NCBI GenBank assembly: GCA_001800285.1
Contig: MGVC01000039.1
Location: 1 to 46,733 of the forward strand
Length of the DNA: 46,733 nucleotides
Source of the DNA: Elusimicrobia bacterium RIFOXYA2_FULL_39_19
GTDB taxonomy: Bacteria > Elusimicrobiota > Endomicrobiia > CG1-02-37-114 > XYA2-FULL-39-19
Direction: 5' to 3'
This document shows positions 1 through 46,733 of this stretch, piece after piece. Below the pieces are notes generated by a model. The model worked only from the letters and a program-made list of their open reading frames with translations, searched no databases and was not told the origin of the DNA. A program made the position numbers and the translations under genes. How positions within the stretch are numbered: the stretch's first letter is position 1; the number at the start of each line of letters is the position of its first letter.

Positions 1-37
1 TGCGTTCTTCTTCGCTTAGATGTTTATAGTTTTTCAT
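1..37 (-). CDS. Start of an IS30-like transposase, cut by the window edge
   Basis: Only the first 12 codons are inside the window. They read MKNYKHLSEEER, which resembles the N-terminus of IS30-family transposases (a Y-x-H-L-x-x-E-E-R start followed by a helix-turn-helix). The start codon is at 35-37, with a GGCGGG stretch a few bases upstream that could be the ribosome binding site and a TATAAT a little further up. IS30 transposases are DDE enzymes that move the element. The match rests on twelve residues, so another HTH protein remains possible. Confidence 0.55.
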   Translation of the reverse strand, partial: MKNYKHLSEEER

Positions 38-95
38 AACCCGCCTATTATAGCAGGTCTTTCAATCTAAGTGTTGCACTAGCACATTGAACTTG
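38..95 (-). mobile_element. Probable terminal segment of an IS30-like element
   Basis: The stretch between the transposase start and the stop codon of the LCP gene at 96 has no coding role. It holds AGTGTTGCACTAGC followed by ATTGAACTTG, which resembles the terminal inverted repeats of IS30-like elements. If so, the element inserted directly behind the LCP stop codon. The outer boundary and target duplication cannot be set because the other end is outside the window. Confidence 0.4.
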
Positions 96-1316
96 TTATT
101 CGTTTATTGATTTGTAATCTTCTCCAATGTAAACAGAGATGTCTACCAGGCGTTTGGAGTCATAACGGGTAAAAATTTCTTCGGTGTTTAACAGGTTGGC
201 AATGTTTTGGGCGGTTTTCAGGTTTCCCGTCCGGTCTACAACAATGGTTTTTACGGATTTAGTCTGCGTGTTTTTATAATCTATTACATCAAACCCCTGT
301 TCGCGCAGTTTGCGCGTAACTTCCAGGGCTATGCCGGAAACATTAGATGCGTTAAGTACTTCAATGGTGACTTTTGACATATCTTCGCCTGTATTCGTGC
401 CGTATATAAGGTCCAGAACGCGCACCAATTCATACTCGTCGGCTATCCAGCGGTTTCTGAAAGGTTTTCCCGGCAGCTGGGCTTTTCTGATGTTAGCGAA
501 ATCAATTTTTTTCAGTTCAAACATCATGCTTAATATATCGTAAAAACTTAAATTTGTGTGCGGTGATTCAACAATGCATTTTAATATTATGGGAAGCCTT
601 AAAACCGTAAGCGGGTTTTTGAATTTATTTACAATGGCTTCCACAAACCTCTGCTGTCTGTAAATTCTGCCTATGTCGCCGGCGCTGGTTCTGAAGCGTA
701 CGTATTCAAGAGCTCCCTGGTTTGTATAGGTTTTTTTTGTAGTCATGTTATAGGCTTTATTGCCGTAAAGCATCCAGGGTCCGGGAGTGAAGTTAATATG
801 CAGGTTTCCTGCTTTGTCATCATACTGCATAGTCTCTTCTATTTCAATTTTTATACCGCCTATGGCGTCAATGAGTTTTCTGAAAGCGTTATAATCTATC
901 TGAAAGTAGTATGGTATGTCCACACGGTTTAAAAACAGGGTTTCAACTACATTGCGCAGGGCTTCCAGTGCGGCAAAATGGCTTTTTTCTTTCCTGTAAT
1001 AATAGGTGTAAACTTCGTTTATTCTGTCTACTTTTAAATCAGGCATAGATATTTTTGTATCTCTTGGTATGGAAATAATGTCAATGTAGTTGTTTCTGGG
1101 GTTGTAGGACACAAAAATCAGCGTGTCTGAATGAAGCGAATGGTCTACCATATCTGTGCCGACAATAATGAAGTTTATATTTTTCTTGGCGCGGATACAG
1201 GTAACCACATCGCTTCTGACTGACATGAGGATGGTTATAAAAACAGTAAGCGCAGCAACAACAAGAATAATTTGTTTTTTTGTCAGCTTGCCTAATAATT
1301 CTTTTGTTTTTTCCAT
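96..1316 (-). CDS. LCP (LytR-CpsA-Psr) family envelope protein with C-terminal LytR_C domain
   Basis: A short cytoplasmic N-terminus and one membrane helix (about residues 15-32) place the rest outside the inner membrane. The LCP catalytic domain follows (about 47-290) with the conserved SDTL, SIPRDT and YVRFR...D..R..RQQ motifs, whose Arg and Asp residues bind the pyrophosphate of lipid-linked substrates. A LytR_C domain occupies about 316-400. LCP enzymes transfer undecaprenyl-pyrophosphate-linked glycopolymers to peptidoglycan or protein; the acceptor here is unknown. The gene is last in the acn-proA-nadD operon, starting 3 bases after nadD ends. Full length for the family (406 aa). Confidence 0.88.
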   Translation of the reverse strand: MEKTKELLGKLTKKQIILVVAALTVFITILMSVRSDVVTCIRAKKNINFIIVGTDMVDHSLHSDTLIFVSYNPRNNYIDIISIPRDTKISMPDLKVDRINEVYTYYYRKEKSHFAALEALRNVVETLFLNRVDIPYYFQIDYNAFRKLIDAIGGIKIEIEETMQYDDKAGNLHINFTPGPWMLYGNKAYNMTTKKTYTNQGALEYVRFRTSAGDIGRIYRQQRFVEAIVNKFKNPLTVLRLPIILKCIVESPHTNLSFYDILSMMFELKKIDFANIRKAQLPGKPFRNRWIADEYELVRVLDLIYGTNTGEDMSKVTIEVLNASNVSGIALEVTRKLREQGFDVIDYKNTQTKSVKTIVVDRTGNLKTAQNIANLLNTEEIFTRYDSKRLVDISVYIGEDYKSINE

Positions 1317-1319
1317 GAT

Positions 1320-1898
1320 TTACCGGTAGAGTTTGTTTTTATTTATGTATTTGATAACTTTTTCAGGTGCTAAGTAACGTATGGATATATTTTTTTTGAG
1401 ATAGGTTCTTAAAAACGTGCTTGAAACGTCAATAAATGGAATATAAAAAAGTTTAACCCTGCTTTTTGTTTTTTCAGGCAGTGCACTTATGGAATAACTG
1501 GGTTTTACACCTACAAGGAATTTGCAGGAATCAAGAATTTTATCCCCCATTTTCCAGGTGTCTATCTGCACCAGCAGGTCCATGCCCATAATAAAATGCA
1601 GGTTATCTTTCGGATACAGTTTTTTAAAGTGTTCAATGGTGTCTATTGTGTAATTTATGCCCTGTTTTTGAAGCTCATAATCATTGACAAGAAAATGAGG
1701 GTTGTCTTTTATGGCCAGTTGTATCATTTTTAACCGGTGTTTTTTTGATTCCAGCGGAATATTGGGTTTGTGAGGCGGGTGGCCGGCCGGGATGAAAATA
1801 ATTTTATCAAGATTAAAGTAGGTTCTGGCGGCTTCAGCTATGATGAGGTGTCCGTGGTGAATAGGGTTAAAAGACCCTCCAAAAAGAGCGATTTTCAT
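1320..1898 (-). CDS. nadD: Nicotinate-nucleotide adenylyltransferase
   Basis: This enzyme joins nicotinate mononucleotide and ATP to make deamido-NAD in the cytoplasm, the penultimate step of NAD synthesis. The nucleotidyltransferase signature GGSFNPIHHGH lies at residues 7-17 and an SSTFLR motif, the family's ISSTxIR, lies near the C-terminus. Its 192 residues match the family. The start codon overlaps the proA stop region by one base, so it is probably translated by coupling with proA. The operon links proline, NAD and TCA-cycle functions without an obvious pathway reason. Confidence 0.93.
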   Translation of the reverse strand: MKIALFGGSFNPIHHGHLIIAEAARTYFNLDKIIFIPAGHPPHKPNIPLESKKHRLKMIQLAIKDNPHFLVNDYELQKQGINYTIDTIEHFKKLYPKDNLHFIMGMDLLVQIDTWKMGDKILDSCKFLVGVKPSYSISALPEKTKSRVKLFYIPFIDVSSTFLRTYLKKNISIRYLAPEKVIKYINKNKLYR

Positions 1899-3142
1899 TA
1901 TTTCCTTATCTGTCCCGTACCGCGGACAACGTATTTTGTGGATGTAAGTTCATTCATACCCATAGTGCCTCTGGCATGAATTTTCTGGGTTGATATGCCC
2001 AGCTCTGAGCCGAAGCCGAAAACGCTGCCGTCATGCAGGCGTGTTGAGGCATTATGAAAGACAGCCGAGGAATCAATTTCTTTTAGAAATTTTTCAGCCG
2101 TGGTTTTATTTTGTGTAATTATGGTTTCGGAATGTCCTGAGCTGTGTGTGTTTATGTGTGCAATAGCTTCATCAACGGAATTTACTACTTTTACTGCAAG
2201 AATCAGGTCATGGAATTCTGTATCCCAGTCAGGTGTAGTAGCTTTTTTTATCCCTTTAATAATAGCGGTAGTTTTTGTACAGCCGCGGATTTCTACATCT
2301 GCCTGTGAAAGTTTTTCTGCAAGAACGGGCAGAACTTTATGCGCAACATCTTTGTGCACCAGCAGTGTTTCTGTAGCATTGCACACGCCGGGCCTCTGGA
2401 CTTTTGCGTTAAAAGTTATGTTGACAGCCATAGGTACATTGGCAGATTTATCAATATAAGTTGTGCAAAGGCCTTTGCCGTGAGACAATACCGGTATGGT
2501 GGACTGTTTGCGGATTTCAGAAATCATTTCTTCGCTACCACGGGGTATTAAAAGGTCAATAAATTTGTCCATTTTAACTAAATCATAAACTATTTTTCTG
2601 TCAGTTGAATCAACGAACCATACTGTATCTTTTGATAAACCGGCAGATGAAAGCGCCTGTGAAATAAGCTTTGCCAGCAGTTTATTTGAATTTATAGCTT
2701 CTTTTCCTCCGCGCAAAATTATCGCGTTGCCGGATTTAAGGCATAAGGAAGCGGAATCTACCGTCACATTAGGCCGTGATTCATAAATCATGCAGATAAC
2801 ACCTAATGGTACCCTGACTTTCTGGATTTTTATGCCCATAGGCCTGATCCAGGAAGAAAGTACGGTGCCGATGGGGTCATTTAACTTTATTACTTCTTTT
2901 ACTGACGACGCCATATCAGCAATGCGTTTTTCATTAAGAGTAAGGCGGTCAATCAGCGCTTCTGAAAGGCCGTTTTTGCGGGCATTTGCCAGATCTTTAC
3001 TGTTTTCCTTTATTATAAGGGCCTTATTTTTAAGGATTAAATCAGCTAATCTGGCAAGCACTTTATTTTTTACGGCAGTAGGTGTTACAGCCAGAGTTCT
3101 TGCTGCCTTTTTGGTTTTAGCTAATGAGTTAATTATATTCAT
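1898..3142 (-). CDS. proA: Gamma-glutamyl phosphate reductase
   Basis: ProA reduces gamma-glutamyl phosphate with NADPH to glutamate semialdehyde, the second step of proline synthesis. The aldehyde-dehydrogenase fold is clear: the catalytic cysteine sits in RPGVCNATE, preceded by the cofactor-binding YESRPNVTVD and LRGGKEA stretches, and the C-terminus carries FGFGSELGIST. The length of 414 residues is normal. It lies 2 bases behind aconitase and overlaps nadD by one base. proC, the last step, is in another operon at 20.2-21.0 kb. proB is not in the window. Confidence 0.95.
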   Translation of the reverse strand: MNIINSLAKTKKAARTLAVTPTAVKNKVLARLADLILKNKALIIKENSKDLANARKNGLSEALIDRLTLNEKRIADMASSVKEVIKLNDPIGTVLSSWIRPMGIKIQKVRVPLGVICMIYESRPNVTVDSASLCLKSGNAIILRGGKEAINSNKLLAKLISQALSSAGLSKDTVWFVDSTDRKIVYDLVKMDKFIDLLIPRGSEEMISEIRKQSTIPVLSHGKGLCTTYIDKSANVPMAVNITFNAKVQRPGVCNATETLLVHKDVAHKVLPVLAEKLSQADVEIRGCTKTTAIIKGIKKATTPDWDTEFHDLILAVKVVNSVDEAIAHINTHSSGHSETIITQNKTTAEKFLKEIDSSAVFHNASTRLHDGSVFGFGSELGISTQKIHARGTMGMNELTSTKYVVRGTGQIRK

Positions 3143-3144
3143 AG

Positions 3145-5070
3145 TTATTTATTTTTGTTTCTTATCATGGGTAAAAGTCCGCCGGCAAGCAGCATTTCAG
3201 TATCTCGTTTATCAAAGTTATAAACGGCTTCAATGGCCATATTTACTGCACGGTTTTTCAGGATAAGCGGTTTTTTATGTTTAATAAATTCTATTACATT
3301 TTCAATCTGTATGTCGTCAAGCTGGGATATTTTTTCATAATCATCCGCATTTTTAAAAGTTACAGGCAGTACGCCGAAATTTATAAGGTTTGAACGGTGT
3401 ATTCTGGCAAAAGATTTTGCCAGTACTACCGCAATGCCCAGATAGCGCAGGGTGATGGCGGCATGTTCTCTTGAAGAGCCCTGTCCGTAATTATCTCCTG
3501 CTACAATCATTCCGCATTTTACTTCTTTGGCCCTTTTAGGAAATGTTTCATCCACTCTGGTAAGTGTATATTCCGATATGGCTGGGATATTTGACCGTAG
3601 CGGCAGTATTTTAGCACCTGCCGGCAGAATGTCGTCGGTAGAGATATTATCTTTAAGTTTTATAACTACCGAACAGTTGATTTCCTGATGCAGCGGTGTA
3701 AATTCCGGTAGTGGTTTTATGTTAGGCCCTCTTTCAATTTCTGTTTTTGAATCATTCTTCTTTGGAAATACAAAGTTGGGTTTATAATCAAATATTTTAG
3801 GAATAGAAAGTGCGGGCAATTTCCCCAGTTTGCGCGGGTCAGTTATTTCACCGGCAATAGCGGCCGCTATTGCCGTTTCCGGGCTGCAAAGATACACAAA
3901 CGCACTTTTTGTGCCGCTTCTGCCGGCAAAGTTTCTGTTAAAAGTACGCAGCGACACGCCCTGGGAATTAGGTGCACTGCCCATGCCTATGCAAGGGCCG
4001 CAGGTGGATTCAAGTATTCTGGCGCGTGATTTTACCAAAGTTTCCAGCGCGCCGGATTTTGCCAGCTGGGCCATTACCTGTTTTGAGCCGGGTGAAATAA
4101 TAAAATCCACGTCGGTATTAATTTTTTTGTTTTTAAGCACTGAGGCAACAATCAGCAGGTCGCGGTAACTGGAATTGGTGCAGGAACCTATGCAAACCTG
4201 ATGCACCTTTGTGCCTTTAAGCTCGGATACTTTTTTTACATTATCCGGATTGTGAGGGCAGGCAATCATAGGTTCAAGTTTTGATAAATCTATTTCAACA
4301 ACCCCGCTGTATTCTGCGTCAAAATCCGGTTTTAATTCTTTCCAGTCTTTGGCCCTGCCCTGGGAAGCTAAAAAGCCACGGGTTACGTTATCTGAAGGAA
4401 ATATTGATGTGGTCAGGCCCAGTTCTGCACCCATATTGGTAATAGTGGCGCGTTGGGGCACGGATAAATATTTCAAAGCATCGCCGGTATATTCATAAAC
4501 TTTATTGGTGCCGCCTTTTACGGTGAATTTTCTAAGAAGTTCGAGGATAATATCTTTTGCGCTTACCCAGGGCTTAAGTCTGCCTGTAAGGACTACATTT
4601 ACTACCTGAGGCATGGTAATAAAGTAAGGTTCACCCGCTATAGCGCAGGCAATATCCAGCCCGCCGGCACCAATGGCTATCATGCCCATGGCGCTTGAAG
4701 TAGGTGTATGGCTGTCTGAGCCAAGCAAGGTTTCTCCGGGTCTGGCAAAATTTTCCAGGTGGAGCTGGTGGCAGATACCATTACCGGGAGGCGAAAAAAT
4801 GATGCCGTATTTTTTTGCTACTGAAGCCAGGTATCTGTGATCATCGGAATTTTCAAAGCCGGTCTGCAGTGTGTTATGGTCTACATAGGAAACGGATAAT
4901 TTTGTTTTGATTTTACTTATGCCAAGGGCTTCCAGCTGTAAGTATACCAGCGTGCCCGTGGCGTCCTGGGTTAGGGTTTGATCTATGTTAATGGATATTT
5001 TTTCGCCGGCAGTTAAGGGCTGTTTTTTATAGGTTAAATGGTTTAATAAAATTTTTTCTGTTAAATTCAT
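3145..5070 (-). CDS. acn: Aconitate hydratase
   Basis: Aconitase interconverts citrate and isocitrate through a [4Fe-4S] cluster. The cluster cysteines are visible in VCIGSCTNSS and STCGPCIGMG. The N-terminal part has the LLGSDSHTPTSSAMG motif, and the C-terminal swivel domain has GDNYGQGSSREHAA. At 641 residues this is the shorter, mitochondrial-like class rather than the roughly 900-residue AcnA. It is the first gene of the operon with proA, nadD and the LCP gene and has its own promoter about 60 bases upstream. No other TCA-cycle gene is nearby. Confidence 0.94.
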   Translation of the reverse strand: MNLTEKILLNHLTYKKQPLTAGEKISINIDQTLTQDATGTLVYLQLEALGISKIKTKLSVSYVDHNTLQTGFENSDDHRYLASVAKKYGIIFSPPGNGICHQLHLENFARPGETLLGSDSHTPTSSAMGMIAIGAGGLDIACAIAGEPYFITMPQVVNVVLTGRLKPWVSAKDIILELLRKFTVKGGTNKVYEYTGDALKYLSVPQRATITNMGAELGLTTSIFPSDNVTRGFLASQGRAKDWKELKPDFDAEYSGVVEIDLSKLEPMIACPHNPDNVKKVSELKGTKVHQVCIGSCTNSSYRDLLIVASVLKNKKINTDVDFIISPGSKQVMAQLAKSGALETLVKSRARILESTCGPCIGMGSAPNSQGVSLRTFNRNFAGRSGTKSAFVYLCSPETAIAAAIAGEITDPRKLGKLPALSIPKIFDYKPNFVFPKKNDSKTEIERGPNIKPLPEFTPLHQEINCSVVIKLKDNISTDDILPAGAKILPLRSNIPAISEYTLTRVDETFPKRAKEVKCGMIVAGDNYGQGSSREHAAITLRYLGIAVVLAKSFARIHRSNLINFGVLPVTFKNADDYEKISQLDDIQIENVIEFIKHKKPLILKNRAVNMAIEAVYNFDKRDTEMLLAGGLLPMIRNKNK

Positions 5071-5131
5071 TTTTTTGGGCCTTTTAGATTAATATTTCCG
5101 TCATTGAATTACATACATAAAAACATAGGAT

Positions 5132-5160
5132 ATTTTATATTTTTTCCAGCAAAAAATCAA
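5132..5160 (-). promoter_or_regulatory. Promoter of the acn-proA-nadD-LCP operon
   Basis: On the minus strand TTGATT (5155-5160) and TAAAAT (5132-5137) are separated by exactly 17 bases, a good sigma-70 layout. The predicted start near 5125 gives a leader of about 55 bases before the aconitase ATG. Confidence 0.6.
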
Positions 5161-5203
5161 ATAAAATAAATCAATAAACCGAAGAAATTGAATGCAACAG
5201 TAT

Positions 5204-5253
5204 AAAAAAAGAGCCCTCATAATCTTTGAAGATAAATAAGGACTCTTTTTTTT
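5204..5253. terminator. Bidirectional intrinsic terminator
   Basis: A stem of AAAAAAAGAGCCCT with AGGACTCTTTTTTT (one mismatch) encloses a small inner hairpin, ATCTT-TG-AAGAT. It has an A-tract on one side and a T-tract on the other, so it can stop transcription from either direction. On the minus strand it closes the unit ending with the small repeat protein and isolates it from the aconitase promoter. Confidence 0.75.
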
Positions 5254-5276
5254 GAGGTATTATGATAAGTAAGTTA

Positions 5277-5498
5277 TTATCTGCGAACCATTTTAGCTCT
5301 TGCAATATCACCTTTCTTATCAATGAAATACAGATACCCTTTTGCTTTCTTCACGCCTACTTTGGCTACCTTCTGAGGTTTGCCACCTTTTTTTCCACCT
5401 CTTGCCATTTTTGCGCGGGAAACGTCTCCGTTTTTGTCAACGAAATACAGGAAACCGTCTTCCTTTTTTACGCCTACTGCTTGTACTTTCTCTGCCAT
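5277..5498 (-). CDS. Small basic protein made of two tandem repeats
   Basis: This 73-residue protein is two copies of one unit. Residues about 5-31 and 44-71 both follow the pattern VxxVGVKKxxGxLYFxDKxGDxxRAKM. A Gly/Lys-rich linker (RGGKKGGKPQK) joins them. The excess of Lys and Arg with regular aromatic beta-strand residues suggests a small beta-rich nucleic-acid or ribosome-binding protein; this is inference. I do not recognise a named family. The ribosome binding site is unusually strong (AAAGGAGGTGAT, 6 bases before the ATG), which suggests high expression. The gene follows kamA by 55 bases and is closed by the terminator at 5204-5253. Confidence 0.8.
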   Translation of the reverse strand: MAEKVQAVGVKKEDGFLYFVDKNGDVSRAKMARGGKKGGKPQKVAKVGVKKAKGYLYFIDKKGDIARAKMVRR

Positions 5499-5553
5499 TG
5501 AAAATCACCTCCTTTATAATAAAATTTGCAAAAATATGACTTAAAAAACTGAC

Positions 5554-6738
5554 TTACTGCTTTTTTGTCAACGAATACTGCTTGCTTGCCTTCTCTACTT
5601 CTTCTGCAGTAAACGGCTTGCCGTTTTCAGGATAAACAAACAATTTTCGTTCATAATTTCTTATAATAACGCCGCTTTTTGATTTTGAAATAACGTATTC
5701 CGGCCCTACGGGTACTTTTCCGCCGCCGCTTGGTGCATCAATAACGTATGTTGGTACGGCATAACCAGTTGTGTGGCCTCTCAAACCTTCAATGATCTTT
5801 ATGCCTGTGGCGACGGTGGTTCTGAAATGTGAGGTTCCTTTTGCAAGGTCACACTGATAAATATAATAAGGTCTTACGCGCATTTTCAGCAGTTCCTGCA
5901 TTAGTTGTGTCATGGTTTGGGGTTTATCGTTGATGCCTTTAAGCAGAACAGATTGCGAACCCAGCGGTATTCCGGAATCTGAAAGCATGTCACAGGCCTT
6001 GCGTGTTTCTTCCGTGATCTCATTAGGGTGATTAAAATGAATGCTCATAAATAGAGGATGGTATTTTTTCAGTGTCAGGCATAGTTTTTCAGTAATTCTT
6101 TGCGGAAGCACCACAGGTACCCTGGTTCCGATGCGGATGATCTCAATATTTTCTATGGATCTGAGCGTTTTAAGATAATAATCAAGTTTTTCATCTGAAA
6201 GAAGCAGAGGATCTCCGCCGGATATTAACACATCACGGATTTCCTTGTGTTCTTTAATATACTTTACGGCAAGATGAAAATTTGCCATAGACATTCTGGT
6301 TTCACTGGAACCCACAATGCGCCTTCTGGTGCAGTGCCTGCAGTACATGGCACAGGCATCTGTGATAAGCAGTAATACGCGGTCCGGATATCTGTGTACA
6401 AGACCGGCAACAGGGCTGGTTTCTTCTTCCCCGCAGGGGTCGCTAAGCTCATTTAGGTTTGTTTTAAATTCCTGTAAGGAAGGAATGCATTGTTTTCTTA
6501 TCGGACAATTCGAATCATCTTTGCTCATAAGAGAAGCAAAGTACGGGGTAATGGCCATTTTGAACATTTTGCCTGAAAAGGCTACCGCCCGTTTTTCTTC
6601 AACGGTGAGGTTTACAATTTTTTCGAGCTGTTCAAGTGTGGTTATTCTGTGCCTAACTTGCCAAAACCAATCCTGAAAATTCAAAGACCATATATTTTTA
6701 ACTGAACTTCCGCCAGGTTCAGGTTCTGTCTTCATCAT
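5554..6738 (-). CDS. kamA: Lysine 2,3-aminomutase (radical SAM, PLP)
   Basis: The enzyme moves the alpha-amino group of L-lysine to make beta-lysine, using a [4Fe-4S] cluster, S-adenosylmethionine and PLP. The radical-SAM cysteines are C129, C133 and C136 (CAMYCRHC), and the PLP lysine is K341 in DAPSGGGK. D297 and D334 sit at the spacing of the lysine-binding Asp293 and Asp330 of the clostridial enzyme; glutamate mutases have Lys and Asn there. Lysine is therefore the likely substrate. The acetyltransferase that would make the osmolyte N-acetyl-beta-lysine is not in the window. The start overlaps the HTH gene stop by one base. AAGGAG lies 2 bases before the first ATG and 5 before the second (6735), so the second may be used. 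Confidence 0.9.
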   Translation of the reverse strand: MMKTEPEPGGSSVKNIWSLNFQDWFWQVRHRITTLEQLEKIVNLTVEEKRAVAFSGKMFKMAITPYFASLMSKDDSNCPIRKQCIPSLQEFKTNLNELSDPCGEEETSPVAGLVHRYPDRVLLLITDACAMYCRHCTRRRIVGSSETRMSMANFHLAVKYIKEHKEIRDVLISGGDPLLLSDEKLDYYLKTLRSIENIEIIRIGTRVPVVLPQRITEKLCLTLKKYHPLFMSIHFNHPNEITEETRKACDMLSDSGIPLGSQSVLLKGINDKPQTMTQLMQELLKMRVRPYYIYQCDLAKGTSHFRTTVATGIKIIEGLRGHTTGYAVPTYVIDAPSGGGKVPVGPEYVISKSKSGVIIRNYERKLFVYPENGKPFTAEEVEKASKQYSLTKKQ

Positions 6739-6989
6739 TACTCCTTATGCGCTTTTTCAAAAAGGTTAATTTGTGGTTCCTGGCTGGAACTGATGATTTT
6801 TTCTTTCAGCCAATGGTCAACTACATCTTTTGAAAATCTGTACTGCCTTCCTATTCTGGATGCCGGTATCTTTTTGGTTCTGATTAAGTTATATATCTTG
6901 GATTTTCCAATTCCTAAATATTGGGCCAATTGATGGACATCCATTATTTCAGGGACTTTCTCTATAGTGCCATTTTTATTATCTTCCAT
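6738..6989 (-). CDS. Excisionase-like helix-turn-helix DNA-binding protein
   Basis: An 83-residue protein with a winged HTH of the MerR/excisionase type (HTH_17) at about residues 16-66: MDVHQLAQYLGIGKSKIYNLI, then IPASRIGRQYRF and a final VVDHWLKEK helix. Proteins of this class bind DNA as small recombination or transcription factors. Here it is translationally coupled to kamA and driven by a near-perfect promoter with TTTAG repeats just upstream. The natural guess, not proven, is that it autoregulates the kamA unit. No recombinase or phage gene is near, which argues against a true excisionase. Confidence 0.82.
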   Translation of the reverse strand: MEDNKNGTIEKVPEIMDVHQLAQYLGIGKSKIYNLIRTKKIPASRIGRQYRFSKDVVDHWLKEKIISSSQEPQINLFEKAHKE

Positions 6990-7030
6990 ATTTTACCATC
7001 CTGTTTTCTTTGGTTCTATTAGTTGCCATC

Positions 7031-7060
7031 ATTATACATCATTTACCAAATAAGTGTCAA
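7031..7060 (-). promoter_or_regulatory. Consensus promoter of the HTH-kamA unit
   Basis: TTGACA (7055-7060) and TATAAT (7031-7036) on the minus strand, both perfect hexamers, are separated by 18 bases. The predicted start near 7024 leaves a leader of about 35 bases with an AGGATGG ribosome site before the HTH gene. Confidence 0.8.
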
Positions 7061-7089
7061 TAGGGTAAAAAAATATTCTTTTTCCAAGT

Positions 7090-7141
7090 TTTAGTATCTT
7101 GTGTTTAGTAGTCAACTTTAGTGGTATGTTTTAGCGTTTAG
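7090..7141. repeat. Five TTTAG repeats upstream of the kamA-unit promoter
   Basis: TTTAG (CTAAA on the transcribed strand) starts at 7090, 7104, 7117, 7130 and 7137, so most copies are 13-14 bases apart. The array begins about 30 bases upstream of the -35 box at 7055-7060. It could be a set of operator half-sites for the adjacent HTH protein. Short AT-rich words recur by chance, so the functional reading is tentative. Confidence 0.4.
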
Positions 7142-7177
7142 CGGTTTTTGGTTAAAAAAGCGGTGAAAAGTGAAAAA

Positions 7178-7870
7178 TTACTTCTTGGGTGTTTGGTGGA
7201 TACGCGGAGGCTGAATGTAAAGTGGTTTAACTTTCTGGTAACTGCTTCCTTTATAATAGGTGCTTAGCAAAGCCAGGGTGGATGCCCGCGGAAGAGTAGT
7301 TTTTTCATCTGTAATAATTAAACCATCAGGAAATTGTTTTAAAATCAGGTCCTTATGTTTAATAGTTTCGGTGTGCAGGCAGAAAATAAGATTTTTTTTG
7401 TTTACTTTTATTGTATCAAGATATTTATTAAGCGTATTTATATTAATAATTGAATAACCGCTGGTTTGTAAGGTTTTTCCTTTTTCGTGTTTATAGGTTG
7501 ACAGATAAATGTTTTCCTGCTGGGCGTTGATGATAGGGCAGATCGTTGCGTGCGGGTTCTTATTATCGTTTTGCTGGGCAAGCACATCAAGGGTAGATAT
7601 GCCGGCCATAGGTATTTTGTGTATTTGGGCCATAGTTCTTGCAAAACACAAGCCAACGCGTATGCCTGTAAAACTGCCCGGGCCGGTTGTACAGGCAATT
7701 TTTGTTATTTTTTCAACGGGTGTATTTTTAAACATTAGTTCAACTTGCGTTATAAGCATGTGGGAATGCCAGTGGTCTTCATTTATAAAAATTTCTTTTA
7801 CAATTTCCACGTTTTCTTTTGCTAATGCCAGGCTGAAGGATTTGGATGATGTGTCTATTGAAAAGATCAT
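7178..7870 (-). CDS. tsaB: tRNA threonylcarbamoyladenosine biosynthesis protein TsaB
   Basis: TsaB partners TsaD and TsaE to put threonylcarbamoyl on A37 of tRNAs that read ANN codons. The ASKHA-fold N-terminus begins IDTSSKSFSLAL, and the diagnostic TTGPGSFTGIRVGL follows at about residues 61-74. The 230-residue length is normal. It overlaps tsaE by 4 bases (ATGA), so the two partners are made together. tsaD is not in the window. This is the last gene of the long housekeeping run. Confidence 0.92.
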   Translation of the reverse strand: MIFSIDTSSKSFSLALAKENVEIVKEIFINEDHWHSHMLITQVELMFKNTPVEKITKIACTTGPGSFTGIRVGLCFARTMAQIHKIPMAGISTLDVLAQQNDNKNPHATICPIINAQQENIYLSTYKHEKGKTLQTSGYSIININTLNKYLDTIKVNKKNLIFCLHTETIKHKDLILKQFPDGLIITDEKTTLPRASTLALLSTYYKGSSYQKVKPLYIQPPRIHQTPKK

Positions 7871-8349
7871 TGTTTATAACCCTTATAAGAGATTACAATT
7901 TTTCTTGAATTGTTTTTTGTGCTTTTCATTTCTATTTTTATGTGTCTTTTCGGAATCATTCCTTTTATTCTTTCCGGCCATTCAACCGCGCAGATATTGC
8001 TGTCAGTAAAGTATTGTTCCATACCGGAATCAAAAAACTGGGGTTCATTAATTCTGTAAAGGTCTATGTGGCAGAACTTAGCATCATTTTTTATGGGATA
8101 TTCCCGTACAAGCACGAAAGTAGGACTTAATATATCATTTTCAATTTTTAGGCCTCGGGCAATTCCTTTTACCAGAGTAGTTTTGCCGGCCCCTAATTCA
8201 CCGGACAGGCAGATAATATCGCCCTTTTTAAGATTTTTTACCAATTCTCTGCCTATTTGCATGGTTTGGGCAGCCTTGAGTGTGTAAAAAACTTTTTTAC
8301 TTGAAGTGCTGGTATGTTTTGTTGTTTTTGATTTCAAAGTTTTTACCAT
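7867..8349 (-). CDS. tsaE: tRNA threonylcarbamoyladenosine biosynthesis ATPase TsaE
   Basis: TsaE is the small ATPase that drives turnover of the TsaB-TsaD complex. The Walker A motif is GELGAGKTT (residues 50-58). SPTFVLVREYP, DLYRI and VEWPERI follow as in the family. The first 17 or so residues (MVKTLKSKTTKHTSTSS) are an extra, basic, unconserved extension whose codons overlap the 3' end of thiL by 53 bases. No later Met precedes the conserved core, so the upstream ATG was kept. A non-ATG start within the overlap is possible. Confidence 0.9.
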   Translation of the reverse strand: MVKTLKSKTTKHTSTSSKKVFYTLKAAQTMQIGRELVKNLKKGDIICLSGELGAGKTTLVKGIARGLKIENDILSPTFVLVREYPIKNDAKFCHIDLYRINEPQFFDSGMEQYFTDSNICAVEWPERIKGMIPKRHIKIEMKSTKNNSRKIVISYKGYKQ

Positions 8350-9298
8350 TCGTTTGATAATTGATTCCTTTTTTGGTTATTTCCCCTATGCAGAAATAGT
8401 TGCTGAGTGTTTTATTGGAAGTAAAGATTAGTTCATAATCTTCCCCGCCGTATAGCGCGTAATCAAGTGCAGAGGTATTAGTTAATAAGGAGTATGCTGA
8501 GAGTTGTTTTGACAGCGGGATTTTAGTTGTGTCTATAATTGCTCCGGTTTTACTTGCCCAGCAGATTAAATTTATGGAGTTTATCAGTCCGTCAGAACAG
8601 TCTATCATGCAATGGGCACGGGATGCAATTTTTTGAGCGTTTTTTATCAGTACCGGCGGATATAAATGTCTGTTTATAAGATAATTGTTTATTTCCGGTT
8701 GTAGTTTTGCCTTTTTATTTTTTCCAAGAAGGATTGCTAATCCTCCTGCGGAATCACCCAGAGGCCCGGTAACGTATATTTTATCTCCGGGTTTTGCGCC
8801 TGACCTTCTGGTAATATTATTTTTCTTTACTGTGCCGATAACGGTTACAGCTATGGTAAGAACAGCCGAAGAGTTTGTGTCCCCGCCGATTATCTGAATT
8901 CCATATTTGGAACATACTTTTGATAAGCCGTTATAAAGGTGAAGAATATCTTTAACATCTATTTTTTCAGGCAGGCCTACACCTATCAGGCAGTAGATGG
9001 GTTTATCCTTACAGCCCATGGAAGATAAGTCACTTACGTTGATTGCAAGCGATTTATAGCCCAGAGCTTCAAAGAGTTTTTTGCGGCCGCCAAGTGCTTT
9101 ATCCCAGTCAAGGCTGAAATGAACGTTTTCAAAAAGCAAGTCGGTTGTAAATACAAGATTGTTTTTTGAAAATGACAGTACGGAGGCATCATCTCCGTTA
9201 GGAACAAGTGTTTTAATACCCGGCAGGGAAAGAGGTTTTTGAGGTTTTTTAAGCAATCTTTCGATTAACTTATATTCACCTAATTGTTTGAGTTTCAA
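8297..9298 (-). CDS. thiL: Thiamine-monophosphate kinase
   Basis: ThiL phosphorylates thiamine monophosphate to the active cofactor thiamine diphosphate. It belongs to the PurM/AIR-synthetase fold. The expected motifs appear in order: FTTDLLFENVHF, NVSDLSSMG, GGDTNSS, RSGAKPGD, DCSDGLI and YGGEDYELIF. The 333-residue length is normal. It lies between a small membrane protein (12 bases upstream) and tsaE (overlapping its end). No other thiamine gene is in the window. Confidence 0.92.
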   Translation of the reverse strand: MKLKQLGEYKLIERLLKKPQKPLSLPGIKTLVPNGDDASVLSFSKNNLVFTTDLLFENVHFSLDWDKALGGRKKLFEALGYKSLAINVSDLSSMGCKDKPIYCLIGVGLPEKIDVKDILHLYNGLSKVCSKYGIQIIGGDTNSSAVLTIAVTVIGTVKKNNITRRSGAKPGDKIYVTGPLGDSAGGLAILLGKNKKAKLQPEINNYLINRHLYPPVLIKNAQKIASRAHCMIDCSDGLINSINLICWASKTGAIIDTTKIPLSKQLSAYSLLTNTSALDYALYGGEDYELIFTSNKTLSNYFCIGEITKKGINYQTNGKNFEIKNNKTYQHFK

Positions 9299-9310
9299 GG
9301 CAGGTTGAAT

Positions 9311-9502
9311 TTATTCTTTCTTGTCTTCTTCAGATTCTTCTTTAAGCGATGTTATACCCGCTATCACGGCTATCAATCCTCCGAAAAAAAACATAAGAGG
9401 AAATGCGCCTTTTATAAAAGTAATCATTTCCGGCAGGCAGTAATTCATTCCTACGTAAGCGGCTGTTGCAGTAAAAAGTAAACCTATCACTAATGCTAAC
9501 AT
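9311..9502 (-). CDS. Small two-helix membrane protein of unknown function
   Basis: Sixty-three residues with two hydrophobic segments (about 1-18 and 32-52) joined by a short loop containing Asn, Cys, Pro and Glu. They end in a charged tail, KEESEEDKKE, probably cytoplasmic. The ribosome site AAGGAGG lies 8 bases before the ATG, and the gene sits neatly between the amidohydrolase (12 bases) and thiL (12 bases), so it is very likely real. No family was recognised. The acidic tail could recruit a partner, but nothing in the sequence identifies one. Confidence 0.7.
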   Translation of the reverse strand: MLALVIGLLFTATAAYVGMNYCLPEMITFIKGAFPLMFFFGGLIAVIAGITSLKEESEEDKKE

Positions 9503-9514
9503 TTTAAATCCTCC

Positions 9515-10678
9515 TTAGATTGTATCTAAAACGATTTGGCTTAATATATTTGTGCCTTTGATAAGTATTTTTTCATCAATATCAAATTCAGGGTGATGCC
9601 AGGGTTTTGCTACTCCTTTTATACTTGCGCCCAGGTACATAAAACAGCCCGGTGTGGTGCGGAGATATTCTGAAAAGTCTTCCCCGCCCATGGATGGTTT
9701 TTTAAGTATTATTACTTTTTCTTTTCCCAGAACTTTCCGTGATGATTTTACAGCTGAATCTACCAAAGAATCGGTATTGATTACAGGATGTCCGTTAATT
9801 TCATAGGAAAACTTATGTTTTAAGCCGAATTCTCTGGTTTTGGAAGTTATGATTTCGTTGAATATTTTAGGAGTTTGTTTTATTAAATTGTTGCTAAAGG
9901 TTCTGAATGTGCCGGTCATTTTTATGCTGTCAGCAAAAACATTGTACCTGGTGCCCCCTTTTATGGTGCCAATGCTGATAACAGCGGGTTCTGCAGGGTT
10001 TATATGTTTGGAGACATATGATTTTAAAGCAATAACAATTTCGCTTGCGGTAAGTATGGTGTCTTTGCCTGTGTGCGGATATGCGGTGTGCCCGCCCCCG
10101 CCGTAAATTTCTATTTCAAAAGTTATAAGAGCCGCCATCATTTCGCCGTACTTAAAACCAATCTGGCCTGATTCTAATCCCGGGCTTACGTGAATTCCGA
10201 AAATAGCGTCTACTTTTGGGTTTATTAATGCGCCCTGCTGGACAACTTTTATAGCGCCCCCTGCTGATTCTTCGTTAGGTTGAAAAATAAACTTGATACA
10301 GCAGTTTTTTTCTTCCAGGTCCTTTCTTCTGCCCGCAAGATTAAGGGCAGTGCCTAAAACCATGGCTAAATGGTTATCATGTCCGCAGGCGTGCATGATG
10401 CCGAGATGTTTTGAACTGTATGGCTTGTTGGTTTTTTCTGTCACAGGAAGTGCATCAATATCCGCTCTGATTGCTATGCATTTCGATGGTTTTTTGTTTG
10501 GTGTTTTGCCCGGCAGCCAGGCCAGTACGCCGGTAGGTTTTAAAGTTTTAAAAGCAATATTATGGGTTTTAAGAATTGAAGCTATATAAGCGGTTGTTTT
10601 AAATTCTTTATGCCCGAGTTCCGGGTGTTGATGGACATGCCTTCTGATTTCTATGATTAGTTTTTCCAGGTTTTTCAT
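9515..10678 (-). CDS. M20-family amidohydrolase (N-acyl-amino-acid or hippurate hydrolase type)
   Basis: A two-metal peptidase of subfamily M20D. Metal ligands are visible in MHACGHDNHLAM, QPNEESAGGA and FGIHVSPGL, and the last in SMGGEDFSEYL. The fold is split by a dimerisation domain in the middle (about 185-295). Relatives remove acyl groups from amino acids, or indole-acetyl or hippuryl conjugates. The substrate cannot be told from sequence. The start overlaps the end of nnrD by one base. There is no signal peptide, so it is cytoplasmic. 387 residues is the normal length. Confidence 0.88.
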   Translation of the reverse strand: MKNLEKLIIEIRRHVHQHPELGHKEFKTTAYIASILKTHNIAFKTLKPTGVLAWLPGKTPNKKPSKCIAIRADIDALPVTEKTNKPYSSKHLGIMHACGHDNHLAMVLGTALNLAGRRKDLEEKNCCIKFIFQPNEESAGGAIKVVQQGALINPKVDAIFGIHVSPGLESGQIGFKYGEMMAALITFEIEIYGGGGHTAYPHTGKDTILTASEIVIALKSYVSKHINPAEPAVISIGTIKGGTRYNVFADSIKMTGTFRTFSNNLIKQTPKIFNEIITSKTREFGLKHKFSYEINGHPVINTDSLVDSAVKSSRKVLGKEKVIILKKPSMGGEDFSEYLRTTPGCFMYLGASIKGVAKPWHHPEFDIDEKILIKGTNILSQIVLDTI

Positions 10679-11580
10679 TATTGCAGTGTTTTCCTAATTG
10701 CTTTGTGTATATTAGCTATTATATCTGACGGAAGCATTGAAATCTGTGTTTTTTCTTTTGCGGCCAGGTCTCCGGCTAAACCGTGCAGGTAAACACCCGC
10801 TATACCTGTATTTAAAAGTTTTTCTTTCAGAGTGTTGCCTTTTACCTGAAATAAGAGAGCTGCTATCATCCCAGTCAAAACGTCTCCGCTTCCGCCGACA
10901 GCCATACCCGGGTTTCCTGTAGTATTTTCACAAATTTTAACGGAATCGGTGACTACTGTTGTGTTGTTTTTCAGAATACAAATTACGTTGTTATTTTTAG
11001 CAAATTTAACGGCTGTTGTAAAGCGGTTTGAAAGGATATCTTTCACGGAAAAACCTGTTAGCCGGCTGAATTCTCCAGGATGAGGTGTGATGATGGTATT
11101 GAAAGTTCTTTTTTTTAGTAATTCATAAAACCCTACTATTGAGTTTAACCCGTCAGCATCAAGCACAACTGGTATGGATACAGTTTTCAGCAGGGTTTTT
11201 ACCAATGATTTGGTTCTATTGTTTATGCCTAATCCCGGGCCAATTACTAAAGCGGTTATTTTTCTTTTTTTGATAAATTCCAGTATTGCCGGCAAAGCTG
11301 ACGTGTCTAATGTGCCTGCGGAAGTTTCTTTAAAAGTGCGGACCATTATTTCCGGAAATGTTTTTAAAGACACAATATTGTACTGGCTTTCCGGAATACC
11401 TAACGTTACCAGACCGGCACCTGATTTTATGCAGGCATTGGCACACAATACTCCTGCTCCGGTCATGCTTTTTGACCCGGCTAAAATAAGAATACTGCCG
11501 TAGTTGCTTTTATTGGATTTGGAATGTCTTTTTAAGATGATTTTCCGGATGTGGTTTTTAGATATTTGGGTTATTTTCAA
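10678..11580 (-). CDS. nnrD: ADP-dependent NAD(P)H-hydrate dehydratase
   Basis: A ribokinase-like enzyme that repairs hydrated NADH and NADPH. Diagnostic stretches are GPGLG, VLDADGLN, ITPHPGEFSRLTG and the C-terminal GGSGDVLTGMIAALL. In many bacteria it is fused behind the NnrE epimerase. Here the 300 residues hold only the dehydratase domain, so the epimerase must be elsewhere or absent. It lies 6 bases after acpS, a common neighbour in bacterial genomes. Confidence 0.92.
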   Translation of the reverse strand: MKITQISKNHIRKIILKRHSKSNKSNYGSILILAGSKSMTGAGVLCANACIKSGAGLVTLGIPESQYNIVSLKTFPEIMVRTFKETSAGTLDTSALPAILEFIKKRKITALVIGPGLGINNRTKSLVKTLLKTVSIPVVLDADGLNSIVGFYELLKKRTFNTIITPHPGEFSRLTGFSVKDILSNRFTTAVKFAKNNNVICILKNNTTVVTDSVKICENTTGNPGMAVGGSGDVLTGMIAALLFQVKGNTLKEKLLNTGIAGVYLHGLAGDLAAKEKTQISMLPSDIIANIHKAIRKTLQ

Positions 11581-11586
11581 GTTAGT

Positions 11587-11925
11587 TTACAGGCAAACCG
11601 CTACAGCTGCTGCGAATTCTTTGGTATGAGAAAGTGATATGGATATTTTTTTCTGGAGTTTAAGGAATTTTTTTGGAAAGATGATTTCCGGTTTGCCGTT
11701 TTGGGTATTTTTTATGCTTATATCCCGGTGTGCAAGGGATTTTTCCCCTGCCGCTTTCCATACGGCTTCTTTAGCAGCAAACCTTACGGCGTAATGCTGG
11801 GAAAAGTTTTTTTTGTTTTTACAGTAGGCGATTTCCTGCGGAGTGAATATTTTATTAAGAAATCGTTTATTCTTAATAAGTTTTTCTATGCGTTTTACTT
11901 CAATAATATCTATTCCAATATTCAT
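11587..11925 (-). CDS. acpS: Holo-[acyl-carrier-protein] synthase
   Basis: AcpS moves the phosphopantetheine arm of CoA onto acyl carrier protein. The Mg-binding GIDIIEVKRIE start and the FAAKEAVWKA motif are both present in 112 residues, a normal length. The gene sits immediately downstream of a strong hairpin that follows rpsI and has no evident ribosome binding site. It is probably expressed at a low level by read-through. Confidence 0.92.
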   Translation of the reverse strand: MNIGIDIIEVKRIEKLIKNKRFLNKIFTPQEIAYCKNKKNFSQHYAVRFAAKEAVWKAAGEKSLAHRDISIKNTQNGKPEIIFPKKFLKLQKKISISLSHTKEFAAAVAVCL

Positions 11926-11937
11926 AATGTTTTAAAG

Positions 11938-11969
11938 AATAACAGGGAGTTTTGCAACTCCCTGTTATT
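11938..11969. terminator. Strong hairpin between rpsI and acpS
   Basis: A perfect 14-bp inverted repeat, AATAACAGGGAGTT / AACTCCCTGTTATT, with a 4-base loop lies 22 bases beyond the rpsI stop. On the minus strand it is followed by CTTT rather than a full T-tract, so it is probably a partial terminator or an mRNA end protector between ribosomal-protein and acpS expression. Confidence 0.65.
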
Positions 11970-11991
11970 AAATGTACGTAATTTATAGAAT

Positions 11992-12420
11992 TTATCTCTT
12001 AGTCCACTGGAATTTCTTTCTTGCTTTCGGTTGACCGGGTTTTTTACGTTCTACTATTCTTGAGTCACGGGTTAAAAAACCGTTGTCTCTCAGTTTTTTC
12101 TTTACGGTTTCACCTATAGTGCATAAGGCGCGTGAAATGGCAAGTTTTATGGCTTCTGACTGGCCGGAAGAACCGCCGCCTCTTACATTGATATGATAGT
12201 CAAATTTTGAAGCTTCGCCTATAAACTGGATAGGTTTAACTACTTCACTTTTTGGTTTAAGGCTCTTAAAATACTTGTCAAGCTCAAGAGAATTTACCAA
12301 CATTTTGCCTGAACCTGGAAGCATTCTCACTCTTGCTATGGATGTTTTTCTTTTACCTGTTGTCCAAACCGGCCCGCTTGAACTTTTTGTTTCCTGAACA
12401 ATCTTGGTTTCTTCTGACAT
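11992..12420 (-). CDS. rpsI: 30S ribosomal protein S9
   Basis: S9 sits in the head of the small subunit, and its basic C-terminal tail reaches the P-site tRNA. The core runs TGKRKTSIARVRMLPGSGK to the GGGSSGQSEAIKLAISRAL motif. The C-terminus ends KKFQWTKR, the expected basic tail. The N-terminal 20 residues (Ser/Thr/Glu-rich) are a short extension. AAGGAG precedes the start. It follows rplM by 15 bases in the universal L13-S9 order. Confidence 0.96.
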   Translation of the reverse strand: MSEETKIVQETKSSSGPVWTTGKRKTSIARVRMLPGSGKMLVNSLELDKYFKSLKPKSEVVKPIQFIGEASKFDYHINVRGGGSSGQSEAIKLAISRALCTIGETVKKKLRDNGFLTRDSRIVERKKPGQPKARKKFQWTKR

Positions 12421-12435
12421 TGTTATCTCCTTTTA

Positions 12436-12855
12436 TTATATCTGTGCCGCATGCGGATGAGTATCGCCTGCATAAATTTTTAATCTTTTTAACATTACTG
12501 CGCGCATTTTGTTTTTCGGAAGCATTCCGCTGACCGCAGAAATTATTATATCTTCCGGTTTAGAAGCCAAAATTTCCTTATAAGATTTATACTTGTCACC
12601 GCCGGTATGGCCGGTGTAGCGGAAATAAATAAGCTGCTCAGCTTTTTTGCCTGTGGTTCTTACCTTGCTTGCGTTGATAACTATTACAAAATCCCCGCAA
12701 TCCGCTCCTTTTGTGTAATAGGCCTTGTGTTTTCCCTGTAGTATCTGGGAGATTTCCGAAGACATACGGCCAAGTACTTTCCCGTTTGCGTCAAATAAGT
12801 GCCACTTCCTGGTGAGTTCGCTTGCTTTTGGGTGATACGTTTTCTGCAATTGCAT
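12436..12855 (-). CDS. rplM: 50S ribosomal protein L13
   Basis: L13 binds 23S rRNA early in large-subunit assembly. The family motifs are seen: KWHLFDANGKVLGRMSSEIS, GDFVIVINASKV, YFRYTGHTGG and VSGMLPKNKMRAVMLKRL. Length 139 residues. It is the first of the rplM-rpsI pair, preceded by pdxJ at 18 bases. The GAGAGG ribosome site lies 8 bases before the start. Confidence 0.96.
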   Translation of the reverse strand: MQLQKTYHPKASELTRKWHLFDANGKVLGRMSSEISQILQGKHKAYYTKGADCGDFVIVINASKVRTTGKKAEQLIYFRYTGHTGGDKYKSYKEILASKPEDIIISAVSGMLPKNKMRAVMLKRLKIYAGDTHPHAAQI

Positions 12856-12873
12856 TTTATTGCCCTCTCTAAA

Positions 12874-13590
12874 TTAGATTGAAATTGTTTTTTTCATCTC
12901 ACTGACTGCATTTCCAAGCCCGGTGAAAACCGACCTTGCTACAATGGAAAAACCGATGTTTAGAGCGTTCATGTTTGGTATCTTTGCTACGGGCACAACG
13001 TTAGTATAATCAAGTCCATGACCCGCATTTAAAGTTAACCTGAGCGTGCATGCAGCGTGTCCTGCCTGGATAAGCTTGGCCAGTTCACGGTTTTTGTCGC
13101 TTTGTTTTTTCATCTGCGCATACCTGCCGGTATGCAGCTCAATAGAATCCGCGCCAGCATCTTTGGATGCTTTTACCTGTTCAAGTTCCGGGTCTATAAA
13201 CAGGCTTACGGCAATTCCTTTTGATTTCAGCTTGGTAACAACTTTTTGTATTTTCGACTTTTGAGATATTACGTTAAGCCCGCCTTCTGTGGTTAATTCC
13301 TGGCGTTTTTCCGGGACAATACATACTTCGTCAGGAACAATGGATAGGGCAACTCTTACTATTTCATCGGCTATAGACATTTCAAGATTAAGCGGAATTC
13401 TCAGTATTTTTCTTAAAAGATAAACATCCGTGTCATTGATATGACGCCTGTCTTCACGCAGGTGTACGGTAATACCGTCTGCTCCATGAATTTCACAAAT
13501 GCCTGCGGCTACAACAGGTTCCGGATAACCGTCTTTCCGGGCCTGTCTTAATGTTGCTATATGGTCTATGTTTACGCCAAGTTTTACCAT
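12874..13590 (-). CDS. pdxJ: Pyridoxine 5'-phosphate synthase
   Basis: PdxJ condenses 3-amino-2-oxopropyl phosphate with deoxyxylulose 5-phosphate to make pyridoxine phosphate, the vitamin B6 precursor. The TIM-barrel landmarks are all present: GVNIDHIATLRQAR, GADGITVHLREDRRHI, SIELHTGRYA and LTLNAGHGLDYTN. The length of 238 residues is normal. It starts 4 bases after the stop of the 36-residue CdaR-like peptide and has no clear ribosome site, pointing to translational coupling with that small gene. Confidence 0.95.
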   Translation of the reverse strand: MVKLGVNIDHIATLRQARKDGYPEPVVAAGICEIHGADGITVHLREDRRHINDTDVYLLRKILRIPLNLEMSIADEIVRVALSIVPDEVCIVPEKRQELTTEGGLNVISQKSKIQKVVTKLKSKGIAVSLFIDPELEQVKASKDAGADSIELHTGRYAQMKKQSDKNRELAKLIQAGHAACTLRLTLNAGHGLDYTNVVPVAKIPNMNALNIGFSIVARSVFTGLGNAVSEMKKTISI

Positions 13591-13594
13591 GTTC

Positions 13595-13705
13595 TTATTT
13601 TATGTAGAGCCAAAGTAATATTGAAAGTACAAGTGCAATTAATTTAAATTGCAGGTTGTGTACTAATTTTTCCAGAAGTTTACTAATTAGTTTTGACTTG
13701 AGCAT
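13595..13705 (-). CDS. 36-residue membrane peptide resembling the N-terminal anchor of CdaR (YbbR)
   Basis: An ATG at 13703-13705 opens a 36-codon frame that overlaps the end of cdaA by 23 bases and stops 4 bases before pdxJ. It reads MLKSKLISKLLEKLVHN followed by LIALVLSILLWLYIK and a stop. A basic amphipathic start and an 'L-x-SILLWLYI' helix are how CdaR/YbbR proteins begin. CdaR is the membrane regulator of CdaA and usually sits directly downstream, but it normally continues with several YbbR domains; here translation ends at the membrane helix. No YbbR coding remains follow, since pdxJ starts at once. The position and sequence favour a real micro-gene over a pseudogene. Confidence 0.6.
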   Translation of the reverse strand: MLKSKLISKLLEKLVHNLQFKLIALVLSILLWLYIK

Positions 13706-14480
13706 TTTTTCGTACAAATGATTTTTTAAGTTTTTTTAAATAAATATCGCTTAATTGTTTTTGTAATTCTCCGGGTTCTATGTTTTGTTGTAAACGGCCC
13801 TCGCATGCTATTGAAATATGCCCGGTTTCTTCAGAAACTACAATTACTATGGCATCTGAAATTTCTGATATTCCTATAGCCGCGCGATGCCTTATACCAA
13901 TAATTTTTGAAAGAACCATGTTGTCGCTTACTGGAAACACGCACCCGGCTGACATAATTTTAGAACCCTCAATAATCACAGCACCGTCGTGAAGAATTGA
14001 TTTTGGATAGAAAATACTGGATAATAGTTCTTTGCTTATTTCCCCATTTATCAAAGTGCCTGTTTCCATATAATTTTTAAGCCCTATTTGCTGTTCTATG
14101 GCGATTAAAGCTCCTGTTTTTTTCTCAGACATTTCACAGGTTGCTGTAACAATTTCTTTTATTGCTTTTAGTTCTGAATTAATATACATTCTTTTTAAAG
14201 GTTCACCGCCAAGTTGTGCCAGTGCCTGTCTTAATTCCGGTTGAAAAACAATAGCGAGAATTATCGGAGATATTGTCCAGAATTTTTCAAGAATCCAGCT
14301 AAGCATTCTCAGGTGAACAATTTGGCCTACAAAAATTGTAAACAAGGCCAAAATTATTATACCTAAAAGTATTTGTACTGCCCTGGTTCCGCGTATCAGC
14401 AGAATAAGTTTGTAGAAAATCCAGGCTACTACGAGAATGTCTAAAACAGTTATGAAGTAATTTATGATTGAGTTGCTCAT
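13683..14480 (-). CDS. cdaA: Diadenylate cyclase CdaA
   Basis: CdaA makes the second messenger c-di-AMP from two ATP, which in other bacteria controls potassium, osmotic balance and the cell wall. Three N-terminal membrane helices (about 8-27, 35-54 and 60-80) lead into the DAC domain. The catalytic motifs SILHDGAVII and GIRHRAAIGISE are intact. 265 residues is standard. It follows folP by 2 bases. The CdaR-like peptide overlaps its end. Confidence 0.94.
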   Translation of the reverse strand: MSNSIINYFITVLDILVVAWIFYKLILLIRGTRAVQILLGIIILALFTIFVGQIVHLRMLSWILEKFWTISPIILAIVFQPELRQALAQLGGEPLKRMYINSELKAIKEIVTATCEMSEKKTGALIAIEQQIGLKNYMETGTLINGEISKELLSSIFYPKSILHDGAVIIEGSKIMSAGCVFPVSDNMVLSKIIGIRHRAAIGISEISDAIVIVVSEETGHISIACEGRLQQNIEPGELQKQLSDIYLKKLKKSFVRKNAQVKTN

Positions 14481-14482
14481 TT

Positions 14483-15325
14483 TTATTTTCTATTGCTAAT
14501 TAAATTTAACATATCTAAAAACTGACGTGTTTCTAAAACATCGTGTGTCCTGAAAATCTTAACACCGCTTAAATAAGCCCAGGCAGTGCAGGCTAAAGTG
14601 CCGGAAAGCCTTTGGTTTGCAGGAATCGGGTTTTTCTCGCTGCCTAGCAGTTTTCCTATAAAAGATTTTCTTGAAATTCCAAGAACAAGCGGCTTATTCA
14701 ATGAAACAAAACTGCTTATATTCGAAAGAACGTCTATATTATGTTTTGCTTTTTTGCCAAATCCAATACCTGGGTCCAGGAGAATTTTATTTTCTTTAAT
14801 CCCGTTTTTTCTTGCATAATCTGTCCGGTTTTTCAGATAAGAGTAAATTTGTTTTACTGTGTTTTTGTAAACCGGATTTTTCTGCATATCTTTTGGTGTC
14901 CCCTTGATATGCATTAAAATTACGTGAGCATTTTCTGACGCAATTACTTCTGCCATCTGCGGGTCAAAATTCATGGCAGAAATATCATTTACTATTTTTG
15001 CTCCTGCCTTAATAGCTGTCCGCGCAACAGAAGCCTTGTATGTATCAACAGATATAATAATGTTTTTAAAGCGTTTGGCAGCCTGAGTTATAACCGGAAT
15101 TACTCTTTTTATTTCTTCATCCTCGGTTACAGGTTCAGCCCCGGGTCTTGTGGATTCCCCTCCGACATCAATAATATCAGCACCCTGGGAAATCATTTCT
15201 TCTATTCGCAATAATGCCTTGTCGGCAGAATAATTTATTCCACCGTCGTAAAATGAATCAGGTGTAACGTTTAAAATTCCCATTATCAGAGGTTTTTTGG
15301 ATTTAAGCAAAATGTCAAAGTTCAT
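14483..15325 (-). CDS. folP: Dihydropteroate synthase
   Basis: FolP joins p-aminobenzoate to the pterin diphosphate in folate synthesis. Motifs: MGILNVTPDSFYDGG near the N-terminus, DIIDVGGESTRPGA, VSVDTYKA, DPGIGFGKK and the final FRTHDV. An upstream in-frame start at 15448 would overlap folE by 120 bases and add an unconserved basic stretch. The ATG at 15323-15325 (MNFDILL) gives the usual 280 residues and a 2-base gap after folE, so it was chosen. folE and folP together supply early and middle folate steps; folB and folK are not here. Confidence 0.94.
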   Translation of the reverse strand: MNFDILLKSKKPLIMGILNVTPDSFYDGGINYSADKALLRIEEMISQGADIIDVGGESTRPGAEPVTEDEEIKRVIPVITQAAKRFKNIIISVDTYKASVARTAIKAGAKIVNDISAMNFDPQMAEVIASENAHVILMHIKGTPKDMQKNPVYKNTVKQIYSYLKNRTDYARKNGIKENKILLDPGIGFGKKAKHNIDVLSNISSFVSLNKPLVLGISRKSFIGKLLGSEKNPIPANQRLSGTLACTAWAYLSGVKIFRTHDVLETRQFLDMLNLISNRK

Positions 15326-15327
15326 TG

Positions 15328-15921
15328 TTAATTTTTTATTAAGCTCAAAGCTTCCGAGCGGGTTCTTGCGTCTTTTAAGAAAGTTCCTCTTACGGCGGAT
15401 GTAACTACAATGGTGCCCGGTTTTTTTACGCCTCTCATAGAAAGGCATAAGTGTTCGGCTTCGGCAATTACAATTACACCTATAGGTTTTACATGTTTCA
15501 TTATTGCATCTGCTATATGTTTTACAATTCTTTCCTGAAGCTGCAGCCTTTTGGAATACATTTCAACCAGGCGGGCCAGTTTGGAAATACCGAGCAATCT
15601 TTTTTTGTGCGGGATGTAGGCAATATGTATCTTTCCGTAGAAAGGGACCAGGTGGTGTTCACAGATGGAATAAAAAGGGATGTTTTTTAGCAGTACTATT
15701 TCGTCATATTGTTCTTCTTGATAGTAGATTGAAAGAACATCTTCTTCTTTTAATTTGTTACCGCTTAAAGCTTCTTCGTAGTAATCCGCAACTCTTCTGG
15801 GAGTACCCTTTAAGCCTTCCCTGTCAGGGTTTTCACCGACAGAAATCAAAAGTTCTCTTATAGCTTTTGAAAGGCGTTCTTTGTCAATATTAGTTTGCAT
15901 ATTGCCCGGGGATTTCTGCAT
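15328..15921 (-). CDS. folE: GTP cyclohydrolase I
   Basis: FolE opens GTP to dihydroneopterin triphosphate, the first pterin step. Zinc and catalytic residues are visible in [20 protein letters not shown] and in the later [14 protein letters not shown]; the [15 protein letters not shown] helix is typical. The ATG at 15921 overlaps ftsH by 32 bases; Met8 at 15900 is an alternative with an 11-base overlap, and neither has a clear ribosome site. Length 197 or 190 residues, both normal. It is coupled to ftsH upstream and folP downstream. Confidence 0.94.
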
Positions 15922-17728
15922 TTTGTTTTGTTGTTTCGCCCTTTATGATAGCTTCAATTTCATCGGCATCAATAACTTCTTTTTCAATAAGTTTCTCAGC
16001 CAGAAGTTTTAGTTTATCAATATTTTGTTCAATAAGCATTTTAGCGCGTTTTTCAGCTGTTTCGATTATATCTTTTACTTCTTCGTCAATGATTTGTGCT
16101 GTGTTATCCGAATGCTGTCTGTCTCTTTGAACAAGATCGCGGCCCAAAAATGTTTCTTCTTCACGTTTACGTAAAGATATGGGCCCCAACTTTGTGCTCA
16201 TACCGTATTCGCAGACCATTTTTTGCGCTATTTCAGTTGCTTTTATGAGGTCATTCTGTGAACCGGTGGTTATTTCATTGAAAATTATTATTTCAGCAAT
16301 TCTTCCGCCTAAAATTGCGGTAATACGGCTTGTTATTTCAGTTCTGGTTGTTATAAACCTATCTTCTGTTGGAAGCTGAAGTGTATAACCCAGGGCAGGG
16401 CCTCTGGGAATTATGGAAATTTTATGTACAGGGTCTGATTCGGGTATCAGTCTTGCTACCAGGGCATGACCTGCTTCGTGAAAAGCAACGATCTTTTTTT
16501 CTTTTTCGGAAATCATTCTGGATTTTCTTTCCGGCCCGGCTATAACTCTGTCAATGGCTTCTTCAAGTTCGGACATTTCAACTGCGGTTTTATTTCTTCT
16601 TGCTGCTAAAAGAGCGCCTTCGTTAACAAGATTTGCCAAATCAGCGCCTACAAAGCCGGGTGTTCTTCTGGCTATTACATTAAAATCAATTTCAGGAGCA
16701 AGTTTTATATCTTTTGCATGAACTCTTAATATTTCTTCTCTGCCTTTAAGATCCGGCGATGGTACAACAACGTGCCTGTCAAACCTTCCCGGTCTCATTA
16801 ACGCCGGGTCCAGTACATCCGGGCGGTTGGTTGCGGCTATAAGAATGACACCTTCTCTGGTATCAAATCCGTCCATTTCTACAAGCAACTGGTTAAGAGT
16901 CTGCTCTCTTTCATCGTGGCCGCCGCCAATGCCGGCAAATCTGTGCCTGCCTACAGCGTCAAGCTCATCAATGAAAAGCAGGCAAGGCGCGCTTTTTCTG
17001 CCCTGGTCAAATAAATCGCGTACACGGCTTGCGCCTACACCAACAAACATTTCTACGAATTCACTGCCGCTGGAAGAGAAGAAAGGCACGCCCGCTTCTC
17101 CTGCAACAGCTTTAGCCAGCAGGGTTTTTCCTGTGCCGGGTGCGCCGTAAAGAATTACCCCTTTAGGTATTTTCCCGCCAAGTTTCTGAAATTTTGCCGG
17201 ATCTTTTAAAAATTCAATGATTTCCTGAAGTTCTTCTTTGGCTTCAGTACAACCGGCTACATCGGCAAATGTTATTTTAGTTTTTTTGACTCCCTGAAGT
17301 TTTGCTTTGCTTTTTCCAAATGCAAAAACCTGTTTTCCTCCGCCCTGCATCTGTCTCATCATAAAATACCAGACTAAGAAAAAAAGCAGTATCCAGCCGA
17401 TGTTTGCAACTATGGCGGTAAGCAGGCTGTGTTCGCTTTCTCCGGAATATTTTACGTTATGTGCTTCCAGGTCTTCGGTGAGTTTAGAATCCGTTACTTT
17501 TATGGTTTCAAAAATTACATCCTTATCATCATCTGATGTATAAGTGCCGGTAATGGTTTCGGTTTTGATTCTAATTTCTTTTACTTTGTCTGCTTTTATT
17601 TTGGCTTTAAAATTTGAATATGCCATTTCCTCTTTTGGTTGTACATCACTGATGAGTTTCATGACGGTTATAACGCCAAGAAATACCAGTGCCCATATAA
17701 AGATACCTTTTGTATTAGTTTTTTTCAT
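15890..17728 (-). CDS. ftsH: ATP-dependent zinc metalloprotease FtsH
   Basis: FtsH is the membrane-anchored AAA protease that removes misassembled membrane proteins and regulators. Two membrane helices (about 8-25 and 104-124) flank a periplasmic domain. The AAA module has Walker A GAPGTGKT at 195-202 and Walker [12 protein letters not shown] near 250-260. The second region of homology includes MRPGRFDR. The protease site HEAGH is at 417-421. 612 residues is normal, with a short C-terminal tail. Its start overlaps the end of tilS by 14 bases; the tilS-ftsH order is common in bacteria. Confidence 0.97.
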
Positions 17729-18713
17729 TTTTTATCGGCCTTTTCAAGTGGAATGTTATTTTATTTTTACGTTTTATGACGGTAATATTGTTTATTAATG
17801 CTGACTGTTTGTTTGATGAAAGGAAGGCAAAAACATTTTCGGTGTATTTTGAGGAATCTCTAATCCCTAAATAGAGAAGAATGTATTTTACTATCTTCCA
17901 TTGCAAGTATGAATTATACTTTAAAAAATCATATAAATCAAGGTCTACGGATGATGTCTTTTTAATGATTATTTTATTTAAAATAGATAATAGGATGTTC
18001 TGAAAGTGTTGTTCTTTGACAGCTGACCATTTGCATAGGCTTACCAAATGGGCGGATATATTCGGGTTTATTTTTTTTAGTAATGGTGTTATTTTGTTTC
18101 TTACTATGTTTCTCGTATGAATATTTTTTTTATTGGATGTGTCAATGCAGAAAGAGATTTTGTGGTTTTTTAGAAATCTATTGATTTCAGGCTTGCTGAT
18201 ATTAAGAATTGGCCGGATTATTTCGATTTTTGTGCCTGAAATGTTTCTTTTAACCGGAATTGCTGTAATTCCCTCTTCGCAGGTGGATCTTAGCAGATTA
18301 AGAATAATGGTTTCAGTCTGGTCGTCAAGGGTATGCCCTGTAGCGATTTTGTTAAAACCGTGTTTTTTGGCGATTTCTGTTAAAGCAGAATACCTGGCCT
18401 GGCGGGCTTGAGCTTCTATACCCATTTTTGTTTTTGGTATTTTAATGTTTTCAATAAACACCTGAAGTTTTAAGTCTTTTGCGGTTTTTAAAATAAATGC
18501 AGTTTCTTTTTTTACTTCCTTTGGCCGCAAATTATGGTTTATATATGCTACGCCAAGTTCAAAACACATTTTTTTTTGCAGAATAAGCAGTAAATTTAGC
18601 ATACAGATAGAATCCGGCCCGCAGGATACTGCTGCAAGTAATCTATCTTCAGGAAAAATCAGCTGGTTTTCCCTGTTGTTTTTCAGAAGTTTATCAAAAA
18701 GTATTTTTTGCAT
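17715..18713 (-). CDS. tilS: tRNA(Ile)-lysidine synthase
   Basis: TilS attaches lysine to C34 of the CAU-anticodon tRNA-Ile so that it reads AUA. The PP-loop ATP motif reads SCGPDS at residues 30-35, where most family members have SGGxDS; the Gly-to-Cys change is unusual but the rest of the site is intact. [12 protein letters not shown] and the catalytic domain follow to about residue 200. A short C-terminal part completes 332 residues, at the small end for the family. Downstream ftsH overlaps it, and tRNA-Ala lies 51 bases upstream. Confidence 0.9.
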
Positions 18714-18764
18714 AAAAATATTTTAAAAAGTCGGCTTCAAATCCTTTGTATGTTCAAAAGTAAA

Positions 18765-18837
18765 TGGAGCCAAAGGGATTTGAACCCTCAGCCTCTGCGT
18801 TGCGAACGCAGCGCTCTCCCAGTTGAGCTATGGCCCC
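18765..18837 (-). tRNA. tRNA-Ala (anticodon CGC)
   Basis: The full cloverleaf is readable on the minus strand. The acceptor stem GGGGCCA / TGGCTCC contains the G3-U70 wobble pair that identifies alanine tRNA. A GCTC/GAGC D-stem follows, then anticodon stem CTGCG/CGCAG around loop TTCGCAA (anticodon CGC, reading GCG), then a T-arm with GGTTCAAAT. The discriminator base is A. The 3' CCA is not encoded. It lies 5 bases after mtnA and 51 before tilS, so it is probably cut out of a polycistronic transcript. Confidence 0.96.
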
Positions 18838-18842
18838 ATAAG

Positions 18843-19889
18843 TTAGAAATTGTAAGGGTATGTAAAAACACCTTTTTCAGTAATAATTGATTTTATCAGT
18901 TCAGCAGGTGTTACATCAAAGGCAGGATGGCGCGCCAGGACATTTTTAGGAGCCATTCTTTTTTTTGCAATAGTAGTTACTTCTTCGGAAGAACGCTCTT
19001 CAATAGGTATTTCTTTTCCGGTTTTTTTGTTTAGATCTATGGTAGATGTTGGCGCTGCCACATAAAAAGGTATATTATGGAAACGGGCAAGTATAGCTAG
19101 TGAATAGGTTCCTATTTTGTTTGCTGTATCGCCGTTTTTGGTAATTCTGTCAGCCCCAACAATGATGGCTCTGACATTTTCTGTATTCATTATATAGCCT
19201 GCCATATTGTCCGTGATAAGGGTTACAGGCACATGCATTTGTTTTAATTCCCAGGCTGTTAAGCGTGCTCCCTGCAGATAAGGCCTTGTTTCATCGGCAT
19301 AAACCATTTGCACCTTTCCCTGCTTGTGTGCTTCGGTAATTACGCCGAGTGCAGTTCCTATGCCGCCTGTGGCTAATGCGCCGGCATTACAGTGGGTAAT
19401 TATTTTGCTGTTTTTTTCTATCAAGCTGGCGCCGAATTTGCTGATTTTTCTGTTCATTTCTACGTCTTCTTCCCATACATTCAGCGCTTCTTTTTCGATT
19501 TTGTCTTGAACAAATTTTATTTGTTTTTGTTCGTTTCCGAATTCTTCGCTATCAATAGAAAATTGTACAAGCCTGTTCATCATTCTCTGTACGGCCCAGA
19601 AAAGATTTACTGCCGTAGGCCTGGATTTTACTAAATGATCTCCGGCCTTTTTTACGTATGTTAAAAGTTCGTCAACAGTCTTAAACTTTTTTTCTTTGCT
19701 TGCCAGCGCCATTCCGAAAGCGGCTATGATGCCTATGGCCGGTGCTCCGCGGATTACCATGTCTTTTATAGCTTTAGCTACCTGGATATGGTTAGTTGCA
19801 GGATTAAAAACAACCTTGTCCGGCAAAAGCAACTGGTTCATTATATAAGCTTTATGGTTTTTCCAGTATAAAGGCCTGATGTTTTTCAT
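18843..19889 (-). CDS. mtnA: S-methyl-5-thioribose-1-phosphate isomerase
   Basis: MtnA converts methylthioribose 1-phosphate to the ribulose form in methionine salvage. The eIF2B-like fold carries the catalytic cysteine C167 (HCNAGALATGG) and aspartate D247 (VGADRITKNGDTANKIGT), plus YADETRPYLQGARLTAWEL, which separates MtnA from ribose-bisphosphate isomerases. Length 348. No other methionine-salvage gene is in the window. It may act in an abridged route that disposes of 5'-deoxynucleosides. It reads directly into tRNA-Ala. Confidence 0.92.
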   Translation of the reverse strand: MKNIRPLYWKNHKAYIMNQLLLPDKVVFNPATNHIQVAKAIKDMVIRGAPAIGIIAAFGMALASKEKKFKTVDELLTYVKKAGDHLVKSRPTAVNLFWAVQRMMNRLVQFSIDSEEFGNEQKQIKFVQDKIEKEALNVWEEDVEMNRKISKFGASLIEKNSKIITHCNAGALATGGIGTALGVITEAHKQGKVQMVYADETRPYLQGARLTAWELKQMHVPVTLITDNMAGYIMNTENVRAIIVGADRITKNGDTANKIGTYSLAILARFHNIPFYVAAPTSTIDLNKKTGKEIPIEERSSEEVTTIAKKRMAPKNVLARHPAFDVTPAELIKSIITEKGVFTYPYNF

Positions 19890-19901
19890 GGATTTGTTGT
19901 G

Positions 19902-20165
19902 TTAAGGGATTGTTTCTAATACCTGGTGGAGTTCTTCTTCGGTTTTCCCTTCAAGTTCGATTATTTTTTCTCTGCCACGGTGGCCGCGCCTTAAAAATAC
20001 TTTTGACTGTTTCACTTCAAAAAACTCTGCCAGAAACTTCAATAGCATTTTGTTTGCTTTTTCATCTACTGCCGGTGCGGATACTTTTACTCTGAGGATG
20101 GAACCAAGGCGAGATACAATTTCCGTTTTCTTGGAATTTGGTATCACGCGGACCTTGATTATCAT
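19902..20165 (-). CDS. DUF167/YggU family protein
   Basis: An 87-residue member of the YggU family, recognised by IIKVRVIPNSKKTEIV at the start and the central VSAPAVDEKANKMLLKFLAEFF motif. The biochemical role of the family is not settled. It commonly travels with yggS and proC, as here: proC ends 49 bases upstream. mtnA starts 12 bases downstream. The short spacer before it contains AACCC/GGGTT and GGGTATACCC self-complementary words but no T-tract. Confidence 0.88.
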   Translation of the reverse strand: MIIKVRVIPNSKKTEIVSRLGSILRVKVSAPAVDEKANKMLLKFLAEFFEVKQSKVFLRRGHRGREKIIELEGKTEEELHQVLETIP

Positions 20166-20214
20166 TGCGGGTATACCCCCTATGGTTGCCTTTAACCCGG
20201 TTAAATGGGTTAAG

Positions 20215-21021
20215 TTATCTCTTCAACTCGCAGGATCTTTGCTTTGCAAGTTTTATCGCAGAGATAATTATTTCAGCTAATTTTCTGTTTTCAAAGTGTT
20301 TAACAGCCTGTTCGGTTGTTCCGCCGGGAGACGTTACTTTCTGCCGGAGTACTGCAGGGCTGTCTGTGGAATTTATCAAAAGCTTGCCTGCGCCGTATAG
20401 AGTCTGCGCAGCAAGTATGCCTGCTTCTTTTTCTTTAAAACCAAGTTGAATTCCGGCTTTTTGCATAGCTTCTGCAAGGTAAAATAAGTATGCAGGGCCG
20501 GACCCGGAGATTGCTGTAACTGCGTCAAACCGGGTTTCTTTTAAAAGAATAGTTTTGCCCAGAAGTTTGAAAATGTCCTGTATAGTTTTCTGATGATTAT
20601 TGCCGGCATATTTACCCTTGCATATTGCTACCATGCCTTCGCTGACAAAAAGAGGCGTGTTGGGCATGGTGCGTATAACAGGTATTCTGCCCAGGTATTT
20701 TTCTATGAATGCCGTGGTGATACCGGCGGCAACAGAGACAACTAACTGGCTTTTGTTTAGCCTGCCTGAAATTTCACAGAGCAGGTCTTCAATCTGCTGG
20801 GGTTTTACTGAAAGAAACACAATGTTGCTGGATTTTAAAAACTCAGTATTTGCAGTAGATGTTTTTATGCCGTATTTTTTTGAAAGCAAAGACAGTCTTT
20901 CTTTTTTTATATCGGCACAATAAATCCTGTTTTTGAAAGAACTGTCAGTTTTAATAAGCCCTGATATTACAGCCTCTGCTATGTTTCCTGAACCAAGAAA
21001 TAGTATATTGTTTTTTTTCAA
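20215..21021 (-). CDS. proC: Pyrroline-5-carboxylate reductase
   Basis: ProC makes proline from pyrroline-5-carboxylate with NAD(P)H. The Rossmann start ILFLGSGNIAEAVISGLI, the IRTMPNTPLFVSEGM stretch, the SGSGPAYLFYLAEAM motif and the C-terminal KVTSPGGTTEQAVKHF are all typical. 268 residues is normal. It follows yggS by 1 base, the widespread yggS-proC pairing. Together with proA at 1.9-3.1 kb it covers two of the three proline steps. Confidence 0.95.
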   Translation of the reverse strand: MKKNNILFLGSGNIAEAVISGLIKTDSSFKNRIYCADIKKERLSLLSKKYGIKTSTANTEFLKSSNIVFLSVKPQQIEDLLCEISGRLNKSQLVVSVAAGITTAFIEKYLGRIPVIRTMPNTPLFVSEGMVAICKGKYAGNNHQKTIQDIFKLLGKTILLKETRFDAVTAISGSGPAYLFYLAEAMQKAGIQLGFKEKEAGILAAQTLYGAGKLLINSTDSPAVLRQKVTSPGGTTEQAVKHFENRKLAEIIISAIKLAKQRSCELKR

Positions 21022-21022
21022 G

Positions 21023-21733
21023 TTAATTATCTCTGAAAATAGCCGAACCCACTCTTACCATGTTGGCCCCTTCTTCAATGGCAGTTTCAAAGTCATTTGA
21101 CATGCCCATTGAAAGCACCGGGTTTGACTGGTACGGTTCCGGCAAATGTTTCTTTATAGTTTCAAGTATGTTTCTTGCTTTTGCAAAGTAGGGCCTGGCA
21201 TTTTCCTGATCTTCAAAAAAAGGCGCCATAGCCATGATTCCGCAGAAAGTTATATTTTTGTATTGTCTACAATTCTCAAAAAAAGCTGTTATTTCTGTGT
21301 CAGCTAACCCGAACTTTGTAGGTTCAAGCGATACTTTAACTTCTGCCAGGCAATTTTGGGTTTTTCCCAGTTTGGCGGCCTGGTTATCAATCTCTTCAGC
21401 AAGGCGGAGACTGTCTACGGACTGTATAAAATCAAACATTTTTACTGCATATTTAGCTTTGTTTGTTTGCAGGTGGCCTATCAGGTGCCATTCTAAAGCT
21501 GGCGGGAGGCACTGGTTTTTAGCTTCCGTTTGCAAGGCAGTAAATTTACCCGTTGCTTCCTGAATTTTATTCTCACCAATGGATTTAACGCCCAAATCAA
21601 TGACCTGTATTATTTTTTCAATTGAAACGGTTTTTGTAACCGCCACAAGAGATATATCTTTGCCTGTTCTGCCTGATTTTTTGGCAGATTTTTCAATTTT
21701 TTCAAATAATCCGTCAAGATTATCCTTAATCAT
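21023..21733 (-). CDS. yggS: YggS/PLPBP family pyridoxal-phosphate homeostasis protein
   Basis: A single-domain PLP-binding TIM barrel that buffers free PLP and affects amino-acid pools; it has no proven catalytic activity. The PLP lysine is in LVAVTKTVS near residue 33. WHLIGHLQTNKAKYAV and the C-terminal SMGMSNDFETAIEEGANMVRVGSAIF are signatures. 236 residues is standard. The promoter's -10 box ends 6 bases before the ATG, so the mRNA is predicted to start at the start codon. It heads the long minus-strand run. Confidence 0.94.
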   Translation of the reverse strand: MIKDNLDGLFEKIEKSAKKSGRTGKDISLVAVTKTVSIEKIIQVIDLGVKSIGENKIQEATGKFTALQTEAKNQCLPPALEWHLIGHLQTNKAKYAVKMFDFIQSVDSLRLAEEIDNQAAKLGKTQNCLAEVKVSLEPTKFGLADTEITAFFENCRQYKNITFCGIMAMAPFFEDQENARPYFAKARNILETIKKHLPEPYQSNPVLSMGMSNDFETAIEEGANMVRVGSAIFRDN

Positions 21734-21739
21734 TGGTAA

Positions 21740-21768
21740 ATTATATCAAATTTCCGTTAGAAAATCAA
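21740..21768 (-). promoter_or_regulatory. Leaderless-type promoter of yggS
   Basis: TTGATT (21763-21768), a 17-base spacer and TATAAT (21740-21745) lie on the minus strand. Six bases separate the -10 box from the ATG at 21733, which places transcription initiation on or next to the A of the start codon. There is no ribosome binding site. Confidence 0.7.
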
Positions 21769-21835
21769 ACAGCCCATTTTCAGCCAAAAAATGTTGTTTT
21801 TAAGCCATTTTTTTTGTATCATTAAGGACAAATTT

Positions 21836-22378
21836 ATGAAAAACATGAAAATTTTTGGTTTAACAGGTACCAATGCGGCTGGAAAAGGTGAAGCAGCAAA
21901 ATATTTGCAAAAAAAGGGTTTTTCCTACTTTTCTTTATCAGATGTATTGCGTGAAGAAATGGCTGTTCTTGGTATTGAGCCTACCCGTGATAATCTGATT
22001 AAATTCGGTAATGGTATGCGAAAAAAGTTCGGTCCTAACGCTTTGGCCATAAAGGTAAAACCTAAATTAAAGAGCAAATCCATAGTAGACAGTATAAGAA
22101 ACGTAAGTGAAATTAAGGAATTAAGAAAAATCCCGGGGTTTAAGCTGATAGCTGTAGATGCCCCCATTGAAGTAAGGTTTGAAAGAGCAGTAAAACGCAA
22201 TAGAATAGGTGATGCGGTAACTCTAAAGGATTTTATAAAAAAAGAGAAAAAGGAATATTCTTCAAATCCTACCAGTCAGCAGTTATTGAAATGTATGAAA
22301 GAAGCTGATATAAGAATAATAAACGGCACTTCGTTAGCTGATTTACATAAAAATATTAAAAAATCACTGAAAATATAA
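21836..22378 (+). CDS. P-loop kinase of the UPF0200/dephospho-CoA-kinase-like type
   Basis: A 180-residue P-loop protein. The Walker A is GLTGTNAAGKGEAAKYL; SLSDVLREEM and PTRDNLIKFGN follow, then SIVDSIRNVSEIKELR as the Walker B region. IAVDAPIEVRFERAVKR and a lid-like segment RIGDAVTLKDF come next. This pattern resembles the archaeal UPF0200 group and nucleoside monophosphate kinases. It lies 12 bases before a dCMP deaminase, so a deoxynucleotide kinase role is a reasonable inference. The ATG at 21836 was preferred over an upstream start because AAGGA at 21824-21828 is correctly spaced before it. Confidence 0.75.
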   Translation: MKNMKIFGLTGTNAAGKGEAAKYLQKKGFSYFSLSDVLREEMAVLGIEPTRDNLIKFGNGMRKKFGPNALAIKVKPKLKSKSIVDSIRNVSEIKELRKIPGFKLIAVDAPIEVRFERAVKRNRIGDAVTLKDFIKKEKKEYSSNPTSQQLLKCMKEADIRIINGTSLADLHKNIKKSLKI

Positions 22379-22390
22379 CCGGAGGATATA

Positions 22391-22864
22391 ATGGTAAGGC
22401 CAGATTGGGACGAATATTTTTTAAAAATGGCTTTTTTAGTTGCGGAAAGATCTACCTGCAGAAGGCATCATGTAGGGGCAGTGATTGTCCGTGATAAAAA
22501 AATACTTACTACCGGTTATAATGGTGCTCCGTCAGGCACGCAGGATTGTTTAAAACTAGGCTGTTTAAGAGAAAAACTAAATATCCCTTCAGGTACCCGC
22601 CATGAAATTTGCAGGGCTGTACACGCAGAACAAAACGCTATTATTCAGGCTGGTCTGCACGGTATAAGCATAGAAAATGCTACCTTGTACTGTACCCATT
22701 CCCCGTGCAATTTATGCGCCAAGATGATAGTAAATGCAAAGGTTGCCAGATTTGTTACCTGTACAGATTATGCGGATGAGTCTTTTAGGAAGTTATTTAA
22801 AGAAGTGAAAGTAAAATTTGAAAAAATCAAAAAACCAACCTTAAAAATTTCTATTCTGGATTAA
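22391..22864 (+). CDS. comEB: Deoxycytidylate (dCMP) deaminase
   Basis: The enzyme converts dCMP to dUMP, the precursor for thymidylate. The zinc site is HAEQNAI together with HSPCNLCAKMI. The N-terminus WDEYFLKMAFLVAERSTCRRHHVGAVIV and GYNGAPSG are typical of dCMP deaminases, and the C-terminal YADESFRKLF fits. 157 residues. The ribosome site GGAGGA lies 6 bases before the ATG. It forms a two-gene unit with the P-loop kinase upstream. Confidence 0.93.
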   Translation: MVRPDWDEYFLKMAFLVAERSTCRRHHVGAVIVRDKKILTTGYNGAPSGTQDCLKLGCLREKLNIPSGTRHEICRAVHAEQNAIIQAGLHGISIENATLYCTHSPCNLCAKMIVNAKVARFVTCTDYADESFRKLFKEVKVKFEKIKKPTLKISILD

Positions 22865-22932
22865 CCCCGATTTTATTTGTTTTCAATCCTTTCAAAAACA
22901 ACATTTCTACTACCATTAAATACTTTATTGAA

Positions 22933-23006
22933 AGTCCTTCCGAAGCTATAATTTTAAAATGGCGAATAGCCATGCCTATTAAAGGTTATTCTAGCGAAGG
23001 AGGACT
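22933..23006. repeat. Imperfect inverted repeat between convergent genes
   Basis: The outer arms AGTCCT (22933-22938) and AGGACT (23001-23006) pair exactly. Inside them CTTCCGAAGCTATAAT and the complement of TTATTCTAGCGAAGG match only loosely. It lies between the dCMP deaminase and the HEAT-repeat gene, which converge. It could be a decayed palindromic element or a weak bidirectional terminator. Apart from it, nothing is seen in the 188-base gap. Confidence 0.35.
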
Positions 23007-23052
23007 ACTACTAAGGTTGGGTTTTTAAACTAGGATTGTTCCAATAGCATAT

Positions 23053-23808
23053 TTAACGCCCGTGTATTTTTATGTTATCAGCATATTCAATTACTTCTTT
23101 TAAATATTTTTTTGCAATTCCTTTTTCTTGCTTCATCTTTTTCTCTACAATTTTATAATTTTTATCACTATTTAACACAATATCTACCAATGCATTGAAT
23201 ACTTCTTCTGAATAACTTGCGTTATTAACTGTTTTTTCATTTTTTTCTATAGACTTTATTAACACATCAATAACCGAAACATCACCTAATTTACCTAAAT
23301 AGTATGCGCTATCTCTTGATACATACATTTTAACAGGATTTTCTATGAACAGTGATAACCAATTAATGTTATAATTGTAATTGTACCCAAACTTACAAAA
23401 CACATAAGCAATAGCTAAACTCTCCCTAAATCCTATTCTTGTGGTTTCTTTTATTTCAAGAAACGATATAATTTTTTCTTTATACTGAATATTATCACAG
23501 AACTCACTCAAAGCTATAATGCTTTCAATAGCTACACGTGGACTTGGATCATTTGTTGTTTCTAGTAAAAATTCTACAGATTCTGGAATTTTTAGCTTTC
23601 CTAATGCCCCTACTGCATTAGCCCTAGCCTCATCATCCGAATCGTTTTTTATAATATTTTCCAATGAACTCAGTGAGGGTTTGGAATTACTTTCGCTGAA
23701 AACAGCCATCGCGGAATTATTGATAGATTTGTTTGTGGGTTGTTGACAAAATAGAATATTAGTAGAAAATATTGAAATTAATAAAAATATTATTACTCTA
23801 TTTTTCAT
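23053..23808 (-). CDS. Exported HEAT-repeat protein
   Basis: A signal peptide of about 21 residues (MKNRVIIFLLISIFSTNILFC) is followed by about 230 residues with HEAT/PBS-type helical repeats, clearest at ARANAVGALGKLKIPESVEFLLE and SPRVAIESIIALSEF. HEAT repeats serve as protein-binding scaffolds. No enzyme motif is seen. Cysteine at the end of the signal lacks a proper lipobox, so lipoprotein processing is doubtful. Codons are visibly more AT-rich than in the neighbours and the gene stands alone between hisF and a convergent unit, which suggests a recent arrival. TGAGG before the ATG is the likely ribosome site. Confidence 0.75.
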   Translation of the reverse strand: MKNRVIIFLLISIFSTNILFCQQPTNKSINNSAMAVFSESNSKPSLSSLENIIKNDSDDEARANAVGALGKLKIPESVEFLLETTNDPSPRVAIESIIALSEFCDNIQYKEKIISFLEIKETTRIGFRESLAIAYVFCKFGYNYNYNINWLSLFIENPVKMYVSRDSAYYLGKLGDVSVIDVLIKSIEKNEKTVNNASYSEEVFNALVDIVLNSDKNYKIVEKKMKQEKGIAKKYLKEVIEYADNIKIHGR

Positions 23809-23909
23809 TATTTTACCTCATAACGACGAATTAATCTTTTCTACAACAATCTTTACTTTTTGAAATTCTGATTTATGTATATTAAAAGTACTACAAAACA
23901 GTTTGGTAT

Positions 23910-24668
23910 TTAAACCCTTATGGGGAGTTTTTTGGATTTGAGGTAAGCTTTTACTTTATAGATTGGGTATTCATCGTAGTGGAATATGCTGGCAGCCAGG
24001 GCGGCATCTGCTTTACCTTTAGTTAATACATCGTATAGGTGTTTGGGTTCCCCTGCTCCGCCGGAAGCAATAACCGGTATGTTTATAGATTCGCTGATAG
24101 TTTTTGTTAATTCAATGTCATAGCCGTTTTTGGTACCGTCTGCATCAATGCTGGTAAGCAGAATTTCACCTGCACCGAGCTTTTGTACCTTCCTTGCCCA
24201 GGAAACGGCATCTATACCCGTTGGTGTAGAGCCTGCATTTATAAATACTTCCCATTTTTTATTTGCCACCTTTTTGGCATCTATGGCAACCACAATACAT
24301 TGCGAACCGAACTTATCTGAAGATTCTTTTATAAGATTTGGCGTTTTAACGGCTGATGTATTAATAGATATTTTATCTGCACCGGCATTAAGCAGATTGC
24401 TGATATCTGAAAGTATTTTTATTCCCCCGCCTACTGTTAACGGAATAAAAACGTTTTCTGCGGTTTTTCTTACCACCTCAAATGTGGTTTTTCTTTCTTC
24501 AATAGTCGCCGTGATATCTAAAAATACCAGTTCATCTGCGCCGTTTTTGCTGTATTGTTTTGCTGTTTCTACGGGGTCACCGGCATCACGCAGGTTTTGA
24601 AAATGAATACCTTTTACAACTCGGCCGTTTTTTACATCAAGACATGGTATAATTCTTTTAGTTAGCAT
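23910..24668 (-). CDS. hisF: Imidazole glycerol phosphate synthase subunit HisF
   Basis: HisF cyclises PRFAR with ammonia from HisH to imidazole glycerol phosphate and AICAR. The catalytic aspartates D11 ([14 protein letters not shown]) and D130 (VVAIDAKK) are present, with [10 protein letters not shown] and [10 protein letters not shown] at the phosphate sites. [16 protein letters not shown] is the histidine-pathway form, not the sugar-modifying paralogue. 252 residues. It follows hisH by 2 bases. No other his gene is in the window. Confidence 0.95.
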
Positions 24669-24670
24669 AA

Positions 24671-25327
24671 TTATTTAGTAAGTTGAACGAAATTAGCCAG
24701 TAGTTTTAAACCTTGCTGAGAGCTTTTTTCCGGGTGAAACTGCATGCCGATAATGTTGTTTTTTTGAACAATAGATGGAAACGTAATGCCATAATTTGTT
24801 GTGGCTGTGACTGTCTTTTTATTTTTTGGTTTACAGTAATAGGAATGCACAAAATAGAAATATGAATTGTTTTTAACGTTTTTAAATGTTTGAGATTTTT
24901 CCGTCTTGCATAAGTAGGCGGGATCTTTCTTGAGAGGTGGAATATTTGAGATTTGAAATTTTACTTCATTCCAACCCATTTGCGGCAGTTTTACCTTAGC
25001 TGAGAGTTTTTCTACAGTGCCATCTATAAGGCACATGCCTTTTGTTTTCCCGCCTTCAGAACTTTGTGAAAAGAATAACTGCATACCCAGGCAAATACCC
25101 AGCACCGGCTTACCGGCAGAAACAGACTGTTTAATTGTTTCAAGCAATCCGCTTTCTTTTAGCATCTTAATAGCGGGTTTAAATGCACCCACACCCGGCA
25201 GAATAATGCCGTCGGCTTTAGCTACAATGGACATATCCGTTGTTACCACAGGATTACCGCCGAGTATTTCTACCGATTTGGTTATACTGCGCAGATTTCC
25301 TACACCATAATCTATTATTGCTATCAT
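24671..25327 (-). CDS. hisH: Imidazole glycerol phosphate synthase glutaminase subunit HisH, with an insertion
   Basis: HisH hydrolyses glutamine to feed ammonia to HisF. The nucleophile is C79 (GICLGMQLF), and the His-Glu pair is in [17 protein letters not shown] is also typical. Between [10 protein letters not shown] and NNSYFYF there are about 20 more residues than usual (roughly 124-146, [19 protein letters not shown]). The insertion begins with codons that match a heptanucleotide repeat (18 identical bases at 24944-24961) also found inside the cobalamin riboswitch at 34876-34893. The reading frame stays open, so the enzyme is probably active. Confidence 0.92.
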
Positions 25328-25350
25328 GTTAAATTTCCCTGATTACCGTT

Positions 25351-26448
25351 TCAAAGAATAGTTCCTCCACCAAGAACGGTGTTTGCTTTATAAAACACTA
25401 TACTTTGGCCGGGTGTTATTGCGCGCTGGGGCTCATCAAATACTATTTTACAAATTTCCGGCTTTAATTGAAATATTTGCGCATTAGCTTCTTTGTGTTT
25501 ATAGCGTATTTTGATTTTTGCTTTTAACGGAAATCTAATATCGGTTTCAGGAATAAGCCAGTTAATATCGCCGGCAAGAAGTTCCTTGCTGTACAAATCC
25601 TGTTCATTTCCCAGAACTACAGTATTGGTTTTTGGAAGAAGTTTTACAACGTAGGCCCGCTTGCCAAGCGAAATACCCAGCCCGCTTCTTTGCCCGATAG
25701 TAAAATTAAATATTCCGTTATGAGTACCAAGTTTTTTACCGGAAAGGTCAAGTATTTCACCTTTTTTGGAAGTTATACCGTGCTTTTTTATGAAATCCCG
25801 GTAACTTTTATCGTGTATAAAACAGATTTCCTGGCTTTTGGGTTTCTGGGCTACAGATAAAACGGCTTTATCAGCTAATGCTCTTACTTCAGCTTTTGTA
25901 TAACCGCCAAGAGGCATTAAAATTCTGCTTAGATTTTCTTTTTTTATTGAGTAAAGCCAGTAAGACTGGTCATTATTGTCATCTTTACCTTTACATAAGC
26001 TGTAGTGTTTGGTTTTGGCGCCGTGTTTGATAACAGCATAATGGCCGGTAGAAAGATAGTCAAACCCCATAGCAAGAGCTTTTTCAAGTAAAATTCTGAA
26101 CTTTATCTGCCGGTTACAAATTATGCAGGGGTTTGGTGTGAGGCCTTTTAGGTAACTTTCACAGAAAGGTTTTATAACATTTTTATTAAATTCATCTCTA
26201 AAATCTATGGTGTAATGTGGAATGTTCAGTTTGCCTGCAACTTTTTTGGCATCTAACACATCATCAAGCGAGCAGCAGAGCTTACTATTAGTTTCTGTTT
26301 TTTCTTCACAGGGCCAGATGCGCATAGTAATGCCTGCAATGTCATAACCCTGCTGTTTAAGCAAAACTGCCGCTACCGAAGAATCTACTCCGCCGGACAT
26401 GGCCACTGCAACTTTTAAGTTTTTTTTGTTTTTTGAGGAAGGTGTCAT
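25351..26448 (-). CDS. mnmA: tRNA-specific 2-thiouridylase
   Basis: MnmA thiolates U34 of tRNAs for Lys, Glu and Gln using ATP and relayed sulfur. The PP-loop is AMSGGVDSSVAAVLL. The catalytic cysteines are in NPCIICNRQIKF and QEICFIHD. STGHYAVI and the C-terminal FTIGQRSGLGISLGKRAYVV confirm the family. 365 residues. It overlaps larE by 4 bases (ATGA). hisH starts 23 bases downstream. Confidence 0.95.
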   Translation of the reverse strand: MTPSSKNKKNLKVAVAMSGGVDSSVAAVLLKQQGYDIAGITMRIWPCEEKTETNSKLCCSLDDVLDAKKVAGKLNIPHYTIDFRDEFNKNVIKPFCESYLKGLTPNPCIICNRQIKFRILLEKALAMGFDYLSTGHYAVIKHGAKTKHYSLCKGKDDNNDQSYWLYSIKKENLSRILMPLGGYTKAEVRALADKAVLSVAQKPKSQEICFIHDKSYRDFIKKHGITSKKGEILDLSGKKLGTHNGIFNFTIGQRSGLGISLGKRAYVVKLLPKTNTVVLGNEQDLYSKELLAGDINWLIPETDIRFPLKAKIKIRYKHKEANAQIFQLKPEICKIVFDEPQRAITPGQSIVFYKANTVLGGGTIL

Positions 26449-27260
26449 AGGTTCATACTGCCGGTGCGGTAGCCTTCAAGGTCAATGGTAATGTATTTAT
26501 AGCCCAATGTTTTAAATTTGCGCAGTATTTTTTCTGAAGTGTTAGTATGAAACAGCTTGTTTATTTGTTCTTTTGAAACTTCTATTCTTGCTATTTCTCC
26601 GTAGTGGCGTACCCGCACATTGTAAAATCCCAGGCCGCGCAGATAGTTTTCTGCTTTATCAATTTTCGTAAGGCTGTTTGTGGTTATTCTTGTTCCATAA
26701 GGAATTCTTGATGCCAGGCAGGCCATTTGCGGTTTGTTCCACGTAGGCAGTCTTAGGTGTCTGGAAATTTCGCGTACTTCCTGTTTGGTGATTTTGTTTT
26801 CAAGCAACGGGCTTTTTACTTTAAACTGTTTTACTGCTTTTCTGCCGGGCCTGAAATCTGACAAATCATCATAATTAGACCCGTCAAAGATTACCGGTAT
26901 GTTGTGCTTCTTAGCAATGGCAGTAATTTTGGCAAACAACTCGTGTTTACAGTGGTAACATCTGTTTTTCGGGTTTTTATTAAATTCAGGGTTTTGAAGT
27001 TCAAGCGTGTTTATAGTGATGGCATTGACGGAATATTTTCTTATAAAACTGAGGGCTTGTTCTTTGTCTTTTTGCGGATAGGTTTCAGAAAAAGCGGTTA
27101 CGGCAAGGACGTTTTGTTTACCTAACACATCGCAGGATAGTTTAAGCAGCAGGCTGCTGTCAACTCCGCCGGAATAGGCAATAACGGCCTTATTAAATTT
27201 AGAAATGTAACTTTCTAAACATTTAAGTTTTTTTAATGCGGGTTTATTAAGAAAGGACAT
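26445..27260 (-). CDS. larE: LarE-type ATP-dependent sacrificial sulfur transferase
   Basis: LarE transfers sulfur to the nickel-pincer precursor of lactate racemase. The PP-loop is AYSGGVDSSLLL. Cys181 in ACLASRIPYG aligns with the sacrificial Cys176 of the Lactobacillus enzyme, and NRCYHCK adds C101 and C104. Those extra cysteines might bind a cluster, but I cannot confirm it. The larA, larB and larC genes are absent from the window, so another sulfur-insertion target is possible. It lies 15 bases behind the DksA-like gene and is coupled to mnmA, another PP-loop sulfur enzyme. Confidence 0.88.
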   Translation of the reverse strand: MSFLNKPALKKLKCLESYISKFNKAVIAYSGGVDSSLLLKLSCDVLGKQNVLAVTAFSETYPQKDKEQALSFIRKYSVNAITINTLELQNPEFNKNPKNRCYHCKHELFAKITAIAKKHNIPVIFDGSNYDDLSDFRPGRKAVKQFKVKSPLLENKITKQEVREISRHLRLPTWNKPQMACLASRIPYGTRITTNSLTKIDKAENYLRGLGFYNVRVRHYGEIARIEVSKEQINKLFHTNTSEKILRKFKTLGYKYITIDLEGYRTGSMNL

Positions 27261-27275
27261 GTGATTAGAAAACTA

Positions 27276-27752
27276 TTATTCGGGCGTTTCGTACTTTTTC
27301 TGACAACCTATGCAGTATCTTACCCAAGGCATAGCTTTCAAACGATTGAAAGTGATTACTCCGGCGCAGGATTCGCAAGCGCCAAAACTTTCTTTTTCAA
27401 TCTTTCTAAGAGCGGCTTCAATAGCATCAAGCATTACTTTTTCATTATTGGTAAGTTCAAAAAGTATTTCTTTTTCTACGGATTGAGTGGCGCTGTCTAC
27501 TTCATCGCCAATTTCATTATCCGGCATATCTTCATGTTTTTTGCGGGATACAATTTTAAGCAGGTCTTCCCTTTTTTCAGAAAGTACTGCTTTAAGTTCT
27601 TTAAGCTGAGTCTTGTTGATGTGTAAAGAATCTTTTCTTTCTTTCGTTTTCAATGCTTTTTTAACTTTTGGTGCTTTTTTTGGTTTTAAAACTTTTTTCA
27701 CTTTTGCCGCTTTTGTGATTTTTGTTGCTTTTTTCGCTTTTTTCTTAGCCAT
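27276..27752 (-). CDS. TraR/DksA-type zinc-finger protein with Lys/Ala-rich N-terminus
   Basis: The C-terminal zinc finger has the four cysteines C-x2-C-x17-C-x2-C (CESC...CIGC), preceded by the coiled-coil region typical of DksA/TraR (about 55-125) with IGDEVDSATQ. Such proteins bind the RNA polymerase secondary channel. The first 50 residues are an Ala/Lys/Val repeat-like, very basic extension (KKAKKATKITKAAK), resembling histone-H1-type tails that bind nucleic acids. DksA normally lacks this. The operon position between decarboxylase and larE gives no direct hint of target. Confidence 0.82.
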   Translation of the reverse strand: MAKKKAKKATKITKAAKVKKVLKPKKAPKVKKALKTKERKDSLHINKTQLKELKAVLSEKREDLLKIVSRKKHEDMPDNEIGDEVDSATQSVEKEILFELTNNEKVMLDAIEAALRKIEKESFGACESCAGVITFNRLKAMPWVRYCIGCQKKYETPE

Positions 27753-27777
27753 TGTATACCTCTCCGTTTCAAGTAAT

Positions 27778-29232
27778 TTACATAGTTACAACTTTGATGG
27801 TTTTTAAAAAGTCTGTTTCCTGCCCGCTTACTCTGATATCTTTTTCAGACAAATCAATCAGATACTCGCAAATTTCTTTGGTTATCCTCTCTCCGGGTAT
27901 AAGTACCGGAATTCCCGGCGGGTAGGGTGTCAGCGTCTGGGCTGATATGTGCCCTACTGCCTTTTTTAATGGTACACGTTTTGTGTTGGAGCTGAAGAAA
28001 ATATCACGGGGCATCATAACCATTTCCGTTGAAAGAGAAGGCAGGTCAAGAACCCAGTTTTTCTGTTCTCCGTGGTATTTTACGTCAATTTCTTCCAGTG
28101 CTTTATAAAGCTGAGATATATCCTTTTTCTCTGTTCCTATGCCTGTAATGGCTATCATGTTAAAAATATCAGCACAATCAACCTGGACATTGTACTCCTT
28201 TGCAAGAATATCTTCAATCTCGTATCCGGTAAGGCCGGTTTTTGTGACATTTATGGTAATTTTGGTTACATCCAGGTCATAGCCCAGAAGTTTTATATCG
28301 TTGCGCGAAAAACAGGAAAAATTATTCAGCTGGTTGATTTTATCTCTGCCCTGGTTGGCCCAATGGATAATTTTATTAAACATTTTTTCGCCGCTTTCAA
28401 CGGCCTGTTTTCTTGCCAGGTCCATACTGGCCAGAGTAAGGTAGTTCGGGCTGGTGGTTTGAAGCATAGATACAATTTTTTTAGTGCGTGCCAGTTCTAC
28501 TAGTTCGGAATTAAAATGCAGCACGGAACCCTGAGATAAAGCAGAAAGAATTTTGTGTGTAGACTGCACGCATAAATCCGCGCCCGCTTCTACGGCGGAA
28601 ATAGGCAGGTCTTTGTGGAATTTTAAATGCGGGCCATGAGCTTCATCAACTAAGAGAATTTTTCCCTGCTTGTGGCAGATTTCAGCTATTTTTACCAGGT
28701 CCGTGGCAATACCGTTATAGGTGGGGCTGGTTATAAATACTGCTTTTGCTTCAGGAAATTCTTTTAAGGCGGCTTCTATCTGATCCGGAGAAGAATCAAG
28801 AATGATATCAAGGTTTTTATCTATTTTTGGTTGCAGCCATATAGGCCAAATGCCTGAAAGAATAATTCCGGATAAGGCTGATTTATGGCAGTTTCTGGAA
28901 AGAATTACAGAGTCCGTGGCATTGCAGGAAGATAACAGCATGGCCAGATTGCCTACGGAAGAGCCGTTTACCAGGAAGAAAGAATTAGAAACACCGTAGG
29001 CTTGCGCCATAAGTTCCTGAGCCTTTTTAATCGGGCCTACAGGGTCATGCAGTGAATCTACTTCCGGAAATACAGTAACATCAAAATAATAGGCGTTTCT
29101 GCCGGTAAAGGATTTTAGTCTTTTATCTATGCTGTTGCCGTTTTTATGGCCGGGTGTATGGAAAGATGTAACCTTGCGTTTGGCGTGGTTAAGAAGGGTA
29201 TCAAATAAGGGTGTTTTTGATTGAGCTCTCAT
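27778..29232 (-). CDS. Orn/Lys/Arg decarboxylase, short fold-type I form
   Basis: A PLP enzyme of the SpeA/YaaO type. It begins with TSFHTPGHKNG. The PLP lysine is in QSTHKILSALSQGS, preceded by LLVDEAHG, and the C-terminal domain ends with PYPPGIPVLIPGE. At 484 residues it lacks the N-terminal wing domain of the large enterobacterial enzymes. Arginine, ornithine or lysine cannot be told apart by eye. Its product could feed the carboxyspermidine pathway at 41.4-43.8 kb. It heads the operon through hisF and has a good promoter. Confidence 0.9.
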   Translation of the reverse strand: MRAQSKTPLFDTLLNHAKRKVTSFHTPGHKNGNSIDKRLKSFTGRNAYYFDVTVFPEVDSLHDPVGPIKKAQELMAQAYGVSNSFFLVNGSSVGNLAMLLSSCNATDSVILSRNCHKSALSGIILSGIWPIWLQPKIDKNLDIILDSSPDQIEAALKEFPEAKAVFITSPTYNGIATDLVKIAEICHKQGKILLVDEAHGPHLKFHKDLPISAVEAGADLCVQSTHKILSALSQGSVLHFNSELVELARTKKIVSMLQTTSPNYLTLASMDLARKQAVESGEKMFNKIIHWANQGRDKINQLNNFSCFSRNDIKLLGYDLDVTKITINVTKTGLTGYEIEDILAKEYNVQVDCADIFNMIAITGIGTEKKDISQLYKALEEIDVKYHGEQKNWVLDLPSLSTEMVMMPRDIFFSSNTKRVPLKKAVGHISAQTLTPYPPGIPVLIPGERITKEICEYLIDLSEKDIRVSGQETDFLKTIKVVTM

Positions 29233-29275
29233 TTAATTACTTGCTTGAAAAACTGGGATATTTTCAGTGCGCTAT

Positions 29276-29304
29276 ATGATATTTATTTTTGATATTATTG
29301 TCAA
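29276..29304 (-). promoter_or_regulatory. Promoter of the decarboxylase-to-hisF operon
   Basis: TTGACA (29299-29304), 17 bases, TATCAT (29276-29281) on the minus strand. The predicted start near 29269 gives a leader of about 37 bases without an evident ribosome binding site. All six genes down to hisF lie within 30 bases of each other behind it. Confidence 0.65.
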
Positions 29305-29328
29305 GCGCATTTATATGAATATATATGT

Positions 29329-29874
29329 TCAAATTTTAATATTTTTTCCGTCTATTACAAATAAACCGTTTCCTAAGTGATGCGGGGTTCGTGCTTTTGC
29401 TGTATTTAAATGACTTTTATAAAGGTCTTTTTCAACTTCTGCGTGCAGGACTTTGCCGATAAAAAGATTTATGCCGTCGTATTCTTTTTTGTTGTATAAT
29501 GCGCACTCAATGGTTGCCAGGGCTTCTTTAATTACCGGTACGCTGGTTTTCTTTCCTTTTAATGCAGTGATTCCCGCCTTTTTAAACTTGTTTTCTTTTG
29601 TGCCGGAAACAGAACCGCAGATTTTTATGGTTTTAAGGTGTTTTCCCCCAAAAATGTTTATTGCAAATTCTTTGTATTTTGAAATAAGTTTTGATGTGTA
29701 GTGTGTAGAAGCAACACAGATAATCACTAAGGCAGGGTCATCATTTAAGGGTGTTAGCCAGGCTATGGAAGAAACGTTGATTTCATTTTTCGGTACTGAA
29801 CCGCTGCTGACAACTACACAGGGCCCGTGGTTTATAAGATGGTAATATTCACTGATTTTCAGTGCTTTTTTCAT
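29329..29874 (-). CDS. Flavin reductase/flavoredoxin family protein
   Basis: A 181-residue split-barrel FMN-binding protein. SSGSVPKNEINVSSIAWLTPLNDDPALVIIC is the typical FMN-contacting N-terminal half; GSVSGTKENKFKKAGIT and the IGKVLHAEV strand complete the fold. Relatives reduce flavin or act as electron carriers. The partner is unknown. It lies 11 bases after the GT-C membrane protein, so the two are co-transcribed, though no functional link is obvious. Confidence 0.85.
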   Translation of the reverse strand: MKKALKISEYYHLINHGPCVVVSSGSVPKNEINVSSIAWLTPLNDDPALVIICVASTHYTSKLISKYKEFAINIFGGKHLKTIKICGSVSGTKENKFKKAGITALKGKKTSVPVIKEALATIECALYNKKEYDGINLFIGKVLHAEVEKDLYKSHLNTAKARTPHHLGNGLFVIDGKNIKI

Positions 29875-29885
29875 AGTGAAATATA

Positions 29886-31883
29886 TTACATCTTTATTTC
29901 GTAAATATCAACAAAGTTATCGTTGTATATTTTGACGGTATAAGAACCCAGAAATTTATTTAAAGCAGAGATGTATTTCTTCTCCCGGAATCTGGCGGGT
30001 GTTAAGCGTATAAACTCAAGTTTATTAAAAAGAATGTAGCGTATATTCTGTGTTTTAAACCGATTCGCCATGTCTTTTAAATCTGCCGATTGTTCCATTA
30101 ATTCAAATAAGTACGGCTTATCATAAGGAGAACTGCAGATTGAAGGTACGTCACAGTAAAACTGACGCGTTTCCCCCGCCAGTAATACTTTGCCAGGGGT
30201 TACAGCACAGGCTGATTTTAGAAATGTGTAAGCTTTATATGAAGGAGTGCGGTAAATCCCGGGATGCTCCATGTAGAGGTAAGTTTCCGTATTGATTTGT
30301 CCGGTAATAATTTTAAGCCCGTGGTATTTTGTCTGAAAGATTACCAACAGCCAGTAGAAGTTTAGTGCAAGAAGTAGAGCCAGTAAAGTACTTAAGTTTC
30401 TGCGGTGGTAAAGTCTAAGCGATACAGGAATAAAAAGAAACAGCAGGAACGGAACCAGGTGCCGGATCATGTGTGTAGAGAAAAGCCAGATTAGAAGTAC
30501 AGAAGAGAATAAGTATGATGCGTGTCTTAGTTTTGCGTTTTTAAAACCGAAAAAAAGAAACGGCAGTAACATTAAAAAAACCGGGCCGGTAAAACCTGCC
30601 CTGCCTTCACCGGTTGCAAAAAAAGCCGAGCCTACTAAATTGCGTAACCCGTTAATTGAGGAAGTTAGGCCGGAATAACCGTGGCGTGCATCAAGCAGAT
30701 AATTGTTTAATGTTTCACTGCTAAATGTGCCTGTACCAAAAAGATTTGTTAAGTACGGAAAAAACGGATTCCCGCAATAAACATAGTTTTTCAGCCACCA
30801 GGGTATTAAAAGCAAAAAGATTATGGAAATAAACCCTGCAGTTACAGTAGTAATATCGGCAAGCCGGTTATTTTTATGTTTATAGATTATCCCCGCCAGT
30901 AGAATTGGGATACAGAAACCTGCGGTATATTTTGTTGATAAAGCCAAGCCCAGCAGAAAAGCTGATAAATAAAGAAGTTTAACGTTTTTATTTTTATAAA
31001 ACCATAAAGCATACAGTGCTACAGCCCAAAACAAAAAAAGTGTCATCAGAATATCTGAACCGGTACACCAGAGGTTTAGCGCGGTTATCGGAATGCTTAA
31101 AAACATCAGTAGCGCCGGCCCCCTTCCTTTTATATATATGCTGTAAAGCAAAAGGCTTCCTAAATAGAAGTTAATGATTTTAACCAGGTAAATGTCGTGA
31201 AAAATCAGGCCGTAGGAAAAAACCATTCCGGACAGATTTGGCAGGCAGGAAAAAATGTTATGCGGTAGGTTGATAAGGCCGTGATTTTGTATGTAATTTG
31301 CCGGTATTGCCAGGTGATAGACCAGTGCGTCAAAAAATATTTCCGGAAAAAAAGTTGATAAAAAATTAAGCAGAATAAACGGGATAAGCAGAAACTGGTA
31401 AATGTTTACGGTTATAGCAGGTATGCGGATTGTTGTGTATTTCCTGTTTTTTATTAATCCCGAAGCGGTGAAAAAAAGAGAAACAATAAAAAGCATGCAG
31501 ATAAATACTGATACAGCTGTTTTATTTAACTGGTGAATTGAGGCAAGGATGAAAATGCAGTAGCCTAATACACCGGTGCCGATAGTTATTGATAGTACAG
31601 CTTGCTCGGCAGGCTTTAGTATGTTGATTTTTAATAGTCTTAACAAGGTGTTGCCGATAAACCAGGCACAGCAGAAAAGAGGTAAAACGAGCAAAAACTT
31701 TAAAAGATGCAGAATAATGAATTTAAAGGCTGTAGGGTTTATAAAGGATAGGTCAAAAAGAATTGAGTTAAGTAAAGCTACGGGTGAAACCTTAAAGAAA
31801 ACATAGCTGTATTTGAAACTTATGACAGAAACCAAAACAATAATGATTGCTATAATAAGTTCTGATAATTTTTTTGGTTTCAT
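29886..31883 (-). CDS. Polytopic membrane protein, probable GT-C glycosyltransferase
   Basis: About 12 hydrophobic segments span the first 540 residues, followed by a soluble C-terminal domain of about 110 residues that probably faces the periplasm. The large loop after the early helices carries FPEIFFDALVYHLAIPANYI, like the acidic first-loop motif of GT39/GT83-type lipid-linked sugar transferases, and LALSTKYTAGFCIP resembles the later conserved segment. Sugar and acceptor are unknown. 665 residues. It stands behind a 15-bp perfect hairpin and is the first gene of a pair with the flavin reductase. Confidence 0.72.
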   Translation of the reverse strand: MKPKKLSELIIAIIIVLVSVISFKYSYVFFKVSPVALLNSILFDLSFINPTAFKFIILHLLKFLLVLPLFCCAWFIGNTLLRLLKINILKPAEQAVLSITIGTGVLGYCIFILASIHQLNKTAVSVFICMLFIVSLFFTASGLIKNRKYTTIRIPAITVNIYQFLLIPFILLNFLSTFFPEIFFDALVYHLAIPANYIQNHGLINLPHNIFSCLPNLSGMVFSYGLIFHDIYLVKIINFYLGSLLLYSIYIKGRGPALLMFLSIPITALNLWCTGSDILMTLFLFWAVALYALWFYKNKNVKLLYLSAFLLGLALSTKYTAGFCIPILLAGIIYKHKNNRLADITTVTAGFISIIFLLLIPWWLKNYVYCGNPFFPYLTNLFGTGTFSSETLNNYLLDARHGYSGLTSSINGLRNLVGSAFFATGEGRAGFTGPVFLMLLPFLFFGFKNAKLRHASYLFSSVLLIWLFSTHMIRHLVPFLLFLFIPVSLRLYHRRNLSTLLALLLALNFYWLLVIFQTKYHGLKIITGQINTETYLYMEHPGIYRTPSYKAYTFLKSACAVTPGKVLLAGETRQFYCDVPSICSSPYDKPYLFELMEQSADLKDMANRFKTQNIRYILFNKLEFIRLTPARFREKKYISALNKFLGSYTVKIYNDNFVDIYEIKM

Positions 31884-31901
31884 GCGGGTATAGTTATCCT
31901 T

Positions 31902-31934
31902 CTTCAGAGTGCCGGCAAAGCCGGCACTCTGAAG
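31902..31934. repeat. Perfect 15-bp hairpin
   Basis: CTTCAGAGTGCCGGC and its exact complement are separated by only AAA. It is GC-rich in an AT-rich region and lacks a T-tract, so it is more like a dispersed palindromic element or a transcript-end stabiliser than a classical terminator. It lies between the end of the BtuB-like gene and the GT-C gene, 18 bases before the latter's start. Confidence 0.7.
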
Positions 31935-31991
31935 TTATAATCTATTAAATATTCAAGTCTTAGTCAAAAAGAAGATAAACAAGAGGTTGTC

Positions 31992-32012
31992 GGCGTGTTT
32001 GGGAAACCCGCC
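31992..32012. repeat. Second palindromic element behind the receptor gene
   Basis: GGCGTGTTT and AAACCCGCC pair with one mismatch around GGG, and flanking TTGT/ACA extends the stem. Such 'GTAGGGCGGGTTT' palindromes look like dispersed REP-like repeats. It lies 24 bases after the BtuB-like stop codon and could end its transcript on the minus strand. Confidence 0.5.
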
Positions 32013-32036
32013 CTACAGAAGGTGAAAAGCGATTTT

Positions 32037-33965
32037 TTAGTATTTCAGTGTTATCCCGCCTCTGAATGTCCTGCCAGACAGCGGATAGTTTTCTCTTGTC
32101 TGGTAACGTGTGTCAGCAAGGTTGCTTATTTCAAAGAAAAACTCGCTATAGCTTATGCTGTAAATAAACATAAGGTTAACCAAGGTATAGGCATCAAGCC
32201 TGTGTTTTGTGCTGTAATCGTCTACCCATTCCTGTTTGTCTACATAAGCTGCGCTTATTTTTTCCGTTATACCTGAAGGTGATTTATAAACCAATGAAAA
32301 ATTCGCATGGTACGGCGGAGCATAAGAAAGTGTTTTGTATTTTGTTTCTGTGCCCTTCTTGCCCATGGATTCCAAATAGGTCAGGTTTATTTCATTGGAA
32401 ATACTTTCTGATAGTTTTGAATTAAGCTCAAATTCAACACCCTGATTGTAAGCCTCTCCTATGTTTTGCGGTTTCCATTGGCTGTAAAAAAAGTATCCCG
32501 GAACTGTCAAATAGTTTTCAGTCCATTCAATTTTATTTTCCAGATCCGTTCTAAATAGTGTAATCTTTGAAATAGTGTTATCATTAAAATTCTTTTCAAA
32601 GCCCAAATCATAACCAATTGCGGTTTCAGGCAGTATGTTTTCGTTTCCTATTGTTTCTCCGCCGGAACCCAAGTAATCCCATGTTCTTAGCGGTGAATAA
32701 AGATGTTCAAAGGTAGGCCCGGTAAAAGACCTGCCGGCATTAAAGGAAAGTTTTGCCGTATCAGTAATATCATAAATACTGTTTAGGCGCGGGTTTAACT
32801 GGCTTCCATAGACGCTATGGTCATCATACCTGAGGCCCAGCGTAGTTCTTAATGCCTGATAGCTGAAAGATTTCTGCAGAAAAAACGAATTGATAGTAAA
32901 TGTCTTGTTAATATCTTCTACATTAAGGATATGGTTAACCTTTTTATAGTGCTGATTCTGTAAATCAGTGCCGGCTACTATATCTCCTGGAAGATTTAAC
33001 TGAAAAACCGCTCCTGTAAGCATGATGGTATTGGCGTCATCAGTCAGATTATCAGAGTCCTTGTAAAGCATACAGGTTGAACGGGTGTAAACTTTAGATA
33101 GTAATTTGTAGTTCTCAGATAAACTTATTTCATGGTTAAGCGCAATGTAGTTATTTGTATCATCCTGATTTGCCTTTGGGGTAGTAGCTTCAAGTTCTTT
33201 GATTTCATCATAATCCTTAAGCGAAGTAAAATTCAATCCGGGTGTTTGTGTCTTACTGGAAAAGTAGTTTCCGTTTAAAGAAAGCTTGCCGGCTTTTTTC
33301 AGGTCAAGACCCAGTACGGTATTAACATTTGATCCGTTGTAAGCGCTGTTTTTTCTCCAGCCGTCAGAAAGTGTTTCACTTCCGGATACAAGCCAGCTAA
33401 ATATACCCTTTTTATCGGCATAGGAATACCTGGTTATTTTGGTGTTAAAGCTTTCCAAAATTATTCCTAACTCCAGGTCACGGATTTTAGGTTTTTTAGT
33501 AATTATGTTTACTGCTCCGTTTAATGCGCTGGACCCATACAATGCAGAAGAAGGCCCACGTACAATTTCAATTTTTTCAATATTTTCTGTAGAGATATAG
33601 CTTAAATCAGCGGAGCCGGTAGCAGGGTTGTTTATAGGCAGGCCGTCAATCATAACTAAAACCTGCTTACTGGTGTCTCCTCCGGACCGGATACGCATAT
33701 TGCTGGTAGCTCCTACAGTGCCCTGTTTACTTACATCTGTTATGCCAACAGCATCTTTCAGCAGGTCACGGATTTCAATTGAATTTGTTTCTTTGATTTG
33801 TTTTTTGCTGATAACTGAAACGTTTGTAGAAAGGTTTTTTTTGGGTTCCGGTTTTCTTGTAAGTGTTATAAAAGCTGTGCCGTCTTCATATTTGTAATCT
33901 GTGGTTTCACTGTAAACGGGTAATGTAAAAAGCAGTGCGGTTAAAAGTGTTAAAAAATGTTTCAT
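32037..33965 (-). CDS. btuB: TonB-dependent outer-membrane receptor, BtuB-like (cobalamin uptake)
   Basis: A signal peptide (about 1-19) leads to a plug domain (about 45-160) with SIEIRDLLKDAVGI, VLVMIDGLPINNP and IEIVRGPSSALYGSSALNGAVNIITKK. A 22-strand barrel follows, ending in an aromatic residue (GGITLKY). 642 residues is close to BtuB's size. The assignment to cobalamin rests on context: it is behind a cobalamin riboswitch and next to BtuFCD and Cob genes. TonB, ExbB and ExbD are not in the window. AAGGAG lies 8 bases before the ATG, and the Dph6-like gene ends 17 bases upstream. Confidence 0.88.
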   Translation of the reverse strand: MKHFLTLLTALLFTLPVYSETTDYKYEDGTAFITLTRKPEPKKNLSTNVSVISKKQIKETNSIEIRDLLKDAVGITDVSKQGTVGATSNMRIRSGGDTSKQVLVMIDGLPINNPATGSADLSYISTENIEKIEIVRGPSSALYGSSALNGAVNIITKKPKIRDLELGIILESFNTKITRYSYADKKGIFSWLVSGSETLSDGWRKNSAYNGSNVNTVLGLDLKKAGKLSLNGNYFSSKTQTPGLNFTSLKDYDEIKELEATTPKANQDDTNNYIALNHEISLSENYKLLSKVYTRSTCMLYKDSDNLTDDANTIMLTGAVFQLNLPGDIVAGTDLQNQHYKKVNHILNVEDINKTFTINSFFLQKSFSYQALRTTLGLRYDDHSVYGSQLNPRLNSIYDITDTAKLSFNAGRSFTGPTFEHLYSPLRTWDYLGSGGETIGNENILPETAIGYDLGFEKNFNDNTISKITLFRTDLENKIEWTENYLTVPGYFFYSQWKPQNIGEAYNQGVEFELNSKLSESISNEINLTYLESMGKKGTETKYKTLSYAPPYHANFSLVYKSPSGITEKISAAYVDKQEWVDDYSTKHRLDAYTLVNLMFIYSISYSEFFFEISNLADTRYQTRENYPLSGRTFRGGITLKY

Positions 33966-33982
33966 TTGGGTGGCTCCTTAAA

Positions 33983-34669
33983 TTAGTTGGTTTTATTTAT
34001 TAGTTTGTATTCCTGTATATCAAGAAAATGGGCTTTCCAGAAAGAATCAATAAGCAGGGTTTCTGTTTTGGTAATAGTAATCCTGTTTTTAAAAATAGGC
34101 CCGTCATACACAAAAGTATGAAATTCCCCGTTTTCACCACACGGGCAGATATTTCTGGTAATAAGGTTTGTAACAAGCTCCGGAGAAAAATCCTGGCCGG
34201 CAAAGTTTTTATCAAATAAATCGGCTTTTGCGCTGACAATTTTGGTTTTAAAACCATACTTAATAAAATCAGAAGCAATGATTTTTGTGTCCAGGCCCCA
34301 CAGCGGTTCCAAAGGTGTTATACCAATATCTTTGCAAACACGGTCAACCCAATCTCTGTGTTCATCAAGATAGATATCTCCAAACACCATGGCTTGCGCG
34401 GAATGCTTTATTTTAAGTTCCAAAACGGTTTCTTTAAATATCCGTTCATATTCTTGCATGTCTGCAGGCACTTCTGCCTGATAAAGCTCCAGACCCAGGG
34501 CTTTTGCCTGGGTTTGCATGAGAGCTGAATCAATACCGTGAAAACAGCCCCTTTTTGTGCCTTCTGAAACAAAATTTACCAGGCATTTTACGTTGTGTTT
34601 GTTTTGCATTTCTTTGTACAGCGCAAAACAGCTGTCTTTACCGCCGCTCCAGGAAGCGATAATATTCAT
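33983..34669 (-). CDS. Dph6-like PP-loop ATPase (diphthine-ammonia-ligase family), cobalamin-riboswitch controlled
   Basis: A 228-residue member of the adenine-nucleotide alpha-hydrolase group. SWSGGKDSCFALY is the PP-loop. GCFHGIDSALMQTQAKALG and VFGDIYLDEHRDWVDRVC are hallmarks of the Dph6/ATP_bind_4 family, and EPLWG closes the domain. Archaeal and eukaryotic Dph6 amidates diphthine on EF-2, which bacteria lack, so the bacterial substrate is different. The gene starts 6 bases after the riboswitch terminator T-tract, and its GGAGGA ribosome site touches it. Co-expression with btuB suggests ATP-dependent amidation or another change of a corrinoid. That role is inference. Confidence 0.83.
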   Translation of the reverse strand: MNIIASWSGGKDSCFALYKEMQNKHNVKCLVNFVSEGTKRGCFHGIDSALMQTQAKALGLELYQAEVPADMQEYERIFKETVLELKIKHSAQAMVFGDIYLDEHRDWVDRVCKDIGITPLEPLWGLDTKIIASDFIKYGFKTKIVSAKADLFDKNFAGQDFSPELVTNLITRNICPCGENGEFHTFVYDGPIFKNRITITKTETLLIDSFWKAHFLDIQEYKLINKTN

Positions 34670-34680
34670 TTGAATCCTCC

Positions 34681-34706
34681 AAAAAAAACCGGCATTGTAA
34701 GCCGGG
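34681..34706 (-). terminator. Intrinsic terminator of the first cobalamin riboswitch
   Basis: On the minus strand CCGGCTTACAATGCCGG is followed at once by eight T's, ending at the GGAGGA ribosome site of the Dph6-like gene. Upstream, AACTATA/TATAGTT (34711-34717 and 34759-34765) can form a larger competing hairpin. Together these form the expression platform that stops transcription when cobalamin is plentiful. Confidence 0.85.
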
Positions 34707-34769
34707 TAACAACTATAATAGTGTTAAATCTTAAGTCCTGTACTTAAAAACTTAATACTATAGTTATTC

Positions 34770-34988
34770 CCTTCCCCGCGAAGGTACTTACCGGCAATCG
34801 GATGTATTGCGTTTTCCGCATTGCCTTATTAAGCGCTGGACCAGACTACTTGAAGACAGAGATTAGAAAATAGAAATTTGAGATTTGAAATTTGAAATTT
34901 AAACCTCAAACATTGGCTGTCTTTAAGATTACTGTTGCGTGGCAGTGTCCCGGATTTCACGGGAACTTCCTGCGCTAAATTGGTTAAA
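34770..34988 (-). ncRNA. Cobalamin riboswitch 1 (controls Dph6-like gene and btuB)
   Basis: The conserved core reads, on the minus strand, GGAAGTTCCCGTGAAATCCG, then ACACTGCCACGCAACAGTAATC, then the B12-box region AAGTAGTCTGGTCCAGC. Closing arms TTAGCGC/GCGCTTAA match a differently sequenced helix in riboswitch 2. A CCTTC/GAAGG hairpin follows (34770-34784). The stem AAAGACAG/CTGTCTT between the core parts carries a loop of about 50 bases made largely of ATTTGAR heptamers (34876-34900), absent from riboswitch 2. The remainder of this 404-base gap is the expression platform and promoter. Confidence 0.9.
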
Positions 34989-35014
34989 AAATAAAGAACA
35001 AAAAAGAATACATT

Positions 35015-35043
35015 TTTAGAAATATATGTTTGGTTTTCGTCAA
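35015..35043 (-). promoter_or_regulatory. Possible promoter of riboswitch 1
   Basis: TTGACG (35038-35043) and TCTAAA (35015-35020) are 17 bases apart on the minus strand, just before the riboswitch. The -10 box is weak. A 17-base near-palindrome GAACAATAATATCGTTC (35048-35064) lies directly upstream and could be an operator or the transcript end of cobO. Confidence 0.4.
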
Positions 35044-35073
35044 GTTCGAACAATAATATCGTTCATGTCCGTT

Positions 35074-35601
35074 TTAAAACTCAATTCCCTTTCGGGCATA
35101 AATTCCTTTATCATAGGGATGTTTGATTTTTTTAATTTCGCTTACCAGGTCAGCTTTTTTGATAATGTTTTTTGATGCGCCGCGCCCGGTCAGCACTACT
35201 TCAAGGTTTTTCGGTTTGGTGTTTAAAAAATTCAATACTTCCTTTTCTTCTATGTAGCCATTAAATATTGCATTATTGATTTCATCAAGTATTAAAAGGT
35301 CATATTTTTTCTTTCTTAATAAAATAATTAAATCTTTCAGGCATTTGCTGTGGCGGTTTTTAAGTTCTGCTTTGGTTAAGGACTTATGAAAATGCGGATG
35401 TTCCTGTGTAAAGCAAAAAGTATCAATGCCAAGATGTTTTAGTATTTTATGTTCGCCGCAGCCCCACTTACCGGGATTTTTGCCGAAAGATGTGTAGCAG
35501 ACTTTCAGTTTTTGCCCGCAGGCTCTTATCGCCAGTCCGATGCTTGCTGTGGTTTTGCCTTTGCCGTTGCCGGTGTACACTTGTATGAGTCCTGTTTTCA
35601 T
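35074..35601 (-). CDS. cobO: Cob(I)alamin / cobyrinate adenosyltransferase, CobA/BtuR type
   Basis: The enzyme transfers the adenosyl group of ATP to cobalt(I) corrinoids. It is the P-loop CobA type: GLIQVYTGNGKGKTTASIGLA at the N-terminus, LLILDEINNAI as Walker B, and VLTGRGASKNIIKKADLVSE near the end. 175 residues. The start overlaps the ABC ATPase stop by 4 bases. As the last gene behind riboswitch 2, it activates corrinoids brought in by the transporter encoded next to it. Confidence 0.93.
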   Translation of the reverse strand: MKTGLIQVYTGNGKGKTTASIGLAIRACGQKLKVCYTSFGKNPGKWGCGEHKILKHLGIDTFCFTQEHPHFHKSLTKAELKNRHSKCLKDLIILLRKKKYDLLILDEINNAIFNGYIEEKEVLNFLNTKPKNLEVVLTGRGASKNIIKKADLVSEIKKIKHPYDKGIYARKGIEF

Positions 35602-36398
35602 TTCTTTTTTCCTTCTCTTGCAGTTTTTGATACGGACATTATAAACGGTTTCCCTGATATCGGGTTTTTTTCTACTACAAGGATTGTCTTATAGACTTCT
35701 TCCAGTATTTCATATTTTAATACATCCTGCGCTTTACCGTAAGTATGTACGCGGCCTTCATTAAGCAATAACAGGTCATTGCAGTATTCGCTGGCTAAAT
35801 TTAAATCATGCAGAATGATTATTAGCGCCAGTCCGGAACTGTTTAAATCTTTCAGCAAATCCATAATTTCAATCTGGTGCTTGATATCCAGATGATTTAT
35901 AGGTTCATCAAGCAGTAAAAGCTTTGGTTCCTGAGCCAGGGCCTGCGCTATAAGCACGCGCTGGCGTTCGCCGCCGGAAAGACTGCGCAGTTTTCTCTGC
36001 CGCAGAGCAGCTATATCAAGCTCTGAAATTACTTTGTCAATAATCTCAAAATCTTTTTTCCCAGGTTTTTCAAACCTTTTAAGGTGCGGGAACCTGCCCA
36101 TGGAAATAAATTCTTCTACGGTAAATGAAAAAGGTACTTCAAGTATCTGCGGCAGTACTGCAATGCTTTTGGCTGTTTCTTTAACGGATATCTCAGCCAT
36201 GTTTTTATCCTGAAAGTGTATTGAGCCGGTTTCAGGTTTGATAATCTTTGAAATAGCCCTCAGCAGTGTGGTTTTCCCGGACCCATTGGGTCCCAGTACG
36301 CCAAGAAAAGAATTTTCAGAAAGGCTGAAAGATACATTTTTCAGTACTTTCTTGTCATTGTACCCGCAGGAAAGGTTGTTAATTTTAAGTAGTTCCAT
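35598..36398 (-). CDS. btuD: ABC transporter ATP-binding protein, BtuD-like
   Basis: Cytoplasmic ATPase of a FecCD/BtuCD-type importer. Walker A GPNGSGKTTLL is near residue 36-46, the Q-loop is AVLPQ, the signature is LSGGERQRVLIAQALA, Walker B is LLLLDEPINHLD, and the switch histidine is in ILHDLNLA. 266 residues. Family members carry cobalamin, haem or siderophores. The riboswitch and Cob genes point to cobalamin. It lies 47 bases after btuC and is coupled to cobO. Confidence 0.9.
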   Translation of the reverse strand: MELLKINNLSCGYNDKKVLKNVSFSLSENSFLGVLGPNGSGKTTLLRAISKIIKPETGSIHFQDKNMAEISVKETAKSIAVLPQILEVPFSFTVEEFISMGRFPHLKRFEKPGKKDFEIIDKVISELDIAALRQRKLRSLSGGERQRVLIAQALAQEPKLLLLDEPINHLDIKHQIEIMDLLKDLNSSGLALIIILHDLNLASEYCNDLLLLNEGRVHTYGKAQDVLKYEILEEVYKTILVVEKNPISGKPFIMSVSKTAREGKKK

Positions 36399-36445
36399 AT
36401 TAAGTCCGTAAGTCGGGAGTCGTAAACAGTAAATTCAACTATGAA

Positions 36446-37429
36446 TTAAAATATTTCCCACTCTTTGCTTTTCAAAAGATAAAAAATAAAAAATAATCCG
36501 CCGGCAATACCGGTAATTACCCCCACCGGCAGTTCAACCGGATAAATAACTGTTCTGGCTATGGCATCTGCAAGGCAGAGAAATATAGCTCCTGCAAGAG
36601 CGGAGTTTATAATAAGCGTTGAATATTTAGGCCCAGTAAGGTTTCTTATAAAATGAGGTATAAGCAAACCCACGAATCCGATAATGCCTGATACCGCGAC
36701 GCAAGCGCCGGTAATAAGTGAAGTAATAACAAAAAGTAGTTTAAGTGTTTTTGCCGAATCAATGCCCAGAAACACAGCTTTCTCTTCGCCAAGAGTAAGG
36801 ATGTCAATCTCACGGTTAAAAACAAAGAGAATTAGAATTCCGAAAAAAATAAATAAGCCGCAGATTAAAATAAGGTTGGTATCTGCACCTGATAAGTCAC
36901 CCATAAGCCATAAAAGGGTAGTGTGAATTTTATCTGTTCTTGCAATGGAAAAGATTAGCATTACCATACTTGAAAAAAGAAAACTCAGTATTACCCCGCC
37001 AAGGATAAGCGTGGAAACCGAAAAATACTTTTTTGATGCAATAAGATACACTAGAAATACGGATAACAAACCGCCGGCAAAGGCCAGTAAAGGCAGGCCC
37101 AGTGAACCTATGCCTAAAAGTACCGCTACTGTTACGCCAAAAGCAGCTCCTCCGGAAATGCCTAAAGTGTACGGTTCTGCCAAAGGGTTTCTTAAAATAC
37201 CCTGAAGAACACATCCGCTTACTGCCAGGCCGGCACCCACAAAAATACTAAGCATTATTCTGGGTATGCGTATTTTCCAGATAATGGCATATTCAATACC
37301 TGTGGATGATTTTAATCCTGTCAGCAATTCGTTAAAAGATATTGGAGTACCGCCGAAAATAAGAGATATTATAAAACTTGCGGCTAAAGCAATAACAAGA
37401 AACAAAAAGAAGAAATACTTGTTTTTCAT
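36446..37429 (-). CDS. btuC: FecCD-family ABC permease, BtuC-like
   Basis: Inner-membrane permease with about ten helices in 327 residues. RIPRIMLSIFVGAGLAVSGCVLQGILRNPLAEPYTLGISGGA is spread over the conserved first loop region, and GFVGLLIPHFIRNLTGP is the cytoplasmic coupling region that contacts the ATPase. The PVELPVGVITGIAGG ending is typical. It overlaps btuF by 4 bases, giving the btuF-btuC-btuD order. Confidence 0.91.
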   Translation of the reverse strand: MKNKYFFFLFLVIALAASFIISLIFGGTPISFNELLTGLKSSTGIEYAIIWKIRIPRIMLSIFVGAGLAVSGCVLQGILRNPLAEPYTLGISGGAAFGVTVAVLLGIGSLGLPLLAFAGGLLSVFLVYLIASKKYFSVSTLILGGVILSFLFSSMVMLIFSIARTDKIHTTLLWLMGDLSGADTNLILICGLFIFFGILILFVFNREIDILTLGEEKAVFLGIDSAKTLKLLFVITSLITGACVAVSGIIGFVGLLIPHFIRNLTGPKYSTLIINSALAGAIFLCLADAIARTVIYPVELPVGVITGIAGGLFFIFYLLKSKEWEIF

Positions 37430-38286
37430 TTCAGTTCCGGGTGTATGAATGTGCAGAAAGCTTCAAGCGCTTCTACAAAATTTACGGGTGTCGGGCTACA
37501 GGTTTTGTGCGTGTCAGCCATAAAAATTCTGTTATTTTTCACTGCTTCTAATTCCGGGTACTTTTTCCATTTCTCAATTTCCGCTTCCGTAGTATCACCC
37601 ATATTTACAAATATTATTACGTCAGGGTTCTGCCGGATAACTGCTTCAGGGTTATACCGCGGGTAGCGGATATTGCTGTTACGGGCTATGTTTTCCCCGC
37701 CGGCAAGGGATATCATTTCATTGTTAAAGGTGTTTTTTGCGGCAGTCATCAGAGGGTTGCTTCCCAGTTGGAAAAAAACTTTGGGTTTTTTAAGGTTTTT
37801 TGTTTTATTGCTGACTGTTTTTATACGTTTTCTCAATTTGGTAATTATTTCCTTTGCTTTATTTTCTCTGCTTGTTAATTTGCCTATTTCTATAAATTGG
37901 GTGAATATTTCTTCGTAATTATTACACTGCGCCAGTACGGCTACTTTAAGGCCGAGAGCTTCCATCCTGTCCACCGTTTCCTTATTATGTCCTTCCTTGG
38001 CAAAAAGCACAAGATCCGGTTTAAGGCGCAGTAATTTCTCCAGGTTTGGCTCCAGATAAGTTCCTACTTTTTCTTTTTGTTTTGCTTCCTCGGGGAATTC
38101 ACAGTATGTAGTAACGCCTACAATATCATCTCCGGCACCCAGCAGAAAGAGCTGTTCTGTAATAGCCGGTGCCAAGGATACTATTTTTTTAGGCACTGGT
38201 ATCTGGCAGTAAGCGCTATTATAAAGGAAGAGTATTGAAAATAAGCATGAAAACCGTTTTGAAATAATATTTTTGAAAATTATCAT
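37426..38286 (-). CDS. btuF: Periplasmic cobalamin-binding protein, BtuF-like
   Basis: Substrate-binding protein of the importer. The ATG at 38284-38286 gives a signal peptide (KNIISKRFSCLFSILFLYNSAYC) followed by the two-lobed domain starting KKIVSLAPAITEQLFLLGAGDDIVGVTTYC. LEKLLRLKPDLVL and HKTCSPTPVNF further along fit. A start 26 codons further upstream at 38364 was rejected because it adds residues before the signal peptide. 286 residues. The Cys at the signal end lacks a clean lipobox. Confidence 0.88.
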   Translation of the reverse strand: MIIFKNIISKRFSCLFSILFLYNSAYCQIPVPKKIVSLAPAITEQLFLLGAGDDIVGVTTYCEFPEEAKQKEKVGTYLEPNLEKLLRLKPDLVLFAKEGHNKETVDRMEALGLKVAVLAQCNNYEEIFTQFIEIGKLTSRENKAKEIITKLRKRIKTVSNKTKNLKKPKVFFQLGSNPLMTAAKNTFNNEMISLAGGENIARNSNIRYPRYNPEAVIRQNPDVIIFVNMGDTTEAEIEKWKKYPELEAVKNNRIFMADTHKTCSPTPVNFVEALEAFCTFIHPELK

Positions 38287-38313
38287 ATACTTAATTAAAA
38301 AGTTATTAAGATT

Positions 38314-38340
38314 GTAGCCGCAAGTTTTAACTTGCGTTAC
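38314..38340. repeat. Palindromic repeat between cobS and btuF
   Basis: GTAGCCGCAAGTTTTAACTTGCGTTAC folds on itself through CGCAAGTT/AACTTGCG with short flanking complementarity. It has no T-tract. It lies in the 105-base gap between cobS and btuF, the only sizeable gap inside the cob-btu operon, and may be a dispersed repeat or an mRNA-processing site. Confidence 0.55.
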
Positions 38341-38391
38341 TAAAATTATAGTTTCCATTCGCAATCTAAGGCCTGTACCTACTAAAAAACA

Positions 38392-39156
38392 TTACTCTGC
38401 AAGCAGTTTAATAAACAAAAAAACAAGAACCAGCACCGAAAGCTCTATTACTTCATTTGCCGCGCCTATGGTATCACCTGTAAGCCCGCCGATTTTATTT
38501 ACAAAGTACCTGTTAAGAAAATAAACAAAGAAAGTAATAAACAGAAAAACAAACATTCCCATAAAACCAAGCACGGCAATACTTATAAAAAGCGTGATGC
38601 CTGCTGTAATTAAAAACACGGTCAGTTTAATACTACCGATATAAGAGTTTCCCAGCCCATCTGTTTTGGCGGGTGCTCCGTTTACTACCAGGTATGCCAT
38701 GGCGTACCTGCCTAAAACGCACATAAGTATAATCCCAGGATAAAGCACGGTTTCCGGAAGCTGGTTGATAAATAGAAACTTTAAAAGCAGATAACAGATA
38801 AGGCCGGCTACGGCAAACGTGCCGATATGTTCATCAGACATGATTTTCAACGCGTCGTCTGCTGATTTTCCGCCAAAAATGCCGTCAATAGTGTCTGCCA
38901 GTCCGTCTAAATGAAGAGCGCCGGATACTGCAATAAGTGTTATCAGCAGTATGGCATCGGCAATAAGTTTGTTAAACAGGAAGGCTGAGACATAATGCAC
39001 AGCCACCAGTAAAAAACCTATCAGCAAACCGGCTATAGGAAAATATACAATGGATCTGGGTATGGAAAATACCGGAGCGCGCAAAGGCAGAACTGTTAAA
39101 AATTCCATAGCAGAAAGGAAACTGTAAAACTGATCTTTAAATTTATTTATTATCAT
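38392..39156 (-). CDS. cobS: Adenosylcobinamide-GDP ribazoletransferase (cobalamin synthase)
   Basis: CobS joins adenosylcobinamide-GDP to the lower-ligand riboside at the inner membrane, the final assembly step. Motifs: AMEFLTVLPLR at the start, YFPIAGLLIG, GALHLDGLADTIDGIFGGKSADDALKIMSDEHIGTFA with its conserved Asp residues, then GLTGDTIGAANEVIEL. About six or seven helices. The ATG at 39154-39156 overlaps cobT by 14 bases; an upstream TTG at 39183 was not chosen. 254 residues. Confidence 0.93.
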   Translation of the reverse strand: MIINKFKDQFYSFLSAMEFLTVLPLRAPVFSIPRSIVYFPIAGLLIGFLLVAVHYVSAFLFNKLIADAILLITLIAVSGALHLDGLADTIDGIFGGKSADDALKIMSDEHIGTFAVAGLICYLLLKFLFINQLPETVLYPGIILMCVLGRYAMAYLVVNGAPAKTDGLGNSYIGSIKLTVFLITAGITLFISIAVLGFMGMFVFLFITFFVYFLNRYFVNKIGGLTGDTIGAANEVIELSVLVLVFLFIKLLAE

Positions 39157-40219
39157 CTTTTTGCGATACCCCCGCAGATTCAAATGTAGCCATTTCGTTT
39201 AGTATTTTGCAGGATGCGTCTACTATATTCATTGCCAGTGCTGCTCCCGTGCCTTCGCCAAGGCGCAGGTCTAAATCAAGCAGTGGTTTTAACCCCAGCC
39301 ATTGAAGCTGGATTTTGTGGCCCGGTTCCTGTGAACAGTGCCCCGCTATTAAATAATCTTTAATTTCTGGTTTTAACGCTGCTGCAATAAGCGCGGCAGA
39401 GCCGGAAATAAACCCGTCAATAATTACAGGTACATTATTAGCTATACAGCCCAGCATTATGCCTGCCATACCGCCTATTTCAAACCCGCCGATTTTTGAT
39501 AATACGTCAAGGCCATCATGAGGGTTCGGTTTATTTACTTTAATGCCTTCTTTTATGACGTTAATCTTAACTTGGAGAAATTTATCGGTTATGCCGGTGC
39601 CTCTTCCGGTTACTTTTTCCGGGATTTCGTTGCATATTACTGAAGTAATGGCGGCGGCCGGGGTGGTGTTGCCTATCCCCATTTCTCCGGTAGCTATAAG
39701 ATTAACACCGTTTTTTATGGCTTCTTCTGAGAGTTCAATGCCCGTTTCTATGGATTTAATTGCGTCTTCTCGTGTCATAGCGGGGCCTTTGGCGAAATTT
39801 TTAGTTCCGAGTGCTATTTTTTTATCTTTGAAGTTTTGGTTCTTGGAATTTAGACATTGTATTACAACAGCTACTCCCATATCTACTACTGTCACTTCAG
39901 CGCCGATATGGTTTGAAAGTACGTTTATTCCCGCTCCACCACTTAAAAAGTTATAAACCATTTGCGGTGTTACTTCTTTAGGGTAGGCGCTGACACCTTC
40001 TTCTACTATGCCGTGGTCTGCAGCCAGGGTAAAAACCATTTTTTTATTTAGAATATTTTTGTCTTTCCCGGTCACAGCGGTTACTTTTTTTGCGGTTTCT
40101 TCCAAACGGCCTAAAGAACCCAGGGGTTTAGTAAGATTATCCAGTCTTTTCTGGGTTTTTTCCAAAAGTTTTGTGTCAATTGGCTTGATTTTGTTTAATG
40201 TTTCCTGAAGTTTTTTCAT
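39143..40219 (-). CDS. cobT: Nicotinate-nucleotide:dimethylbenzimidazole phosphoribosyltransferase
   Basis: CobT activates the lower-ligand base with ribose phosphate from nicotinate mononucleotide. TKPLGSLGRLEE, VFTLAADHGIVEEGVSAYPK, EMGIGNTTPAAAITS and the catalytic glutamate in LRLGEGTGAALAM are all present. 358 residues is standard. It supplies alpha-ribazole phosphate to CobS, whose gene overlaps it. cobU lies 41 bases upstream. Confidence 0.95.
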   Translation of the reverse strand: MKKLQETLNKIKPIDTKLLEKTQKRLDNLTKPLGSLGRLEETAKKVTAVTGKDKNILNKKMVFTLAADHGIVEEGVSAYPKEVTPQMVYNFLSGGAGINVLSNHIGAEVTVVDMGVAVVIQCLNSKNQNFKDKKIALGTKNFAKGPAMTREDAIKSIETGIELSEEAIKNGVNLIATGEMGIGNTTPAAAITSVICNEIPEKVTGRGTGITDKFLQVKINVIKEGIKVNKPNPHDGLDVLSKIGGFEIGGMAGIMLGCIANNVPVIIDGFISGSAALIAAALKPEIKDYLIAGHCSQEPGHKIQLQWLGLKPLLDLDLRLGEGTGAALAMNIVDASCKILNEMATFESAGVSQKDDNK

Positions 40220-40260
40220 TATTTTCCTCGCTCCGCTTGTTTCTGCAAGACGTCCTTTCG

Positions 40261-40776
40261 TTATTTGATTTTCATCGGGATACCTGCTATTAAAAAATGT
40301 GTTTCGTTAGACTGTTTAGCAAGTATCTGATTAATTTTACCAAGAGTAGACTGAAAATCCCTGCCCAATTTATAAGGCGATATCAGGCTTAATCCCACTT
40401 CATTTGAAATTAAATAGACAGTAAGGTTTTTCTTTTTTATTTCATTACAGAATTCAGTAATGTGTTTAAGGATAAAAGGTTCAGGGTTTTTTTGATAAAT
40501 AAGATTTGAAACAAGGAAATTTATGCAATCTACAACAATAGTTTTATTTTTAACTTTCTTAAGTGCATTAAGCAAATTATTGCTTTCTTCTATGGTTTGC
40601 CATGAAGCCGGGCGTTCAAGGCGGTGATTTTTAACCCTTTTTGCAATTTCTTTGTCAGTAATAACGGCAGTTGCTATATAACTGACAGGTTTGTTTAGTT
40701 TTTTTGCCTGTTCAAGTGCGAAACTGGATTTACCGCTTTTTACGCCGCCGAGAATAAAGATGATTTTGTTTTTCAT
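40261..40776 (-). CDS. cobU: Adenosylcobinamide kinase / guanylyltransferase
   Basis: CobU phosphorylates adenosylcobinamide and adds GMP, so it is the entry point for salvaged cobinamide. The P-loop is LGGVKSGKSSFALEQA. The guanylylated histidine is expected in KNHRLERPASWQTIEE, and VDCINFLVSNL and ISNEVGLSLISP follow. 171 residues. First gene behind riboswitch 2, but its start is 260 bases past the riboswitch terminator because a long palindrome lies in between. Confidence 0.93.
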   Translation of the reverse strand: MKNKIIFILGGVKSGKSSFALEQAKKLNKPVSYIATAVITDKEIAKRVKNHRLERPASWQTIEESNNLLNALKKVKNKTIVVDCINFLVSNLIYQKNPEPFILKHITEFCNEIKKKNLTVYLISNEVGLSLISPYKLGRDFQSTLGKINQILAKQSNETHFLIAGIPMKIK

Positions 40777-40842
40777 AGGTGTCCTGTGTGTACTGTGGTC
40801 ATATCCTAATAGTTTTTAAGGGTATCTAAAATGATTTTTTTA

Positions 40843-41018
40843 TTTTTTGAAACAATTTGTTCATTTACATTATAATTTTTACCTGTATTTCAGGTACCGG
40901 TTCATTAAACCTAAATTTTCAAAACTTGCGGCCAACAGCTGGCCACTTCAAACAGTTGAAAATTTCATGGTTTAATTTCACCTAAAATCATAAATCCATT
41001 CAAAATTGTTTCAAAAAA
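40843..41018. repeat. 176-bp imperfect palindrome in the cobU leader
   Basis: Outer arms TTTTTTGAAACAATTT (40843-40858) and AAATTGTTTCAAAAAA (41003-41018) are exact complements. Inside, TTAAACC/GGTTTAA and AAATTTTCAA/TTGAAAATTT pair, and the tip is GGCCA-ACAGC-TGGCC (40930-40944). The element sits after the riboswitch terminator and before cobU. It could be a MITE-like insertion or a long RNA hairpin. No coding frame is credible in it. Confidence 0.75.
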
Positions 41019-41035
41019 CAATGTTTACAGAAAAT

Positions 41036-41063
41036 AAAAAAAACCAACCCTTGCAGGTTGGTT
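41036..41063 (-). terminator. Intrinsic terminator of the second cobalamin riboswitch
   Basis: AACCAACC-TGCAAG-GGTTGGTT followed by eight T's on the minus strand, about 55 bases after the last conserved riboswitch hairpin. It is a textbook terminator and the likely off-switch for the cob-btu operon. Confidence 0.9.
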
Positions 41064-41118
41064 AATAAATTACAAATTAACGTATTTTGTTTGTTTTCTT
41101 AAAAAACTACTAATATTC

Positions 41119-41262
41119 CCTTCCCTGCGAAGGTACTTACCAAAATAATGCTGGACCAGACTACTTAAAATCAGCCCGTCTTGCAAAATCAGACGGGGTG
41201 CTTAAGATTACTGTTGCGCGGCAGTGTTTCGAATTTCACGAAAACTTCCTGCAATTATTTGG
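41119..41262 (-). ncRNA. Cobalamin riboswitch 2 (controls cobUTS-btuFCD-cobO)
   Basis: On the minus strand: closing helix CCAAATAATTGC/GCATTATTTTGG, core GGAAGTTTTCGTGAAATTCG, ACACTGCCGCGCAACAGTAATC, and the B12-box region AAGTAGTCTGGTCCAGC, all shared with riboswitch 1. The variable stem here is a compact CCCGTCT/AGACGGG hairpin. The final CCTTCGCAGGGAAGG hairpin is also conserved. Together with the terminator at 41036-41063, the palindrome at 40843-41018 and the promoter at 41306-41334 it fills the 627-base gap before cobU. Confidence 0.92.
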
Positions 41263-41305
41263 CATGAAGAAAAAAAAGAACAAGTTCAAATTATTTTGTT
41301 GCATA

Positions 41306-41334
41306 ATTCTACAACTTCAAAATATAATTGTCAA
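41306..41334 (-). promoter_or_regulatory. Promoter of the cobalamin operon
   Basis: TTGACA (41329-41334), 17 bases, TAGAAT (41306-41311) on the minus strand. The predicted start near 41299 lies about 37 bases before the riboswitch closing helix, consistent with a transcript that begins with the riboswitch. Confidence 0.75.
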
Positions 41335-41356
41335 GCTATTTTTTTTAAACGATTTT

Positions 41357-41396
41357 AACGCTTTAGTTCAGCGTTCAGAGTTTAGAATTCAGCGTT
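41357..41396. repeat. Short TTCAGCGTT repeats
   Basis: TTCAGCGTT occurs at 41367-41375 and 41388-41396, and its partial complement AACGCT at 41357-41362. The block lies between the dehydrogenase stop codon and the cobalamin promoter. It may be a dispersed repeat or a weak terminator; there is no T-tract. Confidence 0.35.
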
Positions 41397-41403
41397 GTCT
41401 ATA

Positions 41404-42645
41404 TCAGTCCGGAATCATTTCTGTTTTTAGTGCCGGGTCCTGAACTACAGTTGGCAATCCGATTTTATTAAGAAGTTCAATAAACGGGTCCGGATCTAAT
41501 TCTTCAACATTTACCATGGTTTTTGCATCCCATTTACCCTGAGCTATTAATATGGCAGCCGCTACGGCGGGCACGCCTGCAGTATAGCAGATAGCCTGTG
41601 ATTCCATCTCTTTGAAGCATTCTGCGTGGTCACAGTTATTATAAATGAACACCGTTTTCTCTTTTCCGTCTTTCTTTCCTTTAATAAGGTCGCCAATGCA
41701 TGTTTTACCTGTATAGTTTGGCGCCAGGGAAAGCGGGTCCGGAAGCACTGCTTTTAATACTTTTAACGGCACTACTTCTACTCCTTCTGCTGTTACTACA
41801 GGTTTTTCAGAGGTCATACCTACATTTGTCAGTACGTTAAACACGTTTATGTAATGATCTCCAAAGCCCATCCAGAAGCGGACAGAGTTAGCGTCAATGT
41901 TTTTGTACAGAGAATGAAGTTCATCATGGCCGGTCAGGTAAATGGGCAGTTTTCCTACAACTGGAAAGTCATAGAACCTTTTTACTCCGTGTACTTTTTC
42001 TTCTATCCATTTTCTATCAACGTAGGTCCATACTTTGGTGAATTCCCTGAAGTTTATTTCCGGGTCAAAGTTTGTGGCAAAATATTTACCGTGATTTCCC
42101 GCATTTACATCCATTATGTCAATGGTATCAATGGTATCAAAAAGATGTTTTACAGCATAAGCGGCATAAGCGTTTACTACACCCGGGTCAAACCCGGTGC
42201 CTAAAATAGCGGTAACACCTTTTTCTTTACAGCGGTCTTTGCGTTTCCATTCGTAGTTGCCGTACCATGGCGGGTCTTCACACACTTTGTCCGGTTCTTC
42301 GTGAATGGCGGTGTCCATATAGGCAGCGCCGGATTGTATACAGGCCTCAAGCACGGACATATTGATGTAAGCTGTGCCCAGATTTATAACTATCTGTGAG
42401 CCGGTTTCTTTTATCAGTTTTACTGTTGAAGGCACGTCCATGGCATTAAGCTGGCGTGAGTAAAGCTTTTTTGTTTTGTCTTTAAGGTTGTTTTTTCTTT
42501 TTATGCTTTCAATAATTGCATCACATTTGCTGATTTTTCTTGAAGCAATGCAGATATCGCCTAAAATGTCATTATGCATGGCACATTTGTGCGCCACTAC
42601 GTGTGCTACACCGCCTGCCCCTACGATAAGAATGTTTTTTTTCAT
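41404..42645 (-). CDS. Carboxynorspermidine/carboxyspermidine dehydrogenase (saccharopine-dehydrogenase fold)
   Basis: The enzyme condenses aspartate semialdehyde with a diamine and reduces the product to carboxy(nor)spermidine. The Rossmann start is ILIVGAGGVAHVVAHKCA; ILGTGFDPGVVNAYAAYA is the family signature that separates it from lysine-pathway saccharopine dehydrogenases, with VNAGNHGKYFATNFDPEINFREF after it. 413 residues. It follows nspC by 12 bases, the classic pair. With putrescine it would make spermidine; with diaminopropane, norspermidine. Confidence 0.92.
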   Translation of the reverse strand: MKKNILIVGAGGVAHVVAHKCAMHNDILGDICIASRKISKCDAIIESIKRKNNLKDKTKKLYSRQLNAMDVPSTVKLIKETGSQIVINLGTAYINMSVLEACIQSGAAYMDTAIHEEPDKVCEDPPWYGNYEWKRKDRCKEKGVTAILGTGFDPGVVNAYAAYAVKHLFDTIDTIDIMDVNAGNHGKYFATNFDPEINFREFTKVWTYVDRKWIEEKVHGVKRFYDFPVVGKLPIYLTGHDELHSLYKNIDANSVRFWMGFGDHYINVFNVLTNVGMTSEKPVVTAEGVEVVPLKVLKAVLPDPLSLAPNYTGKTCIGDLIKGKKDGKEKTVFIYNNCDHAECFKEMESQAICYTAGVPAVAAAILIAQGKWDAKTMVNVEELDPDPFIELLNKIGLPTVVQDPALKTEMIPD

Positions 42646-42657
42646 TAATTTAGCCTC

Positions 42658-43761
42658 CTAAGATAAATTGTTTATGAAATCTTTATATTCAAAATAACGG
42701 ACTAAATCTGTTTTACCGTTAAGCCTTTTTACTGCAATAGATGGCATGGGCAGTCCGTTAAACCAGTTCTTTTTTACCATAGAATAGCCGGCGGCATCTG
42801 AAATTTTTATAATACTACCGGGTTTTAAGCGTGTATTAAAATTATAAGTGCCGAAAATATCTCCCGCCAGGCAGGATCTGCCGGCAATGGTGTATTTACA
42901 TTTTCCTTTTCCGGATTTTTCTATTTTAGCGGGTGTCTGGTAAATAAGCAGGTCAAGCATATGTGCTTCTGTAGAAGCATCTACTATGGCTATGTCTGCC
43001 TGATTACGCACTATGTCTAATACCGTGGTTACCAGTTCAGCAGATTGCGTGATTGCAGATTCCCCGGGCTCCAGATATATTTGCAGGCCGTATTGAGTGC
43101 TGAAGTTTTTAAGTTTTTTGCAGAAAGCTTCTAATGGGTAACCGTCTTTTGTGAAATAAAGGCCGCCGCCTAAGCTTATCCAGTCAAGTTTTTTTAATAT
43201 AGCGCCATAGTTTCTTCCGATGGTATCTAAAGCATTAGAAAAGTTGGTGAAGTCATCATTTTCACAGTTAAAGTGGAACATCAGACCTTTTATTAAAGGA
43301 AGAGCTTTTAATAATTCTTTTTTATCTGTTACACCCAGGCGTGAATGTTTTCTGGCGGGGTCTGCCAGCGTAAAGTGTGAATAGCTGATGCCCGGGTTTA
43401 CACGCAAACCAAGGTTAATACCATTTACTTCCTTATAATAGGCGTTAAGCTGAGATGTGGAGTTAAAAATGATTTTATTTGCGAAGGTTTTGATTTGCGA
43501 TATGTCATTTTTTGAAAAAGCTACACTGTAGGCGTGGACTTCTTTTCCGAATTTTTCATGGCCCAGGCGTGCTTCATACAGAGAACTGGACGTGGTTCCG
43601 TCCATGTACTGCTTCATTAAATCAAAAACACACCACGTAGAAAAGCATTTCAAGGCTAAAACTGACTTTGCGCCGGAAATGTCACGGATGTGTTTAATTT
43701 TTTCCAGATTATTTAATAATCTATTTTCGTGAATTAAATAATATGGTGTTGTTAAAGCCAT
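42658..43761 (-). CDS. nspC: Carboxynorspermidine decarboxylase
   Basis: A PLP enzyme of the alanine-racemase-fold decarboxylases that removes the carboxyl group from carboxy(nor)spermidine. The PLP lysine is in VLALKCFSTWCVFD. GLRVNPGISYSHF, DWISLGGGLYFTKDGYPLEAF and YLEPGESAIT are family marks, and AGRSCLAGDIFG near the C-terminus holds the second-subunit catalytic Cys. 367 residues. It is first in the unit with the dehydrogenase. The mRNA leader can fold over its start codon. Confidence 0.93.
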   Translation of the reverse strand: MALTTPYYLIHENRLLNNLEKIKHIRDISGAKSVLALKCFSTWCVFDLMKQYMDGTTSSSLYEARLGHEKFGKEVHAYSVAFSKNDISQIKTFANKIIFNSTSQLNAYYKEVNGINLGLRVNPGISYSHFTLADPARKHSRLGVTDKKELLKALPLIKGLMFHFNCENDDFTNFSNALDTIGRNYGAILKKLDWISLGGGLYFTKDGYPLEAFCKKLKNFSTQYGLQIYLEPGESAITQSAELVTTVLDIVRNQADIAIVDASTEAHMLDLLIYQTPAKIEKSGKGKCKYTIAGRSCLAGDIFGTYNFNTRLKPGSIIKISDAAGYSMVKKNWFNGLPMPSIAVKRLNGKTDLVRYFEYKDFINNLS

Positions 43762-43825
43762 AATTCATTTGTCCTTAATAAATTTTTTATAAGTCCGTAT
43801 GAAAAAAAAACAAAATGAATTATGG
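43758..43825 (-). promoter_or_regulatory. Hairpin that can sequester the nspC start codon
   Basis: CCATAATTCATTT (minus strand, complement of 43813-43825) is an exact 13-base partner of AAATGAATTATGG (43758-43770), which contains the nspC ATG. The AAGGA ribosome site lies at the edge of the roughly 42-base loop. Both arms are within the predicted leader. This is the geometry of a translational switch or thermosensor. What would open it is unknown. Confidence 0.6.
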
Positions 43826-43845
43826 AAAAAATACAATTTATAAAT

Positions 43846-43874
43846 TTTATATCATAAAATTACATAAAAATCAA
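43846..43874 (-). promoter_or_regulatory. Promoter of nspC and the dehydrogenase
   Basis: TTGATT (43869-43874), 17 bases and TATAAA (43846-43851) on the minus strand. The predicted start near 43839 gives a leader of about 78 bases that contains the whole start-codon hairpin. In the rest of the 258-base gap, up to the barrel-protein stop at 44020, nothing recognisable is seen. Confidence 0.6.
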
Positions 43875-44019
43875 TTTTTTTATAAATAAGTATTGCAGGA
43901 ATTGGGTTTTCAGGAAAGGACGAGTACCGACGATGAATGGTTTTATAGTAAATGGTGCAGAAAATAATTATGAAAAAATAATATTTTAAAGAAAAACAAT
44001 GTAAAATAATTTGCTGTTT

Positions 44020-45960
44020 TTAGAAATCTATTATAAATCTTGTTAGAACGCCTTTTTCTAAATTTGAATCATAACCCCAAGTGCTTGAATTATAGGAATC
44101 ACTTAGTTCATAGATTGTACCTATAACCCATGTAAGGTTTTTCTTGATTTTAAAACTGCATTCAAGATCTGAGTTCATACCGGTGAAATCTATTTTTTCA
44201 ATTACAAGGTCAGTATTGTTTTTTTGTATGGTGTAATAAGTCCATAACTGTACGTTAAAAAAATCAGGTATTGCCTTAAAAAGGATGCTTGCGCTGTAGT
44301 ACTGGGTAAAGGTGGTATATTTTTTTACCGTGTTTTCCGCATTTACCAGGTTTATACCCGTATTTAGGTTTAATCTGGTGCTTATAGGTTTAAAAATTGT
44401 AAAACCGGTTTTTAATGTTCTTATATCGTCGGAGAGTTTCATCTTATCGGTATAATCTATTTTCTGGAAAGTTGCGCTCCAGTTCAGTTTTTCTCTTGTG
44501 TTTGAAAAACCTATGGAAAAAGTATTTGTATAGTTGTCCTGCCGGGTGCGGTCCTGTGCAAAAGCTTCATTAAAGGAATAACCCAGAGTGATTATCTTCG
44601 CATCAGTGCTTAATTTGTAGTCAAAACGTGTGTCGTAGGTTTTCTGGGTTATAGTCAGCTTAGAAATGTCTTTACTGAGGTTATCTATCCATTGGTTGTA
44701 CCCAAGCCGGGAAACAAGTTTCTGTGAAGTGTCAATATTTGTTCTTATATCAAATGTTCTTCTGTCGTTTTTAATAAAAGGAGAACCGTAGGAATAAAAG
44801 TTGGGCCTGGTTTCCATGACAAAAACACTTGTTTTAATTTTTTCAATACTATGGTTTGCACCCAAACGAATGCCATAATCATTTACCATTGTACCGGTAG
44901 ACATGAAATCTGTATCAAAATTCTGGTCGCAATACATGGCTTCTGCTTCAAATTCCCACTCTTTAAGCAGTTTATAATTTCCGGTTAAGCCATAAACCGT
45001 GTTTCTTGTAGGAGATATAGTCTGTGTTGAAACTTTTATTATGGTGTCTTTTTTATCAAAACAGGAGACATAGTTAAGCCCCAGTGTAACTTTTGGCGAG
45101 ACAATGTGTTGAATTTTTCCCGCGCCCATCCACCTTTCATATACAGAAGTGATGCCTGATTCCTGTGGTGGTTGCTCAGTCCTGGAAAGCAGAAATTCAG
45201 TTGAAGTTTTGCTGAATGTGTTTTGAAGGTAGATCCCCTGTATGCTTAGTTTATAGAGGGCAAGCTTGGAAAAGTCAGGCAGTATGTCTCCTACCTGAAG
45301 GGCATAATTTTCTCCGATTTTACTGTAAAGAAAACTGAATATTTCGTTTTTCAGTTCAAAAGCGTTGGATGATTTTGAGGTGTGATATGTGTTTAAAAAA
45401 AGCTGTGTCGGATTTTTGGAGTTGTAAGTAATACCGTCAACATTAAGTCCACCGGACAGGTTGTTCCAATTGTTTTTGTCAGTATTTTTCAGCGAAACGT
45501 TAAACCTGCCGCCAAATTTTTCCCATAGCGGTTTTTCAATCTTTGATGCAACCGCAATAACCCTGAAACTAAAAAGTTCTGACTCAACTGCATGCTGATT
45601 ATTTACAATAATTACTATTTTGTAAAAATAATCCCCATTGTAACTTGCGGGAATAAGAATTTCTGTATTTATATCTGTTATTGATCCAGGCAGGATATCA
45701 GACTGATTTGATTTGGGCTGAACCTTACCAATATATTTTCTCTCACTATTATAAATTTCTATTTGGATATGATATTTTGTTTTTTCCCAAAGCTGTGTGC
45801 TCTGGTTTAAAACTGTTGTTCTCAAAATAATGTGTTCCCCTGCATTTACCGGGTTAGGTGTGGGGTAGGATAATTGAACGCTTCCTTCCGGCTGGGCTGT
45901 TAAAACAGCCTGAGCAAAGACCAAAATTGCAAGAAACAGAAGGTTTTTAGCGTTTTGCAT
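44020..45960 (-). CDS. Outer-membrane beta-barrel protein with N-terminal Ig-like domain
   Basis: A signal peptide of about 21 residues (LFLAILVFAQAVLTA) is followed by a beta-sandwich-like domain (about 25-135: NPVNAGEHIILRTTVLNQS...YNGDYFYKIVIIVNN). The remaining 500 residues alternate polar and aromatic/hydrophobic residues, as barrel strands do, and the protein ends ITRFIIDF with the terminal Phe used by the barrel assembly machinery. I do not recognise a named family. It stands alone with a strong promoter placed so that its mRNA would be leaderless. Confidence 0.75.
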   Translation of the reverse strand: MQNAKNLLFLAILVFAQAVLTAQPEGSVQLSYPTPNPVNAGEHIILRTTVLNQSTQLWEKTKYHIQIEIYNSERKYIGKVQPKSNQSDILPGSITDINTEILIPASYNGDYFYKIVIIVNNQHAVESELFSFRVIAVASKIEKPLWEKFGGRFNVSLKNTDKNNWNNLSGGLNVDGITYNSKNPTQLFLNTYHTSKSSNAFELKNEIFSFLYSKIGENYALQVGDILPDFSKLALYKLSIQGIYLQNTFSKTSTEFLLSRTEQPPQESGITSVYERWMGAGKIQHIVSPKVTLGLNYVSCFDKKDTIIKVSTQTISPTRNTVYGLTGNYKLLKEWEFEAEAMYCDQNFDTDFMSTGTMVNDYGIRLGANHSIEKIKTSVFVMETRPNFYSYGSPFIKNDRRTFDIRTNIDTSQKLVSRLGYNQWIDNLSKDISKLTITQKTYDTRFDYKLSTDAKIITLGYSFNEAFAQDRTRQDNYTNTFSIGFSNTREKLNWSATFQKIDYTDKMKLSDDIRTLKTGFTIFKPISTRLNLNTGINLVNAENTVKKYTTFTQYYSASILFKAIPDFFNVQLWTYYTIQKNNTDLVIEKIDFTGMNSDLECSFKIKKNLTWVIGTIYELSDSYNSSTWGYDSNLEKGVLTRFIIDF

Positions 45961-45966
45961 ATTTAA

Positions 45967-45995
45967 AATTTATCATATAGAACATTTTTTGTCAA
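45967..45995 (-). promoter_or_regulatory. Leaderless-type promoter of the barrel protein
   Basis: TTGACA (45990-45995), 17 bases, TAAATT (45967-45972) on the minus strand. Six bases then lead to the ATG at 45958-45960, the same geometry as at yggS, and no ribosome site is present. Confidence 0.65.
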
Positions 45996-46033
45996 TTTTA
46001 ACTAATAATTGCCGATGCTTTACGTAAAAATGC

Positions 46034-46062
46034 TTGACTGTTTGTTTTGAATTTACTATATT
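46034..46062 (+). promoter_or_regulatory. Promoter of the response regulator
   Basis: TTGACT (46034-46039), a 17-base spacer and TATATT (46057-46062). The predicted transcription start near 46069 leaves only about 5 bases before the ATG at 46074, with no ribosome binding site. It is divergent from the barrel-protein promoter, with the two -35 boxes about 40 bases apart. Confidence 0.65.
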
Positions 46063-46073
46063 TAATCATCAAA

Positions 46074-46448
46074 ATGGATAAAAAAAACATAATTGTGCTG
46101 GAAGATGATATGGGAATCCGCGAGCTTTTGAAGTCAGAGCTCGAGAATACCGGATATAATGTAGAAATTATTGATGATACTATGACTCTTTTGGATGTGG
46201 TTACGGCAAATCGTCCGGATTTGATAATGATGGATGTAAGTATGCCGGGCATGGATGGCATAACGCTTTGTCATCAGTTGAAAAATATGCCGGGGTTAAA
46301 TAATATACCGGTAATAATTATGACAGCGTTCACAGACAAAAAAACGGAAGATGACGCGCGGTTGTTCGGCGCAGATGATTTTATACTAAAGCCATTCAGC
46401 ATAATAGATGTAAAAGCAAAAATAAAGAATTTTCTGACAAAAGACTAA
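46074..46448 (+). CDS. Single-domain response regulator (CheY-like receiver)
   Basis: A 124-residue receiver domain with no output domain. The acidic pocket is EDD at residues 10-12, the phosphorylated Asp is D54 (IMMDVSMPGMDG), and MTAF and the conserved lysine in FILKPFS complete the site. ATG 46074 (MDKKNIIVLEDD) was chosen over an in-frame TTG at 46047, which would lie upstream of the -10 box. The partner kinase is not in the window. A small membrane protein follows 26 bases later. Confidence 0.9.
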   Translation: MDKKNIIVLEDDMGIRELLKSELENTGYNVEIIDDTMTLLDVVTANRPDLIMMDVSMPGMDGITLCHQLKNMPGLNNIPVIIMTAFTDKKTEDDARLFGADDFILKPFSIIDVKAKIKNFLTKD

Positions 46449-46474
46449 AAAATATAATTCTGGAGGGTAAATAA

Positions 46475-46711
46475 ATGGTATCTAGCACTGTTTTAATAGT
46501 CTGCGTTGTGATAATGACGCTTACAAATATTTTTATTGCGTTGACGATAGGACTGGTTTTACTTAGAATAAGTAATATTTTATTGCAGATAGAAAAACTG
46601 GTAAGGACTGTAAACAGCATAACTTCTACAGGTTCCGGTATAGTCGGAATGCTGGCAGGTTCACTGGTGAATTTTCTTACTAAAAAGAGGATAATGTCAA
46701 AACTAAAATGA
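46475..46711 (+). CDS. Small single-helix membrane protein
   Basis: Seventy-eight residues with a long N-terminal hydrophobic segment (about 5-32) followed by an amphipathic part (ISNILLQIEKLVRTVNSI), a Gly/Ser stretch and a basic end (KKRIMSKLK). The arrangement resembles DUF948-like envelope proteins, but the match is loose. A strong GGAGGG ribosome site lies 8 bases before the ATG. Co-transcribed with the response regulator. Function unknown. Confidence 0.65.
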   Translation: MVSSTVLIVCVVIMTLTNIFIALTIGLVLLRISNILLQIEKLVRTVNSITSTGSGIVGMLAGSLVNFLTKKRIMSKLK

Positions 46712-46718
46712 AAGAATA

Positions 46719-46733
46719 ATGAAAAAAAATAGA
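46719..46733 (+). CDS. Possible start of a further gene, cut by the window edge
   Basis: An ATG at 46719 opens MKKNR and runs off the window 8 bases after the previous stop codon. The spacing fits a co-transcribed gene, but five codons are too few to identify it. Confidence 0.3.

Follow-up and report, generated by a model that had tools for sequence, protein, structure and literature searches.

A candidate start-codon-closing hairpin in the nspC leader of one elusimicrobial family

The window (the whole stretch of DNA analysed, 46,733 nucleotides of contig MGVC01000039.1 from the uncultured Elusimicrobia bacterium RIFOXYA2_FULL_39_19) carries on its minus strand a gene for carboxynorspermidine decarboxylase, nspC, followed by a dehydrogenase gene. 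The nspC product scores 411 bits against TIGR01047 (just above the cut-off of 409), and relatives of NspC with 63-77% identity occur in 50 of 59 other class members sampled; the nearest named relatives by sequence are Elusimicrobia and Omnitrophota MAGs. Since only 12 nt separate nspC from the dehydrogenase gene, the two probably form one operon, and the same gene order is found in a genome of the same family (L003). The features on which the analysis rests, all on the minus strand, are the following:

41404-42645, minus strand: carboxynorspermidine synthase-like dehydrogenase, the next gene after nspC (NF043000, 507 bits, under the cut-off of 800)
42658-43761, minus strand: nspC, carboxynorspermidine decarboxylase, 367 aa (open reading frame, ATG at 43761)
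43758-43770, minus strand: 3' arm AAATGAATTATGG, which includes the nspC ATG (repeat search and predicted fold)
43772-43776, minus strand: Shine-Dalgarno sequence AAGGA, 10 nt before the ATG (from sequence; predicted to be paired)
43786-43813, minus strand: weaker promoter-like TTGTTT-N16-TATAAA within the loop (from sequence)
43802-43812, minus strand: TG-U9 tract TGTTTTTTTTT, which in the predicted fold pairs in part with the Shine-Dalgarno sequence
43813-43825, minus strand: 5' arm CCATAATTCATTT (repeat search and predicted fold)
43846-43874, minus strand: promoter-like TTGATT-N17-TATAAA (from sequence)

The repeat search bore out the perfect 13-bp inverted repeat described in the initial annotation: the arms CCATAATTCATTT (43825-43813) and AAATGAATTATGG (43770-43758) are 13 nt long, 100% complementary and 42 nt apart. 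The 46.7 kb window contains three perfect repeats of at least 13 nt with no more than 80 nt between the arms; of these, that at the nspC start alone has a long loop. Throughout the 3.09 Mb assembly, exact copies of the 13-mer are confined to the two arms. When one mismatch is allowed, 12 copies (both arms included) are found genome-wide, against 9 for a reversed-pattern control; such near-copies thus stand at control level and indicate no regulon. A second hairpin lies within nspC itself (43704-43746, minus strand, codons about 6 to 20; CCATATTATTTAAT...ATTAAATAATCTGG, 14 nt arms, 93% complementary). As it is nearly the same in L003 and broken in L005 (the G001 nspC sequence introduced below), it is probably an incidental product of the coding sequence. 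We also noticed a G+C-rich island, GGACGAGTACCGACGATGAATGG (43918-43940), in the A+T-rich stretch that separates nspC from the upstream gene; the island has one exact copy in the genome and two three-mismatch copies on contig 29.

In the predicted fold (-18.3 to -18.4 kcal/mol; z = -2.85 against dinucleotide shuffles) the leader holds both the Shine-Dalgarno sequence and the start codon in a stable helix, with pairing probabilities near 1. The two parts of the structure, the start-codon helix and the Shine-Dalgarno helix, are separated by one bulged U. The ribosome site had been described as left free at the edge of the loop, which understates the closure: AAGGA (unpaired probability 0 to 0.2) is predicted to pair with part of the U-tract downstream of the 5' arm, and the site is thus closed. 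Opening positions -18 to +3 would cost 14.7 kcal/mol, compared with a mean of 5.4, placing nspC at rank 4 of 219 sampled genes of the same genome (a background set whose gene starts were called by a simple rule). A background of raw energies was discarded because miscalled ORFs and strong G+C pairing dominated it; shuffles with the start site kept fixed took its place. Measured in this way (start region fixed, leader shuffled), the leader-to-start-region duplex energy has z = -4.5 and p = 0.0013.

How far chance could produce such a structure is a question that the composition of the leader raises by itself, for 85% A+T sequence readily yields long A-T repeats and a scan of 46 kb picks the best of them. 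Repeats of 8 bp overlapping the ATG arise in 4% of leader shuffles, in line with such an origin, but the 13-bp repeat overlapping the ATG of the window was matched in just 4 of 12,000 shuffles (46 of 12,000 when it could lie anywhere). The composition of the arms had been put forward as a further argument against chance, on the grounds that they consist of coding and leader sequence; this argument carries little weight, because the coding part amounts to four bases (ATGG).

The leaders of related nspC genes were compared in a set that holds three genomes of the window genome's family and five of its order. G001 (sequences L005 and L157) is of the same family and another genus, and G002 (L003) is of the genus of G001. 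The NspC of G001 is 74% identical to that of the window, and alignment of the leaders (z = 4.6) shows them to be homologous. The G001 leader, with a predicted fold of -17.8 against -18.3 kcal/mol for the window, closes its start codon by ATAATTCA/TGAATTAT and its Shine-Dalgarno sequence by CUUUUGC(U)/(G)GCAAAGG. Its duplex energy has a p-value of about 0.009 and its opening cost one of about 0.01 (from four runs of 750 shuffles); in opening cost, nspC comes third among 173 genes of the G001 genome. Opening z-scores show no correlation (rho = 0.06) across 52 pairs of orthologues from the window's genome (G000) and G001, and the nspC pair alone is closed (z above 2) in both genomes, which argues against chance. 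The claim of start-codon sequestration is thereby supported, the fold being stronger than expected and the homologous G001 leader closing the same codon.

The conservation looked for in relatives was therefore found in G001, but it is absent from G002 and from distant relatives. Homology between the window and G002 leaders is undetectable (alignment z = 0.9), and G002 has no upstream arm (leader-start duplex -7.3, p = 0.84). None of 37 other, more distant nspC leaders (a few of these sequences are duplicated across two collections) has a comparable fold. Among about 40 nspC leaders, then, only those of the window and L005 stand out. The pairing of L006 (p = 0.02 by duplex energy) was set aside, for its opening cost gave p = 0.76; L079 (p = 0.015) and L063 (p = 0.05), both picked out by opening cost, are at the level that chance would give in about 40 tests. 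As judged from these sequences, the hairpin belongs to a single family, one of whose three genomes lacks it. Compensatory changes, which had been proposed as the check on pairing, did not appear in clean form, since the start-codon helix is identical in the window and G001 (in part by descent); the Shine-Dalgarno helices of the two differ in sequence and in register.

These comparisons bear on chance from the other side as well: the G001 pairing is partly shared ancestral sequence, its p of just about 0.01 becomes about 0.02 once the two family members tested are counted, and the fold is missing from G002 and the distant relatives. Weighing these points against the shuffles and the orthologue pairs, we regard chance as a substantial possibility that nevertheless falls short of probable. 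The relatives also inform on whether the arms could be a DNA-level operator pair for a regulator. Inverted copies downstream of a promoter would suit such an operator, but only two exact copies exist in the genome, the spacing in G001 is quite different (with 8 bp left), and pairing of the Shine-Dalgarno sequence, predicted in both genomes, would be meaningless for an operator; we find this reading barely conceivable.

Several other features of the nspC leaders were recorded in passing. An overlapping out-of-frame ATG (ATGARTTATG, 43759-43768, minus strand) is kept in the window, L003 and L005, even where the hairpin is lacking, and the idea of a short upstream ORF beginning at this ATG (43768) was set aside, with the Shine-Dalgarno sequence just 3 nt away. 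L031 (RIFOXYD2_FULL_34_15) has, within the last 60 nt before nspC, a different, G+C-rich structured leader that lies between promoter and ATG (ATCCG ... GTTCGCC-AGTC-GGCGAAT ... CGGAT), and L037 has almost the same promoter as L031 and a short leader. A common promoter, TTGACA ... AAAGTATATTTTATARACTTA, lies about 35-50 nt before nspC in L011, L012, L015, L018 and L059, the leaders of which have no hairpin over the start.

Whether the 5' arm is transcribed depends on the promoter in use. RNA from the promoter-like site at 43874-43846 would be expected to start near 43839 and to carry both arms. This site falls below the rule of the promoter scan in the window, its last base being A; the same arrangement, TTGATT-N17-TAAAAT, occurs in G001 (L157, 1700-1672), where only 148 bp separate nspC from a divergent gene that its sequence marks as peptidase U32-like, and the pairing arm sits just downstream of the promoter-like site in this gap. 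The shared arrangement supports a start near 43839, short of proof. The site in the loop, if used, would give a transcript without the 5' arm, and this opens the way to an explanation by promoter choice: a loop promoter would yield a short, open and translated mRNA and the distal one a long, self-repressed mRNA, so that the hairpin would matter for the long form only. Such a choice would be consistent with the promoter-like site at 43813-43786, with the drop in predicted opening cost that loss of the arm brings (from 15.3 to 5.6 kcal/mol at 37 °C), and with G002, in which inspection by eye placed TTGATT-N17-TAATAT close to the ATG, where it would give an armless leader of about 20 nt. The loop site, however, matches just 8 of 12 consensus bases, sites of this kind are expected by chance in A+T-rich DNA (2.8 expected, 1 found), and the G001 loop is without any site matching 9 of 12; we consider promoter choice unlikely.

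NspC makes (nor)spermidine, and the hairpin had been proposed to report polyamine level or temperature; in such a switch, polyamines or cooling would make the helix more stable and turn off nspC. This proposal is unsupported, and we judge a metabolite or temperature switch highly unlikely. No noteworthy Rfam match appeared at any threshold: the search at the gathering threshold over the window gave nothing relevant, and a search of 43550-44050 with E up to 5 gave no leader match and no SAM-I, as which spermidine-type SAM-I variants are expected to register. A conserved non-helical core is likewise lacking. Predicted start-site pairing varies little between 10 and 55 °C: the mean unpaired probability is 0.08 at 20-45 °C and 0.11 at 55 °C, while the opening cost falls from 23 kcal/mol at 10 °C to 9.4 kcal/mol at 55 °C. 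The leader resembles RNA thermometers (ROSE-like, fourU) in that a hairpin closes the ribosome site and a U-tract faces AAGGA, but it differs from them in being predicted to remain shut at 55 °C at that cost, with no melting predicted in the physiological range, and in having no match to an Rfam thermometer family.

Known polyamine-responsive RNAs offer partial parallels, and speak for the switch. Spermidine is reported to alter the translation of some E. coli genes via structured initiation regions with bulged hairpins (PMC7177335), and the nspC leader shares with these polyamine modulon mRNAs a structured initiation region and a Shine-Dalgarno sequence whose distance from the AUG, 10 nt, is on the long side; stimulation in the modulon proceeds via a bulged helix region, whereas the start-codon helix of nspC consists of 13 perfect pairs. 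Gram-positive bacteria possess a class of spermidine riboswitch, a SAM-I variant that also sits in the leader of a polyamine gene and acts through termination by means of a four-stem aptamer (PMC10853860). The nspC leader has neither a SAM-I-like four-stem aptamer nor an aptamer-controlled terminator, and no terminator-like site occurs in 43740-44060. Without an Rfam family or a visible aptamer, and with a predicted fold that stays shut to 55 °C, polyamine or temperature sensing finds no support. It is possible that polyamines stabilise the helix in a generic manner, rather than one specific to the leader sequence. That a lineage-specific leader of the carboxynorspermidine operon tunes NspC translation to polyamine level via an AU-rich start-site helix, with no classical aptamer, seems to us very unlikely.

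The repeat, its excess over chance, and the homologous G001 leader with its equivalent predicted fold are what we observed; from these we infer that the hairpin folds in the cell, represses translation and is opened by some factor. Given a similar fold in one related genus, we reason that it is probably an ordinary translation brake, and to the fuller reading, a cis-acting, lineage-specific and translation-repressing hairpin in the nspC 5' leader, we assign an even chance. The fold is carried by two sequences (the window and G001), and both chance and the loop promoter rank as serious rivals. Under the translation-brake reading, the transcript would begin near 43839 and the 5' arm would be made first; once transcribed, the ribosome site would see its Shine-Dalgarno sequence and start codon drawn into a long AU-rich helix that closes off a loop of some 30-42 nt. 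Until the helix opens, nspC would be translated at a low level, and so, by coupling, would the next polyamine gene. Possible openers include ribosomal protein S1, working from the unpaired stretch of the loop, a helicase and a trans factor.

Hairpins that conceal the ribosome site are a well-known mechanism, and the gain in understanding thus stays modest unless the leader can be tied to a specific signal. Like other leader hairpins that sequester the ribosome site (e.g., the standby-dependent tisB mRNA, PMC7708055), the putative brake places the Shine-Dalgarno sequence and start codon in a helix close to unpaired mRNA; unlike tisB-type leaders, it belongs to an unrelated gene, lineage and sequence, and is known from sequence and prediction. 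A full-text literature search found no paper on the carboxynorspermidine pathway that mentions a leader. If true, the translation-brake reading would mean that the carboxynorspermidine pathway is under post-transcriptional control in a poorly studied phylum.
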